A DNA stretch of 42,740 nt from Pseudomonadota bacterium. GTDB taxonomy: Bacteria > Chloroflexota > UBA6077 > JAJPHF01. The translations under genes were made by a program, and so were the position numbers. Under the pieces are notes generated by a model. The model did not search any database and was not told the origin of the DNA. It saw only the letters and a program-made list of their open reading frames with translations. Location of the stretch: NCBI GenBank assembly GCA_021325365.1, contig JAJPHF010000025.1, positions 1 to 42,740 of the forward strand. The letters run 5' to 3'. The first letter of the stretch is position 1, and the number at the start of each line of letters is the position of its first letter. Shown here piece by piece: positions 1-42,740 of the stretch.

Positions 1-171
1 CCACCGGCACCCCAACCGCCCCCACGCATCGTCCCGCCGGCTCCGCTGCCCGAGCCGGGGACGGTGCAGACCGCTGCGGATACGCGGAGCCCCTCGCCTG
101 GCGCTCCTACCCTGCCGGCTGGTGTGCCCACGCCGCCGCGACCAACCGCGCCCACCCGGCGCCCGCAGTAG
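1..171 (+). CDS. C-terminal end of a Pro/Thr-rich protein (partial)
   Basis: Reading frame 1 is open from the window edge to a TAG at 169-171 and gives 56 residues dominated by proline, threonine and alanine, ending in TAPTRRPQ. The composition matches the low-complexity tails and linkers of other exported proteins in this window (the Rhs linkers and the two Pro/Thr-rich proteins at 34-36 kb), so this is probably the stalk or tail of a secreted or anchored protein. The start and any functional domain lie outside the window, so no role can be given. The next gene begins 92 bases downstream on the same strand. Confidence 0.55.
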   Translation, partial: PPAPQPPPRIVPPAPLPEPGTVQTAADTRSPSPGAPTLPAGVPTPPRPTAPTRRPQ

Positions 172-263
172 CTCTCTTGGACTCACGCCGTGGGTGCGGG
201 CCTGACCAGAACGGGCGCCCGAATTGTGGCGGTGCCTTGCAGCGCAGGAGGGGAGGCAGCCCT

Positions 264-3200
264 GTGACCATCGCGGTTCGCGTACGGGCGCTAGTACACG
301 GACTCGTCATCCTGAGCCTCCTATGTGTCGCTCCCGGCAGTGCTGCTCCGCGCGCGGCCGAGGCCCAGGGCTCGGGCAACATAAGCTACGTCTACGACCC
401 ACTCGGGCGCCTGATCGGCGTCCTCGATGGGGTTGGGGGCGTGGCCAAGTACCAGTACGATGCCGTGGGAAACCTTCTCGCGATCAAGCGCGAAGGCAGC
501 ACGCCCGTCCTCGTAACCAGCGTTGCACCCCTGAGTGGGGCCGTCGGAGCCACCGTCACGATCACTGGGACCGGCTTTAGTACAACGCCGAGTCTGAACA
601 CTGTTCAGTTCGTGGGTAGCTCCGGTCCGGTGAGCGCGGCGGTCACGTCGGCCACGGCTACCCAGCTCGTGGTGACGGTCCCCACCGGGGCGCTGACAGG
701 TTCGATCACGGTCAGCACTCCCAGCGACACGGCCGGAACGACTACGGCGGCCGCGTTTACCGTGCTGGACGCGAGCGGGCGTGATACACGAGCGCCGACC
801 ATCACGAGCGTTACCTCCAGCCCCAACGTGGTCGTGAATGGCTATCCTATCGCGGCCGCTGGCTCCACGATTACTATCGCCGGCACGAATCTCGAAACCA
901 CCTTCAGCGCGAATACCGCGATCAACACAGCCGCCAATAATGTTGTGGCAATCAATGGACAGCGCGCGACAGTCAGCCAAGGGGCCGATGCCTCGCACAT
1001 TAACGCGACCCTCCCCACGACCGCGAGCAGCGGGCCCCTGACGCTCACCACCCCGGGCGGCACGGCCGCCAATAGCACGGATCTCTTCGTGCCCCCCAGT
1101 GGGTACACTCCAGCCAACGTGGCGTTCGCCGACACGATGAGCGTGGGGGGTACCAAGACCATCACCACGAGCGCGAACGCGACGCAGACCATTGCACTTG
1201 TAGCCTTTGATGCGTCCGCAGGGCAGGCGCTCAGCCTGCAGCTGAGTAATATTCAGTACTCCGGGTCGTGCAACCCCTCGATCTCCATCCTCGCTCCCAA
1301 TGGCACGAGCTATCCTGGCCCCTCGTGTCGGGATACCTTTGCCCAGACCCCGGTGCTGCCCGCCACCGGCACCTACACCGTCCTCGTCGTCACGGGCGGC
1401 AATGCCGGACAGATGACCATAGCTTTGCAAGCGATCGCGCCAGATACGACCAATACGATCACTATCAACGGACCGGCCGTGCGTGTCACCATCAGCACCC
1501 CCGGCCAAAATGCCCTGCTGAGCTTCCAGGGCAGTGCTGGGGAGTCCGTGACCCTGCATGGACAGAACAGCACCGATCCCCAGTATCCTGGCTTTCCGTC
1601 CGGGCTCTTTGATTGCTTGCCTACTGTGGCGGTTCAAGATCGGACCAGAACAACCACTCTGGCCACCGGGTCGTGCAAGGATATCTCAGCGATTACGGCC
1701 ACTCTGCCTACGACAGGCGCGTACGCTATCCTGGTGGATCCTAGTGGAGCGGCCACAGGGACCCTGTTCCTAACGCTCACTCTCGCGGGGACCTCAACGC
1801 CGACGCCGACGAGCACGCCTACCAACACACCTACTGCCGGCGCCTCGCCAACGCCGACGAGCACACCTACCCCCAATGGGTCCCCGACCCTAACCTTCAC
1901 CCCAACCAAAGCTCCAACCGCCACGCCGCTTACGGGACCCGCCCTCGTGGTGCGCCCGAGCAGTATCGCGCCCGGCGGGGTGGCGAGCGTGGACTGGGGC
2001 GGCCTCTTCCCGCCGGTTACGCCGACCACCAACGACTGGATCGGCTTGTACACGCCCTCCCAGCCGGATAGCCCCGCCGCCACGGTCACCGTGACTACTA
2101 CCGGCGGCGTGAGCGGGCAGGTCGCCTTCGCCATTCCTACGAGCCTGGCCACCGGCACCTATCAGATGCGGCTGTTCAACGGGACTGGCACGGGCAGTCG
2201 GCTGGCCGTGAGCAATAACTTTAGCGTCACGCTGACTACGTCTACGCCGACGAGTAGCCCGACGAGCGGCGCCTCCCCCACCCCGACGAGCACGGCCACG
2301 GCCGGGCCATCGCCGACGCCTGGGGCGAGCTTACTCGCGCGGCCGAACATCATCCCGCAGGGTAGTACGGTCAACGCCACATGGGCTGGCATCCAGGGGC
2401 CGACCGCGAGAGATTGGATCGGACTATTTGCGGCCGGCGCACCGCCCCCGACCGTCAAGCCAACGACTTACCAGTACACGACCGGCCAGGCTAGTGGGCA
2501 GGTACCGCTCTCTATTCCGAGCGCCCAGGCGCCTGGCTCGTACGAGCTGCGCCTGTTCGCGAACGACACGTTTACACTCCTCGCGACTAGCAATAGCTTT
2601 GCTGTCACCGCGCCGTCGGGCGGACTCATGCCGCCGGATGCCTTAGCGACCACTCTACGGCTCCCGGACGCTGTTGGGGTTAGTCCTAGCGGGGCGCGCA
2701 TCATACAGTTGCTCAGCGCCCAACTCCGGCAAACCGTCGACCCAACGGCCTCGGGGAACATGCCGCCTGCCCAGGATGCGGGAGAGGGAGCGGCTCTGAC
2801 GAATCCGTCGTGGAGCCCAGAGCTCGGCTTCGTGCCGAATCTCTTGCGGCTCGGCCACACCGCGACCCCCTGGCGGCTCCTACCTCCGTTGGCGGGCACG
2901 CCCGGCAGCACGGCCCTAGCCGGTCAGGTGCTCCAACTGAACGGCCAACCGCTCGCCGACGTTACTCTTCAGCTGGGAACGGTCGAGGCGCGCACTGACA
3001 CGACTGGGCGCTTCTTGCTCGATGACCTCGCGCCGGGCCATCAGGAGCTGGTGATCGACGGGCGCTCCGCGAGCGACGCCGAGCGGGCCTACGGCCAGTT
3101 CTTTGCCGGGGTGGACCTGGTGGAGGGCGAGCGCACCGTGCTGCCCTACACGATCTGGCTGCCGCGGCTCGATACGCTCCATACGATAGCCATCCCTGCC

Positions 3201-6200
3201 CCGACCACCGAGGAAACAGTGCTCACCACGCCGAAGATACCGGGACTCGAGGTGCACCTACCACCGGGCACGGAGATCCGCGACCGGGAGGGCAACGTGG
3301 TCACTGAGCTAGGCATCACGGCGATTCCGGTGGACCGACCGCCGTTTCCGTTGCCGCCCGGGGCACCCGTACCGATCTACTTCACCATCCAGCCCGGCGG
3401 CGCCACGATTGCGCCGTATGGCGCTCGGATCGTCTATCCCAACTACACCCACGCGGCCCCCGGCACGCGCGGCACCTTCTGGCACTACGATCCCGTGCAG
3501 GACGGCTGGTACATCTACGGCCGAGGCACCGTGACGGCCGACGGGACGCAGGCGATCCCCGACCCCGGCGTGGCCGTCTTCGAGCTGACCGGCGCCATGT
3601 TCCATGCCGAAGACGGCCCCCAGCCGCCGGGTACCGCGCCCCCGCCAGGCAACGACACCGAAGACGGAGAGCCTGTCGATCTGAGTACCGGCCTCTTCGT
3701 CCTGAACAAGACTGATTTGGCACTCCCGGACGTACTCCCGCTTCGCCTTACGCGGACGTATCGACCACTCGACGCTATCTCGCGGCCCTTCGGGATCGGC
3801 GCGACCCATCCCTATGAAATGTACCTGTATGCACCGTATGGGCAGGAAGCGGAGGGCGTGAGCCTGGTCCTACCGGATGGCGGTCAGGTCGTCTATCTGC
3901 CGACCGTCTTCTGTCCCGGCGGCGGAGTAGACTGCGCCTCGGTAGTGTACACGCATACGGCGACCCCTACCCCTTTTTATAATTCGCAGCTCACCTACAG
4001 TGCGTCGGATCACCGCTGGCACATCACCCTCCGGGATGGGACTGTCTATCTGTTTGGCGACGGGGCGCCGCTCCAGGCTATCCGCGATCGCTACGGCAAT
4101 CAGATCACGCTCGCTCGAAACGGAGGCACGAACGCCTATGGCGATAATGTAGGAAACGTCACACAGATCACCTCGCCGAATGGCCGTTGGATTCGGTTGA
4201 CGTACGATACCAATAGCCCCCCTCGCATCACGGGGGCCGAGGATAACATCGGGCGTGCGATCGGCTATACATACTACACAACATACTCAGGCGGTGATCC
4301 ACGCAACGGTCATCTGGCGACCGTCACACTGGTGGACGGCAGCACAACCTATATGACCCAATATACCTACGACCCCAGCACGGGCGCGCTGACCCAGATT
4401 ACGGACGCGAAGGGGATCACCTACCTAACCAACAGCTATTATGCCAATGGTCGAGTGTCCCAGCAGACGCTCAACGATGGGACCGCGAATCCACCGACGT
4501 ATCAGTTTAGCTACGTCGATTATTCGCCACCCACGAGTCGCGTCCAAGAGACCGCCGTCACCGACCCCCGGGGCATCGTGCGTCGGGTCCAGTTCGATAC
4601 GCGGGGCTACACGATCAGCGATACGCGAGCCTACACGACGCCGCAGTATCCGACGAATCCCCCCGGCCCCCCGGAGCAGCAGACGAGTACCTACACTCGG
4701 CGAGCCGATGGTCTGGTGGAATCCATGACAGATCCCCTGGGGCACCGGACCACCTACGACTACGACCCCTGGGGAATGGTGACGCGCGTGACTCGCCTGG
4801 CGGAGCAGGCAACTCCGTACCAATTGACCACGCTTTTCAGCTACGAGGATCGCTTCCACCAGGTCGCCAGCGTAACCGACCCTCTCCAGCACACCACAAC
4901 CTACACCTATGATGCACTGGGAAATATCACCGTCATCACCGACCCGCTGGGGCACTACACGGTCCTTACGTACAACGCGGCGGGCCAGCCGCTCAGCCTG
5001 ACCGACCCACTCGACAACACGACACGCTTCGCCTACGCGCTGGGCGATCTTGTCCAGGTGACCGACCCGCTGAACCGGACGAGCGCGCGCTTCGTGGACA
5101 ACGCCGGACGGCTGGTCACGACGACGAATGCGCTCGGGCAGACCACGCGGCGGGAATACGATGGTATCAACCTGGTGCGCGAGGTGACCGATGCGCTGGG
5201 CCAGCACACGACGTTCGGCTACGACCTGAACGGCAACCTCATCAGCGTGACGGACGCTCGGAACAACACGACCAGCTACAACTACGACAACATGGACCGG
5301 CTGAGCACACGCACCGATGCCCTGGGCCAAGTGAACTCGACAGGACACCAGGAGACTTACCAGTACGACAAGGCGGGCAACGTGATCCAGGTGACGGATG
5401 ACCGCCGCGGCAAGATCACGACCTACTGCTACGACGGCCTCAACCGTCGGACGTTCGCCGGGTTCGGCACGGTCACGCCGCCCGGCGCCTGCGCCGCCGG
5501 GGCGAACTACGAGAGCACGATCATCTCGGCGTACGACGGCTGGAACCGGCTCACGCAAGCGGTAGACTCGGCGTCGGGCACCACGACACGCACCTACGAC
5601 GACGTGCAGCGTACAATGACAGAGACGACGCCGCAGGGTACGGTTAGTTACCAGTTCGACCCTGCCGGGCGCCGGACCATGCTGACGGCCTCAGGCCAGG
5701 CGCCCGTCGGGTACACCTTTGACGACGCGAACCGGCTGGTGCAGCTCGTCCAGGGAGCGACCACCGTGGGCCTGGCCTATGACCCGGCCAACCGCCAGAC
5801 GCAGCTCACCTTGCCGAATGGGGTGAGTGTAACCCACGGCTACGACGCGGCTGGCCAACTGACCAGCCTGAGCTACAGCCAGAACAACAGCACACTCGGC
5901 AACCTGGGCTACAGCTATGACCTGGCGGGCCAGAGAACCAGCCTGACGGGCAGCTTCGCTCGCACGGGGCTGCCGACCGCCCTCACGTCGGCGACGTACG
6001 ACGCGGCGAACCGCCTGACGCAGTGGGGCACGACGAGCATCACCTACGAGAACACGAACGGCGGCAACATGCTGACGGATGGGGCTCATACGTATAGCTG
6101 GAACGCGCGCAGCCAGCTCAGCCAGGTAGTGACGAGCGGCACGACGACCACCTTCGCCTATGACGCGCTCGGCCGCCGGCAGACCAGCACGGTCGTGCCG

Positions 6201-7004
6201 CCCGCGCCGACGCCGACGGTGACGACCAGCTACCTGTACGCCCGGGTGAACCCGATCCAGGAGCAGGCGAGCACAGGCACGGCCAACCTGCTCACTGGGC
6301 TGGGCCTCGACCAGTACTTCGCCCGCACGGAGAGCAGTACCACCCGCAGCTATCTGACTGACGCGCTCGGCTCGACCCTGGCCCTCGTGGGCGCCAGCGG
6401 CGTCGAGACGCAGTACACCTGCGACCCCTTTGGCAACACCATGCCGAGCGGCCCGGCCAGCACCAATCCCTACCAGTACACCGGGCGGGAGAACGACACG
6501 AGCACCGGGCTATACTACTACCGCGCACGGTACTACAACCCAGCCATCGAGCGCTTCATTAGCGAGGATCCCCTGCTCTGCGCACTCACCAACAGAGTAC
6601 CGCTAGCATCTATTGTGAGTTATCCCCAATCACTGAATGCGTTTGTCTACGCATTGGATGACCCTGTAGATCGGCGTGACCCCCTTGGGTTGACATCTGA
6701 TTGTGAATATTACCAGCAACGTTGCCATGATGTCCGAGATGCGATCTCACAGGGATATTACTGTCAGGCTGCTCCTACCGTTTGTCAACGCGGTGGAGAT
6801 AACCCATATTCCAATTGTGTACGCGGATGCCTGCAAGCAGCTGATAGTGCCGCATGTGTGCCAATCGTGGGGCGCAAGCACACAAATGGCGTGGGCACAG
6901 TCGCTTGTGCTGTAGAGATCCATGCGGCATGCTTCGCGACATGCCTGAATGTACTTAATGGCCGCCCGGACTATGTACCATTGCCGCCACATATCATTAA
7001 GTGA
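264..7004 (+). CDS. Secreted Rhs/YD-repeat protein with variable cysteine-rich C-terminus
   Basis: A 2,246-residue exported Rhs protein. I chose the GTG at 264 because a GGAGGGGAGG ribosome site lies just upstream and a signal peptide (about residues 1-34) follows directly; an upstream ATG at 177 is possible but lacks this. In order: a lone YD motif (41-75), two IPT/TIG-like beta domains (about 82-168 and 180-278), a Pro/Thr linker (511-559), two DWIGLY/DWIGLF domains (about 560-783), a carboxypeptidase-regulatory-like domain (about 884-940), a DUF6531-like Rhs entry domain (from about 1135), many YD repeats (about 1273-2063), the core signature YYRARYYNP (about 2084) and the core end DPLGL (2139-2143). 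The last 103 residues form a distinct cysteine-rich tip. By analogy with Rhs proteins, the YD repeats should form a shell around the C-terminal domain. A toxin role is inference only. Confidence 0.93.
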   Translation: MTIAVRVRALVHGLVILSLLCVAPGSAAPRAAEAQGSGNISYVYDPLGRLIGVLDGVGGVAKYQYDAVGNLLAIKREGSTPVLVTSVAPLSGAVGATVTITGTGFSTTPSLNTVQFVGSSGPVSAAVTSATATQLVVTVPTGALTGSITVSTPSDTAGTTTAAAFTVLDASGRDTRAPTITSVTSSPNVVVNGYPIAAAGSTITIAGTNLETTFSANTAINTAANNVVAINGQRATVSQGADASHINATLPTTASSGPLTLTTPGGTAANSTDLFVPPSGYTPANVAFADTMSVGGTKTITTSANATQTIALVAFDASAGQALSLQLSNIQYSGSCNPSISILAPNGTSYPGPSCRDTFAQTPVLPATGTYTVLVVTGGNAGQMTIALQAIAPDTTNTITINGPAVRVTISTPGQNALLSFQGSAGESVTLHGQNSTDPQYPGFPSGLFDCLPTVAVQDRTRTTTLATGSCKDISAITATLPTTGAYAILVDPSGAATGTLFLTLTLAGTSTPTPTSTPTNTPTAGASPTPTSTPTPNGSPTLTFTPTKAPTATPLTGPALVVRPSSIAPGGVASVDWGGLFPPVTPTTNDWIGLYTPSQPDSPAATVTVTTTGGVSGQVAFAIPTSLATGTYQMRLFNGTGTGSRLAVSNNFSVTLTTSTPTSSPTSGASPTPTSTATAGPSPTPGASLLARPNIIPQGSTVNATWAGIQGPTARDWIGLFAAGAPPPTVKPTTYQYTTGQASGQVPLSIPSAQAPGSYELRLFANDTFTLLATSNSFAVTAPSGGLMPPDALATTLRLPDAVGVSPSGARIIQLLSAQLRQTVDPTASGNMPPAQDAGEGAALTNPSWSPELGFVPNLLRLGHTATPWRLLPPLAGTPGSTALAGQVLQLNGQPLADVTLQLGTVEARTDTTGRFLLDDLAPGHQELVIDGRSASDAERAYGQFFAGVDLVEGERTVLPYTIWLPRLDTLHTIAIPAPTTEETVLTTPKIPGLEVHLPPGTEIRDREGNVVTELGITAIPVDRPPFPLPPGAPVPIYFTIQPGGATIAPYGARIVYPNYTHAAPGTRGTFWHYDPVQDGWYIYGRGTVTADGTQAIPDPGVAVFELTGAMFHAEDGPQPPGTAPPPGNDTEDGEPVDLSTGLFVLNKTDLALPDVLPLRLTRTYRPLDAISRPFGIGATHPYEMYLYAPYGQEAEGVSLVLPDGGQVVYLPTVFCPGGGVDCASVVYTHTATPTPFYNSQLTYSASDHRWHITLRDGTVYLFGDGAPLQAIRDRYGNQITLARNGGTNAYGDNVGNVTQITSPNGRWIRLTYDTNSPPRITGAEDNIGRAIGYTYYTTYSGGDPRNGHLATVTLVDGSTTYMTQYTYDPSTGALTQITDAKGITYLTNSYYANGRVSQQTLNDGTANPPTYQFSYVDYSPPTSRVQETAVTDPRGIVRRVQFDTRGYTISDTRAYTTPQYPTNPPGPPEQQTSTYTRRADGLVESMTDPLGHRTTYDYDPWGMVTRVTRLAEQATPYQLTTLFSYEDRFHQVASVTDPLQHTTTYTYDALGNITVITDPLGHYTVLTYNAAGQPLSLTDPLDNTTRFAYALGDLVQVTDPLNRTSARFVDNAGRLVTTTNALGQTTRREYDGINLVREVTDALGQHTTFGYDLNGNLISVTDARNNTTSYNYDNMDRLSTRTDALGQVNSTGHQETYQYDKAGNVIQVTDDRRGKITTYCYDGLNRRTFAGFGTVTPPGACAAGANYESTIISAYDGWNRLTQAVDSASGTTTRTYDDVQRTMTETTPQGTVSYQFDPAGRRTMLTASGQAPVGYTFDDANRLVQLVQGATTVGLAYDPANRQTQLTLPNGVSVTHGYDAAGQLTSLSYSQNNSTLGNLGYSYDLAGQRTSLTGSFARTGLPTALTSATYDAANRLTQWGTTSITYENTNGGNMLTDGAHTYSWNARSQLSQVVTSGTTTTFAYDALGRRQTSTVVPPAPTPTVTTSYLYARVNPIQEQASTGTANLLTGLGLDQYFARTESSTTRSYLTDALGSTLALVGASGVETQYTCDPFGNTMPSGPASTNPYQYTGRENDTSTGLYYYRARYYNPAIERFISEDPLLCALTNRVPLASIVSYPQSLNAFVYALDDPVDRRDPLGLTSDCEYYQQRCHDVRDAISQGYYCQAAPTVCQRGGDNPYSNCVRGCLQAADSAACVPIVGRKHTNGVGTVACAVEIHAACFATCLNVLNGRPDYVPLPPHIIK
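6693..7001 (+). other. Rhs C-terminal tip module with ten cysteines
   Basis: These are the 103 residues after DPLGL. They hold ten cysteines spaced C-x6-C-x12-C-x6-C-x10-C-x3-C-x8-C-x16-C-x7-C-x3-C, plus a conserved GRK between the seventh and eighth. The orphan reading frame at 7654 has the same pattern, with only two short length changes. An even number of fixed cysteines in an exported protein suggests a disulfide-stabilised fold, although metal binding is possible. I do not recognise the family. The DNA here is visibly AT-richer than the Rhs core. Confidence 0.7.
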
Positions 7005-7010
7005 CAACAT

Positions 7011-7430
7011 ATGATGTATGTTCCTAGATTGTGCCGGTTCATCGGCTTGATATTCACGTTCATATCCGTCGTGAGCGCGCCGATGTTCCTGTACTACGCC
7101 ATCGTCGTCATTTCTGATATACCCTCGGCCGTGCATGAGCCATGGCTGCTGTTGATCTCCGCCATGTTGGTCATCAATACCGTATTTGGAGCTGTAGTTG
7201 CCTATGCATTCTACAATCTTAGGCGTTGGGGTCGCTATGTGGCGATTGGATTCTCGCTGTTCTATATATCAGTCATTCTTGGCAACGAAATCGTATCATA
7301 TATGGTCTTCCGTGGTAGAGGGATTGGTAGCATGACCAGCATAGCATTGGAGGCGTTATCAATCATCGGCTTGATGTCGTTGATTATCATATGTCTATCA
7401 CCTTCAATCAGGGCAACGATGACCAGGTGA
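7011..7430 (+). CDS. Small four-helix membrane protein, candidate Rhs immunity protein (copy A)
   Basis: A 139-residue protein with about four hydrophobic segments (roughly 10-33, 44-68, 76-97 and 108-128). It carries RRWGRYVA before the third helix and ends LSPSIRATMTR. The ATG lies six bases after the Rhs stop codon with no good ribosome site, which suggests translational coupling. The protein at 8750 shares the RRWGRYVA box and the LSP..RA end, so the two are clearly related. Its position directly behind an Rhs tip is where immunity genes usually sit, and membrane immunity proteins are known for polymorphic toxins. Function is inferred from position only. The AT-richer base composition matches the tip and not the Rhs core. 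Confidence 0.75.
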   Translation: MMYVPRLCRFIGLIFTFISVVSAPMFLYYAIVVISDIPSAVHEPWLLLISAMLVINTVFGAVVAYAFYNLRRWGRYVAIGFSLFYISVILGNEIVSYMVFRGRGIGSMTSIALEALSIIGLMSLIIICLSPSIRATMTR

Positions 7431-7653
7431 TCACTCGACATCCTCTCGTTGCCTTGATTGGTTAGTGTTGCGCTCTGACATGTCTTGCGGCTGCGATCAC
7501 GCATTGTGGTCACAAGAATTGTATCTATCGCACCTATCAGCGGATGATAGCTAACACCTATAGAAGGACCGGGTCAAAGCGGGCATACGGATAAACGCCA
7601 TAATAGCTAACCCGCAGATCCTCAACGGATTCGCGTATGCAAACGATGCACCC

Positions 7654-8004
7654 ATGACCATCCGCGATCCTCTTGGCTTATCACCAGAGTGCGACTATTA
7701 TCGTGACAGATGCGCCGCTGTTACGAGTGATACTGCCAAAGCATATCGGTGCTATGCTGGTCTGGCAGTCTGCGAAGGCGCTCCGCGAGACGAAACTAGC
7801 AATTGTATCCGTAGCTGTTTGCAGAGCTTCGATCGCAACATTTGCAGCAGGATTCCACTATTCGGCAGAAAGGATGTGGAGGATGCGGTTACTGAAGGCT
7901 GCTCCTTCTTTCAGGCGCATGCGATCTGCTTTGCCCGCTGTGGTATTGGCAGAGGGATCGATGAAGTGAGACATCGATTTCCAGACCCACCAATTATCAG
8001 ATGA
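7654..8004 (+). CDS. Orphan Rhs C-terminal cassette (core end plus cysteine-rich tip)
   Basis: A 116-residue frame starting MTIRDPLGLSPE. It is homologous to the end of the Rhs protein: DPLGL sits at 7666-7680, followed by 107 residues with the same ten-cysteine pattern (C-x6-C-x12-C-x6-C-x10-C-x3-C-x8-C-x18-C-x8-C-x3-C) and the shared NC.R.CLQ and GRK boxes. The frame is open upstream to a stop at 7561, and residues encoded from about 7609 (NPQILNGFAYANDAP) still match the Rhs core (YPQSLNAFVYALDDP). The ATG is therefore inside core-derived sequence, and this is a displaced tip with no exporting core. It may be expressed from the internal ATG, or be a silent cassette that can recombine into the Rhs gene. 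Confidence 0.8.
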   Translation: MTIRDPLGLSPECDYYRDRCAAVTSDTAKAYRCYAGLAVCEGAPRDETSNCIRSCLQSFDRNICSRIPLFGRKDVEDAVTEGCSFFQAHAICFARCGIGRGIDEVRHRFPDPPIIR

Positions 8005-8041
8005 CCAGATAAGGTGTTGACGCACACTCGATGATACCCAT

Positions 8042-8449
8042 ATGATTGCTACTATGCGAATTGTAAGCGGGATATATGGCGCCATTGGCGTACTTGGCGG
8101 GGTGATTTTCCTGTGGTATCTGGTATTCGGGCGATCATTACTAACCGAAGGGATAGTTGCGTCGACAGCGTATATATTTACTGTCGCACTGGCTCTGGTC
8201 CATACTGCTTTTGCCGCAGCGGCAGCATACTTAATATGGATACGCAGGGCGATTGGAGCGCTAGTAGCCGTAACCTACAATGCTATCTGGATAATTGTGC
8301 CACTTTATGCTATAGTTGCACTAATAATAGGTGCACCTGAAAGACTAATCGAGCCGGTTGGGTTAGTGGAATTGTCCATCCTAATCGTGCCAGGTGTGTT
8401 GAGTATAGTCATATTGTATGCGTGGCGAAGCAGATATTTCATTGGTTAG
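8042..8449 (+). CDS. Small four-helix membrane protein, candidate immunity partner of orphan tip (copy B)
   Basis: A 135-residue, strongly hydrophobic protein with about four membrane segments (roughly 7-28, 38-66, 72-96 and 106-126). It follows the orphan cysteine-rich tip by 37 bases, just as copy A follows the Rhs tip, so each tip is paired with a membrane protein. It has the same length and layout as copies A (7011) and C (8750). It lacks their RRWGRYVA box, having IRRAIGALVA in the same place, so relationship by descent is likely but not certain from sequence alone. No ribosome site stands out. An immunity role is inferred from gene order only. Confidence 0.7.
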   Translation: MIATMRIVSGIYGAIGVLGGVIFLWYLVFGRSLLTEGIVASTAYIFTVALALVHTAFAAAAAYLIWIRRAIGALVAVTYNAIWIIVPLYAIVALIIGAPERLIEPVGLVELSILIVPGVLSIVILYAWRSRYFIG

Positions 8450-8454
8450 ACTAT

Positions 8455-8743
8455 GAGAGCCTGGCTACGGCAACGTACCGCGTGGCGCACTTCCCTCACG
8501 CTATGGGGGCCGACGACGACTATCTATGATTAACCCTTCACCTATCGAGTAAGAAACATGGGAAGGCTTTGGGCGCTCCACACGACCAGCGCAGCTATGG
8601 TGATCGCCTCCCGCAAACATGGACCGCGGTGTGCACGTTCGCCGCGGTCCATGCCGCCTGCTGGTCTGGCTGTGCAGCGCGACTTGAGAACGGCGAGCTG
8701 GAAAGATACGATCCGCCGATATTTCGATAACGACCTACGGTGA
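8455..8743 (+). pseudogene. Broken copy of the secreted gene at 9214
   Basis: Two pieces resemble the intact gene at 9214 but are in the wrong order and interrupted. At 8558 an ATG opens MGRLWALHTTSAAMVIAS, matching MGRLAIIHTTSSAMAIAS of the intact gene, and the upstream TCG.GTAAGA leader is shared. At about 8478-8510 the sequence CGTGGCGCACT...CTATGG resembles DNA encoding residues near 72-83 of the intact protein (WRTPRPME). After the N-terminal match the frame runs out of similarity and stops at 8743. I read this as remnants of a duplicated copy, not a functional 61-residue gene. Confidence 0.55.
8618..8653. repeat. Perfect 12-bp inverted repeat inside the gene remnant
   Basis: CATGGACCGCGG (8618-8629) and CCGCGGTCCATG (8642-8653) are perfect inverted copies around a 12-base loop that itself contains the palindrome GTGCAC. 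No run of T follows, so it is not a clear terminator. It sits where the broken gene copy loses similarity to its parent, so it may mark a recombination or insertion end. Confidence 0.6.
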
Positions 8744-8749
8744 TACCAA

Positions 8750-9133
8750 ATGGAACGAGGCCTCGATCTGGCAGGAATAATGTACGCCGTGTTAGGTGTA
8801 TTTCAGAGTGCAGCCACGGTCTTTTTTTCGATCGCACTCTTGTCTCCGGATCATTCACTACGCCTCCTAGTCCTTGCCTTCGGGATTAGCGCTATACTAA
8901 ACATACTGATGGCGTATGCATGTCTTACTCGCCGCCGATGGGGACGTTATGTGGCATGCTTATACAGTTTGATATATATACTTCTGATTGTTGTCGTGTA
9001 CGCGCTGTCTCTTGCGCTTGGCATTACACGTGATCCACTAATAGGAGTTTCATATCTACCGCTTGTACTTGTATTCGTCTTGCAAGCAGCCATATTCTTG
9101 TCTCCGGGGGCTGGAAGGGCGATGATACGTTGA
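8750..9133 (+). CDS. Small four-helix membrane protein, candidate immunity protein without a tip (copy C)
   Basis: A 127-residue protein with about four membrane segments (roughly 7-30, 38-58, 68-90 and 96-116). It carries RRRWGRYVACLYSLIYI and ends LSPGAGRAMIR, matching the RRWGRYVA box and the C-terminal LSP..RA of copy A at 7011. No cysteine-rich tip precedes it, only the gene remnant at 8455-8743. It could be a leftover immunity gene whose partner was lost, or a protein with its own role. Base composition is AT-richer, like the rest of 6.6-9.2 kb. Confidence 0.72.
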   Translation: MERGLDLAGIMYAVLGVFQSAATVFFSIALLSPDHSLRLLVLAFGISAILNILMAYACLTRRRWGRYVACLYSLIYILLIVVVYALSLALGITRDPLIGVSYLPLVLVFVLQAAIFLSPGAGRAMIR

Positions 9134-9213
9134 ATCAGATAGCGAGTTCATAATCGGCCACGTCTATATGGCAAGACAAATAGCGGGAACAATTTGCCTG
9201 TCGGGTAAGAGAG

Positions 9214-10494
9214 ATGGGGAGGCTAGCTATAATCCACACGACAAGCTCGGCTATGGCGATCGCCTCGATCGCAAGCGCGGTGGTATTGGCGGCAGCCGTT
9301 GTGGTACACGCAGATGGCCGGAGCGGTGAACCCGTTCCCTATATAGAGACCTTTGATGGCCGTCCGGCTCGGCCCGAGCCCTGGCGCCCGCTCGACTGGG
9401 ATGTGACGACGCACTCGCGCGACCCAAATACGTGGCGCACTCCGCGCCCTATGGAGGCTATGCACGGCGACATATGCACCCCTCCACCTGCTGCTCACAC
9501 CGCCCGCTCCTACGAGGACGCGGTTTTCCTCTGCAACGACCATCTCATGACGGCAATCAACGCCAGCAGTTACGGCGTCATCTACCTTACGCCGAGTCAC
9601 CAGGTGGACTTCTCTGACGGCGAGGCAACAATACGCTTCGATCTCTCCACCCTCCGCACCTCGCCCCGCGACTGGATCGACCTCTGGGTCAGCCCCTATG
9701 ACGAGCACCTTCAGCTCCCGTTAGAAGACTGGCTGCCTGACCTCAACGGCCCGCCACGGAGCGCGGTCCACATCAAGATGGAGAGCCTGAACGGCGCCAC
9801 GCCGTTCAAGGCGTTCGTCTACCGCAACTTCCGGGAGGAGGACGTAGGGGGCGACGCGCAGACCGGCTACGAGAGCTTCCTGGACCCGAGCGCCCTCCGC
9901 CGCGACACTTTCGAACTGCGTCTCTCGCGCACGCACCTGAAGTTCGGCATGCCGGCCTATGATTTCTGGTGGGTGGACATGGACATCGCTGATCTCGGCT
10001 GGGACCAGGGCGTGGCGCAGTTCGGCCATCACTCGTACGACCCCACGCGCAACTGCCCGACGTGCGGCCCGAATACCTGGCACTGGGACAACGTCTCCAT
10101 CTCGTCGGCCATCCCCTTCACCATGCTGCGCGCCGACCGCCGCTACGTGGACCCCGATACCGAGCCCGGCGTCAACTTTCCTGCCCCCTCCCCCGACAAC
10201 AGCCGGCTGCGCTTCGCCGGCGTCGGGCGCAATATAGAGGTGAGCTTCGATGGCGGTACGACCTGGGAGCCGGCGCAGCTGCAGACCCAGATGAAGTATG
10301 ACTACACGCGGTTCCAGTCGTACTGGACGCCGATCCCCGCTGGCGTATGGAGCGTGCGGTTCCGCGGGAAGAGCGCAACACCCGGGCTGCCGTGGATGGT
10401 GCAGGACATCTCCGTCTGGTCCCGCGAGCCTCCTGCTCAGAATAGCGCCCAACCACCGAGCGAGCAGGCCGCCTTGTTCGAGTGTCCCTTGTAG
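9214..10494 (+). CDS. Secreted protein of unknown function
   Basis: A 426-residue protein with an N-terminal hydrophobic export signal (about residues 10-33, probable cleavage after VVVHA). The mature part opens with YIETFDGRPARPEPW, has many tryptophan and aspartate residues, a paired-cysteine stretch RNCPTCGPNTWHWDNV near residue 280, and a beta-rich C-terminal section (VSFDGGTTWEPAQ) typical of extracellular beta-sandwich domains. The 'ETFDG' opening and the WHWDNV segment resemble concanavalin-like or carbohydrate-binding surface proteins, but I cannot name a family. Base composition climbs back to the high-GC norm a short way into the gene. A degenerate partial copy lies just upstream (8455-8743), so the gene seems to have been duplicated with the small membrane-protein genes. 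Confidence 0.8.
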   Translation: MGRLAIIHTTSSAMAIASIASAVVLAAAVVVHADGRSGEPVPYIETFDGRPARPEPWRPLDWDVTTHSRDPNTWRTPRPMEAMHGDICTPPPAAHTARSYEDAVFLCNDHLMTAINASSYGVIYLTPSHQVDFSDGEATIRFDLSTLRTSPRDWIDLWVSPYDEHLQLPLEDWLPDLNGPPRSAVHIKMESLNGATPFKAFVYRNFREEDVGGDAQTGYESFLDPSALRRDTFELRLSRTHLKFGMPAYDFWWVDMDIADLGWDQGVAQFGHHSYDPTRNCPTCGPNTWHWDNVSISSAIPFTMLRADRRYVDPDTEPGVNFPAPSPDNSRLRFAGVGRNIEVSFDGGTTWEPAQLQTQMKYDYTRFQSYWTPIPAGVWSVRFRGKSATPGLPWMVQDISVWSREPPAQNSAQPPSEQAALFECPL

Positions 10495-10967
10495 CTTCTA
10501 CGCGATCCTCGCCTAGCGTCCCGGTAGTGCGATTCCCTGGCTTGCCTGGTGACGGCGATCCGTGAACGGACACGCGGCTCCCGGGCACCGTCGTCTCGGC
10601 CCCTGAATCCGCGGGTGACGGCTGATCCGCCCGAGCGGGAACGATTGCGCTATAGCCGTTTCTGCTGTTCGATGCGGCGAGCACGCGCCTGGCTCCTGTT
10701 CGGCGGCCTGAGCGCCGACCCAGCCCCGTGTGAGTGTCCACCTCGCGTTGTTCGCTTTGCCTGGTCATACCCGCCGTGCGCAATCTCGGGATCAACCCCG
10801 CTGCCGATCGGTGCCCTGCCGCTCACGGTTGCTGGCGATCGGCTCCTCTCAACCGTCAGCACGAAAGCTCAGGCCGCCACTCAGAATTCGGCGTTGCTGA
10901 CGATGCTGACGGTTGTGCCAGCGACTTGCCGTCCACGCGACGCCAGGAATTCTCCGTTGAATTGTTG
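10495..10967. other. Intergenic stretch with nothing recognised
   Basis: Several short open frames occur here but none has coding-like composition, a ribosome site or a recognisable motif. No tRNA or clear att-like repeat was seen. As the left flank of the recombinase module, it is where a left attachment site could lie. Confidence 0.4.
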
Positions 10968-10997
10968 TTGCCAATGTCGGCATTAATGGCGTACAAT
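10968..10997 (+). promoter_or_regulatory. Sigma-70-type promoter, probably giving a leaderless mRNA
   Basis: TTGCCA (10968-10973) and TACAAT (10992-10997) are separated by 18 bases. Transcription would start about seven bases past the -10 box, at or next to the ATG at 11004. No ribosome site precedes that ATG, which fits a leaderless transcript. Confidence 0.55.
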
Positions 10998-11003
10998 CAA
11001 CGC

Positions 11004-11216
11004 ATGAGCGATACCGAGCGGGACTTTCTAACGGCAGCCGAGGCGGCAGCCGCCCTGGGCCTGCCAGGGCGCACGGTCCGTAACCGCCTCCAGCGCGGCA
11101 TCATGCGCGGCGTGGCGGTGAATCCGCGATTATGGCTGGTGTCCCGCGCCGAGGTCGAGCGCTGGCGGGAAGTCGGCAAACTGCCGCCGGGCCGGAAGCC
11201 GCGTCCCGAGTCGTAA
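11004..11216 (+). CDS. Excisionase-like helix-turn-helix DNA-binding protein
   Basis: A 70-residue protein that is almost entirely one winged helix-turn-helix of the MerR/excisionase (HTH_17-like) type: FLTAAEAAAALGLPGRTVRN is the recognition unit and the segment ending LVSRAEVERW is the wing and final helix. The frame is open further upstream, but the ATG at 11004 is preferred because the domain begins right after it and a promoter (10968-10997) places the transcript start there. It lies 69 bases before a large serine recombinase on the same strand, so it may act as a recombination directionality factor or as regulator of the recombinase. This pairing is inference; small HTH proteins of this kind have many roles. 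Confidence 0.75.
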   Translation: MSDTERDFLTAAEAAAALGLPGRTVRNRLQRGIMRGVAVNPRLWLVSRAEVERWREVGKLPPGRKPRPES

Positions 11217-11226
11217 CCAAACAAGT

Positions 11227-11255
11227 GCCCCGGCACCGTTGCAGCGGCCCGGGGC
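11227..11255 (+). promoter_or_regulatory. Stem-loop in the leader of the recombinase gene
   Basis: GCCCCGG (11227-11233) pairs with CCGGGGC (11249-11255) across a 15-base loop. It lies between the helix-turn-helix gene and the AGGAGG ribosome site of the recombinase. It could be an intergenic terminator or attenuator; there is no T-run. Confidence 0.3.
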
Positions 11256-11285
11256 TGGCGAGCACCTGAGTAGGAGGTACCCGCA

Positions 11286-13028
11286 ATGGCAATTCTAGCA
11301 CCGGCGCCCTCAACAGCTCTCCGCGCCGCGATCTACCGCCGCGTCAGTACGCTAGAGCAGGGACAGCGCGGCCATAGCCTCGACGCGCAAGCGCAGGACT
11401 GCGCAGCGCTCGCCGCCGAGCTGGGCGCCACTTTGATTGGTGAGCCGTTCACCGACCGCGACAGCGGCGCCGAATGGAATCTGCCGGGCCTGAACGCGAT
11501 GCTCGACGCGGCGAAGCGGCGCGCCTTTGACGTGCTGCTCGTCTACGACCCCGACCGGCTGGCGCGCAACATGGCGAAGCAGCTCGTGGTCGAGGAAGAT
11601 CTCAAGCGCGCCGGCGTCGTCATTCGCTACGTCACTCTTCGGCTAGGCGATACCGCCGAGGATTACCTGCTCAAGAACATGCGCTCGGCCATCGCGGAAT
11701 ACGAGCGCTCGAAGATCGCTCTACGGACCAGTCGAGGTCGCCGCGCGAAAGCCGAGCGCGGCTTGATCGTCGGGAACGGATGGGCGCCCTACGGCTACCG
11801 CTTCACCTACGACACTGATGGCCGAGTAGTCGGTCTGGAAGAGGACCCGGCTACGGCGCCCGTCGTGCGTCGTATCTTCACCGACCTCACGCAACATTCC
11901 CTCAACGAGGTCTGCCGACGGCTAAACGCCGAGGGTGTGCCGACGTACTTCCAGGGGCGCACGCGGAGGGGAAAGCCGCTGTCAGGTCGCTGGCGCGACA
12001 GTACGATTCTCGGCATTGTGCAGAACCCCGTGTACCTCGGCACCGCTGCATACGGACGCCGAGACACCCACAAGCAGCTACGTCCGCCCGATACGTGGCT
12101 TACTATTGCCGTGCCCGCTCTCATCGATCGCGATACCTGGGACGCAGCCCACGCAGCGATGGCTCAGCGCCGGGACCGGCGGCCCGCGAAGCGGCCTGAC
12201 CTGGAGCACGTCTACGAGCTTCGCGGACGGCTGACTTGCGGGCATTGCGGCGGAGCAGTCGCTACGCAGATCAACAACGGGCACCGCTACTACGCCTGTC
12301 TCCGCCGGGAAGCAGCGCGGGCCGCTTTCCAGGGTAAGCCGCGATGCACACTACCGCCCGTGCCCAGTGCGCTCCTAGATGCTGAGGCGTGGCAGCTCAC
12401 GAGCGCCGCCCTACTCGATAAGGAGCGTCTTGCCATGGGGCTCCGGGCGGCCCGTGAGCAGCACAGCGATGCGGACACCCGCCAGCGCGAGCGGCTGGAT
12501 GCCGTCGACCGCGAAATTGCGCGGCTGCGCGCACGCTTCGACCGCATCACGGACGAACGGCTCGACGCTACCCCAGGGAGCGAGACAGACCGCGCATTGC
12601 GCTCCAAGGCCCACGAGGTCGAAGCGGCGATCAACCGGCTGCTGGCGGACCGAGCCAAGCTCGCCGCCGCTCCCATGCCGGGGATTAGCGAGACGGAGAG
12701 CCTGCAGCTCTGTGAGTTCGCGGCGGAGGTACGCGCGGGGATCGAGCATGCGACGCCGGCGGAGCGCCGCCGTGTCTACGAACTGCTGCGCCTGGAGGGC
12801 ACCGTCCGTCTGGACCCAGAGCAGGGGGTGCAACTCGGGCGGCGTCACCGCTTTTCGATCGCCTGGACCAGCGTCCTAGACCTATCCCACGACACACGAG
12901 AGGTCAAGAAGACGCGCGTCGAGTATTTCACCGACGACTACGCTGATTGGGAGCGCAAGTTCCTGGGCGAGGTCAAGATCAGCCTCGGGGGCGTCCCCGC
13001 CCCGGAGCCGGCCGCGGCCCCGGCGTAG
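11286..13028 (+). CDS. Large serine recombinase (site-specific integrase/resolvase family)
   Basis: A 580-residue member of the large serine recombinase family, which cuts and rejoins DNA at attachment sites through a serine-DNA bond. The N-terminal catalytic domain has IYRRVSTLEQ with the nucleophile at Ser21 and the arginine-bearing VYDPDRLARN. The central 'recombinase' domain (about 180-300) includes GWAPYGYRF and a run ending ILGIVQNPVYLGTAAYGRR. A zinc ribbon follows (CGHCGG near 318, then a later YYACLRR and cysteine), and then a long charged coiled coil (about 385-460), all in the usual order and at full length. The start is fixed by a strong AGGAGG nine bases upstream. It follows an excisionase-like gene and is probably the core of a small integrated element; no att sites or cargo are evident. 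Confidence 0.95.
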   Translation: MAILAPAPSTALRAAIYRRVSTLEQGQRGHSLDAQAQDCAALAAELGATLIGEPFTDRDSGAEWNLPGLNAMLDAAKRRAFDVLLVYDPDRLARNMAKQLVVEEDLKRAGVVIRYVTLRLGDTAEDYLLKNMRSAIAEYERSKIALRTSRGRRAKAERGLIVGNGWAPYGYRFTYDTDGRVVGLEEDPATAPVVRRIFTDLTQHSLNEVCRRLNAEGVPTYFQGRTRRGKPLSGRWRDSTILGIVQNPVYLGTAAYGRRDTHKQLRPPDTWLTIAVPALIDRDTWDAAHAAMAQRRDRRPAKRPDLEHVYELRGRLTCGHCGGAVATQINNGHRYYACLRREAARAAFQGKPRCTLPPVPSALLDAEAWQLTSAALLDKERLAMGLRAAREQHSDADTRQRERLDAVDREIARLRARFDRITDERLDATPGSETDRALRSKAHEVEAAINRLLADRAKLAAAPMPGISETESLQLCEFAAEVRAGIEHATPAERRRVYELLRLEGTVRLDPEQGVQLGRRHRFSIAWTSVLDLSHDTREVKKTRVEYFTDDYADWERKFLGEVKISLGGVPAPEPAAAPA

Positions 13029-13223
13029 GGCTGCCGCCCGAGCCATGCCAGCTGACGTCCTCGCCGGCTGCTGGGCTGCGGCACGGTTCCCGCCGGTCGC
13101 GGCCACGCGCCGCGCGGCGCGGCGCCCCGTGTGCGGTCTGTGCCATCTCTGTAACGCGGGGCCGCTAGCACGATGACGAGCGCGGGACTACGATAACCGC
13201 GCCATGGTTCTCCTCTTGCGGCG

Positions 13224-13260
13224 CGGCGCCGGGGCGATCAGGAGTATCGCCCCGGCGCCG
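13224..13260. terminator. Perfect 15-bp GC-rich hairpin between convergent genes
   Basis: CGGCGCCGGGGCGAT (13224-13238) and ATCGCCCCGGCGCCG (13246-13260) pair perfectly around a 7-base loop. It lies between the recombinase (plus strand, ends 13028) and the solute-binding protein gene (minus strand, ends 13443), so it could terminate both. It has no T-run on either side. The rest of 13029-13442 shows no gene. Confidence 0.55.
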
Positions 13261-13442
13261 TGGTCGTGCGGGAGCGTCAGCCCCCGCCTGCCGCGCCCGC
13301 GAGCGCCCGCCGCCACCCAGTCAACGCCCCGTCCCCGCGGCGAACGCGCCGGCCAGACAGGGAAGCGCCGCCAGCGCGCCGCGGAACGCTGCCCGCCGCG
13401 CCGCGCGGCGGCACCCGATCCGTGCCCGCGTGCGCGCCGCCG

Positions 13443-14597
13443 TTACTGCCCGCGCGTGAGCAGGTCCTGGATGCGCGCGCGGCGGGCCAGGAAGTCTTGC
13501 TCGTCCAGCCGCTGGAGAAACTCCAGCGTGATCAGCGTCGGCTTGACGTTCGCCCGCTCGACGTCCGCCAGATCGTTCTTGGTCTTCGACCCGGGCAACA
13601 AGTGCAGGTCCTGGAAGTTGGTCGCGTAGAGCACGTCCTGCGCCTCGCGTGTGAGCAGGTAGTTCACCCAGAGTTTCGCGGCGTTGGGGTGCGGCGCGGT
13701 CTTCGGCACCCCGACGTAGAGGTACAGCAACAGCGGCGCGTCGGTCGGCACCACGTAGTCGAGCGGCGCGCCCTGGGCCTTCGCCTTGTAGGTGTCCGAC
13801 TGGCTGCAGTCGAGCGCCAGGGCGTCGAACTCGCCGCTGATCAGGCGCTCCGTCTCGTTGCAGCGGATCAGCCCCGCCACCTGGTCCGACAGCCGAGTCA
13901 CGTAATCGAAGGTCCGCTGCGCGCCCCACAGCTCGTCGGTCGAGAGCAGGTCGAAGTACGCGGCGTACGAAGTGCTCGCCAAGCGGCCCTTGTATTCGGG
14001 CTTGAGCAGGTCTTGCAGCGTGTGCGGCACCAGGTCGCCGCGGAGGCGACTCGTGTTGTAGGTGATCCCCGCCAGGCTGGACTGGAAGGCGACGGCGATG
14101 CCGCCGCCGGTCACGAGCTGCGGGTCCTGCACGTTGGGCGCCCAGCTGGCCCAGGCCACGGGCTCCAGCGCGTTCGCCTGCGCCGCGACCAGCATGCTGC
14201 TCGCGTACGCAACCACCAGATCGGTGGCGGTGGGCCGCCCCGCCTGCACTTCCTGCCCGACCCGCGCCACCATCTGCGGCATCGACGCGCCCGGCGTGAA
14301 CTGCACGTTGACGTTCAGGCCGTAGTACTTGTTGTAGCCCTCGGCCAGGCGGCGCACGCCCTCGTTGCCGCCCATCGTGCCCTCGCCCCAGACGAGCGAG
14401 AGCTGGCCCTCCTTGCGCGCCGCCTCGACCATCGCCTGAAGCGCGTCGCTCTGCGCCGGAGCGGTCGCTGCGCTCGCCACGGCCGGCGCGCTGGCGGCCG
14501 GCGGCGCGGGGCTGGCCGCGGGGCCGCTCGCACACGCCGCCACCACGAGTACGGCCAGGACGCCCGCCGTCCCCCGGAGCGGGTATCGGCATCTCAT
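13443..14597 (-). CDS. ABC-type extracellular solute-binding lipoprotein
   Basis: A 384-residue periplasmic or surface binding protein of the iron/polyamine (AfuA/FutA-like) solute-binding type. The ATG at 14597 is chosen over a longer frame because GGAGA lies just upstream and the lipoprotein signal follows at once, with lipobox VVAAC giving a lipidated cysteine near residue 22. An Ala/Pro/Ser linker leads to the binding domain, which opens ALQAMVEAARKEGQLSLVWG. Later motifs typical of the class include GITYNTSRL, LLKPEYKGRLAST and LWVNYLLTREAQDVLYATNF. No permease or ATPase gene is adjacent, so the ligand cannot be told. It is transcribed away from the HpaB-family monooxygenase at 14815, which may share regulation and hint at an aromatic or organic ligand. 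Confidence 0.88.
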   Translation of the reverse strand: MRCRYPLRGTAGVLAVLVVAACASGPAASPAPPAASAPAVASAATAPAQSDALQAMVEAARKEGQLSLVWGEGTMGGNEGVRRLAEGYNKYYGLNVNVQFTPGASMPQMVARVGQEVQAGRPTATDLVVAYASSMLVAAQANALEPVAWASWAPNVQDPQLVTGGGIAVAFQSSLAGITYNTSRLRGDLVPHTLQDLLKPEYKGRLASTSYAAYFDLLSTDELWGAQRTFDYVTRLSDQVAGLIRCNETERLISGEFDALALDCSQSDTYKAKAQGAPLDYVVPTDAPLLLYLYVGVPKTAPHPNAAKLWVNYLLTREAQDVLYATNFQDLHLLPGSKTKNDLADVERANVKPTLITLEFLQRLDEQDFLARRARIQDLLTRGQ

Positions 14598-14814
14598 CGT
14601 TGCGTCTCCTCTCGCCGAGCCGCTCCTCGGCGGCGTGCCGCGGCTTCGACGGGCGCTCACGGCGCCCGCCCTGCCAGCCCAGGGTACCATCTAGCCGGCG
14701 GCCGATGGCGGCTTACTGGACTACGGCACGCACAGTCTATATCCTGGCTGCAGACGGCGCGCAACGACGCGCTCGAACCGCCGCGCGGCAGCCGCGGAGT
14801 AAGCAGGGGGGCCT
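14598..14814. promoter_or_regulatory. Divergent intergenic region between binding protein and monooxygenase
   Basis: These 217 bases separate two genes transcribed in opposite directions, so promoters for both must lie here. I could not identify convincing -35/-10 pairs or an operator by eye. Confidence 0.35.
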
Positions 14815-16323
14815 ATGCCGATCCGGCGCGGCGCCGACTTCCTCGCGAGCCTGCGCGACGGCCGCGAGGTGTGGCTGCACGGCGAGCGAGTGGACGTCAC
14901 CACGGACGCGCGCCTGGCGGGCTGCGCGCGGGCGTTCGCCGCCATCTACGACCTCCAGGCCGATCCGGCGTGCCACGACCTGCTCACGATGCCCTCCCCG
15001 GACACCGGCGAGCCGGTCAGCATCGCCTACCTGCTGCCGTATACCACCGACGACCTCGTGCGGAAGCGCCAGATGATCGAGTATCTCGCGCGCCACACGG
15101 GGGGCGTTGTCGGCCGCCTGCCCGAATACATCGCCAACATCGTGCTCGGCCTCTACGACGCGCGCGACGTGCTCGGCGCCGAGGACCCGGGGTTCGCCGC
15201 GAACGCGGCGGCCTACTTCGCCCACTGTCGCGAGACCGATCCGTGCGTGAGCCTGGGCTTCGTCGACCCGCAGCGCGACCGGCAGCGGCCCGCCACGGAT
15301 TTCGAGTTCCTGAAGGTCGTCGCGGAGCGTCCGGACGGGCTGATCGTGCGCGGCGCCAAGGGCGTGGCCACCCTGGCGCCCTACGCCAACGAGTTCGTCT
15401 GCCTGACCCTGCCCCGCGAGGGCATCCCGCCCGAGGAGGTCATCCATTTCGCCGTCCCGATGGGCACCCCGGGCATCAAGATCATCTGCCGCGAGCCGCT
15501 GGCGCCGCGGGTCGCCGCGGAGCACCCGCTGGCTGCCGCCTACGACGAGATGGACGCCTGGGTGGTCCTCGACGACGTGTTCGTGCCGCGCGAGCGCGTC
15601 TTCTACCGCCGCCGCCCCGACCGGCTCGGGGCGCTCCACCGCCGCATCCTCGCCTGGGCCTACTACCACGGCGTCGTGCGCATGGCGGTGAAGGCGGAGG
15701 TGCTGCTGGGCATCTGCCTCGCCATGACCGACTACCTGGGCACGGCGAAGGTGCCCCACGTTCAGAACGGCCTCGCCGACGCGATCTGCTACGTCGAGCT
15801 GCTGCGCGCCCTCGTCCACGAGGCCGAGCGGCAGCCGGTCCGCTCACCCTCGGGCCTGGCCATCCCGAACCCCACTCAGGTGAACGTCGGCCGCATCTAC
15901 GCCGTCGAGCGAGAGCCGCACATCCTCCAGGTCGTGCGCGAGGTGTGCAGCTCCAACATCCTCATGGCGCCGGGGCAGGCCGAGCTAGAAAGCCCTGAGA
16001 TCGGCCAGTACGTCTACCGCTACTTGGTGGGCAAGGACGAGCGCGCGCCCGAGCGGTTCCGCCTGCTGAAGCTGGCCTGGGACTACGCGGTGGACTCGTT
16101 CGGCGCGCGGCAGCTGCTCTTCGACATGTTCAACGCCAGCGACCTGCGCGCCAACAAGGCGTCGCTGGCCGCCACCTACGCGCCGGACGCCGCCACGACC
16201 CTGGCCCGCCGCCTGGCGGGGATCCCACCGCCCGGCGCCCGCCCACCGGGTGCCGGCTCTCCGAACGACACTGCCGCACCGGCCGCCCGAAGCGCCCCCG
16301 GGCAACCACAGGACGTTCTCTAG
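14815..16323 (+). CDS. HpaB-family flavin-dependent monooxygenase, oxygenase component
   Basis: A 502-residue protein of the 4-hydroxyphenylacetate 3-monooxygenase (HpaB/HpaH) family. These enzymes hydroxylate phenolic substrates using reduced FADH2 supplied by a separate reductase. Family features seen: an N-terminal DFLASLRDGREVWLHGERV, the segment RKRQMIEYLARHTGGVVGR leading to LPEYIANIV, the FVDPQRDR stretch, the acyl-CoA-dehydrogenase-like AWVVLDDVFVPRERVF, and a helical C-terminal half. It lacks the cysteine-rich clusters of 4-hydroxybutyryl-CoA dehydratase, the main alternative in the superfamily. The tail after about residue 475 is Pro/Ala-rich. AGGGGG precedes the ATG. No HpaC-type reductase is nearby, so electrons must come from a protein encoded elsewhere. 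The exact substrate is unknown. Confidence 0.9.
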   Translation: MPIRRGADFLASLRDGREVWLHGERVDVTTDARLAGCARAFAAIYDLQADPACHDLLTMPSPDTGEPVSIAYLLPYTTDDLVRKRQMIEYLARHTGGVVGRLPEYIANIVLGLYDARDVLGAEDPGFAANAAAYFAHCRETDPCVSLGFVDPQRDRQRPATDFEFLKVVAERPDGLIVRGAKGVATLAPYANEFVCLTLPREGIPPEEVIHFAVPMGTPGIKIICREPLAPRVAAEHPLAAAYDEMDAWVVLDDVFVPRERVFYRRRPDRLGALHRRILAWAYYHGVVRMAVKAEVLLGICLAMTDYLGTAKVPHVQNGLADAICYVELLRALVHEAERQPVRSPSGLAIPNPTQVNVGRIYAVEREPHILQVVREVCSSNILMAPGQAELESPEIGQYVYRYLVGKDERAPERFRLLKLAWDYAVDSFGARQLLFDMFNASDLRANKASLAATYAPDAATTLARRLAGIPPPGARPPGAGSPNDTAAPAARSAPGQPQDVL

Positions 16324-16495
16324 AGCAACTTGCGCCCAAGCTAAGCAGCCAGCGTCTCGGAGGGGTGGGTCTCGTGCCCGCCCGCGGCCTGTGGCGCGGA
16401 ATACTGCAAGCGCCACTGGCCGCAGCTCCGGCGTGGGCCGCCTACTCAGCCGGGCTGCAAACCGCGGTAGTCTGAAGCTCCGAGCGCCTTGGGCC

Positions 16496-17959
16496 TCAGC
16501 TACTGCGGGGAGTCCGTCCGCCCGCTACGCTAAATTGGCGCCCGCGGTGGGGGCGCCGCCGGCGGCCGCGACTCGGCCCACTCCCGCTCGGCCGGGTGGC
16601 CGGACGGCTGCTGTCGGCCGTCGTGGCCGGCGCGCTGGCCGCCCGCGACGCAGGGCGAGCCGCCGGCCGCTGGCCCGCCGGCCGCGGGGCCGGATGATGG
16701 CCGGCGCTCGCGCGGCGCTGCATCTTCGGAGCCGGCGTGGTGCCGGGGCGACTGGGCGCGGGCCGCGCGGCAGCGCCGCCAGGCTGGTCCTTAGCGGACC
16801 TGGCGACCGCAGTAGAGGTCCGGGGCGGAGCGGGAGGCGCCGCCCCGCCGCCCGGCCAGGCCGCCCGCGGCAGGCGGCGCCCGAGCGCCCGCTCGAACGC
16901 GGCCCAGCGGGACAGGTCTGTCGGCTCCAGCAGCGTCACCGCCACGCCCGAGCGCCCCATGCGGCCCGTGCGCCCCACGCGGTGCGTGAACAGCTCCGGC
17001 GACTCGGGCAGCTCGTAGTTGATGACCTGCTCGATGTGCTCCACGTCGATGCCGCGCGCCGCCACGTTCGTGGCGATCAGGATCGGCACCTTGCCGCTCC
17101 GCACGTCCTCCATCACGCGGTCGCGCGCGTTCTGGCTGAGGTTGCCCTGCAGCGCGGCCACCGGGTAGCCGAGCGCGTCCAGGCGCCGCGCCATCTGCTT
17201 CACGCCGTGCTTCGTCCGTCCGAACACCAGCGTCATCCCCGCGCCGCGCGCGTCGAGCAGCGTCTGCAGCGCCGCCCACCGCTGGCCCACCGGCACCTCG
17301 TACACTTGGTGCTCGATGGCCGGCGTCGAGGCCGGCGTCCGCTCCACCCGCGCCGTCGCCGGCGCGCGCAGGTGCCGCTCGGCCGTCGTCCGCACCCAGG
17401 CCGGCATCGTTGCCGAGAACAGCGCCGTCTGCCGCTTCGCTGGCGCCCGCCCAAGGATGCGCTCAACGTCGGGCGCGAAGCCACGGTCCAGCATCTCGTC
17501 GGCCTCGTCCAGCACCAGGAAGCGCAGGTCCTGGAGCACGAGCGCGCCCTGCTGGATCAGGTCGAGCACGCGGCCGGGCGTGCCGACCACCACCTGCGCG
17601 CCGGCCTGGAGCGCGCGGATCTGGCTGCCCGGCGCGCGCCCGCCGCAGATGACGAGCGTGCGGAACCCATACTGCTCGCCGAGCGCGGCGAACACCTGCT
17701 CGACCTGCACCGCCAGCTCGCGGGTCGGCACCAGCACCAGCCCCTGCACCTGCCGGCGGCGCGCGTCGAGCCGCTCGCTGAGCGGCAGCGCGAAGGCCAG
17801 CGTCTTGCCCGAGCCGGTCGGCGCCTCGCCGACCAGGTCGCGTCCGGCGAGCAGCGGCGGGATGGCGGCGCTCTGAATCTCGGTGGGGGTAGTGATGCCC
17901 ATCTGGGCGAGGGCGGCGAGGGCTGGCGCGCCAAGCGCCATCTGGGAAAACGTCGACAA
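16496..17959 (-). CDS. DEAD-box ATP-dependent RNA helicase
   Basis: An RNA helicase of 487 residues from the preferred TTG start, which has GGAAGGA upstream and begins with the typical STFSQMALGAPALAALAQMG; an ATG at 18031 would add 24 residues unlike the family. Motifs in order: Q motif TPTEIQ (Gln29), Walker A APTGSGKT (46-53), PTREL, TPGRVLDL, DEAD (151-154), SAT (182-184), ARGIDV and the HRVGRTGR box (326-333). The last 120 or so residues are a basic Pro/Ala/Arg/Ser-rich tail ending in an arginine-rich stretch, as is common for RNA binding. Such helicases unwind structured RNA in ribosome assembly and mRNA decay. It converges with the monooxygenase gene (172 bases apart). Confidence 0.96.
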   Translation of the reverse strand: MSTFSQMALGAPALAALAQMGITTPTEIQSAAIPPLLAGRDLVGEAPTGSGKTLAFALPLSERLDARRRQVQGLVLVPTRELAVQVEQVFAALGEQYGFRTLVICGGRAPGSQIRALQAGAQVVVGTPGRVLDLIQQGALVLQDLRFLVLDEADEMLDRGFAPDVERILGRAPAKRQTALFSATMPAWVRTTAERHLRAPATARVERTPASTPAIEHQVYEVPVGQRWAALQTLLDARGAGMTLVFGRTKHGVKQMARRLDALGYPVAALQGNLSQNARDRVMEDVRSGKVPILIATNVAARGIDVEHIEQVINYELPESPELFTHRVGRTGRMGRSGVAVTLLEPTDLSRWAAFERALGRRLPRAAWPGGGAAPPAPPRTSTAVARSAKDQPGGAAARPAPSRPGTTPAPKMQRRASAGHHPAPRPAGQRPAARPASRAASAPATTADSSRPATRPSGSGPSRGRRRRPHRGRQFSVAGGRTPRSS

Positions 17960-18106
17960 GTTGCGTCCTTCCGGGGGGTGCGCCCGCGCGGCGGGCCGCA
18001 CCACAAAAATGGGGCACGCCGCGCTGGGCATGCCCCTACGTCGGTCCTACGATCTTCGGTTGCGGTTACTATACCAGAAGTGAAGCCTTGTCGGACGGGG
18101 ACCGCC

Positions 18107-18802
18107 GTGAACGACCGTCGCACACCGCCAGGCACTACGCCCGCCGCCGACCCCTCCCCCGCACGACCGCTCCTGCGCGGTTGGTCCCACGCGATCGCCG
18201 CGCTGGGGGCCGTCCCCGCTCTAGCTGCCCTGCTCGGGCCGTCGCTCGCCGACCCGCCGCGCGCCGTCTCGCTGCTCGTGTACGGGCTCAGCATGATCGA
18301 GCTACTGGCGGTCAGCGCCAGCTACCACCTGCGCGCCTGGCGCCCCTCCGTGCGCGCGACGCTCCGCGCGCTCGACCACGCGAGCATCTTCGTGCTCATC
18401 GCCGGCACCTACACCCCGATCGCCTTCAACGTGCTGGCCGGCGGGGAGCGTGTAGGGGTGCTCGTCACGGTCTGGGCCCTGGCGGCAGTCGGCGTGACGT
18501 GCAGCGTGCGAACGCACCGGCTGCCGCGCTGGGCACGGACGGGGCTCTACCTCGCAATGGGCTGGGTGGCGCTCATTCCGGCGCCCAGCCTCGTGCGCGC
18601 GCTGCCGGGGCTGGCAGTCGGGGGGCTCGTCGCGGGCGGGCTGTTCTACACAGCCGGCGCGCTCGTCTACGTGCGCCGCTGGCCCGACCCGCTGCCACGC
18701 GTGTTCGGCTTCCACGAGGTGTTCCACCTGCTGGTGATCGCCGGGGCCGCGACGTTCGCCGCCACGATCTGGATCTGGATCGTGCCGTTCCCCCGCGCCT
18801 GA
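18107..18802 (+). CDS. Hemolysin III / PAQR family seven-helix membrane protein
   Basis: A 231-residue integral membrane protein with about seven hydrophobic segments. Conserved elements: Ser70 and His74 in SASYH, Asp90 in the loop-helix DHASIFVLIAGTYTP, and His203/His207 in GFHEVFH. This Ser-His-Asp-His-His set is the presumed zinc site of the PAQR/alkaline ceramidase superfamily, which suggests a membrane hydrolase activity. The family name 'hemolysin III' comes from a Bacillus cereus protein and does not prove haemolysis. I chose the GTG at 18107 because it gives the family's normal length; the frame extends far upstream without similarity. The gene ends 15 bases from the convergent hydrolase gene. 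Confidence 0.9.
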   Translation: MNDRRTPPGTTPAADPSPARPLLRGWSHAIAALGAVPALAALLGPSLADPPRAVSLLVYGLSMIELLAVSASYHLRAWRPSVRATLRALDHASIFVLIAGTYTPIAFNVLAGGERVGVLVTVWALAAVGVTCSVRTHRLPRWARTGLYLAMGWVALIPAPSLVRALPGLAVGGLVAGGLFYTAGALVYVRRWPDPLPRVFGFHEVFHLLVIAGAATFAATIWIWIVPFPRA

Positions 18803-18817
18803 CCAGGCGGGCGGCGC

Positions 18818-19702
18818 TCAGGCGCCGGCGACCTCGACCGCCACCGGCTGGGCCGTGGCCGGGCCCGGCCACGGCGCTTGGAGGAAGTCCACCACGGCGG
18901 GCGCCGAGGCGAACATCACGCTGATGTGGTTCTCGTCGGGGACGAGCACGAGCCGAGTGGGAACGCCGGCCTCTTCTAGCGCGGCCGCGAACACCTCGGT
19001 GCTGGCCGGCGGGGCCTCGGTATCGCCCAGCCCGTGGACCAGCAGAAAGGCCGGCGCCGACCGCTCGACGTAATGCATGGGGGCGGCCAGCTTCCAGCGG
19101 CTAGAGTCCGCTCCGAACACCGGCTCGAAGAACGGCGCGACGCACAGCGCCGCGTAGCGCTCGTCCAGGTCGTAGCCGACGCCGCTCACGCCGATCACGC
19201 GCCCGATAGCGCTCGGGGGCACCCCCTCGGCGGCCAGGTAGCTGGGCGCGAGCGCCACCAAGGCGGCCAGGTGCGCGCCCGAGGAGTGCCCCAGCAGGCA
19301 CAGCCGCTCCGGGTCTGCCCCATACTCTGCCGCATGGCGATAGCACCAACCGATCGCCAGCGCCACGTCCTGCACGTGTGTGGGATGCTGCACCGCCGGC
19401 GACAGCCGGTAATTCACGTTCATCGCCACGAGCCCCTCGTGGGCGAGGCGGTTCCCGACAGACGCGTACTGCGCCTTGTCGCCAACACTCCAGCCGCCGC
19501 CGTGGACGACCACGACCAGGGGCGCGGGCGCGGCGGTAGCTGGCCGGAAGACGTCCAAACGCTGCTCAGGATGCGGCCCATACGCCACGTCGAGCATCCG
19601 CCGCGTTCCGTCCGCGGCCTGCACCCAAGCTGGCCGCGCGTCGTCGTGACTGGTCGCTCGCCCCGCACCCGCGAAGCTGGGTCGTTCCGGGGATCGCTCC
19701 AT
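18818..19702 (-). CDS. Alpha/beta hydrolase, esterase/lipase-like
   Basis: A 294-residue alpha/beta hydrolase of the hormone-sensitive-lipase/BD-FAE-like carboxylesterase type. It has the oxyanion motif HGGGW (67-71), the nucleophile Ser140 in GHSSG, and the probable acid Asp227 (HGLGD) and base His259 (DENH), a complete triad in the right order. The start at 19702 is set by GGAGGAG seven bases upstream; longer starts exist in the frame. There is no signal peptide, so it is probably cytoplasmic. It likely hydrolyses small carboxylic esters; the natural substrate is unknown. It is transcribed alone, with its promoter probably in the 377-base intergenic region 19703-20079. Confidence 0.92.
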   Translation of the reverse strand: MERSPERPSFAGAGRATSHDDARPAWVQAADGTRRMLDVAYGPHPEQRLDVFRPATAAPAPLVVVVHGGGWSVGDKAQYASVGNRLAHEGLVAMNVNYRLSPAVQHPTHVQDVALAIGWCYRHAAEYGADPERLCLLGHSSGAHLAALVALAPSYLAAEGVPPSAIGRVIGVSGVGYDLDERYAALCVAPFFEPVFGADSSRWKLAAPMHYVERSAPAFLLVHGLGDTEAPPASTEVFAAALEEAGVPTRLVLVPDENHISVMFASAPAVVDFLQAPWPGPATAQPVAVEVAGA

Positions 19703-20079
19703 GAAGCTCCTCCGCGCGGCGTAGGGGGCGCTCGTGGGCATCGCGCACGTGGGATGCGGGCCGATCGCCCGCGACCACGGCGCGGGCCGGCGCTTGCTGC
19801 GGTGTTCACGGGTGTTGGGCCAGAAGCATAGGGCGGGGACTCGTCCCACGCCGCCCGGCCACCGTCGCCGGGATCACTCGTCCCGGCAACCGCTCTGGAT
19901 GGTCTGCCCTCGAAGATACGTCCCGACGATGGCACGCGACAACCTTTGACTCTGCCAAGGGGTCACAAAGCTGTCACGAGACGCGGGGGCTCTTGCCGCC
20001 CGCCGCTGGTACGCAGCCGCCGACCTAGGGTCGTGCCAAAGAATAATATTATATAGAGTCAGCCCCCCGCCGCGCGCTT
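19703..20079. other. Intergenic region with a GC-rich repeat and an AT-rich patch
   Basis: No gene is seen. It contains a diverged copy (19829-19860) of the hairpin repeat found twice at 32.0-32.1 kb (shared core GGGGaCTCGTCCC and tail CGCCCGGCC), then a second related hairpin at 19873-19893. It ends in an unusually AT-rich patch, AATAATATTATATAGA (20041-20056), that could be a promoter element for the hydrolase or part of the end of the MetE-like gene. Confidence 0.45.
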
Positions 20080-21228
20080 CTAGCCCCATACCTTGCGCGC
20101 CGTCTCGACCACCAGCTCCAGCTTGCGGCGCTGGTCATCCCAGGTGAGCAGGTTGCCGACCTCGATGGAGGCGAAGCCGCACTGCGGGCTGAGCGCCAGC
20201 GCCTCCAGCGGCACGTACTTCGCCGCCTCGTCGATGCGCCGCAGCAGCGTGTCCGGCGACTCCAGCGCGGCCTCCTTCGTGGTGACGAGGCCGAGCACGA
20301 CCATCTTGCCCTTCGGCACGAAGCGCAGCGGCTCGAACCCGCCCGCGCGATCGGTGTCGTACTCCAGCAAGAAGCGATCGACCTGTAGCTCGTTGAACAC
20401 CTGCTCGGCGATCGCCTCGTAGCCACCCCGCGAGTGCCAGGCGCTGCGCGCGTTGCCGCGGCAGATGTGCGTCGCCACCGTCACCCGCTGGCGGTCGAGC
20501 CCGGCCAGGGTGGCGTTGTCGCCCGCGATGTCCTCGCGCAGCGCCGCGGCCGGGTCGATGCCGATCGCCCGCCACTGCGCGTGCCGCTCCTCCCCGATGT
20601 AGTCCGGGTAGTGTGGGTTGTCGAGCTGGATGTACGGCACCCCCTCCGAGGCCAGCGCGTCCACCTCCGCCCGCATGATGGCCACCACATCGCGCATCAG
20701 GTCGGCGCGCGTCGGATACGCCCGCGTCGTCAGGCCCGGCTTGAAGCCGCGCGCCACGGTGTACGAGGCGGCGGGCAGCGTGATCTTGTACGGCCCGCCC
20801 GCGTGCTCCTTCAGGAACGCCGACTCGTAGGCCGTCAGGCGCCGGTGCTGGCGCAGCCGCTCGCCCACCACGCGCCCGCGCTGCCCCGCCGAGCCCGGCG
20901 CCGGCGCCGTCGTCGTCCCCGCCGCCGGCTGCCGCGCCGACCCATCCGGCATCCGCCACTCGAACGCGATCGGCGGATCGGCCGTCACAAACCCCTCCAC
21001 CGCGTCGGCAAACTCGCCGGCCCAGCTCGCGCGGCGGTACTCGCCGTCGCTCAGCACGTCCAGCCCCACCTGGCGCTGGAGGTCGAGCGCCGCCAGCACG
21101 GCACGGTCCTCGATGGCGCGCAGCTCGTCGGCCGAGATGCGCCCGGCCGCGCGCGCGGCGTGCGCCTCCAGCACCTCTGGTGGGCGCAGCAGGCTACCCA
21201 CGTGGTCAGCGCGGTACGGCGGCGTCAT
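20080..21228 (-). CDS. Cobalamin-independent methionine synthase (MetE) C-terminal-domain-like protein
   Basis: A 382-residue protein equivalent to the catalytic C-terminal barrel of MetE, without its N-terminal domain. It begins with the typical PPYRADHVGSLLRP. The four zinc ligands of the family can be matched: His254 and Cys256 in THICRGN, Glu289 in LLEYDTDRAG and Cys350 in SPQCGF. YIQLDNPHYPDY is also characteristic. Such stand-alone proteins transfer methyl groups from varied donors and are often not true methionine synthases. The second of two ATGs (21228) is preferred because AGGAG lies six bases before it. It follows the Liv-type binding protein gene by about 110 bases and could be read from the same transcript, although a hairpin lies between. 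Confidence 0.9.
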   Translation of the reverse strand: MTPPYRADHVGSLLRPPEVLEAHAARAAGRISADELRAIEDRAVLAALDLQRQVGLDVLSDGEYRRASWAGEFADAVEGFVTADPPIAFEWRMPDGSARQPAAGTTTAPAPGSAGQRGRVVGERLRQHRRLTAYESAFLKEHAGGPYKITLPAASYTVARGFKPGLTTRAYPTRADLMRDVVAIMRAEVDALASEGVPYIQLDNPHYPDYIGEERHAQWRAIGIDPAAALREDIAGDNATLAGLDRQRVTVATHICRGNARSAWHSRGGYEAIAEQVFNELQVDRFLLEYDTDRAGGFEPLRFVPKGKMVVLGLVTTKEAALESPDTLLRRIDEAAKYVPLEALALSPQCGFASIEVGNLLTWDDQRRKLELVVETARKVWG

Positions 21229-21285
21229 CAGCATCTCCTCTCCCTCGGGGGTGCAGCCACTCCCCTGCCGGGGGGCCGTCCCACT

Positions 21286-21310
21286 CCCCCTTCCCGCATC
21301 GGGAGGGGGG
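21286..21310 (-). terminator. GC-rich hairpin between binding protein and MetE-like gene
   Basis: CCCCCTTCCCG (21286-21296) pairs with CGGGAGGGGGG (21300-21310), with one G-T pair and a CAT loop. It sits just after the stop codon of the solute-binding gene and before the MetE-like start. It may terminate or attenuate read-through; no T-run is visible. Confidence 0.4.
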
Positions 21311-21339
21311 CCGGGGGGGTAGGTCCGTCCCCCAATCCC

Positions 21340-22677
21340 CTATGAAATCTTGCAGTCCCCAATTGGCGGCAGCTGGTCGGCGGGGAACGTCGCCAGGATG
21401 TCTTCCTTCTGGCCGTTGATCTGCAGCAGGTACGTCGTCCAGCGCCCCTGGTGGTCCGTCTTGTTCATGATCAGCCCGCTCGGCAGGTCGGGGCCGGGCG
21501 GCACGTTCAGCGTCTCGAAGGCCGCGATCAGCTTCTCCGTGTCGGCCTTGCCGGTGAAGCTCGCCGCCCGCATCGCCAGCACGAGCGCCTTCATCGAGCC
21601 GTAGGCATTGTAGCCGTTGTTGTTGCCGGGCGTGGCCTTGTCGGGACCGCCCAGCGGGCCGGCGATGTCCGCGTCCTTCTGCGCCATCGCCTTCCAGGCC
21701 GCCGCGAACGCCGCGTCGTCCGCGTTGCCCGGCAGGCCGTCCGACGGCCGCACGCCGCGGATGATCGCGCCGTCCATCGCGTCCGGATACACGCCCGCGA
21801 ACGACTCCTTGCCCAGCGCCGTAACGATCTTCACCTTCTTGTTGATCCCGAACTGCTGAATGACGCTCATCACGCGCGCCAGATCGCTGCCCGTCTGGCT
21901 GACCTGCAGCACCTGGATGGAGCCATCCGCCGGGATCTTCGACACGTACGGCGTCACGTTCGCCTCGCCCAGCGGCACGGCGACCTTCACCGCGAAGTCG
22001 GTGCCGTTGCGCTGCAGCGCGGCCTCCGCGGTCGCCAGCGCCGACTGGCCGAGCACGTAGTCGGGGTAGATAATCGCCCAATTCTTCCCGAAGTTCTTCA
22101 CCTCGTAGGCGACCAGCGGATCGTCGAGCTGACGGCCGGCCGGGAAGACGCGGAAGGAGTAGTGGTTGCAGAACTGCGTCGAGAACTGCTCGTTGGCGCA
22201 GCCATTCAGCGGCACGTAGACCAGGCCCACCTTGGCGGCGAGCCCTTGCAGGCCCAGACACTCCGGGCTGAAGATGCCGCCCGTCAGCACGTCCACGTCG
22301 TCCTGCTGGACGAGCTGCGTGCCGAGCTGCAATGCCTGCGTGGCGTCGCCCTTCGGGTCAGCGTAGACCACCTGGAGCGGGTGGCCGTTGATGCCACCCG
22401 AGGCGTTCGTCTGGTCGACCACCAGGTCCGTCGAGATGCGCAGCAGCGCCCCCTCGATCGCGCCCACGCCGGTGACGTCGTCCAGCACCCCGACCTTGAT
22501 CGGGCTAAGGTTCGGCGCCTGCGCCGTCTGCCCCGCCGACCCCGCCGGCTGCCCCGCGCCGGTGGGCGCGTTCGCCGGCGCCGCCGGCGCGCAGGCGCCC
22601 AGCACCAGGCCCCACGCCACGAGGAACACCGCTGCTATGTACAGATGCGGACGCCGCGACGCTGCTGCCGACCTCAT
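21340..22677 (-). CDS. Branched-chain amino acid-type (LivJ/K-like) solute-binding lipoprotein
   Basis: A 445-residue type I periplasmic binding protein. The start at 22677 is chosen because GGAGGAG lies six bases upstream; it is the second methionine of a slightly longer frame. A membrane segment and lipobox LVLGAC give a lipidated cysteine near residue 29, followed by a Pro/Ala/Gly linker. The domain starts IKVGVLDDVTGVGAIEG and contains QVVYADPKGDATQALQLGTQ and VDVLTGGIFSPECLG, as in Liv/urea/amide binding proteins. It is the probable ligand carrier for the LivGFHM transporter encoded upstream on the same strand, although 22900-23370 holds an unrelated gene between them. The ligand could be a branched-chain amino acid, urea or another small polar compound. 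Confidence 0.92.
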   Translation of the reverse strand: MRSAAASRRPHLYIAAVFLVAWGLVLGACAPAAPANAPTGAGQPAGSAGQTAQAPNLSPIKVGVLDDVTGVGAIEGALLRISTDLVVDQTNASGGINGHPLQVVYADPKGDATQALQLGTQLVQQDDVDVLTGGIFSPECLGLQGLAAKVGLVYVPLNGCANEQFSTQFCNHYSFRVFPAGRQLDDPLVAYEVKNFGKNWAIIYPDYVLGQSALATAEAALQRNGTDFAVKVAVPLGEANVTPYVSKIPADGSIQVLQVSQTGSDLARVMSVIQQFGINKKVKIVTALGKESFAGVYPDAMDGAIIRGVRPSDGLPGNADDAAFAAAWKAMAQKDADIAGPLGGPDKATPGNNNGYNAYGSMKALVLAMRAASFTGKADTEKLIAAFETLNVPPGPDLPSGLIMNKTDHQGRWTTYLLQINGQKEDILATFPADQLPPIGDCKIS

Positions 22678-22899
22678 GCTGCTCCTCCTTCGACGCATCC
22701 AACCCGCGATGGACGCCCCACGCGACCAGGTCGTCGTGGCTCCTGCCGAGAGCGGTCATGAATAGCACGAGTCTAGGCCCGGGGGCGGAGCCCTGTCAAC
22801 GAGGCCATGCCGCCCGCGTTGGGGGCATCGCGGGGCACGGCCATGAGGCGTGTTGCGCCAGTTTCTGTCAGGAGACCCCTTTCGTGTTCCATCCTTGGC

Positions 22900-23370
22900 T
22901 CATGTATACGAGTGATTCGCTGGTCCATCTTCAGGCTCCGCCGATATATCGATATAGATAGGGACGGCTGTCTGTGGTGCTGGCTGGGCCGAAGGAATGC
23001 CAGGCCAGGTCAGAATCACGTAAGTAACTGTAATGCTCCTGCCTACCTGGTATGCTTCATCAAACACGATCCCACTGCGTGGATCTCCAAATGGCGGGAT
23101 ATATTTGCGAACCCAGACACTCTCTTGCCCATCTTCTGCAAGGATGCGGATCTGTGGCCAATCGTCTGCGGGCGGCGCGCCACGGAATACGGCCGTGATG
23201 ATCCCTTTGATCGTGTACGTCTGGCCTCGGCCACTTTGAATCTTATGTATCCATGACTCGGAACCTACCATCTCACCGGTAGCAATCCCAAGAACAGCGG
23301 CGGTTTCCCAGGTCGACCTCAAGTATCTAAGCTGATCCGAGTCCTGGAATATGTCATACACGCGTACCAT
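22900..23370 (-). CDS. Hypothetical protein, AT-richer than its surroundings
   Basis: A protein of 156 residues from the ATG at 23370, which has GGAG six bases upstream; the frame can also start at 23412 or 23451. It begins MVRVYDIFQDSDQLRYLRST and has a middle with alternating hydrophobic residues (YTIKGIITAVFRG, QIRILAEDG, SITVTYVILTWPG) suggesting a small beta-barrel or OB-like fold, and a Pro/Glu-rich end. It has no signal peptide or membrane segment, and I do not recognise the family. Codon use is clearly less GC-rich than that of its neighbours, and it splits the binding protein gene from the rest of the Liv transporter, so it is probably a later insertion. That it is a real gene is likely but unproven. 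Confidence 0.55.
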   Translation of the reverse strand: MVRVYDIFQDSDQLRYLRSTWETAAVLGIATGEMVGSESWIHKIQSGRGQTYTIKGIITAVFRGAPPADDWPQIRILAEDGQESVWVRKYIPPFGDPRSGIVFDEAYQVGRSITVTYVILTWPGIPSAQPAPQTAVPIYIDISAEPEDGPANHSYT

Positions 23371-23501
23371 TGTAGACTCCGCTATTGGATACGCCGCTTG
23401 AGCAATTGACATCGGTTGTCGCGAGTCAGCCCATGTGCCGCTTAGTGGCATGCATCACTCCGCACACCAATGGAAGCACGTCTACGCCGGCCGGAGGGTT
23501 G

Positions 23502-24542
23502 TCACACGGCTTCCAGCTTCTCCGCGCCCGTCCCGGCCGGCGTCGCCTCCGCAGCCGCGGCGATCTCGGCGGCGCCCTCGCGGCGGCCCGGCCCGTAGCG
23601 GTCCCACAGGCCCAGCAGCCCGTCGGGCACGAAGTACACCACCAGCAGCAGCACGACGCCCAGGTAGAGCGGCGTCTGCGTGCTGCCGCGGCTCAGCGTG
23701 TCGTTCACGAAGCGCAGCAGCGCCGCCCCCAGGAACGGCCCGAGGATCGTGTTCACGCCGCCGATCAGCGCGTACACCAGCCCGTTCGTCGAGTTGCCCA
23801 GCCCCAGCAGGTCCTGGTGGACGAACGAGTTCTGCAGGACGTACAGCCAGCCGCCGAGCGCGGCGATCAGGCTGGCGTAGAGCGTCAGCGCCACGCGGTA
23901 GCCGCCAACGCTGTAGCCCATCGCCGCCGCGCGCACGGGGTTCCGGCCGATCGCCTGCACCGCCTTGCCCGCCTGCGAGCGGACGAGGAACCAGGAGAGC
24001 AGCGCGCAGCTGACGACGACCGCCAGCACGAACCAGTAGAAGCCGTTGCCCCGCAGCGGGTTCAGCCCGAACGACACGCCCAGGTCGCCCTTCAGCGCCA
24101 GGCCGTTGTCGCCGCCCAGCAGGTTGGGGAGCGCCAGCGGCAGCACGGCAAAGGCGAGCGTCGTGAGGAAGGTCAGCATCAGGTACTCGATGCCCGAGGC
24201 GACGAGCGCGTAGAAGGCAAACAGCAGCGCTACCAGGAGACTCGCCGCGAGCGCCCCGGCGAGCAGCAGGAACGGGTTGGTCACGCCGAGCTGGCTGAGC
24301 ACCGCCACGGCGTAGGCCGCGACGCCGAAGGTGGCGCCCACGCCGAGGTTGAACAGTCGCCCGTAGCCGCTGATCAGCCCGACCGACAGCGCCAGCAGCC
24401 CGAAGATGAAGTAGCTGGTGAGCGCCCGCGGCAGGTAGCCGCCGACGAGCGGCGGCACGACCGCCAGCACGACGACGAGCGCCGCCACGCCCAGCGGCAG
24501 CCCGTGCCGCCGCGCCCGCCCGAGCGGCCCCGTCGCGCTCAC
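23502..24542 (-). CDS. livM: Liv-type ABC transporter permease LivM
   Basis: A 346-residue inner-membrane permease of the LivM type with about nine hydrophobic segments. Family motifs: FIFGLLALSVGLISGYGRLF, FNLGVGATFGVAAYAVAV, the conserved ESS-like cytoplasmic loop (GKAVQAIGRNPVRAAAMGYS), and the end GGVNTILGPFLGAALL. It starts at a GTG whose last bases overlap the livH stop (GTGA, four-base overlap), so the two are translationally coupled. It pairs with LivH to form the channel driven by LivG and LivF. The C-terminus has an extra Ala/Glu-rich extension of about 25 residues. Confidence 0.94.
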   Translation of the reverse strand: MSATGPLGRARRHGLPLGVAALVVVLAVVPPLVGGYLPRALTSYFIFGLLALSVGLISGYGRLFNLGVGATFGVAAYAVAVLSQLGVTNPFLLLAGALAASLLVALLFAFYALVASGIEYLMLTFLTTLAFAVLPLALPNLLGGDNGLALKGDLGVSFGLNPLRGNGFYWFVLAVVVSCALLSWFLVRSQAGKAVQAIGRNPVRAAAMGYSVGGYRVALTLYASLIAALGGWLYVLQNSFVHQDLLGLGNSTNGLVYALIGGVNTILGPFLGAALLRFVNDTLSRGSTQTPLYLGVVLLLVVYFVPDGLLGLWDRYGPGRREGAAEIAAAAEATPAGTGAEKLEAV

Positions 24543-25402
24543 AGCCGCACCACCGCGCTCTCGCGCCGCGAGCGCACCATCAGCAGCACGATCACCAGCC
24601 CGAACAGGCCCACCGTCACCACCGAGGGCTTGGCGACGAGCGAGCCGAGCGACTGCACCTCGCCGACCAGGATGGCGATCAGCGCCGCGCCGCGCAGGTT
24701 GCCCATGCCGCCCGCCACGACGACGATGAAGGCGTACAGGATCACGTCGGCGCCAACGGTCGGGTAGACCGCCGTGAGCGGCACGAGCAGCCCCCCGGCC
24801 AGCGCCGCCAGCCCCGCGCAGACGACGAAGGCGAGTATGAACACGCGCGGCACCGGCACGCCGAGCGCCGCCGCCATCGGCCGGTTCTGCGCCACGGCGC
24901 GCAGCCAGATGCCGTACTTGGTGGTCTTCAGCGCGAACGCCCCGGCGAGCAGCACGCTCATGCCCACGACGGCCACCAGCAGGAAGTACAATGGGTAGCT
25001 CACCGGCCCGAGGCTCACCGACGCCGCCAGCGGCGGGTCCACCAGCTTCGCGTCGCCGCCGAGCACGTTCGTCGCCACCTGCTCGATGATCAGGCTCAGG
25101 CCGAGCGTCGCCAGCAGCGTCCACACCTGCGACCGCTGGAGCAGCGGCCAGACGACCAGCGACAGCAGCAGCCCTCCCAGGATGCCGACCAGCAGCGTGC
25201 CCACCACCACGCTGACCGCGTAGTTGTGCGTCACGCGCAGCAGCAGCCACACCGCGTACGCCCCGAGCATGAAAAAGTCGCCCTGGGCAAAATTGATGAT
25301 GTGCAGCACGCCGAACAGCAGCGCCAGGCCCGCGGCGACCAGCGCCAGCGACGACCCGACCACCAGGCCGTTCAGCAGCTGCAGGACGATCTGGCTCTCC
25401 AT
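24539..25402 (-). CDS. livH: Liv-type ABC transporter permease LivH
   Basis: A 287-residue permease of the LivH type. The start MESQIVLQLLNGLVVGSSLA at 25402 overlaps the livF stop by one base (TGATG), so it is coupled; a longer frame upstream is only a shadow of livF. Eight or so membrane segments are evident, with the family signatures GLALLFGVLHIINFAQGDFF, GIWLRAVAQNRPMAAALGV (the coupling loop that meets the ATPases) and FIVVVAGGMGNLRGAALIA. With LivM it forms the transmembrane pore of the transporter. Confidence 0.95.
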   Translation of the reverse strand: MESQIVLQLLNGLVVGSSLALVAAGLALLFGVLHIINFAQGDFFMLGAYAVWLLLRVTHNYAVSVVVGTLLVGILGGLLLSLVVWPLLQRSQVWTLLATLGLSLIIEQVATNVLGGDAKLVDPPLAASVSLGPVSYPLYFLLVAVVGMSVLLAGAFALKTTKYGIWLRAVAQNRPMAAALGVPVPRVFILAFVVCAGLAALAGGLLVPLTAVYPTVGADVILYAFIVVVAGGMGNLRGAALIAILVGEVQSLGSLVAKPSVVTVGLFGLVIVLLMVRSRRESAVVRL

Positions 25403-26112
25403 CAAGCGCTCACCGCCCCCAGGTAGCGCGCCGCCAGCTCGTCCGGCCCCGCGAACTCGCCGGGCCGGAACATCCCCGTCAGCACGCCGCGGTCCATCGC
25501 GTACAGCCGGCTGCACGTGTCCATGATGAGGTCGAACGAGGCGTCCACCACCAGCACCGCGACGCCCAGCTCGGCCGCCTTCGCGAGCGCGGCGCCGATC
25601 AGCGCGACGTTCGCCGGCATCAGCCCCTCGGTCGGCTCGTCCACCAGCAGCAGCTTGGGGCGCAGCGCCAGGCCGCGCGCCAGCGACAGCATCTTCTGCT
25701 GGCCGCCGCTCAGCGTGCCCGCGAGCTGCAGCCGCCGCTCGGCCAGGATGGGGAACAGCTCGTAGGCGGCGGCCAGGCAGCCCCGCACGTCCCGCGGCCG
25801 GTGGATCAGCGCGCCGATCCGCAGGTTCTCCTCGACGGTCATCTGCGGGAAGACGGCGCGCTCCTCGGGCACGTACCCCAGCCCGCGCGCCGCCCGCGCG
25901 TGCGACGGCAAGCCCGTTAGCTCCGCGCCGTCGAAGACGATCTCCCCCCGCGTGCGCGCCTCCAGCCCCATGATGGCCTTCAGCGTCGTCGTCTTGCCGA
26001 CGCCGTTGCGGCCCATCAGCCCGACCGCCTCGCCCTGGCCCACCGACAGGCTGATCCCCTGCACGACGTGGCTGGCGCCGTAGTAGGCGTGCAGGTCGCG
26101 CAGCTCAAGCAT
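25402..26112 (-). CDS. livF: Liv-type ABC transporter ATPase LivF
   Basis: A 236-residue ABC ATPase. Walker A is GRNGVGKT (34-41), the signature is LSGGQ (134-138) and Walker B is LLLVDE (154-159), with EPTEGL following as is typical of LivF. The switch position after VLVV reads DAS and carries no histidine; many LivF proteins have EQN here, so this is a further drift of a position already unusual in the family. It overlaps the livG stop by eight bases. It powers transport together with LivG. Confidence 0.95.
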   Translation of the reverse strand: MLELRDLHAYYGASHVVQGISLSVGQGEAVGLMGRNGVGKTTTLKAIMGLEARTRGEIVFDGAELTGLPSHARAARGLGYVPEERAVFPQMTVEENLRIGALIHRPRDVRGCLAAAYELFPILAERRLQLAGTLSGGQQKMLSLARGLALRPKLLLVDEPTEGLMPANVALIGAALAKAAELGVAVLVVDASFDLIMDTCSRLYAMDRGVLTGMFRPGEFAGPDELAARYLGAVSA

Positions 26113-26932
26113 CGCGCCGGCCCCGCAGGAACACCCGCCGTACCTCGGCCGCGTCGAACACCTCGTCGGCGGTGCCCTCGGCGATCTTCTGGCCCTCGGA
26201 GAACGCCGTCACGCGCGTCGCCACGCTGCGGACCAGGTGGACGTCGTGCTCGGCCATGACGATCGTGGCCGACCCGACGATCTTCCGCAGCAGGGCGCCC
26301 AGCCCCGCCCGCTCGTGGGCGCTCATGCCCGACGACGGCTCGTCGAGCAGCAGCACGCGGGGCTGCCCGGCCAGCGCCGTGGCGATCTCGAGCTGGCGCT
26401 GCTGCCCGTGCGCCAGCAGCTCGGCGGGCACGCGCGCCGCGCCGTCCAGCCCCACCAGCGCCAGCAGCTCCTCGGCCGCGGCCACGTCCTCGGCGCGGCT
26501 GCGCAGCCGCAGCAGCCCGAACAGCCCCCGCCGCGCCTGCACGGCGAGCAGCACGTTCTCCAGGCAGGTGAAGCCGGGAATGATGCTGGTGAGCTGGAAC
26601 GAGCGGCCGATGCCCGCCCGCGCCCGCCAGCTCGGCGTGGTGCGGCCGAGCGGCCGCCCCGCGAAGTAGACCTCGCCCGCGGTGGGCAGGATCTGGCCCC
26701 CGAGCAGGCTGAGGACGGTGGACTTGCCGGCGCCGTTCGGGCCGATGAAGACGTGGACGTCGCCCTCGCGCACGTCGAGGTCGACGCCGGCGACGGCGCG
26801 GAACGCCCCGTAATGCTTCGCGAGGCCGCGCGCCGCGAGCACCACCCCCGCGGCCGGGCCGCCCGCGGCCCCCGCGCGCGCGTCGGTGGGCACCGCGCCG
26901 CTGGTCGGCGCGGTGGGAAGCAGCTCTGCCAT
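26105..26932 (-). CDS. livG: Liv-type ABC transporter ATPase LivG
   Basis: A 275-residue ABC ATPase and the first gene of the livG-F-H-M run. Walker A is GPNGAGKST (64-72), the signature is LAHGQQ, Walker B is VLLLDEPSSG, and the switch histidine is in MAEHD. GRSFQLTSIIPGFTCLENVL is the characteristic LivG Q-loop region. About 30 extra N-terminal residues (Ala/Gly/Pro/Thr-rich) precede the domain, so an internal start is possible. The operon promoter should lie in 26933-27114, where I see no clear boxes. Confidence 0.94.
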   Translation of the reverse strand: MAELLPTAPTSGAVPTDARAGAAGGPAAGVVLAARGLAKHYGAFRAVAGVDLDVREGDVHVFIGPNGAGKSTVLSLLGGQILPTAGEVYFAGRPLGRTTPSWRARAGIGRSFQLTSIIPGFTCLENVLLAVQARRGLFGLLRLRSRAEDVAAAEELLALVGLDGAARVPAELLAHGQQRQLEIATALAGQPRVLLLDEPSSGMSAHERAGLGALLRKIVGSATIVMAEHDVHLVRSVATRVTAFSEGQKIAEGTADEVFDAAEVRRVFLRGRRDA

Positions 26933-27114
26933 ACCGGGCCAGCCCTCCGCGGTCCACCATCACGATCCGCTGGGCGCCGGGCGCATCGGCCGCGTAGCTC
27001 GCGCGGCTTCAGTCGCGAGCCGACGCTGCAGGGTGGGCTATTGTAGCATCACGGGCCGGCGTGTCAAACGCGTTGCCTCGTCCGCTCGTGGGCTAAGCGG
27101 CCGGCCCAGGTTGG

Positions 27115-27145
27115 TGTGTAGGTTTGGCGAAGCCAAACCCACACA
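27115..27145. terminator. 14-bp stem-loop after the MFS gene
   Basis: TGTGTAGGTTTGGC (27115-27128) pairs with GCCAAACCCACACA (27132-27145), with one mismatch and a GAA loop. It lies 18 bases beyond the MFS stop codon and upstream of livG, so it should end the MFS transcript. It is the only such hairpin in this gap. Confidence 0.6.
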
Positions 27146-27163
27146 CTATCCCTGGCCGAGTGC

Positions 27164-28402
27164 TTAGGCGCCGCTGGCGGTCGTCGCCCGCGCCAGCGCC
27201 CGCGGCTTCTCGCGCACCCCCACCCCGAGCAGCAGCGCCGCTCCCAGGCTGGTGCAGGCAAGGAAGGCGAACGCCGTCGGGAAGCCGGGGCCGTCGGCCA
27301 GCGCCGCGAAGGTGAGCGGGCTCAGCACCTGGCCGCCCTCCGCGATCAGGCGCCAGGCCCCCAGGAAGCGGCCCCGTGACTGCGCCGGCGCGGCGTCCGA
27401 GGCGAGCACCTGCATCGAGCCCGACGTGATGCTGAGCGAGGCCCGCACCCAGAACAGGCTGATGACGTAACTGGTGAGCGACAGCCCCAGGTAGGCGACC
27501 GCCGCCATGCTCACCAGGCCGCAGCCGAGCAGCGCGAGGCCCGGCACCAGCGTCGCCTTGCGGCCGAAGCGGTCCATCAGGTGCCCCATGCCGAAGGTGA
27601 TCGGGATGCCCAGGGCGCTCGTCGCCGTCACCAGCAGCCCGAGCGTTTCCGGCCCGATGCCGTAGGCGTAGACGACGAACAGGTCGAGCGTCCCGCCCCA
27701 GATGGCGCCGCGCGTCAGCGACGCGAGGAGCTGGATCGCGAACAGCACCAGGATCGGCCAGACCAGGAAGCTGGCCAGGCTGGCGCCCGTCGCCTCGCCG
27801 CGCGCGTCCCGCGCCGCCAGGTGCCGCGTCTCGCGCACCAGCTTGAAGCTCGGCACGATGGCGAGCAGCGCCAGCAGGCCGTAGATGACGAACGGCGCGC
27901 GGATGTCCCAGGCGGCGGCAAACCCGCCCACCGCCGGCCCGAGCAGGCGGCCGGTGCTGTCCATGCCGTACAGCCCGGTGATCTGGCGGCCGCGCCGTCC
28001 GCCGCCGCTGTCGGTGATCGTCGCCAGCCGCCCCAGGATCCACATCTGCTGCGCCCAGCCGCCGATGAAGCGGTAGACCAGCAGCTCGGGGAAGGAGTGC
28101 GCGCTGGCGACCAGGAACGACGCCAGCGCCGTCAGCAGCGGCCCGGCAAGGATGATGCGGCGGCGGCCAACGCGGTCGAGCAGGTAGCCGGTGGGCAGCG
28201 TGGCGGCAGCCGAGCCGGCGCCGTAGGCCACCAGCACCAGCGCGGCCACCCCGAAGGTCACGCCGAACGAGCGCGCGTACACCGGCACGGCCGGCTCCGC
28301 GATGCTCGTGCCCAGGCCCAGAATGAGCGCCGGCAGGTACAGCGAGAGCACCGCCCCGTGCGCCCCCTCGCTGTCCCCCTCGGCCGCTCGCGCCGCGCTC
28401 AC
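27164..28402 (-). CDS. Major facilitator superfamily transporter
   Basis: A 412-residue MFS transporter from the GTG at 28402, with about twelve membrane segments. Family signals: the loop 2-3 motif GYLLDRVGRRRIILAG, the repeated form GHLMDRFGRKATLVPG in the second half, and AYGAGSAAATLPTG. The longer frame to 28501 adds 33 residues rich in Arg and Gly that do not look like a transporter. The GTG overlaps the stop of a short upstream frame with a good ribosome site (28399-28449), so it is probably translated by coupling. The C-terminal segment AQSRGRFLGAWRL resembles drug/proton antiporters, but the substrate is unknown. Confidence 0.88.
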   Translation of the reverse strand: MSAARAAEGDSEGAHGAVLSLYLPALILGLGTSIAEPAVPVYARSFGVTFGVAALVLVAYGAGSAAATLPTGYLLDRVGRRRIILAGPLLTALASFLVASAHSFPELLVYRFIGGWAQQMWILGRLATITDSGGGRRGRQITGLYGMDSTGRLLGPAVGGFAAAWDIRAPFVIYGLLALLAIVPSFKLVRETRHLAARDARGEATGASLASFLVWPILVLFAIQLLASLTRGAIWGGTLDLFVVYAYGIGPETLGLLVTATSALGIPITFGMGHLMDRFGRKATLVPGLALLGCGLVSMAAVAYLGLSLTSYVISLFWVRASLSITSGSMQVLASDAAPAQSRGRFLGAWRLIAEGGQVLSPLTFAALADGPGFPTAFAFLACTSLGAALLLGVGVREKPRALARATTASGA

Positions 28403-28449
28403 GCGGCAGCCCGCCGGCCGCGCCGCGCGTCGCCGCCGTATCCAGCCAT
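28399..28449 (-). CDS. Short leader reading frame coupled to the MFS gene
   Basis: A 16-residue frame (MAGYGGDARRGRRAAA) starts at an ATG with GGGAGGAG just upstream and stops at TGA 28401-28399, overlapping the MFS GTG start by four bases (GTGA). The transporter's own GTG has no comparable ribosome site. This layout suggests that ribosomes load on the leader and re-initiate on the transporter. Alternatively, the true MFS start is further upstream and the overlap is chance. Confidence 0.4.
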   Translation of the reverse strand: MAGYGGDARRGRRAAA

Positions 28450-28567
28450 GCTCCTCCCGCGCCGCCCAGCCGCCGGCTTGCGCGCCGAGCGCAGACCCCA
28501 CCGAGCGGCCGGGCCCTACTGGTCCTTCCCTGCGGCGGCTCAGTTATAGCACTCGCCTCTCGCGCGG

Positions 28568-28852
28568 TCACGCCGGCGCCTGCCGGTCGCGCCGCGTCGC
28601 CACCTTGAGCGCGTCGCGCAGCACGCTCTTCAGAAACCACGGCCCGAACGGGCGGCGGGGATCGAACTGCTCGATGCGCTCGTACGCTTTCACGAACGCC
28701 GCCTGGGTCACGTCGTGCGCGGCGGCCAGATCGTGGGTCACCAGGGAGGCCGTCCGCAGCGCGCGCGGGTAGTAGAGCCGTGCCAGCGGCTCGAGCCCGC
28801 TGACGTCGCCTTGTCGCAGCCGCGCGACCGCCTCGCGCTCCTCCAAGGGCAT
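28568..28852 (-). CDS. Sigma-70 (ECF) region 2-only protein
   Basis: A 94-residue protein matching region 2 of ECF sigma factors: VARLRQGDVSGLEPLARLYY, then LRTASLVTHDLAAAHDVTQA, and FVKAYERIEQFDPRRPFGPW, the segment that binds core polymerase and the -10 element. It ends soon afterwards at a clean stop. No region 4, which reads the -35 box, is found in any frame before the next gene. It could be a decayed sigma factor, an anti-sigma-like decoy or a genuine region 2-only regulator. GGAGG sits five bases before the ATG. It begins 45 bases after the hybrid histidine kinase stop codon and is probably co-transcribed with it. Confidence 0.8.
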   Translation of the reverse strand: MPLEEREAVARLRQGDVSGLEPLARLYYPRALRTASLVTHDLAAAHDVTQAAFVKAYERIEQFDPRRPFGPWFLKSVLRDALKVATRRDRQAPA

Positions 28853-28897
28853 CGGATCCTCCAGAGCCTTGCAAGGGCGCGCTCTCGGTTCCCGGCC

Positions 28898-31684
28898 TTA
28901 GGCGCACCGACGGGTGGCAGGGGGCTGGGTTACCATGCGGATCACACCCTGCACGTCGCTGAGGCGATAGGGCTTAGCTAGCACCGCGGCCACCCCCGCG
29001 GCGCGGGCCTCCTCGGCCTCGATCGCCGCGCCCCAGCCGGTCGCCAGGACCACCGGCAGGTTAGGCCATTCCTCCCGCACCGCCGCGGCCAGCTCCCAGC
29101 CGTTCATCCCCGCCCCCATGCCCACGTCGGAGATCACCAGGTCGTGCGGTTCCGCGCGGAGGTGCTCCAGCGCCTCCTCGCCGGAGGTCGCCGTACACAC
29201 GCGGTGGCCTAGGGGCGCTAGTAGTGCGGCGACCATCTGCGTGAGCGCTGGCTGATCGTCCACCGCGAGGATGCGGAGCGCCACTGCCCCGGCCGGCGGC
29301 TCGGCGGGTGCGGCGGCGGTGGGTATCGGTGGCGCCGCGGGCAGACGCAGCTGGAACGTCGTGCCGGCGCCTGGTGCCGACTCTACCCCAATCTGGCCGC
29401 CATGCCGCTCGACAATGCCGAAGGCCATCGCGAGCCCCAGCCCGGTGCCGTGCTCGCCCTTCGTCGTGAAGAACGGCTCAAATATCTGGGCTTGCAGGTC
29501 AGTCGGGATACCCGTACCGTTGTCCGACACGTCGACGAGGATGGCGTCGGCCTCGCGGCGGGCGACGATGCGAATGACTCCCCCGTGCGGTAGCGCGTCG
29601 ACCGCGTTGAAGACCAGGTTGGTGAACACCTCGCGCAAGCTCTCAGGCCACCCTTGGACGACGAGCCCGTCGTCGGCCTCGACGTGCAGATCGATCGGGC
29701 GCCCCTCGGCCTGGGCCGCGTCGCGCCAGCGCGGAGCCGTGAGCTGAGCCGTGTCGTGCAGCAGCCGGCCCAGCTCCACCCGCTCGGCGGGCCCGACCGG
29801 GCGAGGACGACTGAAGGTGAGCAGGCGCTTCACCGTCTCGGCGCCATCCAGCGCGGCCTTCCCAATGACGTCGAGCGCGCTGCTCAGCGCCTCGGGGTCC
29901 GAGCGCCCCGCATCCAGCGTACGCCGGGCGATGTCGCTGTGGCCCACGATGAGCGCTAGATTCTGGTTCAGATCGTGGGCCACGCCGCTCGCCAGCTGCC
30001 CGAGCGCGCGCAGCTTCTCCGACTGCGCTAGCAAGTGCCGCTGCCGCTCCGCCTCCAGGCGCGGGGTGATGTCATTGAAGGTGATCAACAGGCCGCGCAG
30101 CGCGGCGTCTTCCAGGATCGGCGTACAGGTGTATTCGACCGGGCACGGCGTCCCATCGCGCCGCGTGAAGGTGGCCTCGGACTCCTGCGCGCGGCACCCT
30201 TGGTGCAGCGCGGCCGCCAGGGCACAGCGCCCCGTTGCGCCCGCGTCGGCGGGCTCGGCCGGGTGCACGACGGCGTGGAACGGCCAGCCGACTAGCTCCG
30301 CCACGGTGTAGCCCAGCAGGCGGGCGGCCGCCGGATTCACGAAGGTCAGCGCCCCGGCCGGGTCCAGCCCACAAATACCCGCGTCCACCGCGTCGAGCAG
30401 CAGCGCGTGCTGCCGCCCGAGTCGCGCCAGCGCGGCCTCCGCGCGCCTGCGCTCGGCCAGCTCGTGCTGTAGCTCGGCGTTCGCGGCCTGCCACTCGCGC
30501 GTGCGCGCCGCGACCCGCGCCTCGAGGTCCTGGTGGATCTGCGCCAGCTCGGCGGTGCGGATCGCCAGGTGGCGGCGCAGCTCGTCGAAGGCCCGGGCCA
30601 GGCGAGCCACCTCACGGATGCTACTGTTCGGCAAGGGCGCCGTCATGTCGCCGACAGCCAAGCGACTGGCCGCACGCGCGAGCGTGGCCAGCGGCGATGC
30701 GAGCCAGCGAGCGGCCGCGGCGCCCGCCGCGACGGCCAGCCCGATCGCCAGGAGCAGCACCCCTAGCGTGATCCACGCCCGCCGCCACACGCCGGCCAGG
30801 ACGCTGGCCTCCGGCCGCTCCACGAAGACGCCCCAGCTCAGGTCGTCGATCCGGGCGTAGCCGACTAGCTGGGTGTCGCCGGCTGTCCGGTAGCGAGCGC
30901 TCCCTACGCCGCCCGGATCGGTGCGGAGCGCCGTGACCGCGGGCGTGTCCGCCAGGTCGGCGAGCGCCTCGCTGGGCGTCAGGCGGCTGTGCGCCACCAT
31001 CCGGTCGCGGTCGTCGACGACGTACACCTCGGCGCCTGACGTAGCGCGGGCGTGCGCGAGGAGCGTGCCCAGCCGCTCGGGGAAGATAATGCCGATCACC
31101 ACGCCGGCGAAGGCGCCGTCGGCCTCGCGGATCGGCGTTCCCAGAACCAGCACCGGCGCCCGGCGCACCGGCGAGATGTTCACCAGCTGCGCCGTTCGGT
31201 TCGTGCGGCGGATCTCTTGAAACACCGGCAGGTCCGCGACGTTGGGCAGACCGCCATAGCCGCTCATGGCGAGCTGCGCGCCGGTCGCACTGTTGACTGA
31301 GAGCGCCGCGAGGTCGGGGAGTGTTGCGCGAATGTCGTCTAGCAGCTTCGCCCGCGCCTCGGGACTCATGGTCAGCAGGTCGGGCTGCATGGCCACCGAG
31401 ACGACGCCCGCCTCGTACACGTCGTCGTAGTCGTCGATATAAGCGGCGACCGTGCCCGCGAGAGTGCTCTGCTCCGCCAGCGCCGCCTCCACGGCCTCGC
31501 CGGCCGCGCTCATCGTCAAGAGCACCGCGGCGATCACGAGCGGGACCGCCGCCGCTACCACCAGAGCAAGCGCAAGCTGCGCTCGCAGCGAGTTGGGTCG
31601 CAGCCGTCCGAGCGCCCGCCGCCCCCACGTCGTCGGCCACCAGCCGGCGAGCCGCGCTAGCCCCAACGCTCCCCCATTGGTCAT
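28898..31684 (-). CDS. Hybrid sensor histidine kinase with dCACHE, HAMP, PAS and receiver domains
   Basis: A 928-residue membrane sensor. In order: TM1 (about 37-60), a dCACHE-type extracellular sensor (about 60-285, with the inner YVVDDRDRMVAHSRL), TM2 (about 297-322), a HAMP linker and coiled coil, a PAS domain (about 430-540, LLDAVDAGICGLDPAGALTF), HisKA with the phospho-acceptor His near 571 in SGVAHDLNQN, an HATPase domain (N box FNAVDAL, G boxes DNGTGIP and GTGLGLAM), and a C-terminal receiver with Asp near 850 (DLVISDVGMG). It should phosphorylate its own receiver in response to an extracellular ligand. No separate DNA-binding partner is adjacent. The downstream gene encodes a region 2-only sigma-like protein. 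No ribosome site precedes the ATG, which lies in a palindrome. Confidence 0.94.
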   Translation of the reverse strand: MTNGGALGLARLAGWWPTTWGRRALGRLRPNSLRAQLALALVVAAAVPLVIAAVLLTMSAAGEAVEAALAEQSTLAGTVAAYIDDYDDVYEAGVVSVAMQPDLLTMSPEARAKLLDDIRATLPDLAALSVNSATGAQLAMSGYGGLPNVADLPVFQEIRRTNRTAQLVNISPVRRAPVLVLGTPIREADGAFAGVVIGIIFPERLGTLLAHARATSGAEVYVVDDRDRMVAHSRLTPSEALADLADTPAVTALRTDPGGVGSARYRTAGDTQLVGYARIDDLSWGVFVERPEASVLAGVWRRAWITLGVLLLAIGLAVAAGAAAARWLASPLATLARAASRLAVGDMTAPLPNSSIREVARLARAFDELRRHLAIRTAELAQIHQDLEARVAARTREWQAANAELQHELAERRRAEAALARLGRQHALLLDAVDAGICGLDPAGALTFVNPAAARLLGYTVAELVGWPFHAVVHPAEPADAGATGRCALAAALHQGCRAQESEATFTRRDGTPCPVEYTCTPILEDAALRGLLITFNDITPRLEAERQRHLLAQSEKLRALGQLASGVAHDLNQNLALIVGHSDIARRTLDAGRSDPEALSSALDVIGKAALDGAETVKRLLTFSRPRPVGPAERVELGRLLHDTAQLTAPRWRDAAQAEGRPIDLHVEADDGLVVQGWPESLREVFTNLVFNAVDALPHGGVIRIVARREADAILVDVSDNGTGIPTDLQAQIFEPFFTTKGEHGTGLGLAMAFGIVERHGGQIGVESAPGAGTTFQLRLPAAPPIPTAAAPAEPPAGAVALRILAVDDQPALTQMVAALLAPLGHRVCTATSGEEALEHLRAEPHDLVISDVGMGAGMNGWELAAAVREEWPNLPVVLATGWGAAIEAEEARAAGVAAVLAKPYRLSDVQGVIRMVTQPPATRRCA

Positions 31685-31692
31685 GAACCAAT
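31676..31692. promoter_or_regulatory. Palindrome over the kinase start codon
   Basis: ATTGGT-CATGA-ACCAAT on the plus strand is a 6-bp inverted repeat whose 5-base centre contains the kinase ATG (read on the minus strand). It could be an operator, or an mRNA hairpin that presents the start codon in its loop. There is no Shine-Dalgarno sequence upstream. Confidence 0.35.
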
Positions 31693-32010
31693 CGTGTTAG
31701 TCGTCAAAGATTGTCGTTTCACCGGCCACCCTTGCCCAGGGTCCAGAGTACTGCCGAGCCCGAACCGCGGTACTTTCGGCGGCCAGGCAGCGCGCGCGCC
31801 GGCTGCACGGGCTCCGCGCGCGACCGCTTCTTCCCACACACTCGCCGCAACGTCCGTCTCCCCTCGCCCCCCGGACAACTGCCCCCGCCAATGCATTTCT
31901 ATTAGTCAGGGCCGTGGGGGCGCTACCTGGGAGAGCCAGCGGACGAGCGGAGGGCTCCCGCCAATGCATTTCCATTAGTTACAACCGTTTTCGTGGGCGT
32001 TGAGCCAAGC

Positions 32011-32113
32011 GGTAGGGCAGGGGCTCGTCCCCTGCCGCCCGGCCGGGTCTGCTCATGCCAGCCGATCTACCAAACCCGAGGTAGGGCAGGGGCTCGTCCC
32101 CTGCCGCCCGGCC
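32011..32113. repeat. Two near-identical 34-bp hairpin repeats
   Basis: Identical 34-base units lie at 32011-32044 and 32080-32113. Each contains GGCAGGGG-CTCGT-CCCCTGCC, an 8-bp hairpin, followed by GCCCGGCC. A diverged copy lies at 19829-19860, so this is a dispersed family in the genome. Confidence 0.7.
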
Positions 32114-32282
32114 AACGCTGCCCGGCTCGATCATCCTGAAAACCGCAGTAGTAAGGGCCGGGGGCGTCGCACCCGTCCCGGTGTCGGACCGACCCGGCAC
32201 GCAGCTCACGTACTCCCTCACCCCCTAGGAGGGGAGCGACGCTCGCAGTATGCCGCGCCGCAGGGTGAGGGCGTCTTCCCTC

Positions 32283-32461
32283 GTCCCCTCCCCTCTCCCC
32301 CTGGGGAAAGGGCCGGAGTGAAGACCGGTCCCTCCCCCTCTCCCCCTGGGAGAGGGCCGGAGTGAGGACCGGTCCCTCCCCCTCTCCCCCTGGGAGAGGG
32401 CCGGGGTGAGGGCGTTCCCCGCGTCCTGCGCCCTCTCCCCCGGCGAGCGGGCCGGGGTGAG
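32283..32461. repeat. Tandem GC-rich CTCTCCCCC...GGGAGAGGG repeats
   Basis: Four related units lie in tandem (about 32291-32328, 32331-32372, 32375-32412 and 32431-32461). Each pairs a CCCTCTCCCC arm with GGGAGAGGGCC and then has GG.GTGAGG; the first three also share CCGGTCCCTCC joints. A related hairpin is at 40982-41002. The units are imperfect hairpins, not a CRISPR array. Confidence 0.65.
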
Positions 32462-32550
32462 GGCCCGCCCCGGCAGGCGACCCGCTGGGCTGCCTTGCGT
32501 ATCACCCGTCTGCGCCGGACGAGCGCCCCCTGCCAATGCATTCCTAGTAG

Positions 32551-32971
32551 AGAGGCCGCGAGGCGCGCCGGAGAGCGCCTGCTAGCTCGCGCGACGTGGT
32601 CGCCGGCATTCCCCGTACACGCCTCCCTCCCGCCCGCCGCCCGCGCCCGGCCCGGGGCACCCCGCCCCGCCGGCCCGGCCCGCGGCGGAGCGCCCGGGGG
32701 AGTATCGTACGGGGCAAACGATGCGACCTTCCGCGCCCGAGGAGCACGCGCAGACCCGCGCCCGGCCTAGCAGTTAACCACCCGGTCAAGGAGCATCGTT
32801 TGACCGTTCCTCGGCTAAACCGCGCCGCAACGTGGTGGAGCGCGCCCAAGATCGGCATTCGACTGGCAACCGTATGGACGCCTTGCTACCATAGCCCTCG
32901 GAGTCCCGCCGTGCAGACCGGAACGGCCAGCTCGGCGCACAGCCAGCGCTAGCGCGCGGAGGAGTGGGACG
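32551..32971. promoter_or_regulatory. Upstream region of the Rieske oxygenase with a dyad operator-like site
   Basis: CGGTCAA (32783-32789) and TTGACCG (32800-32806) form a perfect 7-bp dyad with a 10-base spacer, 165 bases before the oxygenase start. Overlapping it, CAAACGATGC (32715-32724) is repeated inverted as GCATCGTTTG (32793-32802). These could bind a dimeric regulator. Nothing else is recognised here. Confidence 0.35.
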
Positions 32972-34114
32972 ATGCCTCTCACCCGGGAAGAAAACGAGCT
33001 ACTGACCCGCGTCGGCCCCGGCACCCCGGGCGGCGCGCTGCTGCGCCGCTACTGGTACCCCGTCGCCATGAAGCACGAGCTGAGCGATGAGCAGCCCACG
33101 CGCTTCGTGCGCCTGCTCGGGGAGGACCTGGTGCTGTTCCGCGACAAGCAGGGCCGCGTGGGTCTGCTCGCCGATCACTGCGCTCACCGGGGCGCCTCCC
33201 TCTGCTACGGCCGCGTCGAGGAGCGGGGCATCGCCTGCGCCTACCACGGCTGGCTCTACGACACCGGCGGCCACGTCCTCGAGACCCCACCGGAGCGCAA
33301 CGACGCCATCATCAAGCACGTGAAGCAGCCCGCCTACCCGGTACAGGAGTTCGTCGGCATGTACTGGGCCTACCTCGGCCCGCTGCCGGCGCCCGTGATC
33401 CCCCACTACGACACCTTCGTCTCGCGCCGCGGCCGCCGCAAGATCACCGTGTACCCGCAGCTCGCCTGCAATTGGCTCCAGGCGATGGAGAACTCCGTCG
33501 ATCCGGCGCACCTCCAGATCTTGCACCAGGAGTACATCGGCGGCGGCCGCCAGCCGGCGAGCACCACCCGCGGCTTCACCGACGACGTGCAGGACTTCGA
33601 CTTCTACGTCTCGCCCATCGGCATCATCAAGCGCCGCACCTACGTCGACGGCACCACCGACGAGCACCCGCTGATCTTCCCGAACATCCTGCGCCAGAGC
33701 AACTCGACGCAGATCCGCATCCCCGTCGACGACACGCACACCGCCCATGTCCACGTCGTATTCCTCGCCACGCCCGACGGCAGCGAGGTGGACGAGCCCG
33801 GCGACCCGCCCGTCGAGTACATTGCCCCCTACAAGGAGCCGGCCGACGGGCTGCACCCCCACGCCCGCTTCAACCTCTGCTCCGTGCTGGCGCAGGACCA
33901 CATGGCCTGGGAGACGCAGGGCCCCATCGCCGATCGCACCGTCGAGCACCTGGCGTCGTCCGACCGCGGCGTCGTCCTCCTGCGGCGCCTGCTGCGCGAG
34001 CAGATCGAGCGCGTCCAGCAGGGCCACGACCCGCTCGGCGTGCAGCGCGACCCGGACCACCCGATGATCGACACCAACCTCTTCGGTCACGCGCAGGACG
34101 CCGTCCACGTTTAG
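32972..34114 (+). CDS. Rieske non-heme iron oxygenase, large (alpha) subunit-like
   Basis: A 380-residue ring-hydroxylating oxygenase of the phthalate dioxygenase/vanillate demethylase-like type. The Rieske [2Fe-2S] ligands are Cys70-x-His72 and Cys89-x2-His92 in CAHRGASLCYGR and ACAYHGW. The catalytic iron site follows in MENSVDPAHLQILH, with His180 and His185 as ligands and Asp177 as the bridging aspartate. The third, carboxylate, ligand should lie in the C-terminal half. GGAGGAG lies upstream of the ATG. These enzymes hydroxylate or demethylate aromatic compounds using electrons from a ferredoxin and reductase; a Rieske ferredoxin gene at 40607 is on the other strand. The single-component layout fits the class IA family. 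Substrate unknown. Confidence 0.94.
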   Translation: MPLTREENELLTRVGPGTPGGALLRRYWYPVAMKHELSDEQPTRFVRLLGEDLVLFRDKQGRVGLLADHCAHRGASLCYGRVEERGIACAYHGWLYDTGGHVLETPPERNDAIIKHVKQPAYPVQEFVGMYWAYLGPLPAPVIPHYDTFVSRRGRRKITVYPQLACNWLQAMENSVDPAHLQILHQEYIGGGRQPASTTRGFTDDVQDFDFYVSPIGIIKRRTYVDGTTDEHPLIFPNILRQSNSTQIRIPVDDTHTAHVHVVFLATPDGSEVDEPGDPPVEYIAPYKEPADGLHPHARFNLCSVLAQDHMAWETQGPIADRTVEHLASSDRGVVLLRRLLREQIERVQQGHDPLGVQRDPDHPMIDTNLFGHAQDAVHV

Positions 34115-34224
34115 CGCGGCGCCGGCGGCCGGGCACGCGCCCCCAAACGCCCGCGCGCCTGGCGCGGCGAGCGGCCGGTGGGAGTCGGCCGGAGCCGGTC
34201 CACGCGGGTGCCCTGGGCGCCGGA

Positions 34225-35043
34225 TCAGGAGCGCGGGAGGGCCGTTGCGCGCGGCGTGAGCGGCGCGGCGCCCGGCCCGAGGGGCGTGGCGCCCGGGGTA
34301 ACGGCGGTGCCCGCCGGCCGCACTGCTCGTTGAACGGTGGCCGCCGGCGACGCCGTTCTGCCCGGGGTGACGCGCGGCGCGACGCTGGGGAGCCCCGTCA
34401 GTAGACGGGTGGGCGTGGTAGGCGTGACGGGAGCGGCAGTGGCCAGGGGTGCCGCCGTCGGCACTCGATTGGCGACGCTGCCCGCGGTAGGCGATCCGGC
34501 CGGGCGCGGCGTGGCCAGCGGCGGCAACGTGGGCAATGGGGTGGTCGTCGCCACGGGCAGCGGCGTGCCGAGCGGCACCGGCGAGGCGAGCGCCGCCGGA
34601 GGGGCGACGCCCACGACGGGCGCCGCAGTAGGAAGACGCTGCCGCACCACGACAGGCGTCGTCCCCGCGGCGCTGGTCGGGATGGCCACGCGGGCGACCG
34701 GCGACCCGGCCGTGGTGGGCGCGGCGGTCGGCGCCTGCCCACCCGGGCCAGCACCCCCGGCCCCCGGCCCGCCGGACGGTCCCGCTCCGCCCGGCGGAGC
34801 GCTCGAGGCGCCTCGCGTGGGCGTCGCCGCCGGCCCGCCCCCACCGCCCGTTGCCGCCCCGGTCACGCCGGTACCCGCGGTGCCGGCGCTGCTCCCCGGG
34901 GCAGGGAGGAACACGACGGGCGGGCGGCGCAGCGGCGCGGAAAACACGCCGATCGCGATCCCGAGCGCGATCCCGCCCAGCGCGATGAGCCCAAGCAGGC
35001 GCCACCCGCCCGGGAGGCGCCGCCTGCGCGTCGTTTCGGCCAT
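34225..35043 (-). CDS. Membrane-anchored Ala/Pro/Thr-rich low-complexity protein
   Basis: A 272-residue protein: a basic N-terminus (AETTRRRRLPGG), one membrane segment (about 16-36, LLGLIALGGIALGIAIGVFS), then about 230 residues dominated by Ala, Pro, Thr, Gly and Val with no recognised domain. It would be a type II anchored protein with a long flexible extracellular stalk. It is the last of four genes on the minus strand after the MacB-like permease and the giant adaptor, 101 bases after the preceding gene. The similar composition of that preceding gene suggests a shared surface role. Low-complexity frames in GC-rich DNA can be spurious, but the clear anchor argues for a real gene. Confidence 0.65.
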   Translation of the reverse strand: MAETTRRRRLPGGWRLLGLIALGGIALGIAIGVFSAPLRRPPVVFLPAPGSSAGTAGTGVTGAATGGGGGPAATPTRGASSAPPGGAGPSGGPGAGGAGPGGQAPTAAPTTAGSPVARVAIPTSAAGTTPVVVRQRLPTAAPVVGVAPPAALASPVPLGTPLPVATTTPLPTLPPLATPRPAGSPTAGSVANRVPTAAPLATAAPVTPTTPTRLLTGLPSVAPRVTPGRTASPAATVQRAVRPAGTAVTPGATPLGPGAAPLTPRATALPRS

Positions 35044-35144
35044 CGGCGTCTCGCGGCCCCTCTCCGGTGGGCGCCTCGCCTGCGGCGGCGCCCGTATCGT
35101 CGCGCGTCGAGGTCAGCGCGGCGGCCGGCCGCCGCGGGCAGTCG

Positions 35145-35792
35145 CTAGTACGTTGGGTACCCGGGCATGGACGGATCGTACACCGGCCCCGGCGACGGCG
35201 TCGGACCGGGCCCCGGCGTGAGCGTCGGCAACAGGGTCGCGGGCGGCAGGAGCGGCGGCAGCGCGGTGGCCGTTGCCCCGGGCGTCGGCGTCGGCAGCGG
35301 CGCGGGCTGCCCCGCGGGGATCAGCGTGAGCGTCGGCGGCACGGCGGGCGCCGGAACAGCGGGCAAGGGCGTCAGGCTCGGCACCGGGATGGGGGTCGGG
35401 GACAGCGGTGTCGTCGCCGAGGGCAACGGCGGGACGGGCGGCACCGTTGGCACCGGCGGCAGCGGCGGCAGCGCCAGCGGCGGGAGCGTCGGGAGGGGCG
35501 TGGGCAGCGTCAAGACGAGCGGCGTGAGCGTCGGCACGGGCACGAGAGTAGCCGTGGGCGGCAGCGTCAACTGTTGGAGCACCAGCGCCGCGGGAGTCGT
35601 CTGCACTACGACCGTCGGGGTCTCGACCGCCGTCGGGGTCGTTTGGAGGAGCAGCGCGGGCGTGCCCGTCGGGCGCCGCGCCTGGGGCGTCCGCGCGGGC
35701 CCCGCCGCCGGGGGGCCGGGAGCCGCAGCCTCGCTGCACGGCCCCAGGGCGAGAACGGCCGCGATGACGATGCCCCAGGCATAGACGTACAC
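35145..35792 (-). CDS. Pro/Thr/Leu-rich exported protein, possible lipoprotein
   Basis: A 215-residue protein with a GTG start, a hydrophobic signal (about 4-17) and a possible lipobox LGPC with Cys19; proline at the -1 position is atypical, so lipidation is uncertain. The rest is a Pro/Thr/Leu/Val-rich sequence of repeated short 'TPLPTLPP'-like steps, ending YDPSMPGYPTY. It has no domain I can name. It lies 55 bases after the giant adaptor gene and is probably in the same transcript, so it may be a surface stalk working with the adaptor/permease. Confidence 0.65.
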   Translation of the reverse strand: MYVYAWGIVIAAVLALGPCSEAAAPGPPAAGPARTPQARRPTGTPALLLQTTPTAVETPTVVVQTTPAALVLQQLTLPPTATLVPVPTLTPLVLTLPTPLPTLPPLALPPLPPVPTVPPVPPLPSATTPLSPTPIPVPSLTPLPAVPAPAVPPTLTLIPAGQPAPLPTPTPGATATALPPLLPPATLLPTLTPGPGPTPSPGPVYDPSMPGYPTY

Positions 35793-35847
35793 AGTCCTGC
35801 CAACCTCCCTTTCGCCCGCCAGCGGCTTCCCGCGCGAGGCGCCGTGG

Positions 35848-38718
35848 CTACCGGCCTAGGCCGGGGACGCCGCCGAAGCCGCCGCCGAAGCCGCGCGGCG
35901 GACCGCCGGGCGCCCCGGGCGCTCCTTGCCCGGTCGGCGTGTTGATGACGACCCGGTCCCCGGGGGCGATCTGGTCGCTTACGATCGCTGTCTGCTGATC
36001 GTTGCTGATCCCCGTCTGGACCACGCGCGTCTCGATCTGCCCGTCCGGGGTGACCACGTCCACGACCTGGTTGGCGCCCTGGCGACGGATCGCCCGCGAG
36101 GGCACGATGAGCGCGTTGGCTTCCTGCGCGTAGATGACGTTCGCGGTGACCGTCATCCCGGCCGCGAGGCCCTGGGTCTCGTCCAGCGTGATCACCACCA
36201 GGTAGCTCGTCACGCCCTGCTGGGTGGTAGCCTGGGCCGAGACCGCCTTGACGCGGCCGTGTACCGTCCGACCGGGGAAGGCGTCAAGCTGTAGGTCGAC
36301 CGGCTCGTCCACCTTCACGCGCGTCAGATCGGACTCGTCGATCTGGGCCTCGACGTGCAGGGCATTGGGGTTGACGATGCCGATCACCCCGCCCCCCACC
36401 GTCGCGGCGCCCGTGGCGAGATCGCCCGGGAACAGCCCGACGGAGGTCACGATGCCGTCGTACGGCGCGAGCAGGGTGCCCTGATCGAGGTTGTATTGCG
36501 CCAGGGCCACCTGCCCTTGCGCCTGGAGCAGCGTGCCCACCGCGGCGGCGAGGTCCTGCTCGGTATAGGGCGCCTCCGCTTTGTCGCGGTTGGCCGCCGC
36601 CTGCGCCACCGCCTGCCGCTGGGCCTCGATCGCGGGGGCGGTGGAGGGCTGCAACGCCTTGGCGAGGTTGGCCGCCGCCTGGGCGACCGCCTGCCGCTGC
36701 TGCTCGATGTCGTTGGCGCTGCCCGGCCGCTCCTTCTCCACGAGCTGCGCCTGGTCCTGCAGCACCGTCTGGCGCTGCTGCTCGATCGTCTCGGCGGTGT
36801 TCGGTTGCGCGGCCAACGCGAGCTGGGCCGCGGCCTGCCGCACGGCGGCCATCGCCTGGCTCACGTCCTCCGGCAGCGGGCCCGCCTGTAGCTGCGCGAG
36901 CTGTGCCTGCGCCGCGGCGAGGTTCGCCGTCGCCTGATCGACCGCCGACTGGGCGGCGGCGAGGTCCGCGGCCTTGGGCTGAGCCTGGAGATCGGCGAGC
37001 TGAGCTTGTGCGCTCTGGACGCTGGCGTCGGCGCTCTCGACGGCCGCGTGGGCGTCGGCCACGTCCTCGGGCCGTGGGTTCTGCAGCTGCGCCAGCTGCG
37101 CCTGAGCGGTCTGGTAGCTGTCTTGCGCCTGCTGCACGGCCGTCTGGGCGGCCGCGAGATCGGCCGCGCTCGGGTGCAGGAGCTGGTCCAGCTGAGCCTG
37201 CGCCGCGTTGAGTTGAACTTCGGACGACTGCAGCGCGGCTTCTGCCCCTTGCAGGTCGTTGCTCCCGCCACCCACCTCGAGCGCCTGGAGGTTGGCGAGC
37301 GACTGCTGTAGTGTCGCGGTCGCGCTGTTCACCGCCTGCTGCGCGCTAAGCAGCGTCGTGGTCGGCACGCCGATCGCGTTCGCGCCCGCGTTGGCCGGAT
37401 TCGCCGTCCCCGTGCTGCCACTCGTGCTCGTGGTGCCGTTGGCCGTCGCGCAGAACCCGCTCCCGCCGCAAGTCTGCTGGCCAGTGTTGCCCCCGGTCGT
37501 GGTCGAGGCGCCCGGCTGGACGAGCTGGTTCAGCGTCGTCTGCGCGATCAGCAGGTTCTGGCTCGCCGCGACGGCCGCGGCGCCCGCCGCGCTGATCTGC
37601 AGGCTAGCCGGGCCGGGCTGCACGGTCCGCAGCTGGTTCTGCGCCGAGTGGAGCCCCGCGCTCGCCTGGGCCACCGCCGCTCGCGCCGAGGCGATGGCGC
37701 TGGTCGTCGGATGTAGCACCTGGTTGAGCTGCGCCTGGGCATTCTGGTAGGTGGCGAGCGCGTTCTGGACGGCCGCCTGAGCGGCCAGCACGTCGGCATC
37801 CGTCGGGTGCAGCAAGGTCGCCAGCCGGTCCCGCGCGGCCTGCTGCTGCGACTGGGCGTTCGCGAGCGCGGCCTGGGCGGCCTGCAGCTGCGCCGCCGTC
37901 GGGCCGGTCGCGACCTGCTGGTACTGGGCCTGGGCGTTGGCCAGACTGGCCCGGGCCTGATCCACCGCGCTCTGGGCGGAGGCGAGCTGGTTCGGCAAAG
38001 CCCCCATCGCCGTCTCCTGCAGCTTGGCCTGCGCGCTGTCGAGGGCCGCTTGCGCGGCGGCGACCGATTCGGGGCGCCCCTGCGCTTCCAGGTTCTGCAG
38101 CGCGGCGCTCGCGTTGGCCAAGGCGGCCTGCGCCTGCTGCACATCCTCGGGGCGACCCTGTACCAGTCCCGCCAGGGTGGCCTGGGCACCCGCCAGCGCG
38201 GCCTGGGCCGCCGCTACGTCAGGTGGGTTGGCGGTGGTGAGGTTTTGCAGCTGGGCCTGCTGTTGCGCCAGCGTGGCCTCGGCCGCGGCCACGTCCTCTG
38301 GGCGCGCGCCCGCCTGAATCTTCTGCAGCTGGGCTGCCGCGTTCGCCTCGGTGCCCTGCGCCTGCTGCAGCGACGCCCGCAGGTCCTGGGTATCTAGCTG
38401 GGCGAGCGGCTGGCCGGCCTGCACGTGGTCCCCGACCTGCACGTACACCGCCGCCACGCGGCCGCTGCTGCGGAAGCTAACGTTGCTCGCGCTGTCGGCG
38501 ACCACCGTCCCCGCGCCCGACACCGACGCGGCGATCGGGCCCTGCGTCACGGGCGCGACGTTTACGGCCACCGGCGCGGGGGTCGTGAAGCGAGTGTAGG
38601 CCACGTACCCGAGGAGCGTGCCCAACACGAACGTCGCAAAGATGGCGGCCCACTGGGGGGGGCCCCACGGGGGCAGGCCCCACCGTTCCCGCGCCCGATC
38701 GATGATGTCGACACGCAT
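35848..38718 (-). CDS. Giant HlyD/MacA-type periplasmic adaptor with very long coiled coil
   Basis: A 956-residue membrane fusion protein, against 350-450 for typical MacA. After one membrane segment (about 23-42) comes the first half of the biotinyl/lipoyl domain (VYVQVGDHVQAGQPLAQLDT, about 85-105). Then follow some 640 residues of Ala/Gln/Leu-rich helix built from repeated units of 25-30 residues capped by G/P turns such as GRPEDV. The second lipoyl half is LLAPYDGIVTSVGLFPGDLA (about 748), followed by beta-barrel and membrane-proximal domains. A Gly/Ser/Thr-rich segment with CGGSGFC (about 400-452) sits at the midpoint of the helical region. The C-terminus is Gly/Pro-rich. It starts 18 bases after the permease stop with a GGAGGG site. 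It should link the MacB-like permease to something outside the cell membrane. Confidence 0.92.
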   Translation of the reverse strand: MRVDIIDRARERWGLPPWGPPQWAAIFATFVLGTLLGYVAYTRFTTPAPVAVNVAPVTQGPIAASVSGAGTVVADSASNVSFRSSGRVAAVYVQVGDHVQAGQPLAQLDTQDLRASLQQAQGTEANAAAQLQKIQAGARPEDVAAAEATLAQQQAQLQNLTTANPPDVAAAQAALAGAQATLAGLVQGRPEDVQQAQAALANASAALQNLEAQGRPESVAAAQAALDSAQAKLQETAMGALPNQLASAQSAVDQARASLANAQAQYQQVATGPTAAQLQAAQAALANAQSQQQAARDRLATLLHPTDADVLAAQAAVQNALATYQNAQAQLNQVLHPTTSAIASARAAVAQASAGLHSAQNQLRTVQPGPASLQISAAGAAAVAASQNLLIAQTTLNQLVQPGASTTTGGNTGQQTCGGSGFCATANGTTSTSGSTGTANPANAGANAIGVPTTTLLSAQQAVNSATATLQQSLANLQALEVGGGSNDLQGAEAALQSSEVQLNAAQAQLDQLLHPSAADLAAAQTAVQQAQDSYQTAQAQLAQLQNPRPEDVADAHAAVESADASVQSAQAQLADLQAQPKAADLAAAQSAVDQATANLAAAQAQLAQLQAGPLPEDVSQAMAAVRQAAAQLALAAQPNTAETIEQQRQTVLQDQAQLVEKERPGSANDIEQQRQAVAQAAANLAKALQPSTAPAIEAQRQAVAQAAANRDKAEAPYTEQDLAAAVGTLLQAQGQVALAQYNLDQGTLLAPYDGIVTSVGLFPGDLATGAATVGGGVIGIVNPNALHVEAQIDESDLTRVKVDEPVDLQLDAFPGRTVHGRVKAVSAQATTQQGVTSYLVVITLDETQGLAAGMTVTANVIYAQEANALIVPSRAIRRQGANQVVDVVTPDGQIETRVVQTGISNDQQTAIVSDQIAPGDRVVINTPTGQGAPGAPGGPPRGFGGGFGGVPGLGR

Positions 38719-38736
38719 GACGTTCCCTCCGCCCCG

Positions 38737-39987
38737 CTACTCGTAGCGCAGGGCCTCGATGGGCCGCAGGGCCGCGGCCCGCGAGGCGGGATAGATGCCG
38801 AAGAACAGCCCGACGGCCGCCGATACGGTCACCGCCAGGAGGACCGCATCGGGCGTGACCAGCGTCGTTAGCGGCTGGCCGTTTAGCTGCACCCCGTTCA
38901 GCACGCGCGCGAGGCCGATACCGATGCCCATGCCGATCAGCCCGCCCAGGATGCTGACGACTGACGCCTCGACGAGGAACTGCATGAGGATGTCGCGGCG
39001 CTTGGCGCCGACAGCCTTGCGGATACCGATCTCGCGGGTGCGCTCGGTCACCGACACGAGCATGATGTTCATAATGCCGATCCCGCCCACTACCAGCGAG
39101 ATCCCCGCGATCGCGCCCAGCAGGATCGTCATGACGCCCGTCACCTGCGCGGCGGTGTTGAGGAAGTCGTTCTGGCTCTGGATCGTAAAGTCGGGCTGCG
39201 CGACCCGGTGCCGCTGCATCAGCAGTGCCGTAATCTCCGCCTGCGCCTGGTCCATGAGCTTGGCGTCGGTCACCTCCACGGTAATGGTGTTCACTTGATA
39301 GCTGCCGCGCACCGTGCGGGTAGGCGACAGCCGCGTCTCAAAGGCCGTCAGCGGCACGAGCACCTGGTCGTCCTGATTGCCCAGGCCGGTGCCGCCCTTC
39401 GTCTCCATCACGCCGATAATGCGGAAGGTCACGCCCGGCCGCCCGAAGACGCTGATGCGCAGGCTTTGGCCCACCGGATCGGAGTCGCCGAACAGGTTCT
39501 GCGCGGTGACGCTGCCCAGCACGGCGACCGCCGAGCGGCTCTGGTCCTGCTGGCGCGTGAAGAACTCGCCCTCGGCCGGGTGGAAGTTGCGCACGTCGGG
39601 ATAGTTCTCGGTCGTGCCCACCACGCGGCTGCTCCAGTTCTGGCCGTTGGCGACGAGCTGGCCGCCGCCGCTCACCTCGGACTCGACCGCCGCGACCTCC
39701 GGGATCTGCTCGGCGATGGCCTGGGCATCCTCGAGGCTCAGCGTCTGCGCGCTGCCCGAGCCCGCCCGCACCCCGCCCTGCTGAGAACTGCCCGGACGGA
39801 TGAACAGCAGGTTCGTGCCCAGGTTCTGGATCCGCTCCTCGACCGAGGCCTGGGCGCCTCGGCCCACCGACATGAGCGAGATGACCGCGGACACGCCGAT
39901 GATCATGCCCAGCATGGTCAGCAGCGCTCGCAGGCGATTGGCGGCGAGCGCCCGCACGGCGATCCGAATGCTTTCCCAGATGCTCAT
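38737..39987 (-). CDS. MacB/FtsX-family ABC transporter permease
   Basis: A 416-residue permease with the MacB-type layout: TM1 near 20-45 (ALLTMLGMIIGVSAVISLMS), a large extracytoplasmic domain (about 46-285), and three C-terminal membrane segments in the FtsX domain (GAIAGISLVVGGIGIMNIML, then near 340 and 380). The cytoplasmic motif VTERTREIGIRKAVGAKRRD, which contacts the ATPase, is intact. MacB proteins usually have a fused or adjacent ABC ATPase. None is in this operon or anywhere near, so the ATPase must be encoded elsewhere. It is the first gene of the minus-strand set with the adaptor and two Pro/Thr-rich proteins. The family moves peptides, lipids or drugs by a mechanotransmission mechanism. 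Confidence 0.93.
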   Translation of the reverse strand: MSIWESIRIAVRALAANRLRALLTMLGMIIGVSAVISLMSVGRGAQASVEERIQNLGTNLLFIRPGSSQQGGVRAGSGSAQTLSLEDAQAIAEQIPEVAAVESEVSGGGQLVANGQNWSSRVVGTTENYPDVRNFHPAEGEFFTRQQDQSRSAVAVLGSVTAQNLFGDSDPVGQSLRISVFGRPGVTFRIIGVMETKGGTGLGNQDDQVLVPLTAFETRLSPTRTVRGSYQVNTITVEVTDAKLMDQAQAEITALLMQRHRVAQPDFTIQSQNDFLNTAAQVTGVMTILLGAIAGISLVVGGIGIMNIMLVSVTERTREIGIRKAVGAKRRDILMQFLVEASVVSILGGLIGMGIGIGLARVLNGVQLNGQPLTTLVTPDAVLLAVTVSAAVGLFFGIYPASRAAALRPIEALRYE

Positions 39988-40606
39988 CCCGCCTCCGGCT
40001 CAGCTCCCACCATAGCCCGCCCGGACGCGCCCCGCATCTTCCCCGTACGCCGGGTGGCCGACCACCCGGCGAGTCAGTCATCGCCCATGCAGCCCGCCGG
40101 CGACGAGGTCGCTAGCCGACGCTGCCCGCCAGAAGTTACCAGGCAAAGCCGACCAAATTCTAGGAATATCAGAGTATCTCGCTACCGCGCGTCGAGGCAC
40201 AAGAAGGCTTAACCCCGCACTTTTGGCGATCTCGTGGACCATGTGTTAAATTCGTGCGACGTTCTCTCCATTTGCTACCCGGCACGGCAGTTGCGTCAGC
40301 GGCACACGTACCGTTTGTGCCAAGCATACCTTTAGCCCGTAACCAAACTGCGTACGCTGTGACAACGGTATTCGATCTCCCGCCGCTCGGCTGGATTGAG
40401 CACAGAGCGATCGGAACGACTGACCTGACCTTCATGATGTCGGTAGGCAGCGCCGGGGTGCTGGGGCTCTCATCCGACCAGATCAGCCCCCGGGCATGGA
40501 CCACCCCGGAACCGGCGTGCGCCGGTCGCCAAGCAGCAGCCTGGACCTGTGGGGACCCGCCAACGGCAGCGCGGGGCGCGCGACGCGTCGAACTACGCCC
40601 GGCCGC
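39988..40606. other. Intergenic region, partly AT-richer, no gene recognised
   Basis: Both strands carry short open frames here, but neither has a ribosome site or motif. The stretch 40150-40440 is less GC-rich than its flanks and could be decayed foreign DNA. The promoter of the permease operon should be in the left part. Confidence 0.4.
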
Positions 40607-40966
40607 TCATGGCAAGGCGTCGGGGTTGTCGGGCGTAGTGGCGACGTAGACCGTGTCGCCTTCGACGCGCATGGCGTAGCAGGGCAAGTCGCGGGTGTCG
40701 AAGCGGCCGCCGCGCAGGCGCTCAGGGATGTTCTGGCCGGTGGCCAGGTCGAAGTTGGCGCCGTGGTAGAAGCAGATGAGCCGCCCCTCGGCGACCACAC
40801 CGTCTTGCAGGCGCATGCCGGTGTGCGGGCAGTGGCCGCCGAGGGCGTAGACCTGTTCGCCGCGCCGCACGAGCACGGCGAGCCGCCCCGCCAGTTCGAT
40901 GCCATACGGCTCGCCGTCAGGCAGCTCGCTCAGCTTCGCAACCGGCTGGAAGTCCGTCGCGCCCAT
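40607..40966 (-). CDS. Rieske-type [2Fe-2S] ferredoxin
   Basis: A 119-residue soluble protein consisting of one Rieske domain. Cluster ligands are Cys46-x-His48 (GGHCPHTG) and Cys65-x2-His68 (LICFYHGANFD). Size and the absence of membrane segments place it with the BphF/NirD-like ferredoxins that pass electrons to oxygenases or reductases. It could serve the Rieske oxygenase at 32972, but the genes are 6.5 kb apart on opposite strands. It begins 73 bases after the NarL-type regulator gene on the same strand, with a hairpin repeat in between. Confidence 0.92.
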   Translation of the reverse strand: MGATDFQPVAKLSELPDGEPYGIELAGRLAVLVRRGEQVYALGGHCPHTGMRLQDGVVAEGRLICFYHGANFDLATGQNIPERLRGGRFDTRDLPCYAMRVEGDTVYVATTPDNPDALP

Positions 40967-40981
40967 GCTCCCTCACCCTAG

Positions 40982-41002
40982 CCCTCTCCCAGGGGGAGAG
41001 GG
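40982..41002. repeat. 9-bp hairpin of the CTCTCCC/GGGAGAG repeat family
   Basis: CCCTCTCCC (40982-40990) pairs with GGGAGAGGG (40994-41002) around AGG. It belongs to the same family as the units at 32283-32461. Its position between two minus-strand genes means it may also act as a terminator for the regulator gene. Confidence 0.5.
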
Positions 41003-41039
41003 GACAGTCCGCCACCCGCGGTGGCTCTCGCCTGCGGCC

Positions 41040-41705
41040 CTACGTGCCCTGGGTGCCTTCCAGAAAAGCGAGAACGGCTTTCACGCGCTGGTGGACCGCT
41101 TCGCCGCGGTCGAGGCCGAGCGCCTGAAAGATGCCGCCCACGTAGTTCTCGACGGTCTTCTCGGTGAGCACCAGTTCCTGGGCGATGCCGGCGTTCGAGT
41201 AGCCTTTCGCCATCAGCGCGAGCACCTGGCGCTGGCGATCGCTAAGCGCGTCGACGGGCGAGCGCGGGCGCGGCCGGAGCGCGTCCACCAGCGCCGGGTC
41301 GAGCACCACCAGGCCGGCCGCGGCGCCCTCGATGGCACGTACCAGCGTCGCCGTGTCCGTCACAGACGACTTGAGCAGGTAGGACCAGCCGCGGGCCTCG
41401 CCGGCGGGCAGGCTGGCGATGTACTGCTTGTCGCGGTGCGCTGAGAGCAATACGACGCCGGCCTCGGCGTGGCGAGCACGGATGCGCGAGGCGGCCTCGA
41501 CGCCGTTCAGGCCCGGACCTAGCTCGATGTCGGCCAGCACGACGTCGGGCGCCACGCGCTCGGCCTCGCGGATCGCGTCCTCGCCCGTGGCGACGGCCGC
41601 CACGACCTGGATAGTCGGCTGCGCGGCGAGCGCCGTCTGCAGCATGTCGCGGAACAGGCCCTCGTCCTCGACGACGAGCACGCGGACCGGATGGGGGGCA
41701 GCCAC
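41040..41705 (-). CDS. NarL/LuxR-family response regulator
   Basis: A 221-residue two-component regulator. The receiver domain has the acidic pair Glu13/Asp14, the phospho-acceptor Asp59 (VLADIELGPG), Ser88 and Lys112 (YLLKSS). A LuxR-type helix-turn-helix follows (about 154-205; LSDRQRQVLALMAKGYSNAG and the TEKTVENYVGGIF recognition part). I chose the GTG at 41705 because AGAGGAG lies five bases upstream and the receiver starts immediately; the frame runs further upstream without homology. No cognate histidine kinase is adjacent, and the hybrid kinase at 28898 has its own receiver, so the partner is unknown. Confidence 0.94.
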   Translation of the reverse strand: MAAPHPVRVLVVEDEGLFRDMLQTALAAQPTIQVVAAVATGEDAIREAERVAPDVVLADIELGPGLNGVEAASRIRARHAEAGVVLLSAHRDKQYIASLPAGEARGWSYLLKSSVTDTATLVRAIEGAAAGLVVLDPALVDALRPRPRSPVDALSDRQRQVLALMAKGYSNAGIAQELVLTEKTVENYVGGIFQALGLDRGEAVHQRVKAVLAFLEGTQGT

Positions 41706-41773
41706 GCCAACTCCTCTTGCCTCAGGTCGCAGCGTTTCCCTCAAGTATAGCCGCGGCGTGCCGGCCCGCCCGT

Positions 41774-42349
41774 TCAGACGGTCACTCGGGGACGGAGCGG
41801 GTGTTCGCCGCTGGCCTGGCGGGCGAGGATCGCGTCGGTGTCCCAGAGCCGCGAGTAGTTCAGGGCGCGGGGACAATGGGTGTAGGCTTCCTCAACCTCG
41901 ACCAGGATGCCCTGGATCACGTCGCGGGTCACGTCGGGATCGTGGCGGGCCCCGTCGACGCCGCGCCGGTCCAGCTCGCCCTTGCTCACGATGCGCACGC
42001 GCCCGTTCACGCGCACGACTTCAGAGAGCCCCGGAATCAGGAACAGCAGTCCGACGTGCGGGTTCTCGTCCATGTTCAGATAGGACTGGAACAGCTTGTT
42101 GCCCTCGACGTCCGGCACCAGCAGGTGGCCGTCGTCCAGGACGCGCACGAAGCCGGGCAGCCCTCCCTTAGGCGAGGCGTCGCAGCGGCCCTCGCGGTCG
42201 CTGGTCGCCATTACCACCAACGGCGACGCGGCGATGAACGCCTTGATCGGCTCGGTCAGCTGGGGCCGGACCTTCGTCTGAATGCGCTCGATCGGCCAGC
42301 CAAAGGCGCGGGTGAAGCGATTGTCGAACGGGGTTGCGGCTGCGTCCAT
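41774..42349 (-). CDS. Pyridoxamine 5'-phosphate oxidase-like flavin-binding protein
   Basis: A 191-residue protein of the PPOX/FMN-binding split barrel class, subfamily of the MSMEG_1061/'pyridoxamine 5-phosphate oxidase family' type. It has PLVVMATSDREGRCDASPKG at the barrel start, LLVPDVEGNKLFQSYLNM, NPHVGLLFLIPG and VNGRVRIV. Such proteins bind FMN or F420 and reduce or oxidise small molecules; most are uncharacterised. The ATG at 42349 is preferred, since AGGTGG lies five bases upstream; a GTG nine bases earlier is the alternative. It is divergent from the secreted protein gene at 42571. Confidence 0.85.
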   Translation of the reverse strand: MDAAATPFDNRFTRAFGWPIERIQTKVRPQLTEPIKAFIAASPLVVMATSDREGRCDASPKGGLPGFVRVLDDGHLLVPDVEGNKLFQSYLNMDENPHVGLLFLIPGLSEVVRVNGRVRIVSKGELDRRGVDGARHDPDVTRDVIQGILVEVEEAYTHCPRALNYSRLWDTDAILARQASGEHPLRPRVTV

Positions 42350-42570
42350 ACTCTCCACCTTCTTCCCGCGGGGGTGGCGGCGTACCCTGGCCGTTGGCCG
42401 GCGGCGCGTCGCATCGACTCGGAAGCCATTCTAGCGCGCCCTGGCTGCCTGCGGCGAGCTTGGCGGGCGATTGCACTCGGCCGCGGGCACAGTGTAACGT
42501 TGCGGCGCGCACGCCGTTTGATTCGTATGGAGGACTTGGAGCCGCGGCCCGGCTCGGTGAGGAGGAGGAC

Positions 42571-42740
42571 ATGCGTCGGGTACTGGTGCTAGCAGCGCTC
42601 GCCGTCGCGAGCCTTGGCACGCCCGCGTTCGCGCAAAACGACCAGGCGAGCTGTGTGGCGCAGATGAGCGCGACGGTGCGGCCGCTGCTCGAGCAGGCGG
42701 CGCAGTTCAGCCCGCAGGGCGTGCAAGGGCAGGGCTTTGC
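42571..42740 (+). CDS. N-terminus of a secreted protein (partial)
   Basis: The frame opens at an ATG with GAGGAGGAG directly upstream and continues through the window edge, giving 56 residues. It starts with a clean signal peptide (MRRVLVLAALAVASLGTPAF, probable cleavage after AFA-Q), followed by a mature part QNDQASCVAQMSATVRPLLE with one cysteine and glutamine-rich helix-like sequence. The rest is outside the window, so the function cannot be given. Confidence 0.75.
   Translation, partial: MRRVLVLAALAVASLGTPAFAQNDQASCVAQMSATVRPLLEQAAQFSPQGVQGQGF

Follow-up and report, generated by a model that had tools for sequence, protein, structure and literature searches.

The Rhs gene and its tip cassettes

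Within the window (the whole 42,740-nucleotide stretch of contig JAJPHF010000025.1 that was analyzed), the gene of a large Rhs protein is followed on the same strand by a series of small genes (Table 1). The protein is organized in the order DUF6531, RHS/YD repeats (PF05593, E = 6.6e-77), Rhs-associated core (TIGR03696, E = 3.6e-19) and a C-terminal ten-cysteine domain, the tip; domain-model searches gave no PAAR match in it. Its N-terminus resembles a Sec signal peptide when read by eye, and translation from an alternative in-frame TTG at 177 would give a protein of 2275 residues. The preliminary description had the Rhs core terminating in DPLGL, which is borne out by the P-x4-DPLGL motif ahead of tips 1 and 2. 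The same core end is present in three relatives from elsewhere (L001, P0005 and P0006).

Table 1. Features of the tip cassette region, in coordinates of the window.
Feature	Position	Strand	Details
Rhs protein gene	264..7004	+	2246 aa from 264
DPLGL core-end motif	6678..6692	+	P-x4 before it (PVDRRDPLGL)
Tip 1, ten-cysteine domain, with stop codon	6693..7004	+	103 aa (6693-7001)
M1, four-helix membrane protein	7011..7430	+	139 aa; candidate immunity protein for tip 1
Core-end stub of orphan cassette	7603..7680	+	26 residues, DPLGL last
Tip 2, orphan ten-cysteine domain, with stop codon	7681..8004	+	107 aa (7681-8001)
M2, membrane protein	8042..8449	+	135 aa; candidate immunity protein for tip 2
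Tip 3 remnant, with stop codon	8530..8730	+	last third of ten-cysteine domain (profile positions 64-96)
M3, intact membrane protein	8750..9133	+	127 aa; M1 homologue, orphan candidate immunity gene

The frame of orphan tip 2 opens with an ATG at 7654, and its stub resembles the Rhs core end in a by-eye comparison. Recounting the cysteines gave the spacings 6-12-6-10-3-8-16-7-3 in tip 1 and 6-12-6-10-3-8-18-8-3 in tip 2, the same as the near-identical spacings described earlier. The two tips are 41% identical with DPLGL included and 36% identical without it. Their global alignment scores 159, whereas 1000 shuffles averaged 14.9 and reached at most 40 (z = 22.7), and the alignment keeps a z of 12.1 with the cysteines masked. 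Common to all five tips (tips 1 and 2, L001, P0005 and P0006) are the ten cysteines and the residues Y, R, Y, R, LQ, D and H, and the majority of positions outside these invariant residues are variable; in an alternative alignment built with full-length proteins, P0006 is out of register at its seventh cysteine. The GRK box is absent from one of the five and hence is not universal. GRAVY values are negative for all five tips (-0.13 to -0.53), and the best 19-residue hydropathy window ranges from 0.61 to 1.74, exceeding 1.6 only in tip 1 (1.74).

A third cassette, consisting of a tip remnant and the intact gene M3, lies downstream. The remnant, in the open frame 8530-8727, matches the tip profile with E = 6e-4 (16.5 bits) and still does so with E = 7e-4 once both window tips are removed from the profile. 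Other DNA stands in place of its front part, and its stop codon ends 19 nt upstream of the M3 start. Thus, the two tip-partner pairs reported in the preliminary description stand, and a third pair, which it missed, has to be added. That M3 is intact beside a decayed tip fits an immunity gene rather than a mere cofactor of the tip. On the minus strand, the frame 6750-7268 also gave a weak tip-profile match (E = 0.05-0.2), which we take as chance.

Tips 1 and 2 and M1 to M3 form a low-GC island (GC 0.46-0.52; the Rhs gene has 0.65 and the window as a whole 0.69). No clear ribosome-binding site was seen by eye at the starts of M1, M2, M3 or tip 2, which leaves it doubtful whether the orphan genes are expressed. 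Between 6500 and 9300 there are 11 promoter-like sites, with 3.8 expected from shuffles, and terminators are at the chance level; no Rfam family or tRNA was found in the window.

Membrane partners and relatives in other genomes

M1 starts 6 nt past the stop of tip 1 and M2 37 nt past that of tip 2. The structure model of M1 consists of four long helices (pLDDT 79). GRAVY values of M1, M2, M3 and the partner of the L001 tip are 1.13-1.47, M1 having been modeled and the others judged by hydropathy. Membrane proteins do lie directly behind the tips as described previously; the four helices ascribed to them are upheld by the model for M1, and M2 is hydrophobic by its hydropathy. In leave-one-out searches, partner profiles recovered M1 (E = 3e-11), M3 (E = 3e-6) and M2 (E = 6e-5), and a profile of the other partners had the L001 partner as its sole match (E = 1.5e-6). 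By this non-circular evidence from sequence profiles, the four partners are one family.

The L001 locus comes from a groundwater Rokubacteria genome that has the same ten-cysteine tip and a related membrane protein, with the tip stop overlapping the partner start as ATGA. As deposited, its Rhs protein (P0004, 1095 residues) has no visible export signal, and the upstream neighbor on the contig is an Rhs protein whose core is 68% identical and whose tip differs. P0005 and P0006 are two further ten-cysteine tips, from protein databases. P0006 matches the tip with E = 1.9e-8, and its core gave no BLASTP match to the window and L001 cores (E up to 1e-3); judged by sequence comparison, the same tip is borne by an unrelated core.

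The preliminary description had proposed a search for DPLGL-linked homologues followed by small membrane proteins, and such a partner gene was indeed found directly downstream of all four tips with readable downstream DNA (three in the window, the remnant included, and one in Rokubacteria), out of six in all with P0005 and P0006. Among 18 other tips on related Methylomirabilota cores, taken as a control, four have a candidate downstream frame with at least three hydrophobic segments (Fisher p = 0.0096; 4 of 19 and p = 0.0079 with tip L045, found by the first script only, added). This enrichment is suggestive only, because the four ten-cysteine cases include three paralogues arranged in tandem. 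In Methylomirabilota, 19 distinct tip ends could be parsed from 18 of the 41 phylum loci, and one of them is the ten-cysteine tip. Behind three glycine-rich Rhs tips of this phylum lie frames that have 3-7 hydrophobic segments. Related Rhs cores also bear tips that appear lipase-like by eye.

The tip is rare in the collections searched. Protein database searches returned one match among 20 candidates (the query itself), none among 20, and three among 46, including the query's own record, and a genome contig search reduced 69 pattern matches to one relative. The tip profile matched one of 95 genomes of the Rokubacteria phylum. In whole genomes it matched 15 of 385 (E up to 0.1) and 9 of 395 (E up to 0.01), all weakly (best 9.8e-5), and none of 310 and none of 300 at E = 0.001, the genome sets possibly overlapping. 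Two of the 26 weak places, L009 and L015, were inspected by eye, and neither is inside an Rhs gene. At E = 0.01, the partner profile had matches in 6 of 388 genomes: a strong one (the L001 partner itself) and five weak ones. Scans of viral contigs found no ten-cysteine tip, three tip queries found no match in plasmids (E up to 1, 0.01 and 0.1), and of the phage searches one tip query hit a single phage, listed twice, with E = 0.7 and the other query hit none.

Comparison with known families and systems

The preliminary description placed the tip outside the toxin families known to it. In agreement, comparison with curated families, PHROG and PADLOC models and solved structures gave nothing at a meaningful level, the weak leads being a designed PDB protein (E = 0.007) and Pfam Fz (E = 0.088). 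The structure model of the tip has four helices with low confidence (pLDDT 68.2), and a fold search with it returned no match. Structure prediction and profile search, both suggested at the outset, produced no confident match to a non-toxic structural domain. In searches of open-licence literature on cysteine-rich, disulfide or Frizzled-type Rhs domains, no listed title or abstract beginning describes this tip.

Homology to the Frizzled cysteine-rich domain (CRD) was rejected. The Pfam Fz lead comes from the Rokubacteria tip, and the central cysteine spacing of the five tips (8-12, 6, 10, 3, 7-8, 10-18) partly resembles that of Fz (8, 6, 9-11, 3, 6, 16), with no correspondence of the outer cysteines. 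Profile comparison was no better than with shuffles: hhalign gave a probability of 0.12% against five Fz sequences, four of them provisional, and shuffled profiles scored at least as high in 50 of 60 and 53 of 60 cases. Secreted phospholipases A2 combine His and Asp with cysteines; this candidate was rejected too, with no Pfam match for the tip at E up to 10. Membership of the lipocone or Min-Wnt families, suggested by the four-TM immunity reported there (PMC12419801), was likewise dismissed. The inferred ancestral lipocone pattern, altered in some families, is H in helix 2, E in helix 3 and D in helix 4 (PMC12419801), whereas the invariant residues of the tip are Y and R in helix 1, Y in helix 2, R, L, Q and D in helix 3 and H in helix 4, with helix limits taken from the low-confidence model; nor does any Wnt, SAA or other lipocone-type Pfam model match. 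The cysteine-rich extensions of Wnt are described as metazoan-specific (PMC12419801).

With Rhs/YD polymorphic toxins (Zhang et al. 2012, PMC3482391; Tse5, PMC9637101) the locus shares the Rhs core, the P-x4-DPLGL end, a variable tip, a downstream gene and an orphan tip cassette; it differs in having no PAAR match, a likely Sec export and a tip outside the searched models. Bacterial teneurin-like proteins have a YD-shell, in many cases a signal peptide, variable C-terminal toxins and immunity genes, and one of their tips is toxic only when exported (PMC13018210). As YD-shell proteins with a variable C-terminal tip and a partner gene downstream they resemble the Rhs protein of the window, but the available part of that report names no ten-cysteine tip and describes their membrane-active tip as hydrophobic. 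CDI ionophores and Ssp4/Sip4 likewise pair a helical toxin with an integral membrane immunity protein (PMC11630599, PMC12669606). Sip4 has four predicted TM helices (PMC12669606), and CDI immunity proteins diverge strongly, at about 30% identity (PMC11630599), as M1 to M3 do. However, these toxins have predicted membrane-spanning helices, whereas the window tip is hydrophilic and cysteine-rich. Min-Wnt lipocone toxins resemble it as small helical tips that sometimes have a four-TM immunity protein, and they are predicted to be encountered outside the cell or in the membrane (PMC12419801); their inferred H/E/D pattern sets them apart.

Proposed mechanism and alternative explanations

Several observations together make up a polymorphic-toxin architecture: (i) the same tip occurs on different cores; (ii) different tips occur on one core; (iii) there is an orphan cassette; and (iv) an intact partner lies beside a wrecked tip. 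The earlier reading of the locus as a polymorphic Rhs toxin is therefore supported where sequence could test it (core, tip swapping, orphan tip and partners), and the ten-cysteine domain is apparently a new and rare family of tips within a familiar type of system. On balance, we favor an array of Rhs tip cassettes with a ten-cysteine predicted toxin, an orphan copy and a broken third, each with a likely immunity membrane protein; the Rhs protein is probably exported by Sec, and its tip is predicted to act at the outer face of the membrane. More tentatively, and with less than even confidence, we propose a disulfide-locked class of Rhs toxin, in which a soluble helical tip with five disulfides would be active only once oxidized outside the cell, would act on a target exposed on the outside of the cytoplasmic membrane, and would be countered within the bilayer by a four-helix immunity protein. 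Counting against these proposals, the known tips number only five, a single window supplies three of the four readable pairs, and membrane partners also lie behind other tips (4 of 18).

For this system we infer toxicity, disulfides, immunity, export, cleavage, target and recombination as follows. The Rhs protein would leave the cell by Sec, with a core that encloses the tip and undergoes cleavage at its DPLGL end. Once outside, the ten cysteines could form up to five disulfides, which would hold a small domain of helices in a fixed shape. When cells meet, the soluble tip would arrive at the outer face of the cytoplasmic membrane of a rival, where its target may be a lipid, a lipid-linked precursor or a membrane protein, leading to failure of the membrane or envelope. 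In the producer, the four-helix partner, with almost nothing outside the membrane, would stop the tip in place. Recombination across the core-end stub may allow the Rhs gene to exchange its tip for one from an orphan cassette, and an orphan partner may shield the cell from a toxin that the locus has since lost. Because four-TM partners serve enzyme toxins such as Min-Wnt too (PMC12419801), targets other than the bilayer itself have to be considered.

The tip could instead be an enzyme whose substrates, either lipid head groups or lipid-linked precursors, are exposed on the outer side of the membrane. It would work as the lipocone toxins Min-Wnt and TelC do without being one of them; its active site would consist of the invariant R, R, Q, D and H, and the cysteines would only hold the fold. 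Invariant polar residues besides the cysteines, the hydrophilic domain, the four-TM immunity protein reported for published Min-Wnt toxins (PMC12419801) and the lipase-like tips on related cores all suit such an enzyme. We nevertheless regard it as somewhat unlikely, given the missing H/E/D pattern and lipocone-type Pfam matches and the possibility that the conserved residues are just structural. Toxins that insert into the cytoplasmic membrane as pores or ionophores, such as Tse5, Ssp4 and the CDI ionophores, go with membrane-embedded immunity proteins (PMC12669606, PMC11630599, PMC9637101), and a similar tip with the four-helix partner as its plug would match the integral membrane partners found here (from the hydropathy of four and the model of M1) and the frames behind the glycine-rich Methylomirabilota tips. 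The hydrophilic character of all five tips, with no hydrophobic membrane-spanning helices in their hydropathy windows, makes a classical inserting pore unlikely, and ten cysteines in about 100 residues would probably lock the fold and hinder unfolding into a bilayer.

Disulfide-rich domains frequently serve in binding, and the central cysteine spacing is partly like that of the Frizzled CRD (one tip, Pfam Fz), so the tip might serve adhesion or recognition without being toxic, with the four-helix protein as its membrane anchor, exporter or signaling partner. We consider this very unlikely: M3 is retained without a full tip, the tip occurs on unrelated cores and in an orphan cassette within a low-GC island, and the Frizzled comparison did not exceed shuffles.

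If the favored reading of the array as predicted toxins with membrane immunity proteins is true, Rhs systems of uncultured bacteria hold a toxin class that relies on extracellular disulfide formation, and the partners would be an unusually clean case of an immunity protein obliged to act inside the membrane. The decayed tip 3 with its intact M3 would then represent immunity outlasting its toxin, and the existing tip-partner pairs allow direct tests of specificity and target.

The Rhs protein and its cassette array

The window Rhs protein has every sequence feature tested of an Rhs polymorphic toxin. Its N-terminus resembles a Sec signal peptide by eye. The last core residues are PVDRRDPLGL, and the 103 residues behind them form a ten-cysteine tip (tip 1). 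An orphan copy (tip 2) and a decayed remnant (tip 3) lie downstream, and a membrane protein (M1, M2 and M3, respectively), here called its partner, lies 3′ of each tip.

Features of the Rhs cassette array in the window
Feature	Position	Remarks
Rhs protein, 2246 aa	264-7004	RHS repeats, DUF6531, Rhs-associated core
M1	7011-7430	3′ of tip 1
Orphan cassette	7603-8004	26-residue core-end stub and second ten-cysteine tip
M2	8042-8449	
Tip 3 remnant	8530-8730	
M3	8750-9133	

The alignment of tips 1 and 2 scores 159, compared with at most 40 across 1000 shuffles (z 22.7), and z is still 12.1 with the cysteines masked. A five-tip profile run over all six frames of the window matched tip 3 (E 6e-4, 16.5 bits, at profile positions 64-96), and the match survives when tip 1, tip 2 or both are left out (E 6e-4, 4e-3 and 7e-4). 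Its score is modest, but it is backed by the location of the remnant and by its frame directly 5′ of M3. The 5′ end (9214-9270) of a secreted-looking ORF at 9214-10494 is partly duplicated at 8558-8613 (34 nt, 88%); the duplicate overlaps the site where the front of tip 3 went missing, as if a rearrangement had replaced it.

The GC content is 0.52 in both tip 1 and tip 2 and 0.47, 0.46 and 0.48 in M1, M2 and M3, compared with 0.65 in the Rhs gene, 0.645 in the next gene and 0.69 in the whole window; the tip 3 frame is at 0.59. A large serine recombinase (Resolvase, Recombinase and Zn ribbon; 11286-13028) lies 2 kb beyond the array, with a small ORF in front of it that looks helix-turn-helix-like by eye (joint span 10734-13028). 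This pair near the array is possibly a mobile element.

Relatives of the tip on other cores

One genome match to the tip is in a groundwater Candidatus Rokuibacteriota MAG (locus L001, JACQFL010000019.1), where the tip of a 1095-residue Rhs protein carries the ten cysteines. The TGA ending this tip overlaps the ATG of the next gene, whose product is a membrane protein containing four hydrophobic segments; a profile of M1, M2 and M3 matches that protein and nothing else in the locus (E 1.5e-6). GC is again lower in tip (0.61) and partner (0.56) than in the core (0.67). The protein database added two Rhs proteins, P0005 (1687 aa, tip E 7.2e-23) and P0006 (741 aa, tip E 1.9e-8), both with Sec signal peptide-like N-termini by eye. 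Invariant across the five tips are the ten cysteines plus Y, R, Y, R, L, Q, D and H, although in P0006, which has one extra cysteine, the seventh cysteine falls out of register when aligned with the full-length proteins.

P0005 is 50% identical to the window core over 1289 aligned columns, and BLASTP finds no match between the P0006 core and the window or L001 cores, which places the same tip on unrelated cores; P0006 and P0005 cores share only a 74-column match at the very end. Conversely, the Rhs protein just upstream in L001, whose core is 68% identical (332 aa), ends in an entirely different tip, behind which lies a lipoprotein-like frame. By eye that tip is peptidase-like, with HIGIGV and GRHCGNFV motifs (L001 1-4760), and frames resembling it and the lipoprotein-like frame recur as orphans at about 4375-4760.

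A core query matches 30 of the 95 genomes in the phylum, and the tip profile finds the ten-cysteine tip in one of the 95. We took 41 loci, 30 from the core search and 11 further regions, some overlapping. From 18 of these, 19 distinct tip ends were parsed, one being the ten-cysteine tip; five further tips that ran off their locus were left out, and the remaining loci fell outside the parsing pattern. A stricter first parse gave nine rows, including an L045 tip absent from the second. Genomes scanned outside the phylum gave no convincing tip match, only weak ones (two of 26 places inspected). The family thus looks rare in these sequences. An earlier, unnamed sighting, for instance in PMC3482391, is possible.

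Partners of ten-cysteine and other tips

M1 and M3 are clearly related (BLASTP E 3e-8; shuffle z 11.8). M2 is more remote (z 5.0 with M1 and 1.6 with M3; BLASTP E 0.84 with M1) and is recovered at E 6e-5 by a profile built from the other three partners. M3 also matches Pfam DUF2127, a predicted membrane protein family, at E 0.006, under the family cut-off; the partners may have a distant origin there.

As a control, we considered up to three candidate frames beginning near each tip stop. At least three hydrophobic segments were present in a candidate frame for 4 of the 18 other tips (L041, L047, L052 and L068) and for all four ten-cysteine tips (Fisher p 0.0096). Adding L045, with its single segment, to the controls makes this 4 of 19 (p 0.0079). 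The enrichment is suggestive only, because the ten-cysteine set includes three tandem paralogues. Three of these four controls, all from Methylomirabilota (L041, L052 and L068), have tips that are rich in glycine and whose measured part has a positive GRAVY; the frames behind them have 4, 3 and 7 hydrophobic segments, and we regard these tips and frames as further candidate membrane toxin/immunity pairs. Six tips appear alpha/beta-hydrolase-like by eye (L036, L039, L045, L053, L056 and L067). Five of the six have a candidate frame with a single segment, which would suit an exported or lipid-anchored protein, and no frame of the six has more. Partner class seems to follow tip class.

Proposed mode of action

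Working analogues are Ssp4/Sip4, in which Sip4 has four predicted TM helices (PMC12669606), CDI ionophores (PMC11630599), Tse5/Tsi5 (PMC9637101), Min-Wnt lipocones with a four-TM immunity protein (PMC12419801) and a B. inaquosorum teneurin-like tip whose growth inhibition requires a signal peptide (PMC13018210). Of the defining features tested for the pore, lipocone and Frizzled families, the tip lacks at least one in each case. The central cysteines in tip 1 (residues 29-77 of P0002) follow a 6-10-3-8-16 spacing that comes close to the 6-10-3-6-16 of the Frizzled-8 CRD, a likeness that the sequence itself does not support.

The tips are hydrophilic (GRAVY -0.13 to -0.53), which makes a classical inserting pore less likely. 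The strongest rival is an enzyme acting on lipid or lipid II. The tip is predicted to be four-helical in a low-confidence model, and the M1 model and partner hydropathy make the partner almost wholly membrane helices; the models were built from thin alignments of five and four rows. Because the ten cysteines are invariant and the carrier is apparently exported, disulfides are predicted, and because the partner lacks an outside domain, action is predicted at or in the membrane. M3, intact 3′ of a wrecked tip, argues for immunity rather than a helper role. Disulfide pairing, cleavage, delivery, target and immunity are all predictions. From the sequences, we favor a membrane-surface toxin with in-membrane immunity, in which the disulfide-bearing tip would attack at the membrane surface of the target cell and the partner would confer immunity from within the membrane.
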